Assembly: GCF_900215435.1 (NCBI RefSeq)
Contig: NZ_OCMY01000001.1
Coordinates: 2,542,001 to 2,606,000, forward strand
DNA length: 64,000 nucleotides
Direction: 5' to 3'
Source of the DNA: Candidatus Pantoea floridensis
GTDB taxonomy: Bacteria; Pseudomonadota; Gammaproteobacteria; Enterobacterales; Enterobacteriaceae
Both the position numbers and the translations under genes were made by a program. Below the pieces are notes generated by a model. It searched no databases. It was not told the DNA's origin and saw only the letters and a list, made by a program, of their open reading frames with translations. Shown here piece after piece: positions 1 through 64,000 of the stretch; the stretch's first letter is position 1; each line of letters opens with the position of its first letter.

Positions 1-184
1 AGCTGAAGATGCGTACCTGCATCATGGTGGTGGCATTGCCGCGATTCTCCAGCCACAGTTCGCTGGCTTTTTCTTCGGGATCAATGGCCGGATCGATGGG
101 CCAAACCATCAGTGAATTGGCTGCCTTCACCGCAGGTGTTAGTGCCACACATAACAAGAGTATCAGGGCGCGCAGGTTCATCAT
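1..184 (-). CDS. Periplasmic pilus chaperone of a Csu-type operon (partial, 5' end only)
   Basis: The first 61 codons of a minus-strand gene that runs off the left edge. The protein starts with a signal peptide (about residues 1-21, ending VKAA), followed by a segment typical of the N-terminal Ig fold of PapD-like chaperones (SLMVWPIDPAIDP, then ELWLENRGNATTMMQVRIF). Such chaperones hold pilin subunits in the periplasm for usher assembly. It follows two spore-coat-U domain pilins on the same strand, the order of Csu archaic pilus operons (pilins, chaperone, usher, tip adhesin). The start at 184 (or the next codon, 181) is chosen for AAGGA just upstream; an in-frame ATG at 199 is possible. The usher and tip adhesin would lie outside the window. 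Confidence 0.75.
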   Translation of the reverse strand, partial: MMNLRALILLLCVALTPAVKAANSLMVWPIDPAIDPEEKASELWLENRGNATTMMQVRIFS

Positions 185-209
185 TTTGTCATCCTTCATG
201 GTACTAACG

Positions 210-725
210 TCACCAACTCAGGGTGACAGTTAAGGTATCGGTATACGTCCCGGCGCGCGTCGGGCCGGGTAGCGTTAGCAGGCCATAAATAGGCAGCGTA
301 ATGTTATTGGCATTGCTGTAGCTCAGCGCAACGGCGCTGTTCACCGGAATCGCCGTGGTATGAGCGGCATTGCTGTACAAGCTATACGCCACGGTATTGG
401 TGTTGCTGGTGTGTTTGAGGTTGCGGGTCGCGGTGTAGTTGTTGCCGCCGTTGATGCTCATGCTGACAGCGGTGCCTGGCGTGCAGGCGAGCGTGATGGT
501 GGTGCTTTGCACATAGCTGGCGCTGACGCTGCTGGAGGACACGCCCGGTTGTGTGCCGAAATTAAGCGTGCCGAATACCCCGGTATTGGTACCGGATACG
601 ACACAACCTGCCACTACTGATGCTGAGACCTGAAAGGTTGCCGTCGGCAACCCCCAGGCGGAGACACTCCCTATCAGCAGGGCAAGGCCACCTGCACAGT
701 GCAGCCCACGCTGCACCACGGCCAC
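210..725 (-). CDS. Csu-type pilin, spore coat protein U domain
   Basis: A 171-residue secreted protein with an N-terminal hydrophobic signal (about residues 1-23, ending SVSAWG) and one spore-coat-U domain. Family hallmarks are visible: an early Cys in the VVAGCVVSG segment, the FGTLNFG strand, a second Cys before the central strands, and a C-terminal YTDTLTVTLSW strand typical of donor-strand-exchanged archaic pilins. It starts with GTG at 725 and lies 22 bases after the preceding pilin, so the two are co-transcribed. By analogy with Csu clusters it is a minor subunit of an adhesive pilus for abiotic surfaces; the exact subunit cannot be assigned without the rest of the operon. Confidence 0.8.
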   Translation of the reverse strand: MAVVQRGLHCAGGLALLIGSVSAWGLPTATFQVSASVVAGCVVSGTNTGVFGTLNFGTQPGVSSSSVSASYVQSTTITLACTPGTAVSMSINGGNNYTATRNLKHTSNTNTVAYSLYSNAAHTTAIPVNSAVALSYSNANNITLPIYGLLTLPGPTRAGTYTDTLTVTLSW

Positions 726-747
726 CCTGAGAACCCTTACGCTTCTC

Positions 748-1317
748 TCAGTAATTCACCGCCACGTTAATCGTGTCCGTATAGGTACCAGCTGGGATCA
801 GCGGGTTAAAGCCACCTCCCACCACGCGACCATAAATGGCGTAGTTGGTACCCAACGTCGGGTCGGTAGTGCCGCTGGGGGCGATATTGGTGTTATTGGC
901 GATAGCGGTGGTAAATGCGGCATCGCTATACAGCGTATAGGCAATGCCCTGCGTATTGTTGGAGCCGAGAATCAGGTAGCGTGGCTGGCCACTCACCGTG
1001 CCGTAAATGGTCGCCGGTGCGGCGTTACTGCTGGTGACCTGTACGTTGAAGGTTTGCCCGGTGGTACAGCGAACGAATATGCCGTTGCCAGATGCGCCAA
1101 CCAACGTCGCGTTCAATGTATCGAAGGTGGCTGCGCTGCTACCGAAGTTCAGGGTACCGAAGTTAACCCCGGTCGTTGCAGACTGACCATTCACTAAACA
1201 ACCGGTGGTAAGCGTCAATGTGGCATTGATGGTTCCCGTTGTGGTGGCGGCAAAAACAGCGGTGGGAGCAAGGGCGGCGCTTAGGCTAGAAGCCACAAGA
1301 AAAAGCTTGAGTTTCAT
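748..1317 (-). CDS. Csu-type major pilin candidate, spore coat protein U domain
   Basis: A 189-residue secreted protein, first gene of the Csu-type operon. It has a clear signal peptide (MKLKLFLVASSLSAAL... ending AVFA) and a spore-coat-U domain with the Cys in LTTGCLVNG, the FGTLNFG strand, a second Cys in FVRCTTG and a C-terminal GTYTDTINVAVNY strand. The start at 1317 is preferred over the ATG at 1323 because AAGGA lies about 7 bases before 1317. First position and size suggest the main shaft subunit (inference). The operon reads away from the cyclic-di-GMP genes that begin at 1866. Confidence 0.8.
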   Translation of the reverse strand: MKLKLFLVASSLSAALAPTAVFAATTTGTINATLTLTTGCLVNGQSATTGVNFGTLNFGSSAATFDTLNATLVGASGNGIFVRCTTGQTFNVQVTSSNAAPATIYGTVSGQPRYLILGSNNTQGIAYTLYSDAAFTTAIANNTNIAPSGTTDPTLGTNYAIYGRVVGGGFNPLIPAGTYTDTINVAVNY

Positions 1318-1865
1318 AATCATTCCTTACTGATTATCCAAGGTCAGTGCTTTTTCACCTGGTCATTCATTTATGAAAATACATCCGAAATCAAACAAGA
1401 GCCGCATTTGGCCCGACAGCGTAAGCGCCTACCACCTAAGAAAATTCCTGGATGGTGCATTAATGATTTATATCAGTTTTCTTTACTATAGATCAGCAAA
1501 TCTGGCCTTGTGCACCCAGGGTTCATTTTTTCCCTAATCAATTGACGTTTTTCGCCGATAACTCAGTAATAACAAGGGGTGGCGGCCAGTTAAAAAAACT
1601 AAACAGCCGGCGATTTCCCCCTCTATCACGCGCGTCGGTTCAATGCTATGTTCGTGCATTAATCAGATATTATTAATTTTCCACCCGATGACTGATGATG
1701 AAAATAAAAATAAATAGCATGAGAGTTCCAGTTTTTACTGGACCTGGCATTCTCACTGTTTCGCCGCTAATGGTCATTATTCGCCCGTAATCGGCGCTTT
1801 ATCTTCCTTGTTTTTATTTGATGACACCAAACCTGCTCCGTAGCAGGTTGAGTTTAGGAGCGCAC
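1318..1865. other. Intergenic region between divergent Csu operon and MHYT-GGDEF-EAL gene
   Basis: About 550 bases without a convincing gene. It must hold the divergent promoters of the pilus operon and the first cyclic-di-GMP gene. A TTGACG at 1542-1547 has only a weak -10 partner (AGTAAT at 1565-1570), so no promoter is called. The stretch is AT-rich in its second half. Confidence 0.5.
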
Positions 1866-3950
1866 ATGCTGTTGGTTACCTGGGATAGCGTTCTGGTTTC
1901 CGTTTCACTGATTGTGGCCTTCATCGCCGCCTTTACCGCATTAGATACGGCAGGCCGCGTCGCCGTATCCCGCGGTTGCCTGGCAAAACTGTGGTTAGTG
2001 GGCGGCGGCACCGCAATGGGCATTGGCATCTGGGCGATGCACTTTATTGGCATGCTGGCGATGATGATGCCGGTGACCATGCGCTATGACATCCCGCTCA
2101 CGGCACTCTCCTTACTGGTCGCTATTGCGACGTCTATCTTCGCGTTTGCCCAAAGCGTGCAGGGCAGTCACCTCACGCGCCGGCGCTTAATGCGCGGCAC
2201 GTTAATACTCGGTAGCGGCGTGATTGCCATGCACTACATCGGCATGAACGCTCTAATGATTGAGACGGCGATTAGGTGGAATATGCCGCTGGTGACGTTA
2301 TCCGTGGTGATTGCCTACGCGGCGTCCGGTGCCGCGCTGTGGCTGGCCTTTCATCTACGCCAGGGGGAAAGCCTGCTGATATTGCGTGTCTGTGCGGCGC
2401 TGGTGATGAGTATTGCCATTGCCGGCATGCATTACACCGGTATGGCCGCGGCGGACTACAGCCAGCCGATGATGATGCAGCATCACGGCGTCAGTGAAGA
2501 GGGGCTGGCGGTGTGGGTCACCATTATCACGCTGAGTATTCTTGGATTGACGCTGCTGATTTCAATGCTGGACGCTCAGCTGCGCGCGGCGCGTCTTGCA
2601 GCCAAATTGAAGCGCGCCAACAGCGAACTGCGCCAGCTTGCGCTGCATGACAACCTCACTGCGCTGCCGAACCGCGTGATGCTAGAGCAGCAGCTCACCA
2701 CACAGATCAAGCAGGCTACGCTGCAGGATGAAACCTTCGCACTGATGTTTATGGACCTCGACGGGTTTAAAGCGGTCAACGATACCTGGGGCCATCATGT
2801 GGGGGATCGCTTGCTGATTGCGGTGGCCGATCGCTTGCAGGCGGAAGTCAGTGAAGATATTTTGCTGGCGCGTTTAGGCGGCGATGAATTTGTGCTGCTG
2901 TGCCCGCAGTACGCTGTTCATCAGGCGACAAATCTGGCGCAGCAGCTGGTGCAAGCCATTGATGTCCCCTTTGAGTTAGATCGTTATTCGCTGCGTGTTT
3001 CGCTCAGCATCGGCATTGTCATCTTCCCGCAGCACGGGCGCAGCCAGCAGGAGATGATGTTCAACGCCGATTCCGCCATGTATCACACCAAGCACAGCGG
3101 GCGTAACGGCTGGTGCCTGTTTGAACCGGCCATGAGTGCTGTTGCTCAGCATCAGCTGGCGCTCGCCAACGATCTGTGGAATGCCCTGGAATACCAGGAA
3201 ATGCGTCTGTTCTATCAACCTAAATTTCGCGCCGGAGGCACGGTGCTGATGGGGTTTGAGGCGTTGCTGCGCTGGCAGCATCCGCGTCGTGGGCTGCTGA
3301 TGCCGGACATGTTTCTGGCGCGAGCCGAGAAAACCGGCCAGATTGTGGCGCTGGGTAATTGGGTGATCAACGAAGCCTGCCGCCAGCTAAAACAGTGGCG
3401 CGATGAAGGCAACGGCGACTGGAGCGTATCGGTCAATCTCTCGGCGCTGCAATTCCAACAGCGCGATCTGATTGAAAGCCTGCACCAGGCGCTGCAGCGT
3501 CATCAGATCCCCGACGGGGCGCTGATGCTGGAAATTACTGAAAATATCGCCATGCGCAATCCGCAGTTTAGCCAGCAGCGCATTGCCGAGTTGCATCGGC
3601 TAGGGGTGAAAGTGGCTATCGATAATTTTGGCATCGGCTATGCCAATCTGCTGCATCTGAAACATCTGGAAGCGAGCGAGCTGAAAATCGATCGCGCCTT
3701 TATTAATAGTTTGCGCGCGGATAGCGAAGACGCCACGGTGGTCAGCGCGATGCTCACGCTGGCTCGCTCGCTGAACCTGCGCATGGTGGCAGAAGGCGTT
3801 GAAACGGAAGAGCAGCAGCGCTTATTAACCGGTTTAGGCTTCGATACCTTACAGGGCTATCTGCTGGGTAAACCGACTCCGGCGGAGCGCATCGGGGAGT
3901 TTACCGCTGCGCTGGCATTTACGGATAACGTCGTGTCCTCTGGCGCGTAA
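1866..3950 (+). CDS. MHYT-GGDEF-EAL membrane cyclic-di-GMP protein, copy 1 (EAL site altered)
   Basis: A 694-residue protein. Residues about 1-240 form a seven-helix MHYT sensor with three motifs (WAMHFIGM, AMHYIGMNA, GMHYTGMAA) thought to bind a metal or diatomic gas. A GGDEF domain follows (about 265-430, motif intact near residue 338), then an EAL domain (about 440-690, FEALLRW intact). The GGDEF domain lacks the RxxD inhibitory site. In the EAL domain the usual DDFGTGYSS reads DNFGIGYAN, so the second metal-binding Asp is Asn587. The other catalytic positions (VNLS, EITE, LKID, AEGVE) are kept. Start 1866 is chosen for AGGAG at 1855-1859 and alignment with the neighbouring paralogue. Phosphodiesterase activity is therefore doubtful; cyclase activity is possible. 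Confidence 0.93.
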   Translation: MLLVTWDSVLVSVSLIVAFIAAFTALDTAGRVAVSRGCLAKLWLVGGGTAMGIGIWAMHFIGMLAMMMPVTMRYDIPLTALSLLVAIATSIFAFAQSVQGSHLTRRRLMRGTLILGSGVIAMHYIGMNALMIETAIRWNMPLVTLSVVIAYAASGAALWLAFHLRQGESLLILRVCAALVMSIAIAGMHYTGMAAADYSQPMMMQHHGVSEEGLAVWVTIITLSILGLTLLISMLDAQLRAARLAAKLKRANSELRQLALHDNLTALPNRVMLEQQLTTQIKQATLQDETFALMFMDLDGFKAVNDTWGHHVGDRLLIAVADRLQAEVSEDILLARLGGDEFVLLCPQYAVHQATNLAQQLVQAIDVPFELDRYSLRVSLSIGIVIFPQHGRSQQEMMFNADSAMYHTKHSGRNGWCLFEPAMSAVAQHQLALANDLWNALEYQEMRLFYQPKFRAGGTVLMGFEALLRWQHPRRGLLMPDMFLARAEKTGQIVALGNWVINEACRQLKQWRDEGNGDWSVSVNLSALQFQQRDLIESLHQALQRHQIPDGALMLEITENIAMRNPQFSQQRIAELHRLGVKVAIDNFGIGYANLLHLKHLEASELKIDRAFINSLRADSEDATVVSAMLTLARSLNLRMVAEGVETEEQQRLLTGLGFDTLQGYLLGKPTPAERIGEFTAALAFTDNVVSSGA

Positions 3951-4109
3951 TAATCATTTTTTGTGTTCTTCCGCATTGGAAGGTTTCATCGTTCATCGGC
4001 TCAGATCGGCAGGATAACTGCCGATAATTCCTACAATAAAACCAATAGATTTCACTCTTTTTAACCACACCACAGCTGACTTAAAACGGCTTCAACTTAG
4101 GAAATCACT

Positions 4110-6200
4110 ATGTTAGTGACTTCGTATGACTCATTTACCGTCATCGTTTCGATTTTGGTAGCGATGCTGGCCTCGTTTACTGCGCTTGATATGGCAGGAC
4201 GCGTGGCTTCCTCAACTGGCAAGGTGGCGCTGGTTTGGTTGCTTGGCGGTGGATTCGCCATGGGCGTCGGCGTCTGGGCAATGCACTTCATCGGCATGTT
4301 GTCGATGAGCCTCGATATGGTGATGAGCTACGATCCCCTGCTCACCGTCGCCTCAATGGTGGTGGCGGTGCTGGCCTCGATTTTTGCCCTGTGGCTGGCT
4401 TGTGCGACGAAGGAACTTCCCTGGACACGATTAATTGGCGGGGCACTGGTGCTGGGTTCCGGGGTCGTTGCCATGCACTACACCGGCATGGCGGCGCTGA
4501 TGTTTGCACCGGGTATTAGCTGGAACTGGGGCTGGGTAGCCGCGTCGGTGGCCATCGCCATGGTCGCCTCCTGCGCGGCGCTGTGGCTGGCGTTTCACCT
4601 GCGCGAAGGACATGGCCGCGTGACGCTGCTGCGGCTCGGGGCATCGGTGGTGATGGGCTGTGCCATTGCAGGTATGCACTATACCGGCATGGCCGCCGCC
4701 AACTTTCCGATGCACAGCCACGCCACGCACATGGGCGTAAACAGTAACTGGTTGGCAATTGTGGTCACGGTGGTGACGCTGGCGATCCTTGGCATTACCT
4801 TGCTGGTATCGATGCTGGATGCCCGCATGCAGGCGCGCACCTCAATTCTGGCGCAATCACTGGCCGAAGCTAACCGCGAGCTGGCCCAGCTGGCCTTGCA
4901 CGACAACCTGACGCGCTTGCCCAACCGTATTCTTTTGGAAGATCGCCTTGAACAAGCCATCAATAAAGCGAACCGCGAGAAATCACAGTTTGCGCTGATG
5001 TTTATGGATCTGGATGGCTTCAAGGCAGTCAATGACGCCTTTGGCCATCACGTTGGTGATAATCTGCTGATTGGCGTCACCGAGCGTATGACCGACCAGA
5101 TGAAAGGGCACTACACGCTGGCGCGGATGGGCGGCGACGAATTTGTGCTGCTGCTGGAAATTGATGATCCGAACGATGCGGCGGCGGTAGCGGATACGCT
5201 GGTGAAGGCCATCGATCGCCCGTTTGACATCTCGCGCTATGAGCTGGTGGTGTCACTGAGTATTGGCATTGCCGTTTATCCGGGGGATGGCAAAGACGAC
5301 CGCGAGCTGATGTTTAATGCCGATGCCGCCATGTATCACACTAAAAATAATGGCCGCAACGGTTACACCTTCTTCCAGCAGTCGATGAACACCCTGGCGC
5401 AGTCGCAGCTGCAGCTGAACAACGATCTGTGGCAAGCGCTGGATAATCAGGAACTGCGGCTGTTTTACCAACCTAAATACTGCGCACCGAGCGGACCGAT
5501 CCTCGGCTTTGAAGCGCTGCTGCGCTGGCAACATCCTACGCGTGGCCTGCTGGCCCCGGATACCTTCCTGCCGATGGCGGAAAAAACCGGCATGATTGTG
5601 AACATTGGCAACTGGGTCATTAACGAAGCCTGTCGCCAGCTGCGCACATGGCATCTGCAGGGGCATCCGCATTGGTCCGTAGCGGTGAACCTGTCGGCGC
5701 TCCAGTTTGAGCAGAGCAATCTGGTGGAAACCGTGACCGAAGCGCTGGATAAGCACCAAATCCCGGCGGAGCTTTTAACGCTTGAGGTGACTGAAACCAC
5801 GGCGATGCGCGATCCTGAAGTGAGCGTACGCATTCTGACCGAGCTCACCAATATGGGCGTCAAAGCCTCGATTGACGATTTCGGTACCGGCTACTCGAGT
5901 TTGTTGTATCTCAAGCGTTTACCGGCGAGTGAACTGAAGATCGACCGCGCTTTCGTCAATGAACTTCAGGCGCAGTCTGAAGATGCCACTATTGTTTCCG
6001 CCATCGTTGCCTTAGCGCAGTCGCTGCATCTAAAGGTGGTGGCCGAAGGGGTAGAAACCCAGGATCAGCAGGCGTTTCTTACCGGCTTGGGTTGCGATAC
6101 CTTGCAGGGCTATTTGTTGGGCAAACCGGTCCCGCCAGAACGCATTGGCGAACTGCCGAATTTCTATGCAGAAGCGTTAGAGCTGGAGCGCGTCACTTAG
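4110..6200 (+). CDS. MHYT-GGDEF-EAL membrane cyclic-di-GMP protein, copy 2
   Basis: A 696-residue paralogue of the preceding gene, 159 bases downstream on the same strand. Residues about 1-240 carry the seven-helix MHYT sensor (WAMHFIGM, AMHYTGMAA, GMHYTGMAA). The GGDEF domain (LARMGGDEF) is intact but has no RxxD site, and the EAL domain has all expected catalytic motifs: FEALLRW, VNLSALQF, EVTE, IDDFGTGYSS, LKID, AEGVET. It could thus make and degrade cyclic-di-GMP, with phosphodiesterase the safer prediction. TTAGGA lies just before the ATG. The gap between the two copies shows no strong terminator, so co-transcription is possible. The pair looks like a tandem duplication followed by divergence. 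Confidence 0.94.
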   Translation: MLVTSYDSFTVIVSILVAMLASFTALDMAGRVASSTGKVALVWLLGGGFAMGVGVWAMHFIGMLSMSLDMVMSYDPLLTVASMVVAVLASIFALWLACATKELPWTRLIGGALVLGSGVVAMHYTGMAALMFAPGISWNWGWVAASVAIAMVASCAALWLAFHLREGHGRVTLLRLGASVVMGCAIAGMHYTGMAAANFPMHSHATHMGVNSNWLAIVVTVVTLAILGITLLVSMLDARMQARTSILAQSLAEANRELAQLALHDNLTRLPNRILLEDRLEQAINKANREKSQFALMFMDLDGFKAVNDAFGHHVGDNLLIGVTERMTDQMKGHYTLARMGGDEFVLLLEIDDPNDAAAVADTLVKAIDRPFDISRYELVVSLSIGIAVYPGDGKDDRELMFNADAAMYHTKNNGRNGYTFFQQSMNTLAQSQLQLNNDLWQALDNQELRLFYQPKYCAPSGPILGFEALLRWQHPTRGLLAPDTFLPMAEKTGMIVNIGNWVINEACRQLRTWHLQGHPHWSVAVNLSALQFEQSNLVETVTEALDKHQIPAELLTLEVTETTAMRDPEVSVRILTELTNMGVKASIDDFGTGYSSLLYLKRLPASELKIDRAFVNELQAQSEDATIVSAIVALAQSLHLKVVAEGVETQDQQAFLTGLGCDTLQGYLLGKPVPPERIGELPNFYAEALELERVT

Positions 6201-6221
6201 CCAGCACGTTGTCTCTCCGAT

Positions 6222-6264
6222 TCCTTCCCTCTCCCGCTTGCGGGAGAGGCATAGGGTGAGGGAA
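6222..6264. repeat. REP-like palindrome
   Basis: CCCTCTCCC, CGCTTGCG and GGGAGAGG form a hairpin, followed by the tail TAGGGTGAGGGAAA. The same sequence recurs at 62391-62573. It sits between the copy-2 cyclic-di-GMP gene and ydcR and may act as a transcription or mRNA-stability element. Confidence 0.75.
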
Positions 6265-6297
6265 ACTAGCCGCCAAATCCTCTACATGGGAGTTCGG

Positions 6298-7710
6298 GTG
6301 GCGAAATATCAGCAGTTGGTGGAACAGCTTCGCACGCAAATCGAGGCACGTATCTGGCCACCGGGTGAAAAACTGCCGTCGCTACGCCAGCAGGCTGAGC
6401 AGAGCGGGCTGAGCCTGATGACGGTGATGCACGCGTATGAGGTGCTGGAAAGCCAGGGCTGGATTGTGTCGAAGCCGCAATCGGGCTATTACGTGGCGCC
6501 GCGCGCCGCAGAAAGTCGTCCCCGTCTGCCCACCCGTGAAGTGGCGAAAACCGACCAAGCGGATACCAACAGCTTTGTGTTTGACGTGCTGCAGGCCACG
6601 CGTAATCCCGCCATCATGCCGTTTGGCTCTGCTTTTCCCGATCCTGAACTGTTCCCCCAGCGCCAGTTGATGCGCTCGTTGGTGAAAGTCTCCCATAATC
6701 TGAAGCCCACGGATGCGCTGAATAACTTGCCGCCGGGCAATGAAGCGCTGCGTAAAATTCTGGCTCAGCGCTATGCGCAACAGGGCATTACGCTATCGCC
6801 GGATGATATCGTCATCACCAACGGCGCGATGGAAGCGCTCAATCTGAGCCTGCAAGCCGTTACCGAACCCGGTGATTGGGTCATCCTCGAGAATCCCTCC
6901 TTTTATGGCGCTTTGCAGGCCATTGAACGCCTCAAGCTGAACGCCATTGCCATCGCCAGTGATGTTGAACACGGCATGGATCTGGCTGAGCTGGAGCAGG
7001 CGCTGCAGCGCTGGCCGGTGAAAGCCTGCTGGTTAATGACCAACCGGCAAAACCCACTCGGTTTCACCCTGAGCGCAGAGCGTAAACAGCAGCTGGTGGC
7101 TCTGCTGGCGCGCTATAACGTGGCAATGATCGAAGACGATGTGTATAGCGATTTGTATGAGGGACAAGATAAGCCGCTGCCGGCCAAAGCCTTTGATCGT
7201 GAGGGCAACGTGCTGCACTGCGGCAGCTTCTCGAAAAATCTGGTGGCGGGATTTCGCGTCGGTTGGGTAGCCGCTGGTCGGCATGCGCAGCGCGTGCAGC
7301 GTATTCAGCTGATGAGCACGTTATCGACCAGTGCACCAATGCAGCTGGCGTTAGCCGATTTTCTCAGCACGCGTAGCTACGATGCGCATTTGAAGAAGCT
7401 GCGTCAGACGCTGGCAAAACGTAAACAGCTGGCGCAACAGGCGCTGCGACGGGTATTGCCGGAAGCGGCAAGGATTAGCGATACGCCGGGCGGCTATTTT
7501 CTCTGGGTAACGCTGCCCGCGCAGATTAACACCACGCAGCTGTATCATCTGGCGCTACAGGAGGGGATCAGTATTGCTCCCGGCCAGCTGTTTTCCAGCA
7601 GCGAGGGCTTTAGCCACTGTTTTCGCTTTAACACCGCCTGGCCGTGGGATGCACGTGCCGAGGCGGCGGTAGAAACACTGGGCAAATTGATAGCTGGATT
7701 ACATCGTTAA
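6298..7710 (+). CDS. ydcR: MocR/GntR-type PLP-dependent regulator YdcR
   Basis: A 470-residue protein collinear with E. coli YdcR (KYQQL at the start, SGYYVAP, NLPPGN, QNPLGFTL, LMSTLSTS, FRFNTAW). Residues about 1-75 are a GntR winged helix-turn-helix for DNA binding. The rest is a fold-type I aminotransferase-like domain with the PLP lysine in SFSKNLVAGFR. MocR regulators use PLP or an amino-donor adduct as effector; the target of YdcR is not evident here. Start GTG 6298 is preferred because GGGAG lies 5 bases upstream and the protein then begins MAKYQQL like its relative; an in-frame ATG at 6286 is the alternative. The 3' end overlaps ylaC by 4 bases, tail to tail. Confidence 0.92.
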   Translation: MAKYQQLVEQLRTQIEARIWPPGEKLPSLRQQAEQSGLSLMTVMHAYEVLESQGWIVSKPQSGYYVAPRAAESRPRLPTREVAKTDQADTNSFVFDVLQATRNPAIMPFGSAFPDPELFPQRQLMRSLVKVSHNLKPTDALNNLPPGNEALRKILAQRYAQQGITLSPDDIVITNGAMEALNLSLQAVTEPGDWVILENPSFYGALQAIERLKLNAIAIASDVEHGMDLAELEQALQRWPVKACWLMTNRQNPLGFTLSAERKQQLVALLARYNVAMIEDDVYSDLYEGQDKPLPAKAFDREGNVLHCGSFSKNLVAGFRVGWVAAGRHAQRVQRIQLMSTLSTSAPMQLALADFLSTRSYDAHLKKLRQTLAKRKQLAQQALRRVLPEAARISDTPGGYFLWVTLPAQINTTQLYHLALQEGISIAPGQLFSSSEGFSHCFRFNTAWPWDARAEAAVETLGKLIAGLHR

Positions 7711-8189
7711 ACCAGGGCTGCCTGCTGGTGGCCCCAGGTCAGATAATAAACGTCGTAGAAATCCACTTCGCCCTTCTGCTTCATCAATCGATCGATGCCG
7801 CTGCGCACGCGATCCGGCGTCTGCGGATTCTCAAGAATTTTGTCCAGCGCCTGCTGGGAAACCGGCTGCACGTAATACCATTCGCCGTTATAGCAAACGC
7901 GCAAATCCAGCGTATCGATATCTTCGAAGCGATATTTTGGATTGATATCCATCAGCATCAATACACTCATCACCAGCACAAACACAGTGGCAAACCAAAA
8001 GGCGGGCCAGCCGAGCATGTCGGTTGAGAAGATCAGCGCCACGCACAGCGCGTAGCACAGGTACATAATGGCCCAGAGTCCCGGATGGGTTTTCAGGAAG
8101 GAAAAGCTAAAGCGCGGCAAATTATCGCGCCGTCCCTCACGGTTCAGCGTGGCGATTTCGTCGAGCAGGATTTGTTTGATCGCGTCCAT
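7707..8189 (-). CDS. ylaC: YlaC family inner membrane protein
   Basis: A 160-residue protein matching the YlaC family throughout: RDNLPRFSFSFLKTHPGL, then two hydrophobic helices (about 38-60 and 62-82), then the signature YRFEDIDTLDLRVCYNGEWY and a soluble tail ending in KGEVDFYDVYYL. E. coli YlaC is of similar length (about 156). The function is unknown; the topology suggests two membrane helices with both ends in the cytoplasm (inference). It is a single gene, convergent with ydcR, with AGAGGTGAAC just before its ATG. Confidence 0.92.
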   Translation of the reverse strand: MDAIKQILLDEIATLNREGRRDNLPRFSFSFLKTHPGLWAIMYLCYALCVALIFSTDMLGWPAFWFATVFVLVMSVLMLMDINPKYRFEDIDTLDLRVCYNGEWYYVQPVSQQALDKILENPQTPDRVRSGIDRLMKQKGEVDFYDVYYLTWGHQQAALV

Positions 8190-9073
8190 TGTTCACCTCT
8201 AATTATTACTACCTGCCAGTAAAGCACATAACAGTGAAGCGAATTAGTGACAGATTTACGGTGTTTTTTTATAACAGTTGTTGAAGGGGCGGCTGGTTCT
8301 GCACGTTGACCTTATAGCGCAATAGGCGCCGACGCGCGGTGAGAGGGTTTGGTTACAGAGGATATGTTCAGAGCAACGCTGTTTTATCGACGCGTGGGAA
8401 ATAGTGGATCTCCATCACATCAGCGTGCATCACCTCAATTAACCACGCTACCTGCTCGATCCGGCTATTACCTGCTGAGCAGTATGCGCTATTAAGGTGG
8501 GTGTTTAGGTTACCGATTACTTCATTCATGAAAATAGAAACAATTCTCAATATTACAAAAAATGGTGAAAATTAATGATTTATTGTTTTTTTAACGGTGT
8601 TAATTATTAATTAATTTATTCAAATTATTGATTTTGCTTGATTAATATTTTAATTCATTAAACCTTATAGCTAAGAATATTCTGATGCGTATACTCATCG
8701 CCATTAAAGGTAACGGTGGCTATTAGTTATCAATAGCGGCTGATGCGGAGTCCGTATTAATAGCGTTAAGTATGGCTGTTATCTTTTTAACTCGCATGCA
8801 TTGGCATACGTAATAAGACAACGCTTTTATTAATAAAGGCGCGATTTTTAATCGGCGTTCAGGACGTTTTTTATTATGAGTATCGGTGGGGCAATACAGA
8901 AAAATAATGATGGTCGCTTTATTTCTCAGGCGGGTTTCCCTATGAATCTGCCTGAGAAATATATCCATCAGCATGTATTGATTATATCGACTCCGGATAC
9001 AGTGAAATCTCCGTCAAATCGCTATCAGTCGTTCAAGTCCGTCGCCAGACGGGTTTTGTCGTGAGGAGATTTC
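8190..9073. other. Long AT-rich intergenic region upstream of the sigma factor gene
   Basis: Almost 900 bases with no gene I can support. From about 8540 to 8870 it is strongly AT-rich, as in DNA silenced by H-NS or acquired recently (inference). Two short frames exist, 8368-8529 (minus) and 8876-9064 (plus); neither has a clear ribosome binding site or recognisable motif. The regulatory region of the FliA-like gene must lie here. Confidence 0.5.
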
Positions 9074-9766
9074 ATGAGCGTATTCAATGAAGTCACCGAA
9101 CTGACGCCTGTTGAAGAGACGCGCTACCTGCAACAGTGGCAGCCGCTGGTGAAGCGCGTAGTACGGCAGCTCTCCGCCCAAACGGATGCGGTGATGGATC
9201 GTGGCGATCTGGAACAAATTGCCTTTATGGGGCTGCTTGAATCGCTACGTCGTTATGGCCGTCCTGACGATCATTTTGCCGGTTACGCTTTACAGCGCGT
9301 GCGGGGAGCGGTGTTGGATCAGCTGCGTCTGCACGACTGGCGTCCGCGACGTCTGCGGCAGAAAACGCACAAAATCAATGATGCGGTGCGCGCACTCACG
9401 CGCCGTCTCGGCCACGAGCCGAACGAAGAAGAGTTGCGTCGACACCTCAAGCTCAGTCCGGAAGAGGTGCAGGAGTATTTGCTGCTGGAATCCGCTAGCG
9501 CGATGGAGAGTTTTGACGATCTGCTGGCAGGCGAAGCGCTGAGCAGTGTGTTAAGCGGACGTGCGCTGGAAGAGGAAATTAGCATTCAGCGCACGCTAAA
9601 GACCGCGCTGGCTTCGCTGAGCGAGCGCGAACAGTTGATTCTCAGCCTCTATTACCAGCACGAAATGAGCCTGAAAGAGATTGCGCTGGTGCTCGAGCTC
9701 ACCGAAGCGCGCGTCTGCCAGATTAATAAGAAGATTGGCGTGAAGATTAAACAATTCTTTGAGTAG
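9074..9766 (+). CDS. Orphan FliA-like (sigma-28 family) RNA polymerase sigma factor
   Basis: A 230-residue sigma-70 family protein of the FliA type. Region 2 spans about residues 20-90 (DLEQIAFMGLLESLRRYG, then YALQRVRGAVLDQLR followed by DWRPRRLRQ, the FliA-like DWVPRS position). Region 3 lies at about 95-135, and region 4 (about 175-225) contains LSEREQLILSLYYQHEMSLKEI and a helix-turn-helix (LTEARVCQINKKI). AGGAG precedes the ATG at 9074. No flagellar, anti-sigma or chemotaxis operon is adjacent, and the sequence is clearly diverged from housekeeping FliA, so this is probably a second, orphan sigma factor. A terminator follows at 9852. Its targets are unknown; it could drive a lateral flagellar system elsewhere or an unrelated regulon. 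Confidence 0.85.
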   Translation: MSVFNEVTELTPVEETRYLQQWQPLVKRVVRQLSAQTDAVMDRGDLEQIAFMGLLESLRRYGRPDDHFAGYALQRVRGAVLDQLRLHDWRPRRLRQKTHKINDAVRALTRRLGHEPNEEELRRHLKLSPEEVQEYLLLESASAMESFDDLLAGEALSSVLSGRALEEEISIQRTLKTALASLSEREQLILSLYYQHEMSLKEIALVLELTEARVCQINKKIGVKIKQFFE

Positions 9767-9851
9767 AGCATCCTGCAATTAACGTTCTGACATCAGAACG
9801 CTAAATGCCTGCGATAACCTGTCAGTGCCTTTGAATCCATTTGTGGGTTCG

Positions 9852-9881
9852 ACCGGTGGCGAAATCCACCGGCTTTTTTTT
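9852..9881 (+). terminator. Rho-independent terminator after sigma factor gene
   Basis: Stem CCGGTGG / CCACCGG with loop CGAAAT, followed by a run of eight T. Confidence 0.9.
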
Positions 9882-9896
9882 GCCTGTAATTTGCCT

Positions 9897-10122
9897 GGTG
9901 CGCATTAATGCGCACCCTACAACAGCGCCGGAACTTTCGTAGTGTCGCCATTGATGGCGACCAGGTGCGCATAAATGCGCACCCTACGACAGCGCCGGAA
10001 GTCTCGCAGGGGCGCCATTAATGCGCACCCGGCAACAGCGCCGGAACCTCGTAGGGTCGCCATTGATGGCGACCAGGTGCGCATAAATGCGCACCCTACA
10101 ACAGCGCCGGATCTCTTGTAGG
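9897..10122. repeat. Cluster of short covarying palindromes
   Basis: Five clean copies of a roughly 24-nt hairpin in alternating orientation (9897-9920, 9939-9962, 9964-9987, 10051-10074, 10076-10099), plus a hybrid copy near 10008-10030. Two arm types occur: GTGCGCAT/ATGCGCAC and TCGCCAT/ATGGCGA. Each carries a CCCTAC or GTAGGG flank, and the spacer ACAGCGCCGGA recurs between copies. The rest of the 9767-10295 intergenic region shows no gene. Confidence 0.9.
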
Positions 10123-10295
10123 ATTGTCATTTAGGGTAACTGCAGAATGGCGGCACGAAATGTTAAATATGTTGCCAACTAATTTGGCTTTAGTTAGCTA
10201 AATCATTCTTTTATGTGAATTTTGTCGGCGGGCGCACATTGCAATGGCTGTGAGGTAAGCCACAATTAAGCCATGTGGTTAACCGGAGAAAGAGT

Positions 10296-10904
10296 ATGAC
10301 TGCCAACAACTCCAGCCTGCTGTTACTGATGTCTTTCGCCGCCGGCACCTTTTCCGCTGGATCGTCCAGCAATCCGCAACATTTGATGCTATCGCTGCCG
10401 TCCGGTGGCGTGCCTAACAATCCGCTGCCGCTGATTATCTGGCCCGGTATCGTGCCGGATGAAGATGAAGCGGCAGACAGCGCGGCCTGGTTTGAAAAAA
10501 CCTTTACCCGCAACGGCTGGCCCGCTGCCTGGCGCTCGCCGATCTTCCCCTATACGCATTATCACCCCAACACGCATGAAGTCTTAGGCGTCGGCGCCGG
10601 CTGGGCGGAAGTGCTGTTTGGTGGGGACAGCGGTCGCATGGTGACGCTACGCGAAGGCGATGCGGTGCTGATCCCCGCCGGAGTGGGCCATAAGCAGGTA
10701 TTTGCCTCTGAGGATTTTTTCACCGTGGGCGCCTATCCTGAAGGGATGTCCCCGGAAACCGTGCGTGATGAGCCATCGCGTTTACGTGCGTCGAAGGAGA
10801 AGATCCAGCATGTTCCCTTGCCGCATCGCGATCCCTTCACCGGTGGCGATGGCGCGATGACGGAGATTTGGCTGCCAATCGCGCAGCAGCTGATGCACCA
10901 GTAA
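10296..10904 (+). CDS. Cupin-fold protein (YjlB-like)
   Basis: A 202-residue cytosolic protein with a cupin barrel: HYHPNTHEVLGVGAGWAEVLFG provides the first motif (two His and a Glu for metal), and GDAVLIPAGVGHKQV the second. The VPNNPLPLIIWPGIV start is typical of the YjlB family, whose substrate is unknown. Start 10296 is chosen for GGAGA just upstream; a longer frame from 10275 is less likely. Its stop codon lies inside the NtrC-type dyad that serves the next operon. It might be functionally linked to that operon but is probably transcribed separately. Confidence 0.82.
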   Translation: MTANNSSLLLLMSFAAGTFSAGSSSNPQHLMLSLPSGGVPNNPLPLIIWPGIVPDEDEAADSAAWFEKTFTRNGWPAAWRSPIFPYTHYHPNTHEVLGVGAGWAEVLFGGDSGRMVTLREGDAVLIPAGVGHKQVFASEDFFTVGAYPEGMSPETVRDEPSRLRASKEKIQHVPLPHRDPFTGGDGAMTEIWLPIAQQLMHQ

Positions 10905-10910
10905 GGTGCA
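10894..10910 (+). promoter_or_regulatory. NtrC-type enhancer site
   Basis: TGCACCAGTAAGGTGCA is a perfect 6-6 inverted repeat (TGCACC/GGTGCA, 5-base spacer) matching the NtrC consensus TGCACC-N5-GGTGCA. Its centre is about 86 bases before the predicted start of transcription of the sigma-54 promoter at 10962. It overlaps the TAA of the cupin gene. Confidence 0.75.
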
Positions 10911-10961
10911 AATCAGCCGTAATCGTCCGCGCGGCGCGTGTGCCATGCCGGGGCAAGCCTC

Positions 10962-10977
10962 TGGCACAGTTTGTGCA
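10962..10977 (+). promoter_or_regulatory. Sigma-54 promoter of the ATP-grasp/alpha-E/transglutaminase/Anbu operon
   Basis: TGGCACAGTTTGTGCA matches the sigma-54 consensus TGGCACGRNNNTTGCW at all positions that define it: GG (-24) and GC (-12) are exactly 12 bases apart and TGGCAC is complete. Transcription would begin near 10988, about 28 bases before the first start codon. Together with the upstream NtrC-type dyad this indicates induction under nitrogen limitation. Confidence 0.8.
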
Positions 10978-11015
10978 GGAGAGAGTGAGGTCCTCTGACA
11001 AGCGCCGGGTAAATC

Positions 11016-12455
11016 ATGAAAGAAAGCTACCAGATAGCATCGCACTTCTATGATGAGATGTTGCTAAGCGATGGCCAACACCGCGCTCATTATCAGCAAT
11101 ACTGGGAATGGTTACAGCAGGCGGACGTCGATGCAGTGGCGCGCAAGCGCGAAGAGGCGGAACTGCTGTTTCATCGTGTGGGCATTACATTCAACGTATA
11201 CGGTGACGATGGTGGAGCGGAGCGTTTAATTCCCTTCGACAGCGTGCCGCGCATCATACCTGCGCGAGAATGGGCAATGCTCGACCGCGGCATCCGCCAG
11301 CGCGTCCAGGCCCTTAACGCCTTCCTGCATGATATCTACCATCAGCAACACATCCTTAAAGCCGGAATTGTCCCCGCCGAACAGGTGCTGGTTAACGATC
11401 AGTATCAGCCCTGTATGCAGGGAGTCGATCTGCATCGCAACATATATGCGCACATTGTCGGCGTGGATATGGTGCGTAATAACGATGGCGACTATTACGT
11501 ACTGGAGGACAATCTGCGCACGCCGTCCGGCGTCTCGTACATGCTGGAAAACCGCAAAATGATGATGCGGCTCTATCCGGAGCTGTTCGCCGAACAGCAT
11601 ATCGCGCCGGTAGAGCGTTACCCCTCGCACCTGCTGCAAACCCTGCGCGAAAGCTCGCCGGTTAACGATCCGGTGGTAGTGGTGCTGACGCCAGGCCGCT
11701 TCAACAGCGCCTACTTTGAACACAGCTTCCTCGCGCAGCAGATGGGCGTGGAGCTGGTGGAAAGCGCCGACCTGTTCGTGAAGGACGGCGCGGTGATGAT
11801 GCGCACCACCGCCGGGCCGTGCAAGGTGGATGTGATCTACCGTCGCGTGGATGATGCCTTCCTCGATCCGCTGGCGTTTCGTCCTGATTCAATGCTCGGG
11901 GTGCCCGGTCTGCTGTCGGTGTATCGCTCCGGCAACGTGGTGCTGGCTAACGCCATCGGCACCGGCGTTGCCGATGATAAATCGATCTATCCTTATGTGC
12001 CGGAGATGATCCGCTTCTATCTCGATGAAGATCCGATCCTCAATAACGTGCCCACCTGGCAGTGTCGTAAACCGCAGGATCTCACCTATGTGCTTGCTAA
12101 CCTCAGCAAAATGGTGGTGAAAGAGGTACATGGCGCCGGCGGTTACGGCATGTTGATTGGTCCGGTGGCAAGCCAGCAAGAGCTGAGTGATTTCCGCGAT
12201 CGCCTCAAAGCGCGACCGGAAAACTACATCGCGCAGGACACGCTTTCGCTCTCCACTTGCCCAACCTTTATTGATAACGGCCTGGCGCCGCGCCATATCG
12301 ATCTGCGACCGTTTGCCTTGTGCGGTGCCGACATTCGGCTGGTGCCCGGGGGGTTAACTCGCGTAGCGTTAAATGAAGGATCGCTGGTGGTGAACTCGTC
12401 GCAGGGCGGTGGCACTAAAGATACCTGGGTTTTGGAGGATGACGCATCATGCTAA
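11016..12455 (+). CDS. Circularly permuted ATP-grasp protein (type 2, DUF404/DUF407)
   Basis: A 479-residue protein of the circularly permuted ATP-grasp family, recognisable from DRGIRQRVQALNAFLHDIYH, VGVDMVRNNDGDYYVLEDNLRTPSG, the VIYRRVDDAFLDPL segment and KEVHGAGGYGMLIGP near the C-terminal third. ATP-grasp enzymes join a carboxylate to an amine through an acyl-phosphate, so this one is thought to form an amide or peptide-like bond; the substrate is unknown. It is the first gene of a tight operon: its end overlaps the alpha-E gene by 7 bases. This set (ATP-grasp, alpha-E, transglutaminase, Anbu) is conserved in many proteobacteria. The ribosome binding site is weak. Confidence 0.92.
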   Translation: MKESYQIASHFYDEMLLSDGQHRAHYQQYWEWLQQADVDAVARKREEAELLFHRVGITFNVYGDDGGAERLIPFDSVPRIIPAREWAMLDRGIRQRVQALNAFLHDIYHQQHILKAGIVPAEQVLVNDQYQPCMQGVDLHRNIYAHIVGVDMVRNNDGDYYVLEDNLRTPSGVSYMLENRKMMMRLYPELFAEQHIAPVERYPSHLLQTLRESSPVNDPVVVVLTPGRFNSAYFEHSFLAQQMGVELVESADLFVKDGAVMMRTTAGPCKVDVIYRRVDDAFLDPLAFRPDSMLGVPGLLSVYRSGNVVLANAIGTGVADDKSIYPYVPEMIRFYLDEDPILNNVPTWQCRKPQDLTYVLANLSKMVVKEVHGAGGYGMLIGPVASQQELSDFRDRLKARPENYIAQDTLSLSTCPTFIDNGLAPRHIDLRPFALCGADIRLVPGGLTRVALNEGSLVVNSSQGGGTKDTWVLEDDASC

Positions 12456-13378
12456 GCCGCACCGCCAGTGGTCTTTATTGGATGGCGCGCTATCTGGAGC
12501 GCGCGGAACAACTCGCTCGTGTGTTAGACGTCACCAATCGCTTATCGTTGATGCCGGTGCGCGGTAGCCAGGGGGATGAGCTGCTGCTGCCGCTCAATCT
12601 TACCGGCACACGCGAGCTGTTTGAAACCCTCAACGGCCGTTTCACCATGGCGCAGCTGTTCAACTTCTTTGCCCTCGACGATCGCAATCCGAGCAGTATT
12701 TTCAGCTGCTGGCAGGAGGCGTGGAACAACGCGCATGCGGTGCGCGGCAGTTTGTCATCGGAAGTGTGGGAGAGCATTAATTCCACCTGGATTGAAATGC
12801 GCAATACGCGACGACGCGGTATTACCAGCGCCAATGCCGATACCTTTTTTGATTGGGTTAAAGAGCGCTCGCACCTGTTTCGCGGCGCGATGTTCGGCAC
12901 TTTGCTGCGCGGCGATGCCATGTGTTTTATCCGTATCGGCACCCTGATGGAGCGCAGCGATGGCACCGCGCGTTTGCTGAGTGTGAATCAGCAGCTGCTG
13001 GAGCAGCAGTCGGATTCGGTACGCGAATATTATTGTCTCGATACCCTGCTGCGTGCAGTCTCAGCGCGCGAAGCCTATAACGCTATCTTTAAGCAGCAGC
13101 TGTTTCCCGATCTGGTGAACGAGATGCTGATCCTGCGCAGCGAAAGTCCGCGATCGCTGCACTCCTGCATTGATGAGATCGCTACCCAGCTGGAGCAGAT
13201 CGGCAGCAGCGGCGAAGATCGTCCACGTTATCTGATCACCGTGCTACTGGCGGAGATGCGTTTCAGCACGTGGGAAAGCCTGACGCACGAAGGGTTAGAT
13301 CGCTGGCTCAATCACTTCCTCACGCGTCTTAACGCGCTGGCCGAGAGTATTAATCACACCTATCTGGAGGCGAAATGA
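12449..13378 (+). CDS. Alpha-E domain protein (DUF403)
   Basis: A 309-residue, mostly alpha-helical protein of the alpha-E family, with the characteristic N-terminus MLSRTASGLYWMARYLERAEQ and a C-terminal helical region (RWLNHFLTRLNALAESINH). Family members are always found with circularly permuted ATP-grasp and transglutaminase genes and are thought to be a partner or scaffold in the same peptide modification. GGAGG lies 10 bases before the ATG, inside the end of the ATP-grasp gene. It overlaps the next gene by ATGA, so translation is coupled through the operon. Confidence 0.92.
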   Translation: MLSRTASGLYWMARYLERAEQLARVLDVTNRLSLMPVRGSQGDELLLPLNLTGTRELFETLNGRFTMAQLFNFFALDDRNPSSIFSCWQEAWNNAHAVRGSLSSEVWESINSTWIEMRNTRRRGITSANADTFFDWVKERSHLFRGAMFGTLLRGDAMCFIRIGTLMERSDGTARLLSVNQQLLEQQSDSVREYYCLDTLLRAVSAREAYNAIFKQQLFPDLVNEMLILRSESPRSLHSCIDEIATQLEQIGSSGEDRPRYLITVLLAEMRFSTWESLTHEGLDRWLNHFLTRLNALAESINHTYLEAK

Positions 13379-14172
13379 GACTGAACATTGAGCATAAAAC
13401 CAGCTACGCCTACGAGCAGCAGGTAAAACTCAGCACCCAGTATCTGCGCCTGACGCCGCAAAACTCGGTGCATCAGCAGATTATCTCGTGGGATTTGGAG
13501 CTGCCGTGTGCCGCCACGCGTACAGAAGATGCCTACGGCAATGTGATGCATGTGCTGACGCTGGATACGCCGCATCAGCAATTGGCTATCGCAGCGCGCG
13601 GGGTGGTGGAGATCCTCGATGACGGCGAGTGGGCACCCGATCCGGAATGCGCGCTATCGCCGCTGGTGTTTCTGCGCTCAACGCCGTTAACCCAGCCCAA
13701 CGGCGAGATTCGCGATTTTGCTCAGCGCTACTGGCGGCCAGAGAAGCCGCTGGCCAGCCTGGAAAAGCTCATGGACGAACTGCTGCTGAAAATGCCGTAT
13801 CGTCCTGGCAGCACTCAGGTAACAGATGCCGCAGCGAAAGTATTTGCTGCCGGCAGCGGTGTTTGCCAGGATCACAGCCACGTTTTTCTCGCCTGCTGTC
13901 GCAGCCTTGGCATTCCGGCGCGCTATGTCAGCGGCTATCTCTATACTGAAAACGTTGAGCACGTCGCCACTCATGCCTGGGTTGAAGCCTGGCTGGATGG
14001 CAGTTGGCACAGCTTTGATATCACCAATAATACCCGCAGTACGCGTCAGCATTTGCGGCTGGCGGTTGGCGTGGATTATCTCGATGCATGTCCGGTGCGC
14101 GGTATGCGGCTGGGCGGCGGCGGTGAAGATATGCTGGCGGTGGCTGCGGTGCTGCAGGTGCATGCGCAGTAG
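13375..14172 (+). CDS. Transglutaminase-like cysteine protease family protein
   Basis: A 265-residue protein with an N-terminal beta-rich domain (about 1-90, the bacterial transglutaminase-like N-terminal region) and a transglutaminase core. The catalytic triad is visible: Cys164 in GSGVCQDHSH, His200 in THAWVEAW and Asp215 in HSFDITNN. Such enzymes cleave or transfer amide bonds. Its stop lies 20 bases before the Anbu start. In the operon it could hydrolyse or reshuffle the product made by the ATP-grasp enzyme; this is inference from context. Confidence 0.93.
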   Translation: MRLNIEHKTSYAYEQQVKLSTQYLRLTPQNSVHQQIISWDLELPCAATRTEDAYGNVMHVLTLDTPHQQLAIAARGVVEILDDGEWAPDPECALSPLVFLRSTPLTQPNGEIRDFAQRYWRPEKPLASLEKLMDELLLKMPYRPGSTQVTDAAAKVFAAGSGVCQDHSHVFLACCRSLGIPARYVSGYLYTENVEHVATHAWVEAWLDGSWHSFDITNNTRSTRQHLRLAVGVDYLDACPVRGMRLGGGGEDMLAVAAVLQVHAQ

Positions 14173-14192
14173 CAATCTGAATAGGCACGACT

Positions 14193-14897
14193 ATGACTTA
14201 TTGTGTGGCAATGCGTTTATCGTCAGGGATGATTTTTGTCTCCGATTCGCGCACCAATGCGGGCGTTGATCATATCTCCTCGTTCCGTAAACTGCATGTT
14301 TTTCAGGTGGATGATGAACGCACGCTGGTGCTGCAAAGCGCAGGCAATCTGGCCACCACGCAGAGCGTACTCAGCCTGCTGCGACGTAACAACGGCGATA
14401 GCGAACAGCCCAATTTGCTCAATGGGCGATCGCTGTATGACATTGCGCTGATGGTGGGGGAAACGCTGCGGGAGGTGATCAAACGCGATGGCGAAGAGTT
14501 TGGCGGCACGCTGCTGTTGGGCGGCCAGATTCGTGGCGAGGAGCCGCGTCTGTTCCAGATCTATCCGCAGGGTAATTTCATTGAGGCCAGCGTCGACACG
14601 CCTTATTTCCAGATTGGCGAGAGCAAATATGGCAAACCGATTATCGATCGCGTGCTGCGTTATGAAACGCCGCTTAGCCAGGCCATGCAGTGTGCGCTGA
14701 TCTCAATGGATTCGACGCTCGCCAGTAATATTTCCGTGGGCCTGCCGCTGGATGTGATGGTGTATCACACCGACAGTTTCAGCGATAACCAGCAGTATCA
14801 CATCACCGAGCAACACCCCTATTTTTCACAGATTCGTCAGCTGTGGAGCAAAGGCTTATTGAGCGTGTTTTCGCAGTTGCCCCCCCTGCAGCTGTAG
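14193..14897 (+). CDS. Anbu, proteasome-type Ntn-hydrolase family protein
   Basis: A 234-residue member of the Anbu family, relatives of the proteasome beta subunit and HslV. It begins M-T-Y-C-V, so Thr2 would be the N-terminal nucleophile after removal of Met, and AGNLATTQSVLSLL and GGTLLLGGQIRG match the family. Anbu subunits build open-ring or helical assemblies; a peptidase role has been hard to prove. It is the last gene of the four-gene operon. The sigma-54 promoter and NtrC-type site upstream of the operon predict expression when nitrogen is limiting. Confidence 0.93.
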   Translation: MTYCVAMRLSSGMIFVSDSRTNAGVDHISSFRKLHVFQVDDERTLVLQSAGNLATTQSVLSLLRRNNGDSEQPNLLNGRSLYDIALMVGETLREVIKRDGEEFGGTLLLGGQIRGEEPRLFQIYPQGNFIEASVDTPYFQIGESKYGKPIIDRVLRYETPLSQAMQCALISMDSTLASNISVGLPLDVMVYHTDSFSDNQQYHITEQHPYFSQIRQLWSKGLLSVFSQLPPLQL

Positions 14898-15029
14898 CCT
14901 GAATGGCAGACGCCTCGCCGCGTTTGCCCCTTCTGATTTTTTCCTCGGTTAGTGCATCCCGGTCATAAATCTGAAAACAAGCCGTTTTAACGTCGAAGCG
15001 ATTAATCGCTGCGCATAAAAAGGTGAATA

Positions 15030-16730
15030 ATGTTTTCAGTTGATCAGCTTCTCGATACGTACTGGCCCGGTCACCAACCCGCGAACTGGCAAAAAAACGC
15101 GCTGAAATGGGCGGTTCGCGAACATGAATTCCAGGCATTTGCTGCCCGCTATCGCCACCTCAAAGGCGTGGATATGGTGGAGCAAGTGCTGGAGCACCTG
15201 GATGTGCGTTGTGAACTGAGCGAGCGCGATCTGGAACAAATCCCCACGCGTGGCCCGGTGGTGATTGTCGCTAATCATCCGCTGGGCGCCCTGGATGGAT
15301 TAGCCCTGCTGGCGGCCGTTTCGCAGGTGCGGCGCGATGTGAAGATCGTGGCCAACCGCATGTTGATGATGCTGGAACCGATCAACAACATGATGCTGCC
15401 GGTGGATAACATGGGCAACCGCACTAGCCGCGAACAGTTCACGCGCATGCAGCAGCATCTTGATAATCAGGGTGTACTGATCATCTTCCCGGCGGGTGAA
15501 GTCTCGCGGCTTACCAGTCGAGGCGTGCGCGATCGTCACTGGCATCACAGCTTTCTGCGTCTCGCCGCGCGCGCGCGCGCGCCTATCGTACCGGTGCATG
15601 TGGTGGGGCGTAACAGCCTGGCATTTTACGCAGCAGCGAAAATTGCCGCACCGCTGGCGTTGCTGATGCTGGTACGTGAGATGTTTCGTCAGCGCGGCGC
15701 GCGCATCAAGCTGCATATCGGCGAGCAGATCCCCTTTGCGCATTGGCATGATGGCCATACGCCCGGCAAAGAGCTGGCGAAGCGGCTGCGTAAGCATCTG
15801 TATCGCATCGGGCAGGGGCGACGCGGCCTGTTCCAGACCGCAGCGGCGATTGCCCGCCCGGAAGATCGTGCCGAGCTGAAAAAAGCGCTGCTGGAGGGCG
15901 AACGACTCGGCACGCTGCCGGATGGCAAACAGATCTACCTGTGGCGACGTAATGGCGCGAGTTGGGTACCGCTGCTGCGCGAGCTGGGCCGTTTACGGGA
16001 AGTGGCGTTCCGCGCGGTCGGCGAGGGCAGCGGGCGCCGTCGCGATCTCGACAAATACGATGATGATTATTATCACCTGATTTTGTGGGATGACGATGAA
16101 CTGGAAATTGTCGGTGCCTATCGCTTTATTCCGGGCGCCGAGCAGCTGGCGCGTCGCGGACTGGAGGGCATTTACAGCGACAGCCTGTTCCACTACGACG
16201 AGCGTATGCTGCCGATCATCCATCAAGGTCTCGAGCTGGGCCGCAGTTTTATTCAACCCGCTTACTGGGGGAAACGCGGCCTTGATTATCTGTGGATGGG
16301 GATTGGCGCCTATATCGCCAAATATCCCGAAACCCGCTATCTGTTCGGCCCGGTATCGATCTCCGGCGGGATGCCGCTGGCGGCGCGCGATTTGCTGGTG
16401 GCGTTCTATCGTCTCTATTTCCCTACCGAACTGCCGCTGGCAACCTCGCGTCGCCCCTATCCAGCATCGCTGCCGGAAGTGCTGGCGCAGTTCACCGGCG
16501 ATAATTACAGCGAAGATTTGCGACGCCTTAAACACCTGCTGGCCAACCTCGGCACCGCTATTCCCACGCTGTACAAACAGTATTCGGAGGTATGCGAACC
16601 GGGCGGCGTGCAGTTTATCGATTTCGGCAGCGACCCCGATTTTAACCACTGTATTGATGGGTTAGTGCTGGTGGATCTCACCCGGGTGAAGCCCGCGCGC
16701 TATGAGCGTTATATCGGGATGCATCTGTGA
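15030..16730 (+). CDS. olsF: Bifunctional ornithine lipid synthase OlsF-like acyltransferase
   Basis: A 566-residue two-domain protein. The N-terminal half (about 60-270) is a PlsC-like acyltransferase with motif NHPLGALDG (His83 and Asp89, spacing HX5D rather than the common HX4D) and FPAGEVSR as the glycerolipid-binding motif. The C-terminal half (about 290-560) is a GNAT-like OlsB domain (LREVAFRAVGEGSGRR, LILWDDDELEIVGAYR, ELGRSFI, YLWMGIGAYI, GPVSISG). This order is that of OlsF, which N-acylates ornithine and then O-acylates the product to give phosphorus-free ornithine lipids. AAGGTG precedes the ATG. It is monocistronic between the Anbu operon and a repeat pair. Confidence 0.82.
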   Translation: MFSVDQLLDTYWPGHQPANWQKNALKWAVREHEFQAFAARYRHLKGVDMVEQVLEHLDVRCELSERDLEQIPTRGPVVIVANHPLGALDGLALLAAVSQVRRDVKIVANRMLMMLEPINNMMLPVDNMGNRTSREQFTRMQQHLDNQGVLIIFPAGEVSRLTSRGVRDRHWHHSFLRLAARARAPIVPVHVVGRNSLAFYAAAKIAAPLALLMLVREMFRQRGARIKLHIGEQIPFAHWHDGHTPGKELAKRLRKHLYRIGQGRRGLFQTAAAIARPEDRAELKKALLEGERLGTLPDGKQIYLWRRNGASWVPLLRELGRLREVAFRAVGEGSGRRRDLDKYDDDYYHLILWDDDELEIVGAYRFIPGAEQLARRGLEGIYSDSLFHYDERMLPIIHQGLELGRSFIQPAYWGKRGLDYLWMGIGAYIAKYPETRYLFGPVSISGGMPLAARDLLVAFYRLYFPTELPLATSRRPYPASLPEVLAQFTGDNYSEDLRRLKHLLANLGTAIPTLYKQYSEVCEPGGVQFIDFGSDPDFNHCIDGLVLVDLTRVKPARYERYIGMHL

Positions 16731-16733
16731 ATT

Positions 16734-16809
16734 GGTCGCCATAAATGGCGACCCTACGGCGAGGTGGCGGGGATCGTATGTTTATGTAGGGTCGCCATTT
16801 ATGGCGACC
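16734..16809. repeat. Inverted pair of short covarying palindromes
   Basis: Two copies in opposite orientation (16734-16757 and 16786-16809), each with arms TCGCCAT/ATGGCGA and a CCCTAC or GTAGGG flank. Together they can form one long stem-loop directly after the olsF-like gene. Confidence 0.9.
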
Positions 16810-16882
16810 AGGCTCAATGTCATGGAATCGTCATCACAGTGTCGTAGGGTCTTAGCCGGACTGATTAAGAAAGGCCCGAAAC

Positions 16883-17950
16883 ATGGCATCAATCATACTG
16901 CGCGGGCTGTGCAAATCCTTTGCGGCGCAGCCGGTGTTGCAAGATATCTCGCTGCAGATTGCGCAGGGAGAATTCATCGCCGTATTAGGCCCGTCGGGCT
17001 GCGGCAAAACCACGTTACTGCGCCTGCTGGCCGGATTTGAAACCGCCGATGCCGGGGAAATCCACGTTGGCAATCGCTGCTTTGCGGCTCCGGGCGTGCA
17101 CGTGCCGCCGGAAGATCGTCAGCTTGGCGTGGTATTCCAAAGCTACGCGCTGTGGCCGCATATGACGGTTGCGGAAAATGTCGCCTACAGCCTGAAAGTC
17201 AATGGCGTGGCGCGTGCAGAACGCGAACGCCGCACCGAGCAGGCACTGGAACTGGTGGGATTGCAGGATTTTGCCACGCGTCGTCCCGCCGATCTCTCCG
17301 GTGGCCAGCGTCAGCGTGTGGCGCTGGCGCGTTGTCTGGTCGCGCAGCCAACGCTGGTATTGCTCGACGAACCGCTGGCGAATCTTGATGTGCACCTGCG
17401 CGCCACAATGGAAGAGGAGTTCCGCCGCTTCCACCATCACAGCCACGCGACTTTGCTTTATATCACTCACGATCAGCATGAAGCCATGGCGCTGGCCGAC
17501 CGCATCGTGGTGATGGATGGCGGACGCGTGATGCAGTTTGCCACGCCGCACACGCTGTGGCGTGAACCGGCGAATGAGATGGTTGCCCGCTTTATTGATG
17601 ACGGCAAAGTGCTGCCCATCCACGACATCGAACCGTTCGGCGCAGGCCGCGCGCAGGCCACGCTGTGCGGTTTGCGCGTGTCATTACGCTGCGCGCCTGA
17701 GCAGCGCCCGCAGCCGCACGGGCAAGCCAGTTTTCATGCGGTGGACTTCCGCCTGGCGCAGCCTGGCGAACCGCAGTTTGCCGCCCAGGTGCAGCGGGTG
17801 ATTTATCGCGGCGGCCATTATCAGCTGATTGTCACGCCGCTGGCGGCACCTGAAACCCGCATCACGTTGCTGCTGGATGGGCCACCTTTACCCGTTGTCG
17901 ACGCTACGCTGGGTGTGGCGCTGCGCGACGGTTGGATTCTGCCTTCTTAA
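16883..17950 (+). CDS. ABC importer ATPase (FbpC/AfuC-like)
   Basis: A 355-residue ATP-binding subunit: Walker A GPSGCGKTT (about 36-44), Q-loop VVFQSYALWPHMT, signature LSGGQRQRVALARC, Walker B LVLLDEPLANLD, H-loop THDQ. The C-terminal 110 residues form a TOBE-like domain. It is most like ATPases of ferric iron and polyamine/phosphonate-type importers. It begins the operon ATPase, binding protein, fused permease; the binding protein starts 24 bases after its stop. Start 16883 is supported by AAGAAAGG upstream. No Fur-type operator is obvious, so regulation by iron is not shown. Confidence 0.9.
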   Translation: MASIILRGLCKSFAAQPVLQDISLQIAQGEFIAVLGPSGCGKTTLLRLLAGFETADAGEIHVGNRCFAAPGVHVPPEDRQLGVVFQSYALWPHMTVAENVAYSLKVNGVARAERERRTEQALELVGLQDFATRRPADLSGGQRQRVALARCLVAQPTLVLLDEPLANLDVHLRATMEEEFRRFHHHSHATLLYITHDQHEAMALADRIVVMDGGRVMQFATPHTLWREPANEMVARFIDDGKVLPIHDIEPFGAGRAQATLCGLRVSLRCAPEQRPQPHGQASFHAVDFRLAQPGEPQFAAQVQRVIYRGGHYQLIVTPLAAPETRITLLLDGPPLPVVDATLGVALRDGWILPS

Positions 17951-17974
17951 TCGTTATCAACTCAGGGAAATGCT

Positions 17975-18961
17975 ATGCGTACGTCATTTAACGTTTTGAT
18001 GTTAGCCGGATTACTCGTTTCAGCCGTCAGCCATGCCGACGACGCGCCAGCGGGAAAGCTGGTGGTTTACACCTCGCAGGCACCGGAAATTGCTCAGCAG
18101 ACCATGGATGCATTCAGAGCAGCTTATCCGAATGTGCAGGTGGAGTGGACGCGTAACGGCACCACGCAATTGATGAATGTGCTGCGCACCGAGATGATGA
18201 GCGGCCAGGCGAAGCCCGATGTACTGCTGATTGCCGATGCCATTAACCTTGGCGCGCTCAAGAATGAAAACCAGCTCTACCGCTACAGCGACGCGCCACT
18301 CAGCCATATCAATCCGGCGTTTTACGATAAAGATAAAACCTTTTTTGGCACCAAAATCATCGCCACGGTGATTGCCTATAACACGCAGCACGCGCAGCCG
18401 ATTGATAGCTGGAACGCGTTGGCGGTTGAAGCCAACAAGGGGCAGATTGCGGTGCCTAGCCCGCTCTATTCCGGCGCGGCGCTCTACAAGCTGCACACCG
18501 ACATCAACACGCCGTCCATTGGCTGGAACTTCTATAAGCAGCTTGCGGCGATTGGCGTGGCGCCGCAGGGCGGTAACGGCCCGGCGCTGAAAGCCGTCGC
18601 CAGCGGGCTGGATAAATACGGCATCATCACCGATGCCGACGTGATTCTGGCGAAGAAAAAAGGCTCCCCGGTTGACCTGGTCTATCCGAAAGAAGGCGTT
18701 TCCTATGTGACCGAGCCGGTAGCCATCATGAAGTCGGTGCATAATCTGCCTGCCGCCAAGGCGTTTGTGAACTTTATGCTGTCGGAGCCGGGCCAGAAAC
18801 TCGTGGTCGAACAGGGCAACCGTCCGGTGGACGATCGCGTTGCGGCGCCAGCAGGCTTCACGCCGATCGACCAGATCAAGCTGCTGTCGCCTGACGTCGC
18901 GAAAGCGATTAAAGAAGACGCCGCGGTGCGCGATCAATTCACCGCCCTGTTCGGCGGCTAA
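17975..18961 (+). CDS. Periplasmic substrate-binding protein of FbpA-like ABC importer
   Basis: A 328-residue secreted protein with a signal peptide ending at about residue 21 (VSAVSHA). It is a class II extracellular binding protein: KLVVYTSQAPEIAQ, PNVQVEWTRNGTTQLMN, a hinge near DVLLIADAINLGALK, YNTQHAQPIDSWN, and the common C-terminal AKAFVNFMLSEPGQ. It resembles iron(III) and phosphonate binding proteins, but I do not see the adjacent tyrosine pair that binds ferric iron in FbpA, so the substrate stays open. It sits between the ATPase and permease genes and would deliver ligand to the permease. Confidence 0.88.
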   Translation: MRTSFNVLMLAGLLVSAVSHADDAPAGKLVVYTSQAPEIAQQTMDAFRAAYPNVQVEWTRNGTTQLMNVLRTEMMSGQAKPDVLLIADAINLGALKNENQLYRYSDAPLSHINPAFYDKDKTFFGTKIIATVIAYNTQHAQPIDSWNALAVEANKGQIAVPSPLYSGAALYKLHTDINTPSIGWNFYKQLAAIGVAPQGGNGPALKAVASGLDKYGIITDADVILAKKKGSPVDLVYPKEGVSYVTEPVAIMKSVHNLPAAKAFVNFMLSEPGQKLVVEQGNRPVDDRVAAPAGFTPIDQIKLLSPDVAKAIKEDAAVRDQFTALFGG

Positions 18962-18963
18962 GC

Positions 18964-20700
18964 ATGAGCGTGGTCAGCAACGAATGGCGCAGCGCGGCGC
19001 GCGGCGGTAAACGCGTTAACAGCGAACGCCTGGTTCTGGCGCTGATGGTAGTGCTGATTGGTTTACTGTCGGTCGCGCCACTGCTGCGGCTGGTATGGAC
19101 CGCTATCGCGCCTGCCGGCGTGCCGGACATGGCGCGGTTAGCGCGTCTGCTGACCAGCGATCGCGTGCTTATCGCCAGCGGCAACACGTTGCTTATCGCA
19201 CTCAGCTCCACCTTGATTTCCGTGGTGCTGGGCACCGCCGCCGCCTGGCTGGTGGCGCTCAGCAACCTGCGCGGCAAAACCGCGTGGGTATTTGCCTTTA
19301 TTCTGCCGCTGATGATTCCGCCGCAGGTCACGGCGCTGGCCTGGCTACAGGCGCTGGCACCGGGCAGTCCGCTGGCGCTGCTGTGTGCCACGATGGGGCT
19401 GCCGTGGTTTGCGCCGGGTGAACAACCGCTCTATTCCCTTACCGGCATTGTGCTACTGCTGGGGACGCACAATGCGCCGCTGGTGTTTCTCACCGTGCGC
19501 GCCGGTTTGCGCCGTTTACCGGCAGACTTAGTCGAAGCGGCGCAGGCGAGCGGGGCGACGCGCCTGCGTGTGTTATTCACCGTTATTTTGCCGCTGGCAC
19601 GGCCGGCGATTTTTGCCGGTGCCGCCCTCACTTTTGTTGCCGCAGCAGGCAATTTTGGTATTCAGGCCCTGCTCGGCATTCCGGCGCGCGTGCCAACGCT
19701 TATCACGCTAGTGTATCAGCAGCTCAATGGTATTGGCCCGAGTGCGCTGCCGAATACGGCGGTATACGCCTTGCTGATCGCGGCGATTACGCTGGCGGGC
19801 ATGGCGGCCAGCGCGTGGCTGGGCGGGCGGCATGATGTGCGCGTTAACGGCGCACCGCGCCTGTGGCAGCAATCGCTGGGGCGCGCCCGTGTGGCTATTG
19901 AAGCGCTGGCGTGGTGGTGGATGGCATTGACGCTACTTTTACCGCTCAGTGCCTTGCTTATCACGGCGTTAACCCGCGGCTTTGGCCAGGCGCTGACCTG
20001 GCAAACGCTGACGCTGGAAAACTTCCGCGCCGCCTTGTGGGGCTATCCGGCTGTGCGTCAGGCTTTCCTCACCAGTCTGGGATTGACCACGCTAGCGGCG
20101 CTGATTCTGACGGTTTGCGCGTTATTCCTCGCTTACTTCCTTAGCTGGCGTCGTACAAAACTGGTGCGCGGCCTGTGGCTGGCGAGTGAACTCACCTACG
20201 CGCTGCCGGGAATTGTGACCGGCGTGGCGGCGATGCTGTTCTTCCTGCGCCCGCTGCCGATCGTCAACGTTTCGCTGTACGGCACGGTGTGGATCATCCT
20301 CGCCGCCTATCTGGCAAACTTCCTCGCGCTGGTGCTGCGTCCGACGCTGGCCGGATTCGCACAGCTGGAGCCGGCGCTGGATGAAGCGGCACGTTTGTGC
20401 GGTGCCGGCTTTATGCGGCGCATGCGCGATATTCTGCTGCCTTTGGCTGCGCCCGCCGCGCTGGCGGGCAGCGTGCTGGTCTTTCTCACCGCCCTGAATG
20501 AAATTCAGGTCTCGATATTGCTGGTCACTTCGCAAACCCAAACCATTGGACCTACCATTGTGTTTCTTGACGAAGGCGGATCGGCTTCGCTGGCGGCGGC
20601 AGTGGGCTGCCTGATGATTGTTGTGGTTTGCTTATTGATGACGCTCGCCACCTATCTGGCGCGACGCCTGCCGCAAGGCGTTCTTCCCTGGCAAGCGTAA
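18964..20700 (+). CDS. ABC importer permease, two fused membrane domains (FbpB-like)
   Basis: A 578-residue integral membrane protein with about twelve hydrophobic helices and two copies of the permease fold. Each has an EAA loop for contact with the ATPase: VEAAQASGATRLRVLFTVIL (about 190-210) and LDEAARLCGAGFMRRMRD (about 475-492). The duplicated architecture is that of FbpB/AfuB permeases. It begins 2 bases after the binding protein stop, completing the operon. The substrate is unknown; ferric iron, phosphonate or a related small anion are candidates. Confidence 0.9.
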   Translation: MSVVSNEWRSAARGGKRVNSERLVLALMVVLIGLLSVAPLLRLVWTAIAPAGVPDMARLARLLTSDRVLIASGNTLLIALSSTLISVVLGTAAAWLVALSNLRGKTAWVFAFILPLMIPPQVTALAWLQALAPGSPLALLCATMGLPWFAPGEQPLYSLTGIVLLLGTHNAPLVFLTVRAGLRRLPADLVEAAQASGATRLRVLFTVILPLARPAIFAGAALTFVAAAGNFGIQALLGIPARVPTLITLVYQQLNGIGPSALPNTAVYALLIAAITLAGMAASAWLGGRHDVRVNGAPRLWQQSLGRARVAIEALAWWWMALTLLLPLSALLITALTRGFGQALTWQTLTLENFRAALWGYPAVRQAFLTSLGLTTLAALILTVCALFLAYFLSWRRTKLVRGLWLASELTYALPGIVTGVAAMLFFLRPLPIVNVSLYGTVWIILAAYLANFLALVLRPTLAGFAQLEPALDEAARLCGAGFMRRMRDILLPLAAPAALAGSVLVFLTALNEIQVSILLVTSQTQTIGPTIVFLDEGGSASLAAAVGCLMIVVVCLLMTLATYLARRLPQGVLPWQA

Positions 20701-20902
20701 CGGGCGTTTCCGTCAACGCATGATGAATGGTTAAGTATCCCGCTGAACATTTTCTCGCCACTGCCGATAATCTACCTACCAACATTTGTCTGTGGGCGAA
20801 TAGCGCTTGTCAGCGCTGCGTATTTGCGCTTAAGTCTGCATGATAATTAAGAATTTTCTTAAAAATTCTGCATAACACCAGGCCAGCAATAGGCGAATAA
20901 CA

Positions 20903-23746
20903 ATGAATAATAACTCTGACGTCATGTACCGACTCCTGGTGCAGAGCGTAGTGGATTACGCCATTTACATGCTCAAACCCGATGGCACCGTGGCGAACTG
21001 GAACACCGGGGCCGAACGCGCCAAGGGCTACACGCCCGACGAGATTGTTGGGAAGAATTTTGCGCTGTTCTACAGCGAAGACGATCGTAAGAACGGCGCA
21101 CCGCAGCGTGGGCTTTCCATCGCTACAGCGACGGGACGTTTCGAAACCGAAGGTTGGCGCTATCGTAAAGACGGCAGCGCGTTTTGGGCACACGTGGTGA
21201 TTGACGCCATTCGTGATGAGTACGGTGAGCTATTGGGCTTCGCCAAAATCACCCGCGACTGCACCGAACAACAGGCATTACAGCGGAAACAGCGGGAACA
21301 GGAGCAGCGTTTTCGTATGCTGGTGGAGGGCGTTAGCGATTACGCCATCTACATGCTCGATTTGGACGGCAACGTTGAAAATTGGAACGTAGGCGCACAG
21401 CGCGCAAAAGGCTACGTGGCGGAAGAGATCGTTGGGCAGCACTTCTCGCGCTTCTACAGTGCGCAGGATCGCCTCAATCACATCCCGGAGAAGAACCTCA
21501 GCACCGCGTTTAAAACCGGTCGATTTGAGGATGAAGGTTACCGTTATCGCAAAGACGGCAGCGCCTTTTGGGCGCACGTCATCATTGACGCAATTCGTGA
21601 TGATGCCGGCAAGCTGATCGGCTACGCTAAAATCACCCGCGACTGTACCGAGCAGCAGGCGCTACTGCGCAAACAGCAGGAGCAAGAGAAAAACTTCCGC
21701 CTATTGGTTGAGGGCGTGCGCGATTACGCCATTTATATGCTGGATGTGCAGGGCCGAGTGGTGAACTGGAATAGCGGTGCACAGCGTGCCAAAGGCTATG
21801 TTGCCGATGAGATTATTGGCCAACACTTCTCGGTGTTTTACAGTTCAGCCGAGCGCAATGCCAATGCGCCTGAAGCGAATCTCGGGATTGCGTTGAAAAC
21901 CGGGCGTTTTGAAGATGAAGGCTGGCGCTACCGTAAAGACGGTTCCGCCTTCTGGGCGCACGTGGTTATCGAAGCGATTAGCGATGAAACCGGCAAACTG
22001 ATTGGCTTCGCCAAAATTACCCGCGACGTGACCGAGCGTCGTGAGAATGAGCAAAAGCTGCTGCGCGCGCGGGATTTGGCGCAGACGCAGAGCGCGAAAA
22101 TGTCGGAGTTATCCGGCTTTCTCGACACCATCATCAGTAATATTCCCTCTTGTGTGATTGTTGAAGACGCCATCAGCCGTGAAATTTTGATGGTAAATGA
22201 CAAAGCCGAGCAGCTGTTTGGCATCAACAAAGCGCTGATCATGCATAAACGCCCGCACGAATGTATGTCGCCGGAGCTGGGGGATTACTTCAACAGCCTG
22301 GCGGATGTGGCGTTGCGCAGCGAAGGTATTCATTCACGGGAACAGCTGCTGCTAACCGCCGGCGGCGAGCGCATTCTGCATACCCGCGCTACCACCATCA
22401 GCGGCAAGGATATGCGTCAAAACTACGTGATGCTGATTGTGGAAGACGTAACGGATCAGCGCGAAGCGGATGCGCGTATCCGCCATATGGCGCACCACGA
22501 TAACCTCACCAGCCTGCCAAACCGCGTGCTGTTCCGCCAGAAGCTGAGCGAAGCGCTGCGGGTTGATAGCCAGAACAAGCACATCAGCGCGACGCTCTGT
22601 CTCGATCTCGACAACTTCAAGAATGTGAATGATGCGCTGGGCCACCAGATTGGTGACGATCTGTTGCGCGTGGTGGCGAAACGCCTGCGCAGCGCCCTGC
22701 GCGATCACGATACATTGGCACGCATTGGGGGCGATGAGTTTGCCATTGTGCTACCGAATGTTCGCGGTGCGGATGAAGCGGCGATGGTGGCGCAGCGGCT
22801 CATAGAAGCGATTCGTCCACCGGTGAACATTGAAGGGCATAATTTGTCGGTGGGCTTAAGCGTGGGAATTGCGCTGACGTCACAAACCACCAATACCCCC
22901 GAACATATGCTGCGCTGCGCCGATATGGCGCTGTACGAAGCCAAGCGCAATGGCCGCAACCGCTTTGAACACTTCACGCTGGCGATGGACGATCTGGCGC
23001 GCAGCCGTCGTGTGATCGAGAACGATCTGCGTGAAGCCATTACTGGCCGCCAGCTTAAGCTCTATTACCAGCCGATCACCGATGAGAACGGCATTATTGG
23101 CTATGAAGCGCTGATGCGCTGGCATCACCCGATTAAGGGGCTGATCATGCCGAATGATTTTATCCCCATCGCCGAAGAGACCGGCTTGATCCATATGCTC
23201 GGCGCGTATGCGCTGTATGAAGCCTGCCGCGAAGCGCAGAGCTGGGGTACGGAGCAATCGGTCTCGGTGAATTTGTCACCGCTGCAGTTCAAGAACAGCT
23301 CGCTGGTTTCGGTGGTCGAAGGCGCGCTGCGGGAATCAGGGCTTGCGCCGCATCGGCTGGAGGTGGAGATCACCGAATCGGTGCTGCTGGACGATACGCT
23401 CGGTAATATCCGCACGCTGCAAAGCCTGAAAACCCTCGGCGTGCAGATTGCGCTCGATGATTTTGGCACCGGCTATTCATCGCTGAGCTATTTGCGATCG
23501 TTCCCGTTCGACAAGATCAAAATCGATAAGTCGTTCATCAACGATATGGGCGATAGCCGCGAAGCGCTGGCGATTATCCGCGCCATTACCGGCATGAGCC
23601 GCAGTCTCGATATTCAGATCACCGCCGAAGGTGTAGAGAGCAGCGAGCAGTTTGCCAAGCTGCGCGAAGAGGGCTGTACGTTGTTCCAGGGCTATTTCTT
23701 TGGGCGTCCACAGCCATCGGAATTGCGTTTGAAAGCGTTGGATTAA
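20903..23746 (+). CDS. Soluble PAS x3(+1)-GGDEF-EAL cyclic-di-GMP protein
   Basis: A 947-residue protein without membrane segments. Three nearly identical PAS-PAC modules repeat with a 128-residue period (DYAIYML...W.R.A..RAKGY), then a fourth, different PAS (about 400-515). A GGDEF domain follows (LARIGGDEF intact, with an RDHD inhibitory site nine residues before it), then an EAL domain with all catalytic motifs (YEALMRW, VNLSPLQF, EITE, LDDFGTGYSS, IKID, AEGVES). The I-site argues for a real diguanylate cyclase with product control and the EAL domain for phosphodiesterase activity. The repeated PAS modules suggest redox, flavin or haem sensing; the ligand is unknown. It is transcribed alone. 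Confidence 0.94.
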   Translation: MNNNSDVMYRLLVQSVVDYAIYMLKPDGTVANWNTGAERAKGYTPDEIVGKNFALFYSEDDRKNGAPQRGLSIATATGRFETEGWRYRKDGSAFWAHVVIDAIRDEYGELLGFAKITRDCTEQQALQRKQREQEQRFRMLVEGVSDYAIYMLDLDGNVENWNVGAQRAKGYVAEEIVGQHFSRFYSAQDRLNHIPEKNLSTAFKTGRFEDEGYRYRKDGSAFWAHVIIDAIRDDAGKLIGYAKITRDCTEQQALLRKQQEQEKNFRLLVEGVRDYAIYMLDVQGRVVNWNSGAQRAKGYVADEIIGQHFSVFYSSAERNANAPEANLGIALKTGRFEDEGWRYRKDGSAFWAHVVIEAISDETGKLIGFAKITRDVTERRENEQKLLRARDLAQTQSAKMSELSGFLDTIISNIPSCVIVEDAISREILMVNDKAEQLFGINKALIMHKRPHECMSPELGDYFNSLADVALRSEGIHSREQLLLTAGGERILHTRATTISGKDMRQNYVMLIVEDVTDQREADARIRHMAHHDNLTSLPNRVLFRQKLSEALRVDSQNKHISATLCLDLDNFKNVNDALGHQIGDDLLRVVAKRLRSALRDHDTLARIGGDEFAIVLPNVRGADEAAMVAQRLIEAIRPPVNIEGHNLSVGLSVGIALTSQTTNTPEHMLRCADMALYEAKRNGRNRFEHFTLAMDDLARSRRVIENDLREAITGRQLKLYYQPITDENGIIGYEALMRWHHPIKGLIMPNDFIPIAEETGLIHMLGAYALYEACREAQSWGTEQSVSVNLSPLQFKNSSLVSVVEGALRESGLAPHRLEVEITESVLLDDTLGNIRTLQSLKTLGVQIALDDFGTGYSSLSYLRSFPFDKIKIDKSFINDMGDSREALAIIRAITGMSRSLDIQITAEGVESSEQFAKLREEGCTLFQGYFFGRPQPSELRLKALD

Positions 23747-23753
23747 TTATCCT

Positions 23754-23777
23754 GGTCGCCATGAATGGCGACCTTAC
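23754..23777. repeat. Short covarying palindrome, single copy
   Basis: Arms TCGCCAT/ATGGCGA with centre CATGAATG and a CCTTAC flank, eight bases after the stop of the PAS-GGDEF-EAL gene. Confidence 0.85.
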
Positions 23778-23797
23778 AATCTTCCCTGCGAAGCTAT

Positions 23798-23822
23798 AAA
23801 AAAACGCCCGACATGTCGGGCG
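23798..23822 (-). terminator. Terminator of ftnA
   Basis: Perfect palindrome CGCCCGACATGTCGGGCG (23805-23822) followed, on the minus strand, by seven T. It lies just past the end of the ferritin gene. Confidence 0.85.
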
Positions 23823-23854
23823 TTAGCGGTTTTGCTGTGTGTAATCTTTTTTTT

Positions 23855-24361
23855 TTATGCGCCGTGGCCGTCAACGGACATGTGGCCGAGATCTTTGTCC
23901 ACCAGGAACAGGCCTTCGCCTTTATTGCCCACCAGCGCCAGTTTATCCAGCACGGTTTTGAACAGCTTCTCTTCTTCATGCTGCTCTGCCACGTACCACT
24001 GCAGGAAGTTGAAGGTTGAGTAATCCTGCGTGGTTAATGCCGAATGCACCAGCTCATTGATTTTTTTGGTGATCAGCTGCTCATGCTTCAGCGCTTCTTC
24101 CAGCACATCATTCAACGAGGTCCAGCTAATTGCCGGTGCAGCAATGCTGCCCAGAACCGGAAGGGCACCTGCATCGCTAACGTAATCGAACAGCTTTTGC
24201 ATGTGCTGCATCTCTTCGCGTGAATGCATTTTCAGGAATGAAGCGGCACCTTCATAGCCTTTATCGCTGCACCAGGCGCTCATCTGCAGATACAGGTTGG
24301 CAGAAAAGAATTCCAGGTTCAGTTGGTCGTTTAAACGAGAGGTCATTTCAGCAGTTAACAT
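23855..24361 (-). CDS. ftnA: Ferritin FtnA, iron storage
   Basis: A 168-residue four-helix ferritin that aligns with E. coli FtnA along its length. It shows the ferroxidase-site residues of non-haem bacterial ferritins (Glu in QLNLEFFSANLYLQMS, EEMQHM in the second helix, EEALKHE, and EQHEEE in the fourth). Subunits form a 24-mer that oxidises and stores iron in the cytosol. The gene is monocistronic, with a good terminator, and AAAGGA precedes the ATG. It is divergent from the amidohydrolase at 24600; the AT-rich gap between them holds both promoters, and no perfect Fur box is seen. Confidence 0.96.
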   Translation of the reverse strand: MLTAEMTSRLNDQLNLEFFSANLYLQMSAWCSDKGYEGAASFLKMHSREEMQHMQKLFDYVSDAGALPVLGSIAAPAISWTSLNDVLEEALKHEQLITKKINELVHSALTTQDYSTFNFLQWYVAEQHEEEKLFKTVLDKLALVGNKGEGLFLVDKDLGHMSVDGHGA

Positions 24362-24599
24362 GGCTGATTCCTTTTTAATTTATCAGGTGAAGTGCGATGA
24401 ATTATGCATCAATCTATACTTTTTTGTGAAGGGTTTTCCGTAAAAAGGTTGAGTTTATCTTATTGATTGTAAATGGAATTATTCCACTTGTTGAATGCGA
24501 AGAGTTCTCAGTTTTGACTAATTTTCATTCACGCTGGATTGATTATAGCGGCACATCGGGCGATGCTGGGGCTTGCCTTTACTTGTCAGGAGCTTAGCG

Positions 24600-25703
24600 G
24601 TGTCGAATGTCTTAGAGCATTACCATTTTCTGCATGAAATCCCCGAGTTGGGTTTTCAGGAATTTAAAACCTCAGCTTATATTGCCGACCAGCTGGAAAG
24701 CGCTGGCATGAAGGTCACGCGCGGTATCAATAACACGACCGGTATCGTGGCGGAAATTGACAGCGGCGTGCCCGGCCCGGTGCTGGCGCTGCGGGCGGAC
24801 ATGGATGCGCTAGGTCATATTATTGATGGCGTGCCCTGCGCGCGTCATACCTGCGGCCACGATGGGCATTCGTCGGTGGTGCTAACGGCGGCGCAGGAGC
24901 TGCTGAAAGAGGGGGCAATCAAGAAAGGGCGGCTGAAGCTGCTGTTCCAGCCCGCGGAAGAGCTGGGGGCCGGTGCGCTGGCGATGATTGAGGGCGGCGC
25001 GCTTGATGACGTGGAGATGATCCTCGGCTTTCACGTGCGTCCGCTGGAAGAGTGCCATGTGGGACAGGCGACGCCGGCGGTGATCTATTCTGCCTGCAGC
25101 ACGCTGGAAGCCACCATTAAAGGGGCTCCCGCGCATGCGGCGCGGCCACATTTGGGCGTCAACGCGTTGGATGCGGCAGTGCAAGCGGTGCAGGCGGTGA
25201 ACGCCATCCATCTGCCGCCGGGATTAACCTGGAGCGTCAAAGCGACGCGCTTCCTGTGCGATGCCGGTGTCACCAACTCGGTACCGGATGAGGCGCGCGT
25301 GGTGTGGGATCTGCGGTCGCAGGAAAACGCGCCGATGGACTTGCTGAAAGAGAAGGTGACGCTGGCGATTCAGCACAGCGTGGCGGCGCTGGGCGCCACG
25401 GCCGATGTGGTGGTGTTGAAAGAGATGCCTGCCGCGGAGATCCATGAGGAAGCTACCGCGGTGATTCGCGCGGCGATTGTTGATGTGCTGGGCGAAGCGG
25501 GGCTGCTGGAGACCAAAACCACGCCGGGCAGCGAAGATTTCTTTTATTATCCGGTGAAAAATCCGCAGCTGAAAGCCGGTTTCTGGGGACTGGGAACCAA
25601 TCTGGTGCCGGGCCTGCATCATCCTGATATGCGTTTTGAGCTGAGTTCGCTGGAGATTGGCGTGAAGATCTTTAAAGCGGCGGCGGTGCGGGTTCTGGGC
25701 TGA
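24600..25703 (+). CDS. M20 family amidohydrolase (aminoacylase/carboxypeptidase-like)
   Basis: A 367-residue metal-dependent hydrolase of the M20D (HipO/AmhX) type. Metal ligands are visible in LRADMDALGH, HTCGHDGHSS, QPAEELGAGA and, near the end, TTPGSEDFFYY; the dimerisation domain starts around ATIKGAPAHAARPH. Members release amino acids from N-acyl or amide conjugates; the substrate here is unknown. GTG 24600 is chosen as start because CAGGAG lies 8 bases before it and MSNVLEHYHFLHEIPELGF begins where family members do. No signal peptide is present, so it is cytosolic. It is followed by short palindromes. Confidence 0.9.
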   Translation: MSNVLEHYHFLHEIPELGFQEFKTSAYIADQLESAGMKVTRGINNTTGIVAEIDSGVPGPVLALRADMDALGHIIDGVPCARHTCGHDGHSSVVLTAAQELLKEGAIKKGRLKLLFQPAEELGAGALAMIEGGALDDVEMILGFHVRPLEECHVGQATPAVIYSACSTLEATIKGAPAHAARPHLGVNALDAAVQAVQAVNAIHLPPGLTWSVKATRFLCDAGVTNSVPDEARVVWDLRSQENAPMDLLKEKVTLAIQHSVAALGATADVVVLKEMPAAEIHEEATAVIRAAIVDVLGEAGLLETKTTPGSEDFFYYPVKNPQLKAGFWGLGTNLVPGLHHPDMRFELSSLEIGVKIFKAAAVRVLG

Positions 25704-25708
25704 AACAC

Positions 25709-25768
25709 GTAGGGTCAGCATTTATGCTGACCTGGACGCTCCCTGGTGCGCATGAATGCGCACCCTAC
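25709..25768. repeat. Two short covarying palindromes, opposite orientation
   Basis: 25709-25732 has arms TCAGCAT/ATGCTGA; 25745-25768 has arms GTGCGCAT/ATGCGCAC. Flanks GTAGGG and CCCTAC are conserved. The two different arm sequences in one locus show compensatory change. Confidence 0.9.
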
Positions 25769-25989
25769 AAGCCCGGCCATCCGACGATTTCCCCCCTCCG
25801 CGAAATATTGTATGCTATGCCGCCTCAATACTGATGGGACTTCAGGACTGCCGCCAATGTAGATCGCGCATATCTTGCTGTGAACTGACGCCGCTGCGTC
25901 ACCATTGGCCGCGTTATCCCGCGGAATGACCCCGAAACGATTTATCGCAGCGCGCCACCCGCGCGCTGCCCTTGAAGAAGAATTCACTC

Positions 25990-27579
25990 ATGTCGAATGC
26001 CCCCTTTTTAGAAGAAGTGGCGCGCCGCCGTACCTTTGCGATCATCTCGCACCCGGACGCCGGTAAAACCACAATTACCGAAAAAGTGCTGCTGTTCGGA
26101 CAGGCGATTCAAACCGCCGGTACCGTTAAAGGCCGCGGCTCCAATCAGCACGCAAAATCAGACTGGATGGAGATGGAGAAACAACGTGGTATCTCCATCA
26201 CCACCTCGGTGATGCAGTTCCCGTATCGCGATAGCCTTGTGAACCTGCTGGATACCCCAGGACACGAAGACTTCTCCGAAGATACTTACCGTACGCTAAC
26301 GGCGGTCGACTGCTGTCTGATGGTGATTGACGCCGCGAAAGGTGTTGAAGATCGTACCCGCAAGCTGATGGAAGTCACACGCCTGCGCGATACGCCGATC
26401 ATCACCTTCATGAACAAACTCGACCGTGACATCCGCGATCCGATGGAGTTGCTGGATGAAGTGGAGAGCGAGCTGAAGATTGCCTGCGCGCCAATCACTT
26501 GGCCGATTGGCTGCGGCAAGTTGTTCAAAGGGGTGTATCACCTCTATAACGACGAAACCTACCTGTATCAAACCGGTAAAGGTCACACCATTCAGGAAGT
26601 GCGCATCGTTAAAGGCCTGGCGAATCCAGAGCTGGACGCGGCGGTAGGCGAAGATCTGGCTCAGCAGCTGCGCGACGAGCTGGAGCTGGTGCAGGGCGCA
26701 TCGCACGAGTTCGATCAAGAGCTGTTCCTGAGCGGCGAAATCACGCCGGTGTTCTTCGGTACCGCGCTGGGTAACTTCGGCGTTGACCATATGCTGGATG
26801 GCCTGGTTTCCTGGGCACCGCGTCCGATGCCACGCAACACTGACGCGCGTCTGGTGGAAGCGAAAGAAGAGAAGTTCAGCGGCTTCGTGTTTAAGATCCA
26901 GGCAAACATGGACCCGAAACACCGCGACCGCGTGGCATTTATGCGTGTGGTGTCCGGTAAATATGAAAAAGGCATGAAGCTGCGTCAGGTACGTACCGGT
27001 AAAGATGTGGTGATTTCCGATGCGCTGACCTTTATGGCGGGTGACCGTTCGCACGTTGAAGAAGCGTATCCTGGCGACATCATCGGTTTGCACAACCATG
27101 GCACTATCCAGATCGGCGACACCTTTACCCAGGGTGAAAACATGAAGTTCACCGGCATTCCGAACTTCGCGCCAGAGCTGTTCCGTCGTATTCGCCTGCG
27201 CGATCCGTTGAAGCAGAAACAGCTGCTGAAAGGGCTGGTTCAGCTGTCGGAAGAGGGCGCCGTGCAGGTGTTCCGCCCGGTGCATAACAACGATCTGATC
27301 GTCGGCGCGGTTGGTGTGCTGCAGTTTGAAGTGGTCGTGGCGCGCCTGAAAAGCGAATATAACGTTGAGGCGATTTACGAAGCGATCAACGTCTCTACGG
27401 CACGTTGGGTTGAGTGTAACGACGCGAAGAAATTCGACGATTTCCAGCGTAAAAACGAAGTTAACCTGGCGCTAGACGGCGGTGATAACCTCACTTATAT
27501 CGCACCTACCATGGTAAACCTCAACATCACGCAGGAACGCTATCCTGACGTGACTTTCCGCAAAACGCGCGAGCACTAA
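25990..27579 (+). CDS. prfC: Peptide chain release factor 3
   Basis: A 529-residue translational GTPase almost identical in plan to E. coli RF3. G1 is [10 protein letters not shown]2 lies in [15 protein letters not shown]3 is DTPGHEDF, G4 is NKLD. Domains II and III follow ([41 protein letters not shown]). RF3 recycles RF1 and RF2 from the ribosome after termination. Start 25990 ([16 protein letters not shown]) matches the family start and is preceded by GAAGAAG; the in-frame codons upstream from 25972 are unlikely. It has its own terminator at 27592. Confidence 0.97.
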
Positions 27580-27591
27580 TTGGCGTTATCA

Positions 27592-27625
27592 GCAGGGCCA
27601 GTAATTTTCACTGGCCCTGTTTTCT
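27592..27625 (+). terminator. Terminator of prfC
   Basis: Ten-base-pair stem CAGGGCCAGT / ACTGGCCCTG followed by TTTTCTTTGTT. Confidence 0.9.
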
Positions 27626-27840
27626 TTGTTACAGACTCCTCCTAATTCCGCTGTTTTTTTCTCTTTTTGGCGATATATCAACCACAAGAGTCAGCAAAAG
27701 CTGTAATCCCTACTACTCTTATCCTGTCGGACGAGAAAAGAGACCTTTCAGGTTTCATTACGTCCATCAACTCAGCAACGCCGTTCGTTGCTGGCGCATC
27801 CGCGATAACGGATGAGTTAACTGATAGAAGGATGATATCG

Positions 27841-28455
27841 ATGAATAAGACTAAGATTGCCAAAACCCTGATTGCTGCTCTGGCGGGTTCTGCTCTGTTG
27901 AGCGGTGCCGCTTTTGCCGATGAATCCATGTCGCAGAAAGCACAGCAAACCTCCGACAGCGCGGGTGCGAAAATCGATAGTTCTATGAAAAAAGTCGATG
28001 GTTATATGGATGACAGCGGCATCACCGCCAAAGCTAAAGCAGCGCTGGTGGATGATGAAGCGATTAAAAGCACGGATATCTCCGTCAAAACGCATGATGG
28101 CGTAGTGACCTTGAGCGGCTTCGTTGCTTCTCAGGATCAGGCGGAAAAAGCCGTCGCGCTGGTGCAGAAAGTCGAAGGTGTGAAATCCGTCAGTGACAAA
28201 CTACACGTTAAAGACAGCAAAAATGCTTCGCTGAAGGGTTATGCCGGTGATACCGCCACCACCAGCGAAATTAAAGCTAAGCTTTTAGCAGATGACATCG
28301 TACCGTCGCGCAACGTGAAGGTGGAAACCACCGATGGCGTCGTGCAGTTATCTGGAGAGGTGGCGAACCAGGCACAGTCCGATCGTGCAGAGAAAATCGC
28401 TAAAGCCATTGAAGGCGTGAAAAGCGTGAAGAATGACCTGAAGGTGAAATCTTAA
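27841..28455 (+). CDS. osmY: Periplasmic BON-domain stress protein OsmY
   Basis: A 204-residue secreted protein. The signal peptide ends near residue 27 (AAFA). Two BON domains follow: [20 protein letters not shown]... and [21 protein letters not shown]..., each ending in a [17 protein letters not shown] strand. It matches E. coli OsmY, a hyperosmotic and stationary-phase periplasmic chaperone-like protein of the RpoS regulon. Start 27841 is chosen for GAAGGATG just upstream and because the signal peptide begins there. It lies in the conserved order prfC-osmY-ytjA-yjjU-yjjV; no promoter could be defined by eye in the 200 bases before it. Confidence 0.95.
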
Positions 28456-28548
28456 CGCGAGCGTTACGGCATCATCTGATGCCGTTTCGTAATAAAAACA
28501 AAGGTGTAAATAAGCAGTTCGATTTTCACAATGGTAAAGGAGAGGCTT

Positions 28549-28710
28549 ATGTTTCGTTGGGGTATTATCTTTCTGGTCATCGCTCTGATTGCTGCAGCAT
28601 TAGGTTTCGGCGGTCTGGCGGGTACGGCAGCATGGGCAGCTAAAATTGTGTTCATTGTCGGTATTATTCTGTTCCTCGTGAGCCTGTTTACCGGGCGCAA
28701 ACGACCCTGA
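28549..28710 (+). CDS. ytjA: Small membrane protein YtjA (DUF1328)
   Basis: A 53-residue protein with two hydrophobic helices (about 5-25 and 31-48) and a basic tail GRKRP. It differs from E. coli YtjA at only a few positions by recollection. GGAG lies 8 bases before the ATG. It sits between osmY and yjjU as in E. coli. The function is unknown; the family is widespread in proteobacteria and often stress-induced. Confidence 0.95.
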
Positions 28711-28750
28711 CTACTTGCGTCTTAGACGTTAACCCGCGAGTCACCTAAAG

Positions 28751-28884
28751 CGGAGACCAGTCATTTGCGGCATACTACGAAGCCGCGACGATTGCAGAAG
28801 CAATTGGTCAGGGAACGACAATGACTGGTTCTCCGGGATGCTGCCTCTGGCAGCTCCCTCAGAGCAAAACACTGAGGGATGTCC
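28751..28884 (+). ncRNA. Structured 5' leader of yjjU that sequesters its ribosome binding site
   Basis: A dense set of inverted repeats. The outer stem 28751-28765 with 28820-28835 is 15 base pairs with one bulged T. It encloses two hairpins: GCGGC/GCCGC (28767-28771, 28782-28786) and ATTGC-AGAA-GCAAT (28791-28804). Then come GCTGCC-TCT-GGCAGC (28840-28854) and CCCTCAG/CTGAGGG (28856-28862, 28872-28878). The last stem contains GAGGG, the only good Shine-Dalgarno sequence, 6 bases before the yjjU ATG at 28885. A regulatory leader is inferred; a mobile MITE-like element is the alternative. Confidence 0.6.
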
Positions 28885-29937
28885 ATGGGTACGCGTATTC
28901 CATTAACGTTGGGTTCTATTGAACCGCTTGCATTAGCGCCCTTCAAAGCCAATAAAATTGCCCTCGTATGCGAAGGCGGCGGTCAGCGCGGTATCTTCAC
29001 TGCAGGTGTACTCGATGAGTTTCAACGCGCAGGATTCAATCCCTTTCAGCTATTACTCGGCACTTCAGCCGGTGCACAAAACTTGTCTGCCTTTGTCTGT
29101 GGCCAGCCCGGCTACGCGCGGCGCGTGATTTCTCGTTACACCACCAGCAAATTGTTTTTTGATCCGCTGCGTTTCGTGCGCGGTGGGCATCTTATCGATC
29201 TCGATTGGCTAATCGATATTACCAAGCAGGAGTTTCCGCTGGCGCTGACTACCGCCGAAGGGTTGTTTGCCAAAGGCAGCGAATTCTATATGTGCGCCTG
29301 CCGCAGCGATGATTATCGCGCGGAGTATTTCAATCCTACCAGCACCAACTGGCATGACATCATTAAGGCCTCCAGCGCCATTCCCGGCTTTTACCGCAGC
29401 GGCGTGCAGATGGACGGCGTAAGTTATCTGGATGGCGGTATCAGCGATGCGATTCCGGTGCGTGAAGCGGCACGACGAGGCGCAGACACTATTGTGGTGA
29501 TCCGCACCGTACCTTCGCAGATGTCATACACGCCGAAGTGGTTTAAACGCATGGAGCGTTTTTTGTCCGACAGCGCCTTGCAGCCGATGATCAACATCTT
29601 GCATCAGCATGAAGAGAGCTATCGCGAGATTCAGCAGTTTATTGAGCAGCCACCGGATAATCTGCGCATCATTGAAATCTGTCCGCCGAAACCGCTGGCG
29701 AGCATGGCGCTCGGCAGCAGGATGTCGTCGCTGAATCAGGATTACCATTTAGGTCGGCGCAGCGGGCGTTATTTCCTCGCCACGCTTGGGCAATGGCTGA
29801 GCGACGCCGAGCCGTTTGTCCGTCAGATCACGGTAACGCCGCCGGCAGCCGTAGCGAATGCGCCAGATAATCGCGTTGTAATTACGCCTTCGCTGGCGGA
29901 AAACGATGCAGATTTTAATAAAGGTTCGCTGGCATGA
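28885..29937 (+). CDS. yjjU: Patatin-like phospholipase YjjU
   Basis: A 350-residue patatin family hydrolase. The oxyanion loop is EGGGQRGIF (about 33-41), the nucleophile elbow LGTSAGAQN carries the catalytic Ser, and the dyad Asp is in YLDGGISDAIP. It aligns with E. coli YjjU from the start: MGTRIPLTLGSIEPL against MGQRIPVTLGNI. Start 28885 is therefore preferred to the ATG at 28879, which touches the Shine-Dalgarno sequence. The natural lipid substrate is unknown. The end overlaps yjjV by 4 bases (ATGA), giving a coupled pair. The leader just upstream may control its translation. Confidence 0.95.
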   Translation: MGTRIPLTLGSIEPLALAPFKANKIALVCEGGGQRGIFTAGVLDEFQRAGFNPFQLLLGTSAGAQNLSAFVCGQPGYARRVISRYTTSKLFFDPLRFVRGGHLIDLDWLIDITKQEFPLALTTAEGLFAKGSEFYMCACRSDDYRAEYFNPTSTNWHDIIKASSAIPGFYRSGVQMDGVSYLDGGISDAIPVREAARRGADTIVVIRTVPSQMSYTPKWFKRMERFLSDSALQPMINILHQHEESYREIQQFIEQPPDNLRIIEICPPKPLASMALGSRMSSLNQDYHLGRRSGRYFLATLGQWLSDAEPFVRQITVTPPAAVANAPDNRVVITPSLAENDADFNKGSLA

Positions 29938-30713
29938 GATTTATCGACACGCATTGCCACTTTGACTTTCCCCCATTTGTTGAGGATGCGCACGCTAGCA
30001 TTGAGCGTGCCGCGCAGTCGGGCGTGGAGCGCATTATTGTGCCCAGCGTAGATGCCAGCCGTTTCGCTCGGGTTAGCCAGCTCGCGCAGCAACATGACGC
30101 GCTGTATGCCGCGCTGGGCCTGCATCCCATTAATATTGCGCAGCATCAGGAAGATGCGCATCTTGAGGCGCTGGAAAGCTGGCTGAAAAAGCCAGACAGC
30201 AAGCGCGTGGCGATCGGTGAGATCGGTCTCGATCTTTACATGGAAGATGCGCAATTCGCTAAGCAGACGCGGCTGCTCGATAAGCAGCTCAGGCTGGCGA
30301 AGCAGTACGATCTGCCGGTCATTCTGCACTCACGTCGCACCCACGATCAGTTAGCCATGCATTTACGTCGTCACGATCTGCCGCGTCGTGGCGTGGTACA
30401 CGGTTTCGCCGGTAGCCAGCAGCAGGCTGATCGCTTTATTCAGCTCGGCTACGCGATTGGCGTCGGCGGCACTATCACCTATGAACGTGCCAGCAAAACC
30501 CGCAATACCATCGCCCATCTGCCGCTGGCGTCGCTGTTACTGGAAACCGATGCGCCGGATATGCCGCTGCAGGGTTTTCAGGGCCAGCCGAATCGCCCCG
30601 AGCGGGCGCGTAATGTGTTTGATGTGCTGTGCCAGCTGCGCAGTGAATCCCCTGAAACCATCGCCAATGCGTTATGGCATAACAGCCTGCGTCTTTTTGC
30701 GCTGCCAGCCTGA
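29934..30713 (+). CDS. yjjV: TatD-family metal-dependent hydrolase YjjV
   Basis: A 259-residue TIM-barrel hydrolase. Metal ligands are seen in DTHCHFD (HxH), GEIGLD (Glu), HSRRTHDQ, VHGFAGS and LETDAPD. This is the YjjV branch of the TatD family, whose better-known member TatD is a 3'-5' DNA/RNA exonuclease; the substrate of YjjV is not settled. Its ATG lies inside the end of yjjU. It is followed by the deo regulatory region. Confidence 0.95.
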   Translation: MRFIDTHCHFDFPPFVEDAHASIERAAQSGVERIIVPSVDASRFARVSQLAQQHDALYAALGLHPINIAQHQEDAHLEALESWLKKPDSKRVAIGEIGLDLYMEDAQFAKQTRLLDKQLRLAKQYDLPVILHSRRTHDQLAMHLRRHDLPRRGVVHGFAGSQQQADRFIQLGYAIGVGGTITYERASKTRNTIAHLPLASLLLETDAPDMPLQGFQGQPNRPERARNVFDVLCQLRSESPETIANALWHNSLRLFALPA

Positions 30714-30859
30714 TTCCCCACCCGACAAAATCTGCATTTACGCCACCTTACGTCTGATTAGCTACAGTGATAGAGCCGACAGTACACTTTTGCATCCTTT
30801 TTTGTGATAATACTAACAATGGCGAGCTGGGCGGTATTCTGGCTTGATTGGCAATTATT

Positions 30860-30875
30860 TGTGATGTTAATCACT
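30860..30875 (+). promoter_or_regulatory. CRP site 2 of deoP2
   Basis: TGTGATGTTAATCACT fits the CRP consensus TGTGA-N6-TCACA at nine of ten positions. Its centre is exactly 53 bases upstream of the second CRP site, the spacing of the two CRP sites (-93.5 and -40.5) at E. coli deoP2. In E. coli, CytR binds between them. Confidence 0.85.
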
Positions 30876-30912
30876 AAATTATTGTATATGAATGACGGGT
30901 TTTCTGTTCATG

Positions 30913-30928
30913 TGTGACATGAAACGCA
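30913..30928 (+). promoter_or_regulatory. CRP site 1 of deoP2
   Basis: TGTGACATGAAACGCA has a perfect left half (TGTGA) and a poor right half. Its place, centred about 40 bases before the predicted transcription start near 30961, is that of the proximal CRP site of deoP2. Confidence 0.75.
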
Positions 30929-30946
30929 ATTCGTTGTCACGGTAAT

Positions 30947-30962
30947 TGTTAGAATTATCACA
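30947..30962 (+). promoter_or_regulatory. DeoR operator overlapping the deoP2 -10 box
   Basis: TGTTAGAATTATCACA matches the 16-base E. coli DeoR operator TGTTAGAATTCTAACA at 14 positions. It includes the -10 hexamer TAGAAT at 30950-30955. There is no good -35 box, as expected of a CRP-dependent promoter. The region 30714-30946 holds no gene. Confidence 0.82.
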
Positions 30963-31007
30963 TTCCCCGGTGGGTTGTGCCCGCCGATCTGAATTTTGGA
31001 GAGCATC

Positions 31008-31787
31008 ATGACCGACCTGAAAGCAGCAGCACAGCGCGCATTGCAACTGATGGATTTAACAACCCTGAACGAAGACGACACCGACGAGAAGGTGATCGCG
31101 CTGTGCCGTCAGGCGAAATCGCCGGCCGGCAATACCGCTGCAATCTGTATCTATCCGCGCTTCATTCCGGCGGCGCGTAAAGCGCTGCGCGAGCAGGGTA
31201 CACCAGAAATTCGCATTGCTACCGTCACCAACTTCCCGCACGGCAACGATGACATCGAGATTGCGCTGGCCGAAACCCGCGCGGCGATCGCCTACGGTGC
31301 CGACGAAGTTGACGTGGTGTTCCCGTATCGCGCGCTGATTGCCGGTAATCGCGACGTGGGTTTTGAACTGGTGAAAGCCTGTAAAAAAGCCTGCGCAGAC
31401 GCCAATGTGCTGCTGAAAGTGATTATCGAAAGCGGTGAGCTGAAAGATGAAGCACTGATTCGTGCGGCTTCTGAGATTTCAATTGATGCGGGCGCCGATT
31501 TCATCAAAACCTCCACCGGTAAAGTGCCGGTCAACGCCACGCCTGAAGTGGCGGCCATCATGATGCAGGTGATCCGCGATAAAGGCGTGCAGCAGCAGGT
31601 CGGCTTTAAACCAGCGGGCGGCGTACGTACCGCTGAAGATGCGGCGCTGTATCTGAAGCTGGCTGACGACACGCTGGGTGAAGGCTGGGCGGATGCGCGT
31701 CATTTCCGCTTTGGCGCCTCTAGCCTGCTGGCAAGCCTGCTCAATACGCTGGGCCACGAAACCGCGACCAGTAAAGCGGGCTACTAA
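31008..31787 (+). CDS. deoC: Deoxyribose-phosphate aldolase
   Basis: A 259-residue class I aldolase that cleaves 2-deoxyribose 5-phosphate to acetaldehyde and glyceraldehyde 3-phosphate. The Schiff-base lysine is in [15 protein letters not shown], the second lysine in [11 protein letters not shown], and the acid/base Asp in [14 protein letters not shown] precedes the ATG. First gene of the deo operon for nucleoside catabolism, transcribed from the deoP2 promoter just upstream. A long stem-loop made of two repeat copies lies between deoC and deoA and may tune expression of the downstream genes. Confidence 0.98.
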
Positions 31788-31815
31788 ATCTCTTTCGCTG
31801 ATGGTTCTGCGATTC

Positions 31816-31891
31816 GTAGCGGCGCGATTTATCGCGCTGGTTTTTACGCTTCAGCCCCGACTTAACATCGCGCGATAAATCGCGCCGCTAC
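31816..31891. repeat. Inverted repeat pair between deoC and deoA
   Basis: GTAGCGGCGCGATTTATCGC... (31816-31837) and its exact reverse complement (31870-31891) flank a 32-base loop. Each arm is itself a palindrome (GCGCGAT/ATCGCGC). In the mRNA the pair would form a 22-base-pair stem. Confidence 0.9.
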
Positions 31892-31945
31892 GGCAGGTGC
31901 TAGCTGCCGTATCATTTCAATTTCTACTCCTCCAGGGAGGCAACC

Positions 31946-33268
31946 GTGTTCCTGCCACAAGAAATTATTCGTAAAAAACGCGACGGCCAGGCGCTGAGTG
32001 AAGCAGAGATTCGCTTCTTTATTAACGGCGTGCGCGACAACAGCGTCTCGGAAGGTCAAATCGCCGCGCTGGCGATGACTATCTACTTCCATGACATGAC
32101 GCTGGAAGAGCGCGTAGCGCTAACCATGGCGATGCGCGATTCCGGCACGGTGCTGAACTGGAAATCGCTCAACCTCAACGGCCCAATTGTGGATAAACAC
32201 TCCACCGGCGGCGTGGGCGATGTGACCTCGCTGATGCTCGGCCCGATGGTAGCGGCCTGCGGTGGATATGTGCCGATGATCTCCGGTCGTGGCCTGGGGC
32301 ACACCGGCGGCACGCTGGATAAACTGGAAGCGATTCCCGGCTTCGATATCTTCCCCAGCGACGATCGTTTCCGCGAGATTATTAAAGACGTGGGTATCGC
32401 CATTATCGGCCAGACCAACTCGCTGGCACCGGCCGACAAGCGTTTCTACGCCACGCGCGATATCACCGCCACCGTTGATTCGATTCCGCTGATCACCGCC
32501 TCGATCCTCGCCAAAAAACTGGCGGAAGGATTGGATGCACTGGTGATGGACGTCAAAGTGGGCTCCGGTGCCTTTATGCCGACCTTCGAAGCGTCAGAAA
32601 ATCTGGCGCAGGCGATTGTCGGCGTGGCGAACGGTGCAGGATGTAAAACCACCGCGCTGCTTACCGACATGAACCAGGTGCTGGCGTCTACCGCCGGCAA
32701 CGCGCTGGAAGTGCGTGAAGCGGTGCAATTCCTGACCGGCGTTGCGCGGAATCCACGTTTGCTGGAAGTGACGATGGCGCTGTGCTCAGAAATGCTGATC
32801 TCCGGCAAACTGGCGGAAAACGACGCCGATGCGCGCAAAAAACTGCAGCAGGTGCTGGATAACGGCAAAGCTGCTGAAGTGTTCGCCCGCATGGTAGCGG
32901 CGCAAAAGGGCCCGGTAGATTTCATCGAGCGGATGGACAACTATTTACCTGCACCTACCTTAAGCAAAGCGGTGTATGCCGACAGCGCCGGTATTGTCAG
33001 CGCCATGGATACGCGTGCGCTCGGCATGGCGGTGGTGTCACTCGGCGGTGGTCGCCAGCGCGCCAGCGACAGCATTGATTACAGCGTGGGCTTAAGCGAT
33101 ATGACCACGCTCGGCACCCCGATAGACGCGCAGCGTCCGCTGGCGATTATTCATGCCAGCTCTGAAGCGCAGTGGCAGCAGGCCGCCGCCGCGGTGAAAG
33201 CCGCGATTACGCTGAGCGACGCGGCCCCCGAAATTACACCGGTCGTTTATCGTCGCGTGAGCGAATAA
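31946..33268 (+). CDS. deoA: Thymidine phosphorylase
   Basis: A 440-residue pyrimidine nucleoside phosphorylase, the same length as in E. coli. The family signature [16 protein letters not shown] is intact, with [11 protein letters not shown] for phosphate binding and [21 protein letters not shown]. It converts thymidine and phosphate into thymine and deoxyribose 1-phosphate. It starts with GTG (31946) behind a strong GGGAGG. Second gene of the deo operon. Confidence 0.98.
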
Positions 33269-33362
33269 CGCACGCTTCCGCGTGCCAGGCAGCGGCCGTT
33301 CGGGTATACTGATCTGATCGCTTTTTTTTGACTTGTCATCGCGCATTGCGCAGGAGACTTGC

Positions 33363-34586
33363 ATGAAACGTGCTTTTATTATGGTTCTCGACTCCTTCGG
33401 GATCGGTTCTAGCAAAGACGCCGATAAATTCGGTGATGAAGGATCGGACACCCTCGGCCATATCGCCGAAGCGTGTTTCGAAGGCCGCGCCAATGAAGGT
33501 CGCGAAGGCCCGCTGCACTTACCTAACCTGACTAAATTAGGACTCGGCAAAGCCGCTGAGCTTTCCACCGGTCGTTTCCCGCCAGGCCTCGATCCCAACG
33601 CGGAAATCATCGGTGCGTACGCGTACGCCAGCGAACTGTCGTCGGGTAAAGATACGCCGTCGGGCCACTGGGAAATTGCTGGCGTGCCGGTGCTGTTTGA
33701 TTGGGGCTATTTCAGCGACAAAGAGAACAGCTTCCCGCAGGAATTGCTGGATATTCTGGTGAAGCGTGCCGATCTGCCGGGCTATCTTGGCAACTGCCAC
33801 TCTTCAGGAACGGTCATTCTCGACCAGCTCGGCGAAGAGCATATGAAATCCGGTAAGCCGATTTTCTATACTTCGGCGGATTCAGTGTTCCAGATTGCCT
33901 GCCACGAAGAGACCTTTGGCCTCGATCGCCTGTATGAGCTGTGCGAAATCGCTCGTGAAGAGCTGACGAACGGTGGCTACAACATTGGCCGCGTGATTGC
34001 GCGTCCGTTTGTTGGCGACAAAGCCGGCCACTTCGAGCGTACCGGCAACCGTCACGATCTGGCCGTTGAACCGCCGTCGGCGACCATGCTGAAAAAACTG
34101 GTCGACGAGAAAGACGGCGAAGTGATTTCGGTGGGTAAAATCGCCGATATCTACGCCGAGCAGGGCATCACGCAGAAGGTGAAAGCCACCGGCTTAGATG
34201 CACTGTTCGACGCCACCATTGAGCAGATGAAGAAAGCGCCAGATACCTCGATTGTGTTCACCAACTTCGTTGATTTTGACTCAACGTGGGGACATCGTCG
34301 CGATATCGCCGGTTATGCGGGCGGGCTGGAGCTGTTCGATCGTCGCTTGCCCGAGCTGATGGAACTGGTGAAAGAGGGTGACATTTTGATCCTCACCGCC
34401 GATCACGGCTGCGATCCAAGCTGGGAAGGTACCGAACACACGCGTGAGCACATTCCAATTCTGATCTACGGCCCGCATGTGAAGCCTGGATCGCTGGGAT
34501 ATCGCGATACCTTTGCCGATATCGGCCAGACCATCGCAAAATATTTCGGCCTGTCCAGCATGGACTACGGCAAGAGCATGCTGTAA
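33363..34586 (+). CDS. deoB: Phosphopentomutase
   Basis: A 407-residue alkaline-phosphatase-superfamily mutase that interconverts (deoxy)ribose 1- and 5-phosphates, linking DeoA and DeoD to DeoC. Metal-binding motifs are visible: [20 protein letters not shown] (phosphothreonine region), [32 protein letters not shown]. The ATG at 33363 lies 10 bases after CAGGAGAC. It is collinear with E. coli DeoB. Third gene of the deo operon, 94 bases after deoA. Confidence 0.98.
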
Positions 34587-34619
34587 AACAGCGCACCAAT
34601 TTTTATAAGGAAAATAAAC

Positions 34620-35333
34620 ATGGCAACGCCTCATATTAATGCAGAAATGGGTGATTTCGCGGACGTCGTACTGATGCCTGGCGATCCGCTGCGCGCTAAG
34701 CACATTGCTGAAACCTTCCTCGAAGATGTGGTGGAAGTGAACAACGTGCGCGGCATGCTCGGTTTCACCGGTACCTATAAAGGCCGCAAGATTTCTGTGA
34801 TGGGTCACGGCATGGGTATCCCATCTTGCTCGATCTACACCAAAGAGCTGATCACTGATTTCGGCGTGAAGAAGATCATCCGCGTGGGTTCATGCGGCGC
34901 CGTGCGCGCTGACGTAAAACTGCGTGACGTGGTGATTGGTATGGGTGCCTGCACCGATTCCAAAGTGAACCGTATGCGTTTCAAGGATCACGATTTCGCC
35001 GCCATTGCTGATTTCGAGATGGTGCGTAACGCGGTTGACGCAGCGAAAGCGCTGGGCGTTGAGGCGCGCGTAGGTAACATCTTCTCCGCCGATCTGTTCT
35101 ACACGCCAGATCCGCAGATGTTCGACGTGATGGAGAAGTACGGCATCCTGGGCGTGGAAATGGAAGCGGCGGGTATTTACGGCGTGGCAGCAGAGTTTGG
35201 TGCGAAAGCGCTGACTATCTGCACCGTGTCGGATCATATCCGCACCCACGAGCAGACCACCGCGGCTGAACGCCAGACCACCTTCAACGATATGATTAAG
35301 ATCGCGCTGGAGTCGGTGCTGCTGGGGGATTAA
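34620..35333 (+). CDS. deoD: Purine nucleoside phosphorylase
   Basis: A 237-residue hexameric purine nucleoside phosphorylase (PNP-I family). Motifs: [13 protein letters not shown] for phosphate, [35 protein letters not shown] and [11 protein letters not shown], where the Asp protonates the purine. It releases the base and (deoxy)ribose 1-phosphate. ATAAGGAAA precedes the ATG. Last gene of the deo operon, followed by an array of short palindromes rather than a simple terminator. Confidence 0.98.
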
Positions 35334-35360
35334 TTTCTACCCTTGCTGCGCATATGAACC

Positions 35361-35489
35361 AGGGCGGCATAAATGCCGCCCCTACAACGAACGTAGGCTC
35401 GGCATAAATGCCGTCCCTACAACGAACGTAGGCTCGGCATAAATGCCGCCCCTACAACGAACGTAGGGTCGCCATTCATGGCGACCTGG
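35361..35489. repeat. Array of four short palindromes after deoD
   Basis: Three direct copies with a 44-base period (arms GGCAT/ATGCC, spacer ACAACGAACGTAGG), the second with a single arm change. A fourth copy at 35464-35487 has arms TCGCCAT/ATGGCGA. The units are joined by the conserved CCCTAC/GTAGG flanks. Confidence 0.9.
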
Positions 35490-35603
35490 CTTCCCACCGT
35501 AAACATCTGACACACTTTTACCCAGGCTTGTGCATCTTCGTGCTGGCTCTGAAACGATCTCTGCTTATCATTAGCGTGATAACAAAGAGACTAAGCCCAC
35601 CTG

Positions 35604-37478
35604 ATGAATTTCCGTAATTTCGAAGCAGAAGAAAAGCTGTTTGCCCGCCGTGCGATTGTCGCTTTTGCCCTGGTTGTCATCTGCTTTACCATTTTAGGCG
35701 TTAACCTGTATCGCCTGCAGGTTGATGAGCACAGCTATTACCAGACGCGATCCAACGAAAACGACATCAAAATGATCCCTATCGCGCCGACTCGTGGTCT
35801 GATTTTCGATCGCAATGGTATTCCGCTGGTGCGTAACGTTAGCTGGTATGACATTCACATCACGCCGTACAAAATCGACAATATGCAGGAGACGCTGAAG
35901 GCGTTGACGCCGATTGTTGATCTGACGCCAGAAGAGATCGAAACCTTCGAGCACGATCTCAAACAGAGCAGCCGCTATAAGCCGGTCGAACTGAAAGCTG
36001 AGCTAACGGATGAGGAAGTGGCGCGCTTTGCCGTCAATCAGTTCCGCTTTACAGGCGTCACCGTCGATACCTACCAGGATCGCGAATACCCTTACGGCGC
36101 GGACCTGGCGCACGTGCTCGGTTACGTCTCTAAAATCAATGACAACGACTACAAACGCCTGAACGCGCAAGGGCTGGGCGAGAATTATGCCGCCGACCAC
36201 AACATTGGTAAGCAGGGCATTGAAGGCTATTACGAAGCGCTGCTGCACGGCAAAACCGGCTATCAGGAAGTGGAAGTGGATAACCACGGGCGTATTGTGC
36301 GCGTGCTGAAGGAGGTGCCGCCGGTTGCGGGCCAGAACATCACGCTGACGCTCGATCTGCACCTGCAGCAGTACGTGGAGAGTCAGTTGGCAGGGCAACG
36401 CGCGGCGGCGCTGATTGAAGATCCGCACGACGGCAGCGTGCTGGCGATGGTTTCCGCGCCGAGTTACGATCCTAACCCGTTCGTCAAAGGCATCAGCTAT
36501 AAAGCGTATAAAACGCTGTTGCAGGATAAAGACCTGCCGCTGATCAACCGCGTCACGCAAGGCTTGTATCCGCCGGCTTCCACGGTCAAACCCTATATGG
36601 CGATGTCGGCGCTGCTCAATAAAGTGATCACCCCAAGTACCACCTTCTTCGGCGCACCCACCTGGACGCTGCCGGGCACCGATCGTAAATACCGCGACTG
36701 GAAAAAATCGGGCCACGGCATGCTGGATGTGACGCGTGCTATTGAGGAATCGGCGGATACCTTCTTCTATCAGGTTGCTTTTATGATGGGCATCGATCGC
36801 ATCCACACCATGCTAAGCCAGTTTGGCTATGGCAAATCGACCGGCATCGATCTCAACGAAGAGTATGCTGGGTTACTGCCAAGCCGCGAATGGAAGCAGA
36901 AGGTGCATAAACACGTATGGTATCAAGGCGATACGGTGTCGGTGGGCATTGGGCAAGGTTACTGGGTTGCGACGCCGATTCAGATGGTGAAAGCGATGGT
37001 GGCGCTGATCAATAACGGCCGCGTCATCACTCCGCATCTGCTGGAGAAATCGCAGCGCGGCACGGTGGTGCAGCTCTATCAGCCAAAACTGCCGCAGGCG
37101 CAGATTGGCGATGCCAAATCGCCGTACTGGTCGCTGGTGCGTCACGCCATGTTCGGCATGGCGAACGCGCCGAACGGCACGGGCTACAAATATTTCCATA
37201 CCGCGCCTTACGGCATTGCGGCCAAATCGGGTACCTCACAAGTTTTCAGTCTGAAGCAGAATCAGATCTATAACGCCAAAATGACGCCGATGCGTCTGCG
37301 CGATCACATCTTCTACACCGCCTTTGCGCCGTTTAACGATCCGAAAGTGGCGGTGGCGTTGATTCTGGAGAACGGCGGTAATGAAGGCGTGACGGCGGCG
37401 CCGCTGATGCGCAACATCCTCGACCATATCTTTGTGCCGCCAGCTGCAGCGCCGCCGTTAGCAACAGCGGCGCAGTAG
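35604..37478 (+). CDS. PBP2-like class B penicillin-binding protein (second MrdA)
   Basis: A 624-residue inner membrane transpeptidase closely related to E. coli MrdA. One N-terminal membrane helix (about 17-37) is followed by the pedestal domain and the transpeptidase. Active-site motifs: Ser326 in YPPASTVKPY (SxxK), SADTFFYQ (SxN position) and KSGTSQ. E. coli has PPGST at the first site. It cross-links peptidoglycan during cell elongation. The usual neighbours (rodA, rlpA, rlmH) are absent, so this is probably an additional copy, comparable in idea to the acid-induced PBP2 paralogue of Salmonella (inference). It is convergent with the transducer gene, with only 9 bases between. Confidence 0.9.
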   Translation: MNFRNFEAEEKLFARRAIVAFALVVICFTILGVNLYRLQVDEHSYYQTRSNENDIKMIPIAPTRGLIFDRNGIPLVRNVSWYDIHITPYKIDNMQETLKALTPIVDLTPEEIETFEHDLKQSSRYKPVELKAELTDEEVARFAVNQFRFTGVTVDTYQDREYPYGADLAHVLGYVSKINDNDYKRLNAQGLGENYAADHNIGKQGIEGYYEALLHGKTGYQEVEVDNHGRIVRVLKEVPPVAGQNITLTLDLHLQQYVESQLAGQRAAALIEDPHDGSVLAMVSAPSYDPNPFVKGISYKAYKTLLQDKDLPLINRVTQGLYPPASTVKPYMAMSALLNKVITPSTTFFGAPTWTLPGTDRKYRDWKKSGHGMLDVTRAIEESADTFFYQVAFMMGIDRIHTMLSQFGYGKSTGIDLNEEYAGLLPSREWKQKVHKHVWYQGDTVSVGIGQGYWVATPIQMVKAMVALINNGRVITPHLLEKSQRGTVVQLYQPKLPQAQIGDAKSPYWSLVRHAMFGMANAPNGTGYKYFHTAPYGIAAKSGTSQVFSLKQNQIYNAKMTPMRLRDHIFYTAFAPFNDPKVAVALILENGGNEGVTAAPLMRNILDHIFVPPAAAPPLATAAQ

Positions 37479-37487
37479 ATAAGTGAC

Positions 37488-38810
37488 TTAGCCCTCTTTC
37501 AATGCATCCGTAACGTGGCCGATGGCGCGTACCACTTCGCTGGAACTGCCGCGAATATCGGCCATCATGCCGCCGGCTTCTTGCGCTAGCACCACGCCCT
37601 GGTCGGCGCGCTTCAGGTTTGATGCGATACCTTTCAGCGCTTTCTCCGCCAATGTGTGGTTCTGCTGCACCCTATTCTCAATCTCGGTGGTGGCGCGGTT
37701 GATATTGGCCGCCAGCGTACGCACCTCATTAGCGACCACGGCAAAACTGCGGCCGTGTTGGCCGGCGCGCGCCGCCTCAACGGCGGCATTGAGCGCCAGC
37801 AGGTTGGTTTGATCGGCGATGCGGCGAATGCTCTCAACAATGGCACCAATGCGATCGGAGGATTCGCTCAGATTATTGATATCGCCGGAAATACCATGCA
37901 GCTCGCCCGCTAAATCGTTCATGGTCTGCACGCTGTTTTCAATTACCGTTGCGCCCAGTCGCGTGCTTTCGCTGGTTTGCAGCGCGGTTTGGTACGCTTG
38001 CTGCGCGGCCTCGCGCTCTTGCTGATTCTTCTCCACCTGAGCGGTGACATCGGTGGCGAACTTCACCACTTTGTACAGCTCACCCGCTTCATTGAACACC
38101 GGGTTGTAGGTGGCGCGCAGCCACACCGTTTGGCCGCGTTTGTTCACGCGCTGAAACTGACCGGAGATAAATTCGCCCTGATTGAGCTTGTGCCAGAAGC
38201 GGCGATATTCGTCGCTGTTACGCATCTCTGGCGGACAGAACTGGCGGTGATGCACGCCAACCACCTCCGCCGCGCTGTATCCCATGGTTTTCAGGAAGTT
38301 GTCGTTGGTCATCAACACTTCGCCCTGCAAGTTGAAGGCAATCACTGCCATGGAGCGCTCTATGGCAGTGGTCATCGCGCGCTGCTCCTGCGCATCCATA
38401 ATGCGCGCGGTGATATCGCTTGCCAGCTTGACGATTTTAATCACCCGGCCGCTGCGATCCTGCACCGGCACATAGTTGGCTTCCAGCCAGATGGGACGGC
38501 TGTGTTTCGCCACGCGCAGGAATTTGTCGCTAAAACCTTCGCCACGGTTCAGGCGCCGCCAGAAGTCGCGATAGTGCGGAGAGGTGATCTGATCGGCGGT
38601 GCAGAACAGGCTGTGATGCTGGCCGACGATCTCGTTGAGCGTATACCCCATGCGCTCAAGAAACAGATCGTTGGCGGTGAGAATCTTCCCTTCGGGGGTG
38701 AATTCAACCATGGCGATAGCATCCTGCAACGAATTGAGCGTTGCTACGCTATGACCGCGTTTCTGCCACGCAAGGCGTGACAGGATTCCTGATGTAATGG
38801 TGCTGAACAT
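37488..38810 (-). CDS. Soluble PAS-PAS chemotaxis-type transducer (BdlA-like)
   Basis: A 440-residue protein with no membrane helix. Two PAS domains (about 22-140 and 143-262, sharing W.R..N.G and KIVK/KVVKFA.D.TA) precede a methyl-accepting signalling domain with the conserved hairpin tip [20 protein letters not shown]. The layout and size match BdlA, the Pseudomonas biofilm-dispersal regulator that responds to cyclic-di-GMP; an Aer-like energy sensor is the alternative. The methyl-accepting part is short, and I see no C-terminal CheR-binding pentapeptide. AAGG lies 6 bases before the ATG. The many cyclic-di-GMP genes in the window make a dispersal role attractive but unproven. Confidence 0.87.
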
Positions 38811-38966
38811 GGTGGACCTTATTATTGGTATGAGTTGTCAGCACGGTTATCGGCACAAATGCTCAAAAATCCACCGCTAATATTAGTAGGTGAGGAGGTA
38901 TTTTTACCGGTTGGTCTGGCGGTTGCTTTAAAAGGCATCAGTCAGCGGATTTTTGCCGAAAAGCGT

Positions 38967-38995
38967 TTGACGGTGCGGCGCGAGTAGGGTTTAAT
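38967..38995 (+). promoter_or_regulatory. Sigma-70 promoter of tRNA-Phe
   Basis: TTGACG (38967-38972), 17-base spacer, TTTAAT (38990-38995), then the GC-rich discriminator GCGCCCC typical of stable RNA promoters under stringent control. Confidence 0.82.
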
Positions 38996-39005
38996 GCGCC
39001 CCGTT

Positions 39006-39081
39006 GCCCGGATAGCTCAGTCGGTAGAGCAGGGGATTGAAAATCCCCGTGTCCGTGGTTCGATTCCGCGTCCGGGCACCA
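39006..39081 (+). tRNA. tRNA-Phe (GAA)
   Basis: A 76-base cloverleaf. Acceptor arms GCCCGGA and TCCGGGC pair, the D-arm is GCTCAGTCGGTAGAGC, and the anticodon stem GGGGA/TCCCC encloses loop TTGAAAA with anticodon GAA. The T-arm contains GGTTCGATTCC, and the 3' CCA is encoded. A terminator follows. tRNA-Phe genes are common integration sites of mobile elements, and the DNA downstream is an accessory island. Confidence 0.97.
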
Positions 39082-39090
39082 ACATTTAGA

Positions 39091-39115
39091 AAACCCAGCT
39101 TATGGCTGGGTTTTT
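39091..39115 (+). terminator. Terminator after tRNA-Phe
   Basis: Stem AAACCCAGC / GCTGGGTTT with loop TTATG, followed by TTTTTG. Confidence 0.9.
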
Positions 39116-39213
39116 GCTTTTCTGAGATTAGACACTCTTCAAACAATCCTGCGGCGATTATTGCTCGATGCGGTACTGAGTTATCGGAACCGCCAAAGGT
39201 AACATTTATTCTA

Positions 39214-39705
39214 TTAAGCAGTAGGACGTTCGTTCCATGCATCTGTGAATTGGATATTGCCATCTACAATGCGCCAGGTAATTTTCTCATACTGCAAACT
39301 GACGCTTTCCGTATGGTTTAGTTTGTCATTGCCAGCCAGCTTCACGTTGGCCACGCCACAGTTAACACCGGTGACTTTCACGTTTTCCATGAGCACCGTG
39401 TAATAGCACACTTCTTGGCCTGCATCGCTGATGTTATAGAAGCGAAGCTCAGCGCTTTTAAGCGTCTGTCCGGTGGCCGCAGCCTTGTATAGATAAGGCG
39501 TGGAGCTATCCACTTCTTTCTCAATCATCATTGATGAATGCTGGCGCGTGCCGGTGATTCTACCGTTAGAGCCGTCCACCGGCAGGTTAATGCCGTGGCT
39601 CATGCCGATAATTTCAATGCTGCCTTCACGATCGTGAACATCGACAGATCCTCGAATATCTGCTCCACCATCATCTTTAAGCCACATATACGGAGGGATT
39701 GGCAT
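39214..39705 (-). CDS. hcp: Hcp family type VI secretion protein
   Basis: A 163-residue Hcp. The N-terminus MPIPPYMWLKDDGGADIRGS, the segment VDSSTPYLYKAAATGQTLKS and the C-terminus ITWRIVDGNIQFTDAWNERPTA are hallmarks. Hcp hexamers stack into the inner tube of the type VI secretion system and carry or chaperone effectors. No structural T6SS genes lie nearby, so this is an orphan Hcp islet served by a machine encoded elsewhere. AAGGAG precedes the ATG. It is the third gene of an apparent operon behind an L,D-transpeptidase-like effector and a small membrane protein. That is the reverse of the more common order hcp, effector, immunity. Confidence 0.95.
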   Translation of the reverse strand: MPIPPYMWLKDDGGADIRGSVDVHDREGSIEIIGMSHGINLPVDGSNGRITGTRQHSSMMIEKEVDSSTPYLYKAAATGQTLKSAELRFYNISDAGQEVCYYTVLMENVKVTGVNCGVANVKLAGNDKLNHTESVSLQYEKITWRIVDGNIQFTDAWNERPTA

Positions 39706-39706
39706 T

Positions 39707-39970
39707 TCACTTGCTCCTTATTTTATTGATTAACTTCATGGTTATTAAGTAAACAGCCGTGGTGATGGACACCACAATGACAAAATCAATGTAGAAATAG
39801 GCGTCGTAGAGGGTTTCAATATTGGATGCGCCACTGATAAATACAGCAACCTTTCGGGCAAAATACTGGGAGATATAGGTTTCAGCGCCACCGAGCGATC
39901 TGCCCACAACAAGCATTATTAACAGGAATAAAATGCATTTTGCGGCCCTACGGGCAAGTGTTTGAGCCAT
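39707..39970 (-). CDS. Small membrane protein, candidate immunity to the adjacent T6SS effector
   Basis: An 87-residue protein (from ATG 39970) with two hydrophobic helices, about 8-24 and 52-73, and a basic C-terminus (KLINKIRSK). It overlaps the end of the effector gene and ends 1 base before hcp, so the three genes are translationally coupled. A TTG at 39985 is another possible start; ATG 39970 is preferred for GAGG about 9 bases upstream. Position and topology suggest an immunity protein acting at the membrane or periplasm. I recognise no family, so the role is inferred from context only. Confidence 0.6.
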   Translation of the reverse strand: MAQTLARRAAKCILFLLIMLVVGRSLGGAETYISQYFARKVAVFISGASNIETLYDAYFYIDFVIVVSITTAVYLITMKLINKIRSK

Positions 39971-40466
39971 TGGCGACAACCTCAATTAATCCTCGGGCCA
40001 TCAACGAAGGCTTACTTGGCACGGATACCATTGAAGTGTTCATAAATGCCTGACGGATTCGTGCATAGTCAGAGTTATGGGGAATGGTAATGCAGCCTTC
40101 TGATATGGTGCCCGGATGAAGCCTAAATAATTCGCGGCGCACGCCTTCATACCATGTTTCATCGTCAATGGCTGCGTCCTCTCGGTATAGTGCGAACCAT
40201 TCACTTCGACCAAAGGCTACGCCTTTCACGTATTTGTTCCAGGCATCCTGTATTTCCGCCTTTCGCTTACCAAAGAAGCCACCTGCGCCGCGATCGATAA
40301 CCCAGTATTTCCCCGGTGGCAGTGGACCGTCACCCGCAACTGCGCCGCAGCCTCCTCGATTTCGGTAAGCGCCATTACCAGAAAACGCCATAAAAACGCC
40401 GACGCCATAGATGTTTAACGGTGCGTAATCTGCGTCGTTCAGAATCAATGTCCCTTGAAGTGCCAT
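39948..40466 (-). CDS. T6SS L,D-transpeptidase-like effector (DUF2778/Tlde1-like)
   Basis: A 172-residue protein of the DUF2778 type: MALQGTLILND at the start, VFMAFSGNGAYRN, the segment DGPLPPGKYWVIDR, and the catalytic region RLHPGTISEGCITIP. His and Cys in an H...SEGC arrangement resemble the HX(n)SHGC motif of L,D-transpeptidases. Tlde1 effectors of Salmonella type VI secretion have this domain and attack peptidoglycan by cleavage and D-amino-acid exchange. Start 40466 is chosen because GAGGGGCAG lies just before it; an upstream in-frame start (40490) is less likely. It has no signal peptide, as expected for Hcp-dependent export. Confidence 0.82.
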   Translation of the reverse strand: MALQGTLILNDADYAPLNIYGVGVFMAFSGNGAYRNRGGCGAVAGDGPLPPGKYWVIDRGAGGFFGKRKAEIQDAWNKYVKGVAFGRSEWFALYREDAAIDDETWYEGVRRELFRLHPGTISEGCITIPHNSDYARIRQAFMNTSMVSVPSKPSLMARGLIEVVANGSNTCP

Positions 40467-40526
40467 TACCTGCCCCTCATTTGAACCCACATAGTAACTG
40501 TGGGTTATGTTACTTCTGGCGGATAT

Positions 40527-40967
40527 TCAGAGCCAGAAATAATAAGGGGATGTAATCAATTTTGTTTCGCCGCCCACATTATTTATGGCCGCCGGGAGAA
40601 AAAATTCGGCTATGTACGGTTGATGTTGAGCTCGCGACCTATATGAAAACTTGCACTGACAACTCAAATTAATTAGAAGGCACAGTTTCTCTTGAGTACA
40701 AATCTGCCTTACCGCTACTGTGGCTTGCCTGCTATCGTAGCGATAGCCTTTGTCCGGGAGATTGAATGTCCAGGGCCACGATCGCGTTCTGTGTGGCAGC
40801 TTGCGTGATGATTCAGCCATTGCTAATGGGTAGAGCGACTCACCTGGAGCGCCATGCTGCAGCGCGACTTCCTGATAACCTGACGGCACGCTTTGTATGT
40901 TGGTTGATGCCACTGAGCTGGCGGCACTCAGCAACAAAGCGGCGGTTAGAACGCAGCGATATGCCAT
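40527..40967 (-). pseudogene. Truncated ICE lytic transglycosylase remnant
   Basis: The first part is recognisable as the small lytic transglycosylase of integrative conjugative elements: signal peptide MAYRCVLTAALLLSAASSVAS, then VPSGYQEVALQHGAPGESLYPLAMAESS (catalytic Glu in MAESS) and SWPWTFNLPDKGYRYDSRQA. From about residue 85 the sequence no longer fits the family; the expected DVGLGQVN-like core is missing. The gene thus seems truncated and joined to unrelated DNA. Its ATG overlaps the 3' end of the next pseudogene, the gene order of PFGI-1-type elements. Confidence 0.6.
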
Positions 40968-41509
40968 CCGCTTTCCCCTGTTGCAGAAGAACCGGCATGA
41001 TCCTCTTGCCGTAGCATCCAGCGGTCTGCATCGTTGTTCAGGGTGATACGGCGCTAGCGGACTTGTTCGGTAGGAATGGGGTGTTGTTGCGCCCAGCTAC
41101 GAAGTTTCTTATCACTGCCTTCGCTATCGACAAGGTAAATATCAACGGGGCGTTTATCGGCGAGGACGGCAGAGAGGCGAGCATCGCAGCGCTGGCAATC
41201 TGATGCGCGCACGAACAGCGCGAGCCGGCCGCCTGAGTCATGCGCGATTCCTGCTGCGTTGCCCATATTCGCCGGCAGCATGTTGGATATCAGGCGCTTT
41301 CAGGCAGCATCAACTTCGCGCTGGAATTTGAGTTCTTTTTAGGTGCGCTAGTATTCCTATTTAACACATAGTTCGGCGTTGTTGCGGGCTTCAATACCCA
41401 ATGCAGACATTGGATCAAGATTTAGAGATTGAATGCCTCGAACATCTTTCATAATAAGGTCATAACGATAGTTTTCTTGTTTGCTCATTTCATTAGAAGT
41501 GAATGCCAT
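40946..41509 (-). pseudogene. Decayed ICE protein (TIGR03759-like) with five in-frame stops
   Basis: 188 codons in one frame recall the ICE family TIGR03759: YDLIMKDVRGIQSLNLDPMS, then ALGIEARNNAEL, KELKFQREVDAA, NMLPANMGN, RLALFVRASDCQRCDARL, RPVDIYLVDSEGSDKKLR and RRITLNNDADRWMLR. Five stop codons interrupt the frame (41357-41359 TAG, 41348-41350 TAG, 41339-41341 TAA, 41300-41302 TGA, 41054-41056 TAG), yet there is no frameshift from end to end. It lies directly upstream of, and overlaps, the transglycosylase remnant. Family assignment is from memory of the motif pattern. Confidence 0.65.
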
Positions 41510-41534
41510 TTGCTAAAATTTAGGCTATTAATAG

Positions 41535-41636
41535 TTATATTTGTTGAGCTATAAGCAGACTCTTTATTGCCAGAGCCATAAGCAGGAACGAGAAAAAAAC
41601 GATCATAAACCGGATAGCAATGACTTTATTATTCAT
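41535..41636 (-). CDS. Possible 33-residue hydrophobic peptide
   Basis: ATG 41636 opens a frame coding MNNKVIAIRFMIVFFSFLLM... with one membrane helix (about residues 7-29) and a polar end AQQI. TTAGG lies just before the ATG. It sits between the decayed ICE genes and the OLD nuclease gene, on the same strand as both. Size and profile resemble type I toxins or other small membrane peptides, but no family is recognised. It may be a chance frame in AT-rich DNA. Confidence 0.35.
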   Translation of the reverse strand: MNNKVIAIRFMIVFFSFLLMALAIKSLLIAQQI

Positions 41637-41779
41637 AACCTAACCCCATAGAAGTGAAGATGTAATTGAGGTTATTTTAATGGAGGGTGATATTGCAAGA
41701 TAAACAAATGAGAAATGAAAAGTAAATTATGGGGTGATTTTTTAACGCCATCTTTTGATGAGATGGCGTGGGTGATTTA

Positions 41780-43675
41780 TCAGATATGATCTAGGTATGG
41801 AGAGTGCAGTAATTTGAAAACATCTCTCCATGCTTCTGGGATGGAATTAAAATCAGTCCAATTATCACTGATGTGTTTGTGAGCTTTGTAAGGTTTGTCT
41901 GAAGATGGGGGCGGATAGTTTAGAATATCTTCTATGCAATCTCTTATCATAATTCTTCTTTGTGCAGTGGAAACATTAAGAATCAGATCATTAAATATTC
42001 TCGCTCCTGCTTTCTGGCTATCTTCATCATGAAGTATAATATAATTCACATCAAGTGCGTTTAGATACTTCGCCAATGAAATGAACACGGCCTTTCCTCT
42101 TGCTCTTATTACTTCACAATTACCAATAACGCTGTCTCTGTCATTTTTAGTTAATCTTTTGATTGTTTCACGGATAACAACTTCCTCAGTATCTCCTTCA
42201 ACGAAGATACACTTATTAGTAAAGAATACTCTCGAAACACAATCATCAACTTTTAAGAGCATTTTTAAATTAAGCTTTTCGTCACCTGCAATATCTTTAA
42301 AAGCGTCTGTTAAATTAAATGCATTGGTTTTAGTAAAGCCAGATTCTAACCTGCTGAATTTAGTAAGGCTCATTTTTTTATCAGTTGATAAGTCAACCAT
42401 GTATGGAGAGTGAGTGGTTGCTACCACTTGGCAAGTTGCGCCAGCAAGGCTATACAGTGCATCCCTCATTTGATTAGCAGCTGCGGGGTGAAGATAGATT
42501 TCCGGCTCTTCGAAACAGAAGATTGTAGATCTTGGAATCAGAGCCTCGCGATTGTAAAAATCATGCGCAAAACGATAAAGCTGAAATGCAGTTGCTCTAA
42601 TCATCCCGTGCCCTTGATATTTAACGGGAGTCTTAACGTTACTCTCCATTTCAACATTAAATATAGGCTGAATTACTTTTTCTGCGTCCTCCAAAGAAGC
42701 ACCAACATGAACACTTGACTCAGGGAATACTGATTTTACCATTCCGTTTAAGTCACGCATTAGTTTACCAAAGTCGGTGTTTGCGTCAGAAGGGTCCATT
42801 TCCTTAGCTAAAGCATTCAAAAGAGTTTGAGCTTGTTGATAGTTTATTGACTTTTTCCGCACTGCTGCAAAAAGTTCAGTCATCAATAGGTGCAATGATC
42901 CTGATTTACTCTCTAGTTCAGAAAGGCAGGACTCAGCAGGAATTATAACAACCCTAGGGAGTTTAGATAAAACGTTACCTGGAATACCCCCAGGATTTTC
43001 AACCCAGTCCGCATCAGATTGCTCATTTACTTCCCAATAGTCACTAAGGCCTTTTAGTGTCGCACTTATATCTTTCAATGACAACTTGCTTTTTAATTTC
43101 TTTTCACCAAACATGTCTTTCAATAATTCTTCAGAAAAGTCATCTCCAATAAGGTCTTGTACGGTGGTTGCATCTTTATATTTTTCTTTAGGATATATAT
43201 TGTATTCTTTTAAGAATACGTTCGGTTTGGATAGCTTTATGTCCCAAACTTTTTTATAAACGATTTTGTAAGGACTTTCTCCAGCTTTTGCTTTATCATT
43301 TAAAATTACACGGCCTTTAAATCCCAGCCAGTCTTTAGCTTCTTCGGGTATATTATGATACTCGGCAATAATTTCAACTTTATCCTCATACTGGAAACCA
43401 TCAGATTCTACTTTTTCCTTAATCTCTTCATCACCAATTGTTTCATCAGGGCTTTCAGATTGATCATCTACTTGAACTTCCTCCCCTTTAACCTTTACAA
43501 ACTTAGAATAGTCATCTCTTTGAAGGTTTTTATTGCCATGAAGATATTCAAGTGCTGCGAAAACGCTAGATTTACCAGAGTTGTTAGAACCAATTAAGAA
43601 TGTGGCATCTTCAAAAAAGATCTCGCAATCTTTTATTTTTCTAAAGTTTTTGATGTTTACTTTGTGAAGTCTCAT
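41780..43675 (-). CDS. OLD-family ATPase/TOPRIM nuclease, candidate defence gene
   Basis: A 631-residue protein. The N-terminal AAA/ABC-type ATPase has Walker A GSNNSGKSS (about 29-37) and Walker B STIFCFEEPEIYLHP, with THSPYMVDLS as the H-loop region. The C-terminal TOPRIM nuclease shows CIFVEGDTEEVVI (Glu) and YIILHDEDS (DxD). This is the OLD family (P2 Old; class 2 members include Gabija GajA). No UvrD-like helicase (GajB) or reverse transcriptase is adjacent, so it looks like a stand-alone class 1 gene. The DNA is visibly AT-rich compared with its surroundings and lies between decayed ICE genes, indicating horizontal acquisition. It may act against phage DNA. Confidence 0.88.
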   Translation of the reverse strand: MRLHKVNIKNFRKIKDCEIFFEDATFLIGSNNSGKSSVFAALEYLHGNKNLQRDDYSKFVKVKGEEVQVDDQSESPDETIGDEEIKEKVESDGFQYEDKVEIIAEYHNIPEEAKDWLGFKGRVILNDKAKAGESPYKIVYKKVWDIKLSKPNVFLKEYNIYPKEKYKDATTVQDLIGDDFSEELLKDMFGEKKLKSKLSLKDISATLKGLSDYWEVNEQSDADWVENPGGIPGNVLSKLPRVVIIPAESCLSELESKSGSLHLLMTELFAAVRKKSINYQQAQTLLNALAKEMDPSDANTDFGKLMRDLNGMVKSVFPESSVHVGASLEDAEKVIQPIFNVEMESNVKTPVKYQGHGMIRATAFQLYRFAHDFYNREALIPRSTIFCFEEPEIYLHPAAANQMRDALYSLAGATCQVVATTHSPYMVDLSTDKKMSLTKFSRLESGFTKTNAFNLTDAFKDIAGDEKLNLKMLLKVDDCVSRVFFTNKCIFVEGDTEEVVIRETIKRLTKNDRDSVIGNCEVIRARGKAVFISLAKYLNALDVNYIILHDEDSQKAGARIFNDLILNVSTAQRRIMIRDCIEDILNYPPPSSDKPYKAHKHISDNWTDFNSIPEAWRDVFKLLHSPYLDHI

Positions 43676-43903
43676 CTACATCCTCCTGATATGAAATGAT
43701 AAGTTAATATTTAAATATCACTAACCCAGGAAAAATAACAATAATATTTAAGTTTAATTAATGTATCAAGTAAGCTTAACTGATTGATTTTTAGTTGGTT
43801 GGACAGCGAAGTTATGGTTTTTAATCCCGAGTAGTTCTTATAAATAAGTTTTTTATTTTTATAATAAGTGAAAAAATGCAACTTAATTTCAATGGGTGTG
43901 TAG

Positions 43904-44358
43904 TTAAAATGAATTAGCAGCATAGCTCTGACTAGGCTTAGTCTGAGCCGGTGGCGTTGACTTCACACGCTCAGCCTTATAAACCATCGCCTGACCAATC
44001 TTGATCCAATCGAACTCAATCAGTCTTGCTTTCAGGCCCACCCGCTGTTCGCCTGCATGATCACCTTTGTTGAGTGTGAAAATGTCTAATGTCAGGTTGC
44101 TGAGAGTAAGCCCAAACAGTACTCTCTAGCCCTCGCCCAAGGCTTTCTGTTAGCGGTCTATAAGGTCCGTTGCTTCCTTACTGGCGACAGTGGCATCAAA
44201 GCGCACATAGGTTGGGCTGTCAGTGGGGCTGCTCAGCGTATTAATCACCATACTAAGAAAGCGGCCATTGAGGGTTTCAATTCTGCGAATGTTGCTCAGA
44301 TAGCACTGATACCCTTTTTTCATTGGTGCTCATCCGTAATATTCGCCTTTTCAGACAT
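43904..44358 (-). pseudogene. Decayed ICE protein (DUF3577/STY4534-like)
   Basis: From 44323 down, 140 codons in one frame match the pattern of DUF3577 proteins: GYQCYLSNIRR, VRFDATVASKEATDLIDR, QKALGEG, RVLFGLTLSNLTLDIFTLNKG, GLKARLIEFDWIKIGQAMVY. TAA at 44150-44152 and TAG at 44126-44128 interrupt it. A likely true start (ATG 44358, MSEKANITDEHQ) lies in another frame, so there is also one frameshift. DUF3577 proteins belong to the same ICE families as the remnants at 40527-41509. The OLD gene is therefore flanked by ICE relics. Confidence 0.65.
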
Positions 44359-44360
44359 AA

Positions 44361-44388
44361 AAAAACGGATGGCGAACCATCCGTTTTT
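44361..44388. terminator. Bidirectional terminator
   Basis: A 12-base-pair stem AAAAACGGATGG / CCATCCGTTTTT with loop CGAA. It would end transcription of the giant minus-strand gene (stop at 44414) before the island. Confidence 0.9.
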
Positions 44389-44413
44389 ACTTACCTGTTA
44401 ATGAAGTAAAACA

Positions 44414-47400
44414 TCACATTGCTGTGTAGTTTTGCTCTTCAGGTTCAATCAGCGGCAACGCGCTGTTGTTCACCACACCAGACTGCGTTTCTACGGTCAT
44501 ATCGGCTTGCGCGATAGACAGTGGTTTTGCAGCAGGCTGCTGTGCTTCAACTTCTTCACTAAACAGCGCTTGCTCCGGGGAACTGAGAAGATCGGCAGCT
44601 GAGATATTCAGCGCTGATTCATTAGACTCAGCTTGCACCGTAAAGTTAAGCGGGTGACTCTCAAGATAGAGACCTTTAACCACAACGGTGTGCGCCCCAT
44701 CATCACGCTCAGGTAGTGTAAATGACCACGAGCCATCCTGACCTGTCCGCACCTCACCGACCTTTTCATCATTGTCGTAAATTTCCAACATGATGCCTTG
44801 GCCAGCAACGCCTTTCAGGGTTGGGGTTGAGTCAGAGGTAGTACTACGAGGCACGATATAGCTATCGCCCTGTTCGTCGTCGTAGGCGCCGCAACGGATT
44901 TCAATATCATTTGGTGACTTGAGTTCGAAGCTAAAATCAACGCTTTCCTGTTGACCCTGGCCGGTGACTTTCACCAGATTCGCGCCTGATTCTAACGGCT
45001 CCTTGACGTCGAAGGTCCAGCGACCATATTCATTGGTGATTGCAGTGCCGAGCTCTTTACCGTTAATGGCGATGGTGACTACCGAGCCTACTGCCGCGAT
45101 ACCATTTAAGGATGGCGTGTTGTCGTAAATCGGTGAGCTATGGCCAATACCGAAATGCTCAGTACCGCCATCGAAACTACTCACTCCTTCCAGCACTAAA
45201 ATACGGTCCGCTTCCGCAGGAACCACGGTGAAGGTAAATGCCTTACCGTGATAATCGGGACTCGAGCCTGCGGTGATGTTGTGTTCACCCAGTGATAATG
45301 CTGTTTCTGGTTTGAACGTCCAGAAGCCATTACCCTCAGCGCGCGTTTCGCCAATCAGAATGCCATTATCGAAGATCTTCACTACAGCCCATGCATCAGC
45401 CTTTCCGGTAAAGCGTGGGGTATAGTCATCACTTTCGCCATTTTCAGGAATGCGTCCCGATTCAAGCACGCTATCGTAGGCAGCGGTTACTTCATAAGTT
45501 GTGCCTTTCGGTAGTGGGTTTTCTGGATCAGGGGTAACCACGGTGAAGGTAAAGGCTGGGCCTTGATGTTCAGCATCTGGTCCTGCAGTGATGTTATGCT
45601 CACCAAGAGGCAACGCGGTTTCAGGTTTGAATGTCCAGAAACCTTGACCATCAGCGCGCGTTTCACCGATCTCAATGCCATTGTCGAAGATTTTCACTAC
45701 TGCAAACCGTAAGGTATGTCCAGTAAAGCGTGGAACACTGTCATCGCTCTTGCCATTCGCAGGAATGAGCCCTGACTCCAGAACGCTATCGTATGCTGAC
45801 TCGACGGTGGAGATAATTTCCGGTTCAACAGGCGGCTCAACTACCGTCGGAGCGGTGATGTTGAATGTGTAAGTCTCGCTGGCGTTGCCTGCTTCCGCGA
45901 CTGCCACGATGCTATGTGGGCCAACGTTCAGTGGATCGGTAAAGGTAAAGGTCCAACTTCCGTCGGCTAAAGTCTTAACTGAACCAATCCAGTTTCCATC
46001 TTCATAAAGATTGATAACAACATTTTTCGGACCGCCGCCGCGTAGATCCGGCGTGGTATCGGAGGTTGAATTCCAGCCCGACTCCTCACCGGAGTTGGCG
46101 TACACAGAATTCGCACTCACCGGTACTTTTATCACCAGCTCAAACGGATCGCTTTCCTGACCATTGTCAGCTTTTGCCACAAAGTTGTGTGAGCCCTGTC
46201 CCAGATAGTCATGAACAATATATGACCATGTACCAAGGTCAGATGTTCTCGCCACTCCTATTTTTACACCATTATCATATATGGTAATGAGGCTGTTCGG
46301 CTCTGCAAAGCCGACAAACGAAGGCTTGTCATCCTGAATCACATCATGTGGTTTCAGATAACCAATTTTGTTACCGACATCTGAAAGACCGTAATTGATG
46401 CTGGTTTTACGAACGGGTTCAGGCTCGGGCTGTGGTTCAGGTTCAGGTTCAGGTTCAGGTTCAGGTTCAGGTTCAGGTTCAGGCTGTGGCTCAGGCTCAA
46501 CTGGGATTACCGGTTCTACGGGTACATTGATATACAGCGTAAACGGATCACTTTCGCTGCCGTCAGCGGTTCTCACTGTAATGGTGTGCTCACCACCACC
46601 CAGCTCCTGCTCGAAGTTCCAGCGTCCGCCCCAGCTCGATACGACAGAGCCAATCTCAACGCCGTTGTCGTAAATAGTGATCAACGTATTTGGTGCCGCC
46701 GTGCCGTTAAAGCGTGGCGATGTGTCATTGACCGAGTCATTGTCGCCGACCTCACGATCATATGATCCGCTATTATCAAATGCGCGATCGATAGTGACGG
46801 GGATTGCTGGCACTTCTGGCTCAACCGGTACTTCTGGCTCCACAACAGGTGCGTTGATATACAGAGTAAAGGGATCGCTCATGCTGCCACCTGCGGCTTG
46901 CACCGTAATGATGTGCTTACCGCCGCCGAGTTCCTGCTCGAAGTTCCAGCGTCCGCCCCAGCTCGAGACGACAGAGCCGATCTCAACACCGTTATCGTAA
47001 ATAGTGATCAGCGTATTCGGTGCCGCCGTGCCGTTAAAACGTGGCGATGTGTCTTTGACCGAGTCATTGTCGCCGACTTCACGATCGGACCATCCGCTAT
47101 CATCAAATGCGCGATCGATAGTGGCTGGCTGGCTTTCTGGTGTTGTAATCGCGAAGCTAAACGGTTTGCTCTCGTTGCCCTGCGCGTCCTTAAAGCTGAT
47201 GCTGTGCGCACCACCACCCAGTTCCGGCGTGAAGACCCACTCACCGCGGCTGTTCGAGGTGGTGACACCAATAGGCTGACCGTTGTCATACACGGTGATC
47301 TGCACGTTCGGGCTGGCCTTGCCGTTAAAGCGCGGCGTGGTGTCACGTGTGGTGCCGTTCTCACCAACCGGCTCCCAGCCGTAATTGATGTCCTGATTTA

Positions 47401-50400
47401 CCGCTTCAATGGTGATGTTTGCATCGACGGTGAAGCTGAACGGTTTGCTCTCGTTGCCCTGCGCGTCCTTAAAGCTGATGCTGTGCGCACCGCCACCCAG
47501 TTCCGGCGTGAAGACCCACTCACCGCGGCTGTTCGAGGTGGTGACACCAATAGGCTGACCGTTGTCATACACGGTGATCTGCACGTTCGGGCTGGCCTTG
47601 CCGTTAAAGCGCGGCGTGGTGTCACGTGTGGTGCCGTTCTCACCAACCGGCTCCCAGCCGTAATTGATGTCCTGATTTACCGCTTCAATGGTGATGTTTG
47701 CATCGACGGTGAAGCTGAACGGTTTGCTCTCGTTACCCTGCGCGTCCTTAAAGCTGATGCTGTGCGCACCGCCACCCAGTTCTGGCGTGAAGACCCACTC
47801 ACCGCGGCTGTTCGAGGTGGTGACACCAATAGGCTGACCGTTGTCATACACGGTGATCTGCACGTTCGGGCTGGCCTTGCCGTTAAAGCGCGGCGTGGTG
47901 TCACGTGTGGTGCCGTTCTCACCAATCGGTTCCCAGAAGTAATTGATGTCCTGATTTACCGCTTCAATGGTGATGTTTGCATCGACGGTGAAGCTGAACG
48001 GTTTGCTCTCGTTGCCCTGCGCGTCCTTAAAGCTGATGCTGTGCGCACCGCCACCCAGTTCCGGCGTGAAGACCCACTCACCACGGCTGTTTGAGGTGGT
48101 GATACCGATAGGCTGACCGTTGTCATACACGGTGATCTGCACGTTCGGGCTGGCCTTGCCGTTAAAGCGCGGCGTGGTGTCACGTGTGGTGCCGTTCTCA
48201 CCAATCGGTTCCCAGCCGTAATTGATGTCCTGGTTCACCGCTTCAATGGTGATTGGCTGACTTTCCGGTGCTGTCACAGTGAAACTAAATGCATCGCTCA
48301 GGCTGCCTTTTCCTGCTTCAAAGGCGATGCTATGCGCGCCAGCGCCCAGCTTCGCCGTATAGGTCCAGTAACCTGCAGAATCTGCAACAGTTTCACCAAC
48401 CGGATGCCCATTATCATACACAGTGATTTTTACATTCGGACCTGCACGCCCGGTAAAACGCGGTGTAGTGTCATTAGTGGTGGCGTTGCGGTCAAATTCA
48501 CGTTCATAGCCGCGCGTATCGTCGTAGGCGTGATCGACAGTGATTGGCTGACTTTCCGGTGTGACTACCGTGAAGTTAAACGCATCGCTCAGGCTGCCTT
48601 TGCCTGCCTCAAAGGTGATGCTGTGCGCGCCGCTGCTCAGATCTGCTGTATAGGTCCAATAGCCCATGTCATTGGCATCAACGGTGCCGATAGGCTGACC
48701 GTTGTCATATACGGTGATTTTTGCATTCGGACCGGCGCTGCCGGTAAAGCGTGGCGTGGTATCGTTAGTGATGCCGTTGCGCTCAATATCGAGTTCATAG
48801 CCATGCGTATCATCGTAAGCGTTACCGATATTAATTTGCACACCCTGCGGGTCCACTATGGTGAAGCTGAAGGTATCGCTTTCATTACCGGTACTGGCTT
48901 TTGCGGTGATGTTGTGAGAGCCGTCAGACAGCTCGGCCGTAAATTCCCACTCGCCACGGCTGTTAGCCATTGCGGTACCAACAGGTTTGCCATTGTCAAA
49001 AATGGTGACCTCTACATTCGGTGCAGCATGACCGCGCAGAAGTGGTGTGGTGTCATTAGTGGTGTCGCCACGGTTAAGATAATTTTCATAGCCGCGGGAA
49101 TCATCAATACCGTAATCAATGGTTGTTGCTACGGTTTCAGGACCAACGATTTCAAAATTAAAAGGTTGTGTGGTGTTGCCATTACCCGCATCAAATATCA
49201 GGTTATGTTCACCAACGCCCATTTCAGGGAAGAAGTACCAGTTTCCGTTGGCTTCAGCCGTGATTTCAGCAATCGGTTTGCCATTATCATAAACGGTAAT
49301 GACGGCGCCAGGATCGGCACGTCCAGCAAAGCGTGGTGTAGTGTCGTGGATTTTATCGCCGGGAGCGATATAGCTGTTATGTTCGCCGCTGTCATCGACT
49401 GGCGGTGTCAGGGTGATAGGGGTTGTGCCTACGGGAAGAACAACAAAATCAAACGAAACGATCGATCCTGGCGTAGTGACGATCAGGTGGTGAGATCCCG
49501 CATCCAGTGCAGGCTTGACCGTGAAGCTCCAGAAACCCTTATCATCTGACATAGTGCTGCCGACCATTTTTTCACCATCAAAAATGGTAACTAAGGTATT
49601 TGGCGCTGCATCACCAATCAGACGTGGCGTGGAGTCGTAACTTTTGCTGCCCTCGACTATCTGCTTGCTGCGTTCATCATCGACGACAAAGGAAATTCTA
49701 ACGGGTGCTCCAGGCTCCCGGATGCCAGGAATTTCTGGATCTACAACGATAGGCGTTTCCGGTTCCACAATGACAGGAACTTCAGGTTCCGCTGTACCGA
49801 CGATTTCAAACGTAAACGGTTTAGTCGTATTACCATTGCCTGCATCGAAGGTCAGCGAGTGTGCCCCAGTTCCCAGCGTCGGGAAGAAGGACCAGTTGCC
49901 ATTATCTTCAGAGGTGATTACCGCGATCGGTTGACCATTGTCGTAGACGGTGATCGTGGTATTAGGATCGGCCGTTCCGGCAAATCGTGGGGTGGTGTCC
50001 TGAATTTTATCGCCTGGCACAATCGTGTTGTTGCGCTCTCCGCTGTCATCGATTTGATAATCCAGCGAAATCACCGTCGTTCCCTCAGCAAGTAAGACAA
50101 AATTAAAGGAATCACTGGATTTATCTGAGCTGAAAGTAAGATTGCGTGCCCCGACTTCTAAGGGCGATGCTGGCGTGAACGTCCAGTTTCCGTTCTCATC
50201 AGATGTCGTTACACCAATTTGATTTTCACCATCGTAAATGATGATGGGCGTGTAGGGTTCAGCCGTACCAACAAAACGTGGGGTGGCGTCGTAGGTTATG
50301 CCGTCGGCAATGACCTGTTTAGCGTGCTCGTCATCGGCAACATACGAAACCTGAACCGGCTTTGCTTCTGCGAGCGCGGCGTTGGTGGTTGAGATCTGCC

Positions 50401-50515
50401 CAACCGCAGAATCTGCTGCATGATTGATGGCAGCTGCAGGCGCATCGGTTAAAACAGAGACGGTGGCGTTCTCGTGGCTGGAACGGTGCACATTACTCTT
50501 TTTCGATTCTTCCAT
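44414..50515 (-). CDS. Giant Ig-like repeat protein, putative surface adhesin
   Basis: A 2033-residue protein built from about 19 Ig-like (Big-type) units of 90-120 residues. Each has the pattern D-T-T-P-R-F-x-G, then ITVYDNGQPIG, then GxWxF and GAHS. Units 8-11 are almost identical (93 residues each). A Pro-Glu linker lies between units 13 and 14. There is no Sec signal, no LPXTG and no recognisable RTX or type I secretion C-terminus; the ends (MEESKKSNVHRSS..., ...PEEQNYTAM) are polar. Such repeats usually make long surface stalks for adhesion, so the export route is an open question. GAGAG precedes the ATG. It is divergent from an autotransporter gene and ends at a strong terminator. Confidence 0.85.
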   Translation of the reverse strand: MEESKKSNVHRSSHENATVSVLTDAPAAAINHAADSAVGQISTTNAALAEAKPVQVSYVADDEHAKQVIADGITYDATPRFVGTAEPYTPIIIYDGENQIGVTTSDENGNWTFTPASPLEVGARNLTFSSDKSSDSFNFVLLAEGTTVISLDYQIDDSGERNNTIVPGDKIQDTTPRFAGTADPNTTITVYDNGQPIAVITSEDNGNWSFFPTLGTGAHSLTFDAGNGNTTKPFTFEIVGTAEPEVPVIVEPETPIVVDPEIPGIREPGAPVRISFVVDDERSKQIVEGSKSYDSTPRLIGDAAPNTLVTIFDGEKMVGSTMSDDKGFWSFTVKPALDAGSHHLIVTTPGSIVSFDFVVLPVGTTPITLTPPVDDSGEHNSYIAPGDKIHDTTPRFAGRADPGAVITVYDNGKPIAEITAEANGNWYFFPEMGVGEHNLIFDAGNGNTTQPFNFEIVGPETVATTIDYGIDDSRGYENYLNRGDTTNDTTPLLRGHAAPNVEVTIFDNGKPVGTAMANSRGEWEFTAELSDGSHNITAKASTGNESDTFSFTIVDPQGVQINIGNAYDDTHGYELDIERNGITNDTTPRFTGSAGPNAKITVYDNGQPIGTVDANDMGYWTYTADLSSGAHSITFEAGKGSLSDAFNFTVVTPESQPITVDHAYDDTRGYEREFDRNATTNDTTPRFTGRAGPNVKITVYDNGHPVGETVADSAGYWTYTAKLGAGAHSIAFEAGKGSLSDAFSFTVTAPESQPITIEAVNQDINYGWEPIGENGTTRDTTPRFNGKASPNVQITVYDNGQPIGITTSNSRGEWVFTPELGGGAHSISFKDAQGNESKPFSFTVDANITIEAVNQDINYFWEPIGENGTTRDTTPRFNGKASPNVQITVYDNGQPIGVTTSNSRGEWVFTPELGGGAHSISFKDAQGNESKPFSFTVDANITIEAVNQDINYGWEPVGENGTTRDTTPRFNGKASPNVQITVYDNGQPIGVTTSNSRGEWVFTPELGGGAHSISFKDAQGNESKPFSFTVDANITIEAVNQDINYGWEPVGENGTTRDTTPRFNGKASPNVQITVYDNGQPIGVTTSNSRGEWVFTPELGGGAHSISFKDAQGNESKPFSFAITTPESQPATIDRAFDDSGWSDREVGDNDSVKDTSPRFNGTAAPNTLITIYDNGVEIGSVVSSWGGRWNFEQELGGGKHIITVQAAGGSMSDPFTLYINAPVVEPEVPVEPEVPAIPVTIDRAFDNSGSYDREVGDNDSVNDTSPRFNGTAAPNTLITIYDNGVEIGSVVSSWGGRWNFEQELGGGEHTITVRTADGSESDPFTLYINVPVEPVIPVEPEPQPEPEPEPEPEPEPEPEPQPEPEPVRKTSINYGLSDVGNKIGYLKPHDVIQDDKPSFVGFAEPNSLITIYDNGVKIGVARTSDLGTWSYIVHDYLGQGSHNFVAKADNGQESDPFELVIKVPVSANSVYANSGEESGWNSTSDTTPDLRGGGPKNVVINLYEDGNWIGSVKTLADGSWTFTFTDPLNVGPHSIVAVAEAGNASETYTFNITAPTVVEPPVEPEIISTVESAYDSVLESGLIPANGKSDDSVPRFTGHTLRFAVVKIFDNGIEIGETRADGQGFWTFKPETALPLGEHNITAGPDAEHQGPAFTFTVVTPDPENPLPKGTTYEVTAAYDSVLESGRIPENGESDDYTPRFTGKADAWAVVKIFDNGILIGETRAEGNGFWTFKPETALSLGEHNITAGSSPDYHGKAFTFTVVPAEADRILVLEGVSSFDGGTEHFGIGHSSPIYDNTPSLNGIAAVGSVVTIAINGKELGTAITNEYGRWTFDVKEPLESGANLVKVTGQGQQESVDFSFELKSPNDIEIRCGAYDDEQGDSYIVPRSTTSDSTPTLKGVAGQGIMLEIYDNDEKVGEVRTGQDGSWSFTLPERDDGAHTVVVKGLYLESHPLNFTVQAESNESALNISAADLLSSPEQALFSEEVEAQQPAAKPLSIAQADMTVETQSGVVNNSALPLIEPEEQNYTAM
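46434..46481. repeat. Hexanucleotide tract (GGTTCA)8
   Basis: Eight perfect GGTTCA units encode alternating Glu-Pro in the giant protein. Slippage would change linker length without changing frame. Confidence 0.95.
47137..48252. repeat. Four tandem 279-bp repeats within the Ig-like gene
   Basis: Four nearly identical 279-base units (for example CCGCTTCAATGGTGAT near 47401, 47680, 47959 and 48238) encode units 8-11. The few differences are mostly single bases, some shared between neighbouring copies, which points to recent duplication or gene conversion. Repeat number may vary between strains. Confidence 0.95.
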
Positions 50516-51097
50516 GGTATTGACTCTCTATTACTTAGCTACATCCAGTACGTAACTAACGGCGCTATAATAAGGATTCAAAAAAATGCGCTTATGAGAC
50601 GTGGCTCAATACGCGGTGAGACAGGATGATTTCTCTTGCATTGGATTAAAAATTCAATGAATACAATGGATTAAGTTGATGCTTAGAAGTTAAATTTTTC
50701 GTTATTATTTCACGTCACCTCAATCCACACTTTACTCGCATCTGGCGGGGCGAGGGCATTGAGTAGAGGACGACAGCATTAGTGCTATTAAATAATTTTA
50801 ATTAGCATGTGAAAAATTTTTTAATAGCTGATGAAAAACTCCCCCGCAATAATACTCGTTTATAATATTTCTCCGCGCCGTAATGGGGATTATTTTAAAT
50901 AAAAATACGCCTTATTTTAAAAAATAAATCACTTCAAAAACTCTCCTCCTCCTACACCCCATAGGGAAAAAGACTACAAAAGGAAGATAGCGTTCCGAAT
51001 GACATTTAAAGGAATGTTTATCAATCTTGCATGAAGGATTTTATGTCTTTTTATTTCAGATGTATTCACGGTAGAAACACGTTCAAGGAGTAAGAAT
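50516..51097. other. Intergenic region between divergent surface-protein genes
   Basis: About 580 AT-rich bases with no gene I can support. It must hold both divergent promoters. The segment 50860-50940 is almost pure A/T in places. I see no operator that I can name. Confidence 0.5.
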
Positions 51098-53911
51098 ATG
51101 TTACCTAAATTAAAGTTATCCTTATTATCGCACCAATGTCTAATAGCTATCACCACGATGAGTATTTCATCGTTATCCTATGCGGATTCTCCCTGGAAAG
51201 TGACTGATGGTACTACTTTAACCGCGACAACGAGTTACTCTGGTCGTACGGTTGGAGATTATCCATTGTATGTATCCGGGGATAATAGCGTATTACAAAC
51301 TATTGCTGGGTTAGATTTTCGTACTTCGGGTGATAATTATGCTGCTGCCCAGGTATTAGATCTTGGTACGTTAAATTTAGAAAGTTCGACGCTGGTTACC
51401 CGTGGCGCGAATTCGCATGGCATTAATGTTGATAATGGCACGGTGAATATCAACGGTGGATCAATCACCGTGGGCGGAGATAACAGTGATGGAATCCATG
51501 CCGACAATGGCGCCACACTCAATCTTAACGGTGTTGCCATTACGGCTGACGGCGTGGGTGGCAACGGCATCGCATTAAAAAATGGCAGCCTGACGGCGAC
51601 AGATGTCAATATATTTGGCAATGGGCAAGCGGGAAATGGCCTCAAGCTGTTTGTCGATAATACCGCAAGTGATTCCCAGGCGACGCTTAAAAATGTTGAT
51701 ATCGTCATGCGTGGTAATGCCAATAGCGGTTTACTATTGGGTAATGGCAGCGTCAATGCAGACGAGCTAAATATATCTGCCAATGGCAGAACGCGCGGCA
51801 TTGAAATTAACAGTGCCAGTAATGGCCGTGGCATAATGACCCTTGATAATAGTAATATTCACACGTCCGAGGGCGAGGCCATTTATGTGCAGTCCGGCGA
51901 TATTGCTATTAGCAATACCATCATTAATACGGATAGCGGCATTGGCATTAATGTTGGCGATAATGCGACTGCCACCTTCAACGGTGGTAGCATTACTTCT
52001 CAGGATGATGACGGCACGGCAATATCTGTGGCGGGCAATAACTCTTCAGTAACCCTCTCAGATACCACACTCACCACTTACGGCAATGCCGCTCATACCC
52101 TGTTTGCTGATGCGGGCGGCACCATTAACGCTGACCATATTCAGGCTCTCACGCATGGTCAGGACGCTTATATTCTTGCCGCGCATTCAGGGAATTTTAA
52201 TATCAGCAATAGCCAGCTGGAAACGCTTGGAGATGCACCAGCGTTATATGTCACCAGCGATACGGGGTTTAACACCAGCAACGTTGTGTTAGATAACACC
52301 TCGTTGGTGAGTAAAAGTGGTTCAGCGGTGATGGCCGATGGCGCCGCACTCGATTTAACCGTGAAGAATGGTTCGCAGCTGATTGCGGGTAACGGTATTT
52401 TGCTGGACAGTAAGAGCGGTACGCAACCGAGCAGGGTTAGCCTGAAGGCTGAAAATGATGTGCTGCTGAGCGGTGACATCATCGCGGAAAGTAACAATCG
52501 TGTGGATGTCGATCTTGCGCAATCGTCGCAATTAACCGGCGCCATACTCAACGGTTCGGCTATGACCATCGACGGCAGCAGCCGTTGGTTGATGACCAAA
52601 AACTCCGATCTCAAATCGCTGGCTTCAGCGGGTATGATTGAATTTGCCCACAGCGACGATGGCTTCAAAACGCTCGCGCTGGGCGATCTCTCCGGCAATA
52701 GCCAGTTTGCGATGACAACCGATCTGCAGAAACTCACGGGTGATCTGATTACCGTTAGCGGAAACGCCACGGGCGATCACGTTCTCTCGATTAACAATAC
52801 CGGTCTGGAGCCGGGTGAAACGCACGATGTACTGGCGGTGGTAAAAACGGCTGGCAATGGCGATGAGCAGTTTACTTTGCAAAATGGCGTCGTGGATGCG
52901 GGTACCTACCAGTACGAGTTAAAGCATCAGGATAACGATTGGGTGTTAGCCCAGAAATTTAAAGAGGGCGGCGGCGGTGATGATGGCGGAGATCCCGTTG
53001 TGACGCCTTCAACAGCCACCGCGCTGGGCATTTTTAACGCGATGCCTTCCGCATGGTATGGCGAAATGACCACCTTGCGTACTCGCCTGGGCGATGTGCG
53101 TCAGGGCAAACAAAAGGGTGGTGCGTGGGTACGTGGCGTGGGCGGCGAATTTAAAATGCATGACGCCAACGGCGAAGGGTATAGCCAAAACCAGTCAGGT
53201 ATTTCTGTTGGTGTAGACAGCGCAATCGATGTAGGGCAATCGCAAATGCTGCTGGGCCTGTTCAGCGGTTATAGCCGCAGTAACCTGGCGTTTACGCACA
53301 ACAGTTCCGGCACTATCGACAGTTTCTTTATCGGCGGTTACTCCACTTTCCTGCTGCAGGATGGTTGGTTTATCGATAACGTCATCAAAGCAAACAACTT
53401 CAGCAACCATACTAACGCGCGTATGAGTGATGGCCAGCTCGCCAAAGGTGGCTACAGCACGCCGGCATTCGGGTTATCTGTTGAATTGGGTAAACGTATT
53501 GATTTTGATGGCGGCTGGTTCGCTGAGCCATCAGTGCAGTTATCAAGCGTATGGATCAAAGGCACGGGCTACCGTTTAGATAATGGCCTTAAAGCCGATA
53601 GTGACATGGCAACCTCTAAGCAGGCTGCATTGCATGGTGTTGTTGGAAAGAATATTGAATTAGAAAATGGCATGACAATTCAACCTTGGATACGTGCCTC
53701 ACTCATTGAGGAGTTTGCAAAAAACAACAAGGTTCATATCAATGATAATGGTTTTAACAATGATATGTCGGGCGTGCAGGGTAAATTTACATTAGGTACA
53801 TCCGCGCAGCTCACTCAGGATGTGCAACTCTATAGCGAAGCGAATTACAGCAAAGGTTCCAAAACCGAAACACCATGGAATGCCAGCGTTGGGGTACGCT
53901 GGAGTTGGTAA
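51098..53911 (+). CDS. Type Va autotransporter adhesin
   Basis: A 937-residue autotransporter. The signal peptide spans about residues 1-29 (ending SLSYA). The passenger (about 30-640) is a beta-helix rich in N-G-G-x-I and D-N-G-T repeats (for example NGTVNINGGSITVGGDNSDG). A Gly/Asp-rich linker (KEGGGGDDGGDP) precedes the C-terminal barrel (about 670-937, GGAWVRGVGGEFKM, ending NASVGVRWSW with a terminal aromatic residue). The barrel places the passenger on the cell surface. No protease motif is evident, so adhesion or aggregation is likely. AAGGAG precedes the ATG. A terminator follows, and a response regulator gene lies downstream on the same strand. Confidence 0.93.
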   Translation: MLPKLKLSLLSHQCLIAITTMSISSLSYADSPWKVTDGTTLTATTSYSGRTVGDYPLYVSGDNSVLQTIAGLDFRTSGDNYAAAQVLDLGTLNLESSTLVTRGANSHGINVDNGTVNINGGSITVGGDNSDGIHADNGATLNLNGVAITADGVGGNGIALKNGSLTATDVNIFGNGQAGNGLKLFVDNTASDSQATLKNVDIVMRGNANSGLLLGNGSVNADELNISANGRTRGIEINSASNGRGIMTLDNSNIHTSEGEAIYVQSGDIAISNTIINTDSGIGINVGDNATATFNGGSITSQDDDGTAISVAGNNSSVTLSDTTLTTYGNAAHTLFADAGGTINADHIQALTHGQDAYILAAHSGNFNISNSQLETLGDAPALYVTSDTGFNTSNVVLDNTSLVSKSGSAVMADGAALDLTVKNGSQLIAGNGILLDSKSGTQPSRVSLKAENDVLLSGDIIAESNNRVDVDLAQSSQLTGAILNGSAMTIDGSSRWLMTKNSDLKSLASAGMIEFAHSDDGFKTLALGDLSGNSQFAMTTDLQKLTGDLITVSGNATGDHVLSINNTGLEPGETHDVLAVVKTAGNGDEQFTLQNGVVDAGTYQYELKHQDNDWVLAQKFKEGGGGDDGGDPVVTPSTATALGIFNAMPSAWYGEMTTLRTRLGDVRQGKQKGGAWVRGVGGEFKMHDANGEGYSQNQSGISVGVDSAIDVGQSQMLLGLFSGYSRSNLAFTHNSSGTIDSFFIGGYSTFLLQDGWFIDNVIKANNFSNHTNARMSDGQLAKGGYSTPAFGLSVELGKRIDFDGGWFAEPSVQLSSVWIKGTGYRLDNGLKADSDMATSKQAALHGVVGKNIELENGMTIQPWIRASLIEEFAKNNKVHINDNGFNNDMSGVQGKFTLGTSAQLTQDVQLYSEANYSKGSKTETPWNASVGVRWSW

Positions 53912-53953
53912 TGATTGGCTAATTTTTTGAAAGAGTAGTCAGCAAGTAAAATA

Positions 53954-53984
53954 GAGGCGATGAGTATTTTCATCGCCTTTTTAG
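53954..53984 (+). terminator. Terminator of the autotransporter gene
   Basis: Stem AGGCGATGA / TCATCGCCT with loop GTATTT, followed by TTTTT. Confidence 0.88.
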
Positions 53985-54203
53985 TGCAAAAGAACGTACG
54001 TATGTATTTGGTGGTTAATTAAAAAGTAAGCTGTAGGGAATTTCCTGATGCTCAAAGCCATAATATGGCGAAGTGGCGCAATAAGAAGGACTTTTCTGAA
54101 TGCGAGCGTAATGCTACAGCCAATTATGCGTGTGTCATGCCGCTAAAGATCGTAGCATAGTTGCCCTGACAATAATAATGAGTTGCCTTTCGAGACGTTT
54201 CCT

Positions 54204-54830
54204 ATGTCAAGAGTGTTAATTATTGATGATCACCCAGTAACCCGACTTGCACTGCGTATTTTGTTGGAAAGTAAAGAGTATATTGTTGCCTCAGAGACCG
54301 GTGATGGCTTTGAAGGTATTAGCATGGCAAAAACGTTACAGCCCGACCTGGTTATTGTCGATATCGATATCCCCTCAATTAACGGCATTGAAGTGGTCAA
54401 TAGATTACGTCGGCTTGGTTTTTCCGGTTATATTTTGGTGCTGACAGGGAAAAGAGAGCAGCATTATATTAACCTTAGCATTAAAGCGGGAGCGAATGGT
54501 TATATCAGCAAGGAGAATAATCTCTCCGAACTGCACGATGCCATTCGAGCGATCCAGTCCGGGTACAGCTATTTTCCTATGCCCGTATTGAACAATAAAC
54601 AAACGTCGTCGATCCCTGATTCAGAAGGCGATTTTGTTTCTCTTCTGTCTGCGCGTGAATTGCAAATTTTGAAATACCTGGCAAGCGGTATGAAAAACAT
54701 CGATATATCAAAAATTATGAAGCTGAGTGATAAAACGATCAGTACTTATAAAACCCGGTTGCTTAAAAAGTTACGTATGAGTAATCAGGTTGAACTCGCT
54801 AACTTTGCTCGCCGGCATAATCTGGACTGA
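54204..54830 (+). CDS. LuxR/FixJ-type response regulator (FimZ/EvgA-like)
   Basis: A 208-residue two-domain regulator. The receiver (about 1-120) has the acidic pair in LIIDDHPVTR, the phosphoacceptor Asp in LVIVDIDIPSINGIE, Thr in LVLTGKRE and Lys in YISKENN. The NarL-type helix-turn-helix (about 143-205) reads LSARELQILKYLASGMKNIDISKIMKLSDKTISTYKTRLLKKLR. It most resembles FimZ, EvgA and RcsB-like regulators that control fimbriae and surface traits. No sensor kinase is adjacent. ATG 54204 gives the usual family start (MSRVLIIDDH); a TTG at 54183 is in frame. It may regulate the neighbouring adhesin genes (inference). Confidence 0.9.
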   Translation: MSRVLIIDDHPVTRLALRILLESKEYIVASETGDGFEGISMAKTLQPDLVIVDIDIPSINGIEVVNRLRRLGFSGYILVLTGKREQHYINLSIKAGANGYISKENNLSELHDAIRAIQSGYSYFPMPVLNNKQTSSIPDSEGDFVSLLSARELQILKYLASGMKNIDISKIMKLSDKTISTYKTRLLKKLRMSNQVELANFARRHNLD

Positions 54831-54861
54831 TCAATGCCCGTTAATGTGTGAAGCCTGATAC

Positions 54862-56913
54862 TCACAACGCCAGGTGTATCGCCTGCTTTTCTCCCTCTTG
54901 TTGAGCGGGTAGCGCGCAACAAATCAATACTTCATCGTCCGCCACGCTGGCGCTGGGGGCCGTTTGATAGGTTACTGCGCCTTGCAGCAGTTTGGTTTTG
55001 CAGCTGCCGCAATGCCCGGCGCGACAGCTATAAGCCGGTCTCAGCCCGCGCGCTTCGGCCAGCTCCAGCAGTGAACCCGCATCCGGCGTCCAACGCGCCT
55101 CTTTTAATGAGTCCATAAATTTCACCGGCACCGATTGGGTTGCAACTGGCAACTGCGGCGTATCCTGCCGGGCAACATCCTGAGTGCGCTGCAGCGAGGA
55201 AGGGCCAAAGGCTTCCGCATGAATGCGATGATCGGCGATATTGTAAGCGCGCAGTCCGTCATACAGCGCCTGCGTGAATGCTGGCGGACCGCACAGATAG
55301 AAATCGTAATCGTTGAACGGTAGCACCTGCGAAAGCAGCGCCATATCAATGCGTCCAGCGATGTCGTAATCGAAGCCCTGTTCCGCATCCGTGGTGTGGC
55401 TTAGCACACGCACCAATTTGACGGCACCCTGCGCCTGTGCCAGCAGCTGATCAAGCTCACGCGCGAAAGGCCGCTCGGCTTTAGAGCGAGCCGATTGCAA
55501 CAGAACCGTTGGCCGCATCCGCTGCTTACGCTGGCCTTCAAACACCAGATGCCGCAGCATCGCCAGCATGGGCGTAATGCCCACGCCGGCGGCAAGCAGT
55601 ACCGCTGGACGCGTTTCGTTAGCATCGATAGTGAAATCGCCCGCCGGAGCACGCGCCTCAAGCGTATCGCCAACCGCAATCCCATCGTGAAGATAACGCG
55701 ATACCGCACCCTCGCGCTTCACGCTGATACGATAAAACCCATCCGCAGGCGCGACCGAAAGCGTATAGGCGCGCATCAGCGGTTTCTCTGCACCTGGCAG
55801 CTGCACACGAATCGGCAGATGTTGGCCGGCCAGATGCGGCAGCACGCCGGCACCGTCATCCGGCTGTAAATACAACGAGCGAATAGTGCTGCTCTCTTCG
55901 ACAATTTTTGTCACTTTAAACGGCCGCCAGCGCGAAGCCAGTTCCGCCGCACGCAGACGTTCGGCGGCGTTTTGCCAATCCCCCGTCATCAGCGAGCTCG
56001 CTTCTATGCTCTCTGCCGGTGTCATCCAGCGCAGGGCGAGGGCGGCACGACGACGTACGATGCGGCGCGCGCGAAACGTCCAGAGTCGCTCCGCGCCCTG
56101 AAAAGCGGCGATCTCTGGCGAGTCGAGGATCACTTCGGCATCACCGCTCAGCTGCAGCGTGTCGCCGCTGGCATAGTCGACAAACAGCAGCCCCGCTTTG
56201 CCGTTCAGGTGGATGTTGCCAAGGGTAGAGAAGAACAGATTGCCGTTGAAATCGGGAATCGTCAGCAGGCCGTCATCGCCGATGCGTACAAAGCCAGGTT
56301 TGCCGCCGCGATGGGAAACATCAACCTGCCGATGAGGCTGGTCGGCATAGCTGGCAACGTAGAATGCATCCGCTGTGCCGATAGTGGTGCGCGCTGCGTC
56401 ATCCAGCGCGCTCAGGGTTTCTGCTGCTGCGTCATAGCGCTCGGCCGGATCGCGGGCAAAGCGGAAATCGCGTAGCGAGATATAGCGCGGACAGTTGCCA
56501 AAGCTTTGATCAACCTGCACGCGATACCCGCCGCCAATTGCCGTCAGAACGCCATTCATGCGATTGCGGCGACGAGTGTGCAGCTCGATGCCGAGCAGGC
56601 CAATCGGGGCAGCATCCTGCATCCCGGCCGCGGCCGGATCGCTGCTATCCGCACGCGCTGCGATGTCCAGCGTGGTGGCATTGGGTGAGAAGATAAAGCC
56701 GGGCTGGCCTTCCAGCAGCGTGGCCCAGGCATCGCCCTGCGCATCAACGCTACCTGCCACGATAAATGGCAGCTGCGCATAGAAGTCACGATGCTGATCG
56801 GGCATGTGATCGCGCACCACGCGCCGACCCACGTCCGCCATGCGCTCCGCCACGCCCGCCTGCTGTTGAAGGGCTATTTCACCCTGATGCCACACCGGCA
56901 GTTTCTTAATCAT
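54862..56913 (-). CDS. Fusion flavoprotein: PNPOx-like, ferredoxin-reductase and 2Fe-2S domains
   Basis: A 683-residue fusion. The N-terminal third (about 30-240) is a pyridoxamine-phosphate-oxidase-like split barrel. A helical link follows, then a ferredoxin-NADP reductase module (about 325-560; RAYTLSVAP for flavin, GVGITPMLAML and DYDFYLCGPP for NAD(P)H). The C-terminal 2Fe-2S ferredoxin domain carries CRAGHCGSC (Cx4Cx2C) and a fourth Cys in VLICCALP. Such proteins pass electrons from NAD(P)H through flavin to an iron-sulfur centre; the substrate is unknown. Start 56913 lies 10 bases after the GST stop, so the two form an operon. A longer start reading back into the GST gene is unlikely. 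Confidence 0.9.
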   Translation of the reverse strand: MIKKLPVWHQGEIALQQQAGVAERMADVGRRVVRDHMPDQHRDFYAQLPFIVAGSVDAQGDAWATLLEGQPGFIFSPNATTLDIAARADSSDPAAAGMQDAAPIGLLGIELHTRRRNRMNGVLTAIGGGYRVQVDQSFGNCPRYISLRDFRFARDPAERYDAAAETLSALDDAARTTIGTADAFYVASYADQPHRQVDVSHRGGKPGFVRIGDDGLLTIPDFNGNLFFSTLGNIHLNGKAGLLFVDYASGDTLQLSGDAEVILDSPEIAAFQGAERLWTFRARRIVRRRAALALRWMTPAESIEASSLMTGDWQNAAERLRAAELASRWRPFKVTKIVEESSTIRSLYLQPDDGAGVLPHLAGQHLPIRVQLPGAEKPLMRAYTLSVAPADGFYRISVKREGAVSRYLHDGIAVGDTLEARAPAGDFTIDANETRPAVLLAAGVGITPMLAMLRHLVFEGQRKQRMRPTVLLQSARSKAERPFARELDQLLAQAQGAVKLVRVLSHTTDAEQGFDYDIAGRIDMALLSQVLPFNDYDFYLCGPPAFTQALYDGLRAYNIADHRIHAEAFGPSSLQRTQDVARQDTPQLPVATQSVPVKFMDSLKEARWTPDAGSLLELAEARGLRPAYSCRAGHCGSCKTKLLQGAVTYQTAPSASVADDEVLICCALPAQQEGEKQAIHLAL

Positions 56914-56923
56914 AATGGTACGC

Positions 56924-57541
56924 TCAGGCGACGCCGCGCAGGCCGGCAGCGGTTTGCGGGAAGGGCACAAAGCCCGGCAGCGCTTCGATACGGCGCAAGA
57001 GTGCCTTCACCGTCGGGTAGCCGGAAAGGTCGACGTTGCCTTCTGGTGCGCCCACGATATAGCTGTACTGTGCGATGTCAGCGATGGTTGGGCCATCGCC
57101 CACCAGCCATTCACGGTTCTGGAGGTGGTTTTCTATGCGTGACAGCACCAGGTGCGCGCGGGCGATGACCTCTTCCGCATTAAACGGCCGTCCAAACACG
57201 GTAATCAAGCGCGCTGCTGCCGGACCAAACGCGATATCGCCCGCTGCGACGGTCAGCCAGCGCTGTACCGCTGCTGCGCCCTGTGCATCTTCCGGCAGCC
57301 ACTCGCTGCGGCCGGTTTTCTTTGCCAGATAGACCAGAATGGCGTTGGAATCGGCAATAAACGTACCGTCATCCTCCAGCACCGGCACTTGCCCGAACGG
57401 GTTCATGGCGAGAAATTCCGGCGTGTGGTGCTCGCCCGCTTTGAGATCAACATCGATAATTTCATGCGGTAAACCGAGCAGCGACAGAAACAGGCGTGCA
57501 CGGTGTGCATGGCCGGAAAGGGGGAAATGATAGAGTTTCAT
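56924..57541 (-). CDS. Glutathione S-transferase family protein
   Basis: A 205-residue cytosolic GST. The N-terminal thioredoxin-like domain (about 1-80) shows [19 protein letters not shown], with Ser/His near the usual catalytic position, [13 protein letters not shown] with the cis-Pro, and [14 protein letters not shown] for glutathione. The C-terminal helical domain has the N-capping motif in [15 protein letters not shown]. It conjugates or reduces electrophilic compounds; the target is unknown. Start 57541 is preferred over the longer frame at 57583 because AAGGAAG precedes it and family members begin there. It is first in a two-gene operon with the fusion flavoprotein, suggesting a shared detoxification task. 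Confidence 0.93.
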
Positions 57542-57679
57542 CGTGTGCTTCCTTAGGTGATGCTCGGGACGATCCCGAGCCATGCCATAAGGTTCGCACA
57601 GACGATTTAGCGGCAGAATAGCCGAATTAGCGAAGTCATTATTGCGAAAAATGGAAGAGTCATGCTGTGCGCTTCGGCG

Positions 57680-58192
57680 TTATTTTTTCGCCTCAACGCC
57701 CGGCGTGGCAGAGCGAACCAAATACTGTTCCGTCACCACCGGCAGATTGTTCAGCGTCCATTCTGCCATCGCAATTTCCTGTTCACGAATACGATTAAAG
57801 ATATCGACGCTTTCATGATCGTTGAGATGCTGGGCTGCGGCTATCAGCGAGGTGTAACTGGCAATCTCAAGATGCTCAAACACATTTCCGCTGATCGCGC
57901 CTTTCACCACTTCATCCTCTACCATCATGCCGCCCATCGCCTGACCAAAAGCGGATATTTTGCCGGCGATATTTTTTAATACCGATTGCGAGGTGGAGTA
58001 GCGGTCAATTACGCTTTGTACCAGCACCTGATGCTGGCGAGTTTCATCTATATGCTGTTCAACGCGTAATTTGAGATCGGGATAGTGCTCAAGGCGTGAG
58101 GCCATTTTTTCCAGCATACTTTCCGCTTGTTTTTCCATGGCATGGGCATCTCTGACCCAATCGAGAAAGTGTGTTTCGCTGTTATTGCTCAT
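57680..58192 (-). CDS. yciE: Ferritin-like stress protein YciE (DUF892)
   Basis: A 170-residue four-helix protein matching E. coli YciE: FLDWVRDAHAMEKQAESMLEKMASR at the start, SAFGQAMGGMMVEDEVVKG in the middle and QYLVRSATPGVEAKK at the end. DUF892 proteins are ferritin-like and have helix-embedded Glu/His that could bind a di-metal centre. E. coli yciGFE responds to osmotic and envelope stress under RpoS. Here yciG is directly upstream and yciF is missing between them. TAAGGTAGC lies before the ATG. Confidence 0.94.
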   Translation of the reverse strand: MSNNSETHFLDWVRDAHAMEKQAESMLEKMASRLEHYPDLKLRVEQHIDETRQHQVLVQSVIDRYSTSQSVLKNIAGKISAFGQAMGGMMVEDEVVKGAISGNVFEHLEIASYTSLIAAAQHLNDHESVDIFNRIREQEIAMAEWTLNNLPVVTEQYLVRSATPGVEAKK

Positions 58193-58260
58193 AATATGCT
58201 ACCTTATTGAAAATAGGGTGCTGCGGCTATTTCACCTATTAATTGCTAGCCGCAGAGACG

Positions 58261-58443
58261 TTACTCAGGCGATTTATCCACGACGCGACGGCTTTTTTTT
58301 CCGCCTTTTCTCCCTGCTTCAATAGCGCGTTCCGGATTATTACGGAAATTACCGCCGCTAAGCTGGCCGCCTTTTTTTCCCGCTTCGCGGGCTCTTTCTG
58401 GGTCCATGGCAAAATTGCCAGAACCGCCACGTGGTGTTGTCAT
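58261..58443 (-). CDS. yciG: KGG-repeat stress protein YciG
   Basis: A 60-residue hydrophilic protein with two Lys-Gly-Gly repeats, GGSGNFAMDPERAREAGKKG and GGNFRNNPERAIEAGRKGG, like E. coli YciG and Bacillus GsiB. These small proteins accumulate under general stress and are probably unstructured protectants; YciG is also linked to motility in E. coli. GAGGCAA precedes the ATG at 58443. It lies 68 bases upstream of yciE on the same strand and is probably co-transcribed. Confidence 0.93.
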   Translation of the reverse strand: MTTPRGGSGNFAMDPERAREAGKKGGQLSGGNFRNNPERAIEAGRKGGKKSRRVVDKSPE

Positions 58444-58935
58444 GATTATTGCCTCAAAAAGTTAGATAACTATTATTTCAGTTACACCTTAAGGCTAGTC
58501 GTTAAAGCCTAACGCACAAGGCGGACTAATTAGGAGTTATCTTATCGGTATTGAAAAGGCTCGATTATTTCTTAGAGTTTGCTTAATTATTTTTCGCGTA
58601 AGAATAAATAAATTTTCCTGGCTTGATTGTGTGCCAGGTAATTATCCGTACCGCTTATATTTATTTTTAATTACCAAGCTGATGAAATCAATCATCATTA
58701 ATATTACTTTTTTGTTATGCTGAGAAATGATTGTGAATCGGATTATTAGCCCTTTTCTTGTAAGGGCTATGAATCATTTATTTACTTATATCGGGCGACT
58801 TAATTTCACCAGCACCTGTGCACCGCCATTTTTCTCCAGTCGACACACGTCGAATCACAGTATGCACGAGCCATAGCGGCGCAATTCATTGCGCCGCTAT
58901 GGAAGGTGGGATGATTCAACCCGCACTGGGTTAAA
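58444..58935. other. Intergenic region between yciG and the tartrate/malate dehydrogenase gene
   Basis: About 490 bases, AT-rich from 58510 to 58800, with no supported gene. It contains the yciG promoter region and a single palindrome at 58872-58901. Confidence 0.5.
58872..58901. repeat. Short palindrome just past the dehydrogenase gene
   Basis: CATAGCGGCGCAAT and ATTGCGCCGCTATG are perfect complements around a 2-base loop. It is related in form to the element between deoC and deoA (TAGCGGCGC core). Confidence 0.85.
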
Positions 58936-60024
58936 TCAGAGGGCTTCTGCCACGCTGGCTTTGGACGTAATAAACTGCACTACCGCACGCGTCACCTCGG
59001 CGGTGTTGGCCGTGCCGCCGACATCCGGGGTCAAAATGCCTTTGGCGCAGACAAACTCGATGCCTTGCATAATCAGCGCCGCCGCGTCGCGCTCGCCGAG
59101 ATGCTCCAGCATCTGCACTGCGGTCCAGAAGGTGGCGATCGGGTTGGCAATGCCTTTGCCGGTGATATCAAACGCTGAGCCGTGAATCGGTTCGAACATC
59201 GACGGGAAGCGACGCTCGGGATCGATATTGGCGGTCGGCGCCACGCCGAGGCTGCCCGCCAGCGCACCCGCCAGATCCGACAGAATATCGGCGTGCAGGT
59301 TGGTGGCCACGATGGTGTCGAGGCTTTGTGGATGCAGCGTCATGCGGTGCGTCATGGCATCAACCAGCATTTTGTCCCACTGCACATCCGGAAACTCGAT
59401 CGCCACTTCGGCGGCAATCTCATCCCACATCACCATGCCGTGACGCTGGGCGTTGGATTTGGTCACCACGGTGAGCAGTTTGCGCGGGCGCGACTGCGCC
59501 AGTTTGAAGGCATAACGCATGATGCGCGTTACGCCGACGCGGGTGAAAATCGCCACTTCGGTACCGACTTCCTCCGGCAAACCACGGTGCGCCCGCCCGC
59601 CGTTGCCGGAATATTCGCCTTCTGAGTTCTCCCGCACGATGACCCAATCAAGATCGCCAGGACCGCGATTGCGCAGCGGTGACGTCACGCCCGGCAGGAT
59701 TTTGGTGGGGCGCACGTTGGCGTACTGATCAAAGCCCTGACAGATCGGCAGACGCAAACCCCACAGCGTGATGTGATCCGGCACGTCAGGCGCACCCACC
59801 GCACCGAAGTAAATCGCATCGAACTTCTTCAGCGTTTGCAGGCCATCTTCCGGCATCATCACGCCGTGTTGTTTGTAGTAATCCGAACCCCAGTCAAAGG
59901 TCTCGACATTGAACTTCAGCTGCGGATCCTGGCGCGTTAGCGCGTGCAAGATTTCCACACCGGCAGAGATCACTTCCGGGCCAATGCCGTCTGCGGGAAT
60001 AGCGGCAATCGAATAGTTACGCAT
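58936..60024 (-). CDS. Tartrate dehydrogenase / D-malate dehydrogenase (TtuC/DmlA-like)
   Basis: A 362-residue beta-decarboxylating dehydrogenase of the isocitrate/isopropylmalate family. Motifs: AAIPADGIGPEV, PDHITLWGLRLPICQGFDQYANVRP (the TDH/DmlA-type loop), VIVRENSEGEYSG, and the catalytic metal site in HADILSDLAGALAGSLG. DMFEPIHGSA-like nucleotide binding is present as MFEPIHGSAFDITGKG. It oxidises D-malate or tartrate using NAD with Mn or Mg. It lies 14 bases downstream of a matching MFS transporter gene, with a divergent LysR regulator beyond, a standard catabolic module. The preferred substrate cannot be decided from sequence alone. Confidence 0.92.
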   Translation of the reverse strand: MRNYSIAAIPADGIGPEVISAGVEILHALTRQDPQLKFNVETFDWGSDYYKQHGVMMPEDGLQTLKKFDAIYFGAVGAPDVPDHITLWGLRLPICQGFDQYANVRPTKILPGVTSPLRNRGPGDLDWVIVRENSEGEYSGNGGRAHRGLPEEVGTEVAIFTRVGVTRIMRYAFKLAQSRPRKLLTVVTKSNAQRHGMVMWDEIAAEVAIEFPDVQWDKMLVDAMTHRMTLHPQSLDTIVATNLHADILSDLAGALAGSLGVAPTANIDPERRFPSMFEPIHGSAFDITGKGIANPIATFWTAVQMLEHLGERDAAALIMQGIEFVCAKGILTPDVGGTANTAEVTRAVVQFITSKASVAEAL

Positions 60025-60038
60025 GTTGTATCTCCAGA

Positions 60039-61349
60039 TTAATGAGTATGAGGATGAGGAAGCTCCGCCGTTTGCGGCTTATTGCCGCGGGTGGAGAGCA
60101 GCAGAACCACGATGGCGGAGATCGCCAGCAGTCCCGCCACGAAATAGAGTCCCCAGCTGTAGCTGCCGGTTTGCTGGCGAATCACGCCAATCATCATCGG
60201 GCCGACAAAACCGCCGAGGTTGCCAATCGAGTTGATGGTGGCGATGCCCGCTGCCGCCGCTGGACCACTGAGGAACAGCGTCGGCATGCTCCACAGCGGC
60301 GGTTTGGCGGCGCTGATGCCAACGGTGACCAGCGTCAGGGCGATAATCACCGTAAACAGCGTGCTGACGTTGCCGGCATAAATCAGTCCGGCCGCCGCCA
60401 GTAAACAGGCGCCGATCACGTGCCAGCTGCGCTCTTTGGTGCGATCCGAATGGCGCGCCCAGAGGATCATGCCGATCACGCCAATTACCGCCGGGAAGGC
60501 ATTGAGGAAACCGATCTCCATTGAGGATGCGCCAAAGCTGCGGATAATTTGCGGTGACCAGATGCCCAGCGTGTACAAGCCCGCCGAGGTGCCGAAATAG
60601 ACCAGCGCCAGCGCTAACACGCGCTTATCGGCCAGTCCGCGCCATGCGCTGCTGTGGCTCTGCCTAGTGGCGCGCGCCTGCTCTTCCGCCCGCAGGGTGT
60701 TTTCCAGCCAGGCGCGCTCCTCATCGTTCAGCCACTTGGCTTTTGCTGGCCGATCGGTGAGGTAGAACAGCACCACGATGCCGAACAGCAGCGCCGGGAT
60801 GGCTTCCAGCACAAACATCCATTGCCAGCCGGCGTAGCCTAGCAGGCCGTGCATCTCAAGCAGCGCAGCAGAAATTGGCGAACCGAGCGCCGTCGAAAGC
60901 GGTGCGGCAGCCATAAAGATAGCGGTGACCTGCGCGCGTTTCGCCGCCGGGAACCAGTAGCTGAGATAGAGAATGATGCCGGGGAAGAATCCGGCTTCCG
61001 CTACGCCGAGCAGGAAGCGCAGCACATAGAAGCTGGTGGTGCCCTGCACGAAGGCCATGCAGCCGGAGACTAATCCCCAGGTAATCATCACGCGGGCGAT
61101 CCAGATGCGTGCGCCGACTTTGTGCAGAATTAAATTCGACGGTACTTCAAACAGAAAATAACCGAGAAAGAAAATTCCGGCACCAAAACCAAACACCGTG
61201 GGCGAGAAACCTAAATCCTGATTCATGGTTAATGCAGCAAAACCAATATTGACGCGATCGAGAAAGGCGATGAAGTAGAGCAGCATGATGAAGGGCACAA
61301 TGCGTAACGTCACTTTACGCATCACCCTTTTTTCGAGGTGAGAGTTCAT
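60039..61349 (-). CDS. MFS anion:cation symporter, tartrate transporter-like (TtuB)
   Basis: A 436-residue transporter with twelve predicted helices. The start RIVPFIMLLYFIAFLDRVNIGFA and the loop GVAEAGFFPGIILYLSYWFP are characteristic of the ACS family (tartrate, phthalate, glucarate and related organic acids), as is the large central loop near TDRPAKAKWLNDEERAWLE. It is the first gene of the two-gene operon with the dehydrogenase, which supports tartrate or D-malate as substrate. It is divergent from the LysR gene at 61481; the 131-base AT-rich gap should hold the LysR operator. Confidence 0.92.
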   Translation of the reverse strand: MNSHLEKRVMRKVTLRIVPFIMLLYFIAFLDRVNIGFAALTMNQDLGFSPTVFGFGAGIFFLGYFLFEVPSNLILHKVGARIWIARVMITWGLVSGCMAFVQGTTSFYVLRFLLGVAEAGFFPGIILYLSYWFPAAKRAQVTAIFMAAAPLSTALGSPISAALLEMHGLLGYAGWQWMFVLEAIPALLFGIVVLFYLTDRPAKAKWLNDEERAWLENTLRAEEQARATRQSHSSAWRGLADKRVLALALVYFGTSAGLYTLGIWSPQIIRSFGASSMEIGFLNAFPAVIGVIGMILWARHSDRTKERSWHVIGACLLAAAGLIYAGNVSTLFTVIIALTLVTVGISAAKPPLWSMPTLFLSGPAAAAGIATINSIGNLGGFVGPMMIGVIRQQTGSYSWGLYFVAGLLAISAIVVLLLSTRGNKPQTAELPHPHTH

Positions 61350-61480
61350 ATTAACGTGCTCCAGATTGTGTAGGGGTAGTATTATTTTTTTGTCTTCGCG
61401 TTCAGTATGCAGTTTTGCTTTGGGGGATCATCAGGCGTGGATTATATAAAGTATTTGCATAATCAACGGGCGAGGGAAAT

Positions 61481-62389
61481 GTGGATATAAATCAATTGCG
61501 TTGTTTTGTCGCCGTGGGTAAAGAACTCCATTTCGGGCGCGCTGCTCAAAGAATGGAAATGATGCCTGCGTCACTTTCTCGCTTCATTCGTTTACTGGAA
61601 GAAGACCTTGGCGTGCGCTTGTTAAATCGCTCGACGCGTAATGTTTCATTAACCGCCGAAGGCGCGATATGTTTTGATGAGGCCAGCAAATTAATCGATC
61701 AATTTGATGCGCTGGCGCAGCGATTTAAAGTCGGATTAAAAGATGAGCGTCGTACATTACGCATTGGTGCCATCGATAGCGCCGCGCGCGGATTAGTTCC
61801 GGCGTTGCTTAACTTATTTGTGCCGCTGCATCCGCACAGTGATATTCATATTATTGAAGACAAAACCATTAATTTAATTCCGAAATTAAAATCGGGCTGG
61901 CTGGATATGATTTTTATCCGCGAACCGCAAAGTATTGATGCGTCTTTAGCGGTGCGCTTTATTACCCGTGAAAGCTGCGTGCTGGCGGTGCCAATTCAGC
62001 ATGCGCTGGCGCAGCGCGAACGGGTGGCGGTGGTGGATTTCCAGCATGAAGCGATGATTATTCCCGATCGCCGCACGCGCCCGCACAGCCACGATTTGAC
62101 GATGAGTTTGTTCAAACTGGCGGGACTCACGCCGCACATCGCGCAGTTCGCCGAAGAGAAACAAACCATTCTGAGTTTGGTATCGGCCGGTTTGGGATTG
62201 GCCGTGGTGCCCGCGTCGTACCGCACGATGAACAGCGACAGCGTGCGCTACATAGCGCTGGATCTGCCCGAACAAATCAAAGGCTTGCCGCTCAGTATTG
62301 CCTGGCAAAAGGGCAACGAAGACGCGTTTTTACTCGAGATGCTGCGGCTGCTGCATGAGAATGAATGTGAGTTGACGGAGAAGTTGTGA
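61481..62389 (+). CDS. LysR-type regulator, divergent from the tartrate/malate operon
   Basis: A 302-residue LysR protein. The winged helix-turn-helix (about 1-60) reads MDINQLRCFVAVGKELHFGR...PASLSRFIRLLEEDLGVRLLNR, and an effector-binding domain occupies about 88-295. It starts with GTG 61481 behind GAGGGA. Its divergent arrangement with the transporter/dehydrogenase pair, as in dmlR-dmlA and tartrate loci, makes it the likely activator of that operon with the dicarboxylate as inducer (inference). Confidence 0.93.
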   Translation: MDINQLRCFVAVGKELHFGRAAQRMEMMPASLSRFIRLLEEDLGVRLLNRSTRNVSLTAEGAICFDEASKLIDQFDALAQRFKVGLKDERRTLRIGAIDSAARGLVPALLNLFVPLHPHSDIHIIEDKTINLIPKLKSGWLDMIFIREPQSIDASLAVRFITRESCVLAVPIQHALAQRERVAVVDFQHEAMIIPDRRTRPHSHDLTMSLFKLAGLTPHIAQFAEEKQTILSLVSAGLGLAVVPASYRTMNSDSVRYIALDLPEQIKGLPLSIAWQKGNEDAFLLEMLRLLHENECELTEKL

Positions 62390-62390
62390 T

Positions 62391-62573
62391 TTCCCTCACC
62401 CTAACCCTCTCCCAGAAGGAGAGGGAATGATTAGTTGGGAGAAAATGCTGAATTCCGCAGAGGACGGTTCCCTCTCCCAGAAGGAGAGGGAATGATTAGG
62501 TGGGAGAAAAATGCTGAATTCCGCAGAGGACTGTTCCCTCTCCCGCCTGCGGGAGAGGGCTAGGGTGAGGGAC
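62391..62573. repeat. Mosaic of REP-like palindromes
   Basis: The element begins TTCCCTCACCCTAACCC and ends with the inverse, GGGCTAGGGTGAGGGAC. In between, a 65-66-base unit is repeated twice (62405-62469 and 62470-62535), each with hairpin CCCTCTCCC-AGAAG-GAGAGGG, followed by a third, slightly different hairpin (62536-62559). It is a BIME-like block between two LysR genes and shares sequence with 6222-6264. Confidence 0.9.
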
Positions 62574-62679
62574 AAAGCGCACTGTCCACCCAGTGGCTAA
62601 TTGCCGCGACTCTCTCTATGATGAAAACTTTCCCGCGCCAATGTCGGGAGTGATCAATGAGTTAGGGAAAAATCGCGCG

Positions 62680-63639
62680 ATGACTATTTTAAACGACCTG
62701 GATTTGCGGCAGCTGGAGGCCTTCTCGGCGGTGATCTCTGCCGGTAGCGTTACGGCGGCAGCAAAGGCGCTCAATCGCTCGCAGCCGGCGGTGTCGCGCT
62801 TGATTCAGGAACTGGAACAGTCGCTCGGTTATCCGCTGTTTATCCGCAACGGCCCGCGTATCCATCCTTCGGAAGAGGCATTGCAGCTGCATCAATACGT
62901 GCAGAAAGCGCTGCTCTCGTTGCAGCAAATTCGCCTGCGTGCGCAGGAGATCGCCCATCAGCAGCATCGTCCACTGAGTATTGCCGCCACGCCCGCGCTG
63001 GCGGCGGGATTGCTGCCGCAGGCGCTGGCCGCGCTCAATTTGCAGAACAAAGTGCAGATCATCAGCGAATCCGCAGTTAATACCGCGCATGCCGTGATCA
63101 CCGCAGAGGCCGATCTCGGTCTGTGCAGCTTGCCGCTGGAGCATCACGCGGTAGAGCTGCACTGGATTGGGCAGTCGCAGTGCGTCGTGGCGCTGCCGGA
63201 GAACGATGAGCTGGCGGCGCACACGCGGCTGTCGCTCAGCAGCCTGGCGGGACGCCGTTTGATTGCGCCGTGGAGCCCGCAGCGTCTGCGCGGGCGCTAT
63301 GAAAAGGCGCTGAAAAAGGTCAAAACGCCGCTGCAGGAAACCATCGAGACTAACTCCTCCGCCAATATTCTCGGCTGTGTGCGCGCCGGATTGGGCGTAG
63401 CGATCCTTGAGCCGGTGACCGGTTGGGGCATGCCGCTGGCCGGTGTGGTGATTCGTCCGCTGGAGGAGGATATTCCGTACTACTTTGGCGTGATCACGCC
63501 GCAGGGGCGACAAATCTCCACCGCTGCACAGGCCTTGGTGGAGGCCTTAGCCGACGCTGCGGCTCATCTGCTGCCAGGCTTTGAGCGTCTGCCTGCCAGC
63601 GAGCATCCGCGCATTATGCGCCTGATTAATCAGGATTAA
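62680..63639 (+). CDS. LysR-type transcriptional regulator
   Basis: A 319-residue LysR protein: helix-turn-helix region LDLRQLEAFSAVISAGSVTA...LNRSQPAVSRLIQELEQSLG (about 6-60) and a C-terminal effector domain with NSSANILGCVRAGLGVAILEP near the hinge. It is close in style to regulators of amino acid or aromatic catabolism, but I cannot assign a target. ATG 62680 is preferred, with TTAGGGA upstream; in-frame ATG 62641 and GTG 62593 would add non-conserved residues. No gene lies beside it in the window that could be its target. Confidence 0.88.
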   Translation: MTILNDLDLRQLEAFSAVISAGSVTAAAKALNRSQPAVSRLIQELEQSLGYPLFIRNGPRIHPSEEALQLHQYVQKALLSLQQIRLRAQEIAHQQHRPLSIAATPALAAGLLPQALAALNLQNKVQIISESAVNTAHAVITAEADLGLCSLPLEHHAVELHWIGQSQCVVALPENDELAAHTRLSLSSLAGRRLIAPWSPQRLRGRYEKALKKVKTPLQETIETNSSANILGCVRAGLGVAILEPVTGWGMPLAGVVIRPLEEDIPYYFGVITPQGRQISTAAQALVEALADAAAHLLPGFERLPASEHPRIMRLINQD

Positions 63640-64000
63640 ACAACAGTGCGGGTATCAACAAGGTCGTCATAAATGACGACCCTACAATCGCCTCGTGCAG
63701 CTCTTTCCCATGATAAATGACGACCAACCCGTAGGGTCGCCATTTATGGCGACCGCCAGCCAGCTCCCACCTCGCTTATAACAATTTCGGCATAAGATAT
63801 AAGAAATCCATTGGTCAAAAGCTGAGCGAGATTGTTGACTCCGTTTTAGGGCAAGAGGATTATGCGAAACCTTAGCTCTTACTATGTGATTTGGTGATTA
63901 AAGCACACTAACTATGTGTTATCGAGATAATGAAAATACATAGTCACCAACGTACTTTAGTGGTTTCGCCCGCTTGCTGGCTGCCGCTTATTTCAGGGAA
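63640..64000. other. Right-end intergenic region
   Basis: 360 bases without a supported gene. It contains two palindromic repeats (63662-63754) and, nearer the edge, an AT-rich stretch with ACTATGTG at 63891-63898 and 63911-63918 and the inverse CATAGT at 63949-63954, possibly operators of a gene beyond the window. Confidence 0.45.
63662..63754. repeat. Inverted pair of short covarying palindromes
   Basis: 63662-63685 has arms TCGTCAT/ATGACGA and 63731-63754 has arms TCGCCAT/ATGGCGA, with CCCTAC and GTAGGG flanks. A partial third copy (ATAAATGACGACC) lies at 63713-63725. Confidence 0.9.

What the first reader, a model, noticed from the sequence alone, without database searches (positions are those of the whole stretch)
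10894..14897. Anbu/ATP-grasp/alpha-E/transglutaminase operon apparently under NtrC and sigma-54
The sequence shows TGGCACAGTTTGTGCA with the exact -24 GG / -12 GC spacing 28-54 bases before the operon, and a perfect 17-base dyad TGCACCAGTAAGGTGCA about 86 bases upstream of the predicted start. Known families: NtrC sites have this dyad, and Anbu is a proteasome relative of unsettled function that travels with these three genes. Inference: the cell makes and breaks an amide-linked product when nitrogen is scarce, for example a storage or tagging peptide, with ATP-grasp and alpha-E as maker and transglutaminase and Anbu as breakers. This is the best candidate in the window for a poorly described system with a testable trigger.
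Basis: partly seen in the sequence, partly recalled or inferred. Interest (0 to 1): 0.78.

Follow-up and report, generated by a model that had tools for sequence, protein, structure and literature searches.

The report
Nitrogen-starvation switch of Anbu proteasome-relative operon
A four-gene operon that includes Anbu, a bacterial relative of the proteasome with no known job, carries a nitrogen-starvation control region that many related bacteria have kept, which points to a role when nitrogen runs out.

Summary
A perfect NtrC-type dyad (10894-10910) and a GG-N10-GC sigma-54 element (10962-10977) precede an intact operon: ATP-grasp, alpha-E, transglutaminase-like, Anbu. Neither site is convincing alone; conservation is. 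The sigma-54 element precedes 46 of 53 testable named contiguous operons, against 1 of 56 at an internal control; 50 of 57 upstream regions have it, shuffles average 1.5. Dyads: 29 of 57, shuffles 2.5. Only the exact spacings are enriched. In a Polynucleobacter-group genus, 33 of 35 operons from genomes without an rpoN hit keep a dyad and 0 of 35 have a sigma-54 site; the three NtrC proteins examined there lack intact GAFTGA. Limits: the named loci are this operon's closest relatives; in an even class sample 1 of 4 such operons has the site. Nitrogen induction of the Pseudomonas putida counterpart is already in print; one study finds it persisting in an rpoN mutant, with Anbu itself nearly unchanged in wild type. 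New here: the enterobacterial case, the breadth and limits of conservation, and the dyad's survival without rpoN. The make-and-break chemistry remains untested.

The parts
10894..10910 (.). NtrC-type enhancer dyad TGCACC-N5-GGTGCA, perfect; overlaps the end and stop codon of the upstream cupin gene
   Evidence: conserved in relatives
10939..10955 (.). doubtful second NtrC-like site, 3 mismatches
   Evidence: hit at -77 in the window; absent in most relatives listed
10962..10977 (+). sigma-54 (-24/-12) promoter TGGCACAGTTTGTGCA
   Evidence: upstream of ATP-grasp in relatives
10990..11015 (+). 5' leader just before the start codon, well conserved in the genus; role unknown
   Evidence: alignment of 15 operons
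11016..12455 (+). circularly permuted ATP-grasp protein (putative amide ligase)
   Evidence: CP_ATPgrasp_2 555 bits; one search matches 3n6x
12449..13378 (+). alpha-E protein, all-helical in the model
   Evidence: Alpha-E 264 bits; model mean pLDDT 89.4
13375..14172 (+). transglutaminase-like cysteine hydrolase; Cys164, His200 and Asp215 conserved
   Evidence: 72/72, 71/72, 71/72
14193..14897 (+). Anbu, proteasome-related Ntn-hydrolase; Thr2, Asp18, Lys33 conserved
14905..14928 (+). weak terminator-like hairpin after Anbu (9 pairs, poor T-run)
   Evidence: number found in the stretch (5) is close to the shuffle mean (4.0)

Best explanation
The four genes form one operon of the nitrogen-limitation (Ntr) regulon. 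When nitrogen is short, phosphorylated NtrC (general mechanism recalled) binds the dyad at 10894-10910 and activates sigma-54 polymerase at 10962-10977, so that the four proteins are made together (regulation: inferred from conserved sequence, about 0.9 likely). The most likely job is nitrogen salvage (inference, about 0.4): the ATP-grasp/alpha-E pair spends ATP to form an amide bond on a peptide, protein or small molecule, and the transglutaminase-fold hydrolase and Anbu hydrolyse amide bonds of that product or of tagged proteins, returning amino-nitrogen. This would be a counterpart of starvation-time proteasome recycling in other bacteria (recalled), not a nitrogen store.
For: Both sites are present with exact spacing. 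NtrC and RpoN are encoded and this NtrC has GAFTGA. Of 15 examined of 16 genomic dyads with at most 1 mismatch, 3 have a sigma-54 match (at most 1 mismatch) 10-320 bases downstream: this operon, glnA and one locus on contig 2; about 0.15 expected by hand. sigma-54 site: 26 of 28 family-set and 46 of 53 testable named contiguous operons, against 0 of 28 and 1 of 56 upstream of Anbu inside the same operons. Shuffles: 50 of 57 against a mean of 1.54 (max 6 of 200 shuffles); dyad 29 of 57 against 2.54 (max 8). Changing the dyad spacer from 5 drops hits from 29 to 6 or fewer; changing the sigma-54 spacer drops them from 50 to 4 or fewer. In the Polynucleobacter-group genus 33 of 35 operons from genomes without an rpoN hit keep a dyad and 0 of 35 have a sigma-54 site; in G694 the only two perfect dyads lie before amt and this operon. 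Published: a PP_2688 upstream stretch gave 3.7-fold induction on nitrogen depletion, that of PP_2685 (Anbu) did not respond (PMC8050072); PP_2686, PP_2687 and PP_2688 rose 12.6-, 11.0- and 14.7-fold in wild type (PMC7801951). Catalytic residues are conserved; five natural ATP-grasp/alpha-E fusions tie those two together.
Against: No expression data for this organism. In PMC7801951 Table 2 (columns wt, relA/spoT, rpoN) PP_2686-2688 were still induced 14-, 16- and 20-fold in the P. putida rpoN mutant (urtA too), and PP_2685 (Anbu) only 1.12-fold in wild type; both argue against strict RpoN dependence and co-induction of all four genes there. PMC5666114 describes Anbu as constitutive in moderate amounts and unchanged in various conditions, except nitrogen limitation in P. 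putida. In PMC8050072 the glnK promoter was also unresponsive, so the negative result for the PP_2685 stretch is weak support. Only one strong dyad here; paired NtrC sites are usual (recalled). All 8 Acinetobacter operons have the sigma-54 site but 0 of 8 a dyad. In the even class-wide sample 1 of 4 type-I operons has the site. No peptidase or amidase activity of Y. bercovieri Anbu and no specific interaction among its operon proteins was found in PMC6376114.
Confidence: 0.78

Rival explanations
1. The operon is expressed constitutively or by another regulator, and the dyad and -24/-12 match are chance or serve the upstream cupin gene (for example as a hairpin at its end).
For: The dyad overlaps the cupin stop codon; one perfect dyad per genome is near chance; sigma-54 near-matches are frequent; induction persists in a P. 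putida rpoN mutant.
Against: Both sites recur upstream of ATP-grasp in relatives without that cupin; exact spacings and position are enriched far above shuffles and spacer controls; no T-run follows the dyad.
Confidence: 0.06
2. A sigma-54 promoter, but driven mainly by another enhancer-binding protein, with NtrC secondary.
For: Acinetobacter operons have the promoter but 0 of 8 a dyad; the f25 (Aeromonas-like) relatives carry only 2- or 3-mismatch NtrC dyads, among them another palindrome; several other NtrC-family proteins are encoded.
Against: The window dyad is perfect; in genomes without an rpoN hit the dyad remains without the promoter.
Confidence: 0.1
3. The operon makes an amide-linked nitrogen store or protective peptide under nitrogen shortage.
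For: The ATP-grasp protein of the Yersinia operon releases phosphate from ATP (PMC6376114); the domains fit a peptide ligase; fusions couple ligase and alpha-E.
Against: Storing nitrogen when it is scarce is unlikely (inference); two of four genes have hydrolase folds.
Confidence: 0.15
4. The operon acts in uptake or use of a particular nitrogen source such as urea or peptides, not in protein turnover.
For: The domains cluster with urea-metabolism domains in marine metagenomes (PMC3597751); PP_2686-2688 rise together with urt genes in P. putida (PMC7801951).
Against: None of the four proteins hits a transporter family. Among flanking genes an ABC-transporter ATPase family recurs in only 5 of 80 named loci; urease was not searched for.
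Confidence: 0.2

Closest known systems
Pseudomonas putida PP_2685-PP_2688 (Anbu operon)
   Same: Same four gene kinds; nitrogen-limitation induction and an attribution to NtrB/NtrC are in print (PMC7801951, PMC8050072, PMC3325844; passages).
   Different: Enterobacterium here; the dyad is perfect here, against 2 mismatches (L159, L160, L163) or no match within 2 mismatches (L162, L164, L173) in the named Pseudomonas loci with ATP-grasp (P. putida itself is not among them).
Yersinia bercovieri Anbu operon
   Same: Same four genes; crystal structure of Anbu and ATP turnover by the ATP-grasp protein (PMC6376114, passages).
   Different: NtrC is not mentioned in that paper's main text (0 occurrences).
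Burkholderia cenocepacia I35_5080-83
   Same: DUF404/DUF407 (ATP-grasp), DUF403 (alpha-E) and transglutaminase-like genes, lowered 6- to 9-fold in the ntrC mutant and named as common sigma-54 and NtrC targets (PMC5491218, passages).
   Different: No Anbu is listed in that cluster.
Rhodobacter capsulatus and Caulobacter NtrC
   Same: NtrC without GAFTGA acting without sigma-54 (PMC10274813, passages), as inferred here for the Polynucleobacter group.
   Different: There a deletion of the loop in alpha-proteobacteria; here substitutions in beta-proteobacteria.

Membership tests
Anbu operon | ATP-grasp, alpha-E, transglutaminase-like and Anbu genes in this order on one strand | tested here: met
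Anbu operon | Anbu Thr1, Asp17, Lys32(33) (numbered without Met) | tested here: met
   T2, D18, K33 invariant in 11 of 11 sequences; residue list from PMC6376114
sigma-54 promoter | GG-N10-GC element with TGGCAC/TTGC surroundings upstream of the first gene | tested here: met
   conserved
sigma-54 promoter | rpoN in the genome | tested here: met
sigma-54 promoter | transcription depends on RpoN | not testable with these tools
   No expression data for this organism; published P. putida data show induction persisting in an rpoN mutant
NtrC regulon | NtrC-type dyad upstream of the promoter | tested here: met
NtrC regulon | NtrC with GAFTGA encoded | tested here: met
NtrC regulon | paired NtrC sites | tested here: inconclusive
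   One strong site; a second only at 3 mismatches
NtrC regulon | NtrC binding and NtrC-dependent expression | not testable with these tools
   Needs footprinting and mutants
HslUV/20S-type ATP-dependent protease | AAA+ unfoldase encoded in the same operon | tested here: not met
   The operon has four genes and no AAA+ family hit among them at E 0.001

The most novel reading that the evidence does not exclude
The Anbu operon is a core member of the NtrC regulon whose tie to NtrC outlives sigma-54: in a beta-proteobacterial genus where most sampled genomes show no rpoN and the NtrC proteins examined have lost the sigma-54 loop motif, NtrC was rewired to the ordinary polymerase and still holds this operon together with amt and glnA. 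Anbu with its ligase and hydrolase would then be a dedicated nitrogen-starvation protein- or peptide-recycling machine of proteobacteria, analogous to the Pup-proteasome of actinobacteria.
Probability: 0.3. Interest if true: 0.8.

Novelty: new member of a known kind. Interest (0 to 1): 0.52.

Why it matters
Anbu structures exist, but its substrate and purpose are unsettled. A conserved nitrogen-starvation control region says when to look for substrates and products, and in which mutants. The genomes without an rpoN hit add support of another kind, because they keep the NtrC site while the promoter that it served is gone.

Tried and rejected
A class-wide claim was rejected. In the even sample 87 of 369 genomes have Anbu, the window's own among them; 80 were fetched: 47 had no ATP-grasp in the fetched stretch (some cut by contig ends), 17 were divergent, 11 contiguous, 5 other. 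The sigma-54 site was found in 1 of 4 type-I and 5 of 29 type-II loci. The named set is the best 80 of at least 591 relatives, so it is biased towards this Anbu.

Rows dropped before counts: named set, 21 loci without ATP-grasp and 2 with too little upstream sequence, one more; family set, 10 of 38 loci (9 without Anbu in the fetched stretch, 1 divergent); genus set, 2 of 48 genomes with split ATP-grasp hits (G718, G726).

Literature: the two Hervas papers are not held and Iyer 2009 was not looked up; all three are known through other papers. Searches for this link in print; two searches listed 20 of 396 and 20 of 251 papers.
Full report
What is there. The window lies on the 4.41-Mb contig of a 5.45-Mb, five-contig genome. 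It is Pantoea-like: a same-genus genome (G015) has a 552,300-base contig, the length of the contig named Pantoea sp. GD03673, and the best named Anbu match is Pantoea dispersa, 94%. The four genes at 11016-14897 are intact, overlapping or 20 bases apart, and match their families. By sequence, ATP-grasp matches the solved 3n6x, Anbu five distinct solved sequences, the transglutaminase-like protein 3isr (53 bits) and 6g49 (23 bits); alpha-E has no solved relative.

The control region. The dyad (10894-10910) and the -24/-12 element (10962-10977) are exact. In the genome the perfect dyad occurs once; 16 places have at most 1 mismatch. Of these, 15 had a locus and were examined. Three have a sigma-54 match with at most 1 mismatch 10-320 bases downstream: this operon (68 bases), glnA (124 bases; recognised by me from its translation) and a contig-2 locus with promoters on both sides (69 and 111 bases). 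By hand calculation about 0.15 would be expected. The genome has NtrC over its curated cut-off and RpoN; its NtrC has GAFTGA.

Conservation nearby. In 15 cupin-bearing operons of the genus (window plus L066-L079) all have a sigma-54 site with at most 2 mismatches and a dyad with at most 1. Seven operons without that cupin all have the promoter, and 6 of 7 a dyad with at most 2 mismatches. So the dyad does not depend on the cupin gene whose stop codon it overlaps here.

Conservation further away. Of the 80 best named Anbu loci, 21 had no ATP-grasp hit in the fetched stretch and 2 too little upstream sequence, leaving 57. Of these, 50 have the sigma-54 site within 260 bases (200 shuffles: mean 1.54, max 6) and 29 a dyad with at most 2 mismatches (mean 2.54, max 8). 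Counted strictly by architecture, 46 of 53 testable contiguous operons have it, plus 3 of 3 divergent loci; upstream of Anbu inside the contiguous operons it is 1 of 56. Family set: 26 of 28, inside control 0 of 28; the two misses are L084 and L095. Genera with the site include Pantoea, Erwinia, Kosakonia, Pluralibacter, Aeromonas, Pseudomonas, Marinobacter, Alcanivorax, Acinetobacter, Roseateles and Dechloromonas. Hits fall from 29 to at most 6 when the dyad spacer is changed, and from 50 to at most 4 when the sigma-54 spacer is changed. No flanking gene family recurs in more than 10 of 80 loci, so the promoter stays with the operon while neighbours mostly change.

Exceptions and limits. The seven contiguous named operons without the site are L156, L164, L192, L194, L195, L204 and L211. 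L156 has a 1-mismatch site at -309, outside the counted stretch, with a 1-mismatch dyad before it. L195, L204 and L211 come from genomes with no rpoN hit. L164, L192 and L194 have rpoN and remain unexplained. All 8 Acinetobacter operons have the promoter but none a dyad. In the even class sample the site is in 1 of 4 type-I and 5 of 29 type-II loci. The link belongs to the close type-I four-gene operons, not to Anbu in general. A loose end: 7 of 17 divergent type-II loci carry a dyad with at most 2 mismatches (200 shuffles: mean 0.6, max 3), only one of them with a sigma-54 site.

Genomes without an rpoN hit. TIGR02395 hits 7 of 10 genomes tested; the three misses carry Polynucleobacter-group operons (an eleventh, L138, was not held). 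All 10 have NtrC over cut-off. In the three misses GAFTGA reads GAFANA, GAFPGA and GAFQGA; five controls have GAFTGA. In a genus sample of 61 genomes, 22 have rpoN and 39 no hit; 48 of 61 have the ATP-grasp gene. I examined 47 upstream regions: 46 from genomes of that sample and L211, whose genome (G694) was tested. Of 35 from genomes without an rpoN hit, 33 keep a dyad with at most 2 mismatches and 0 have a sigma-54 site; of 12 with rpoN, 8 keep a dyad and 1 (G733) has a perfect sigma-54 match. So in this genus rpoN presence does not by itself bring the promoter back. Genome completeness is not shown for these, so single rpoN absences may be gaps, and close relatives weigh heavily. In G694 the two perfect dyads lie before amt and this operon; in G693 the three perfect ones include both, the third lying in a small reading frame; glnA has two 1-mismatch dyads in each (amt scored below the family's own cut-off, 302-311 against 343). 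Against this, in G692 the one perfect dyad lies inside a gene, the amt dyad has 1 mismatch and the operon's dyad 2. On balance this supports the dyad as the NtrC box and the operon as a lasting member of the regulon.

What is already in print. Passages only were read. PMC5666114 and PMC6376114 report the operon, the tagging or peptide-synthesis proposals, and induction under nitrogen limitation, citing Hervas et al.; PMC5666114 also calls expression otherwise constitutive and unchanged. PMC7801951 lists PP_2686, PP_2687 and PP_2688 up 12.6-, 11.0- and 14.7-fold in wild type with ntrB/ntrC as putative regulator, but also 14.2-, 16.0- and 19.6-fold in the rpoN mutant, and PP_2685 only 1.12-, 4.81- and 1.45-fold in wt, relA/spoT and rpoN. 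PMC3325844 lists PP2685 up 11.1-fold under nitrogen limitation and PMC8050072 gives it a log2 change of 4.44 on nitrate against ammonium, so reports on Anbu itself differ. PMC8050072 used the PP_2688 upstream stretch as a nitrogen-limitation promoter, 3.7-fold; those of PP_2685 and glnK did not respond. PMC12316311 places COG3484 in the predicted sigma-54 regulon of alpha, beta and gamma classes. PMC5491218 finds an ATP-grasp, alpha-E and transglutaminase cluster under NtrC and sigma-54 in B. cenocepacia. The searches named in Tried and rejected returned no paper that I recognised as describing the enterobacterial promoter or the dyad's survival without rpoN; most subscription papers are not held and two listings were cut.

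Function. Shown: families, conserved catalytic residues and natural ATP-grasp/alpha-E fusions (5 in my loci). Inferred: that ligase and hydrolases act on one product, and that the outcome is nitrogen salvage. Against a simple protease: no activity was seen for Y. bercovieri Anbu and no AAA+ partner is encoded in the operon. Verdict: regulation about 0.9, salvage about 0.4.

Noticed in passing
L195, L204, L211 and L370-L414: In a Polynucleobacter-group genus rpoN is patchy (22 of 61 genomes) and the NtrC proteins of three genomes without it have a changed GAFTGA, yet dyads remain before amt, glnA (two genomes looked at) and the Anbu operon.
   Followed up: partly
L251, L261, L265, L272, L274, L295, L327: 7 of 17 divergent type-II Anbu loci of the class sample carry an NtrC-like dyad (shuffles 0.6), all but one without a sigma-54 site; a second hint of NtrC control without sigma-54.
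   Followed up: partly
L013 (contig 2, 327115): One 1-mismatch NtrC dyad flanked by two sigma-54 matches facing outward, next to an SsuA-like substrate-binding gene (weak hit, below cut-off).
   Followed up: partly
L041-L045, about -256 to -274: f25 (Aeromonas-like) operons carry a second palindrome, TGCCCC-N5-GGGGCA in most of the five, with varying spacer; function unknown.
   Followed up: no
window 15030-16730: Bifunctional ornithine lipid synthase OlsF downstream (826 bits, cut-off 620); the hairpin between it and Anbu is weak.
   Followed up: no
window 9074-9766: FliA/WhiG-family sigma factor, over the PRK12427 equivalog cut-off.
   Followed up: no
window 10990-11015: Leader just before the ATP-grasp start is highly conserved in the genus; no Rfam family matches there.
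   Followed up: partly
class sample L248-L327: 47 of 80 Anbu genes have no ATP-grasp hit in the fetched stretch, so Anbu often lies apart from these partners, though some stretches are cut by contig ends.
   Followed up: no
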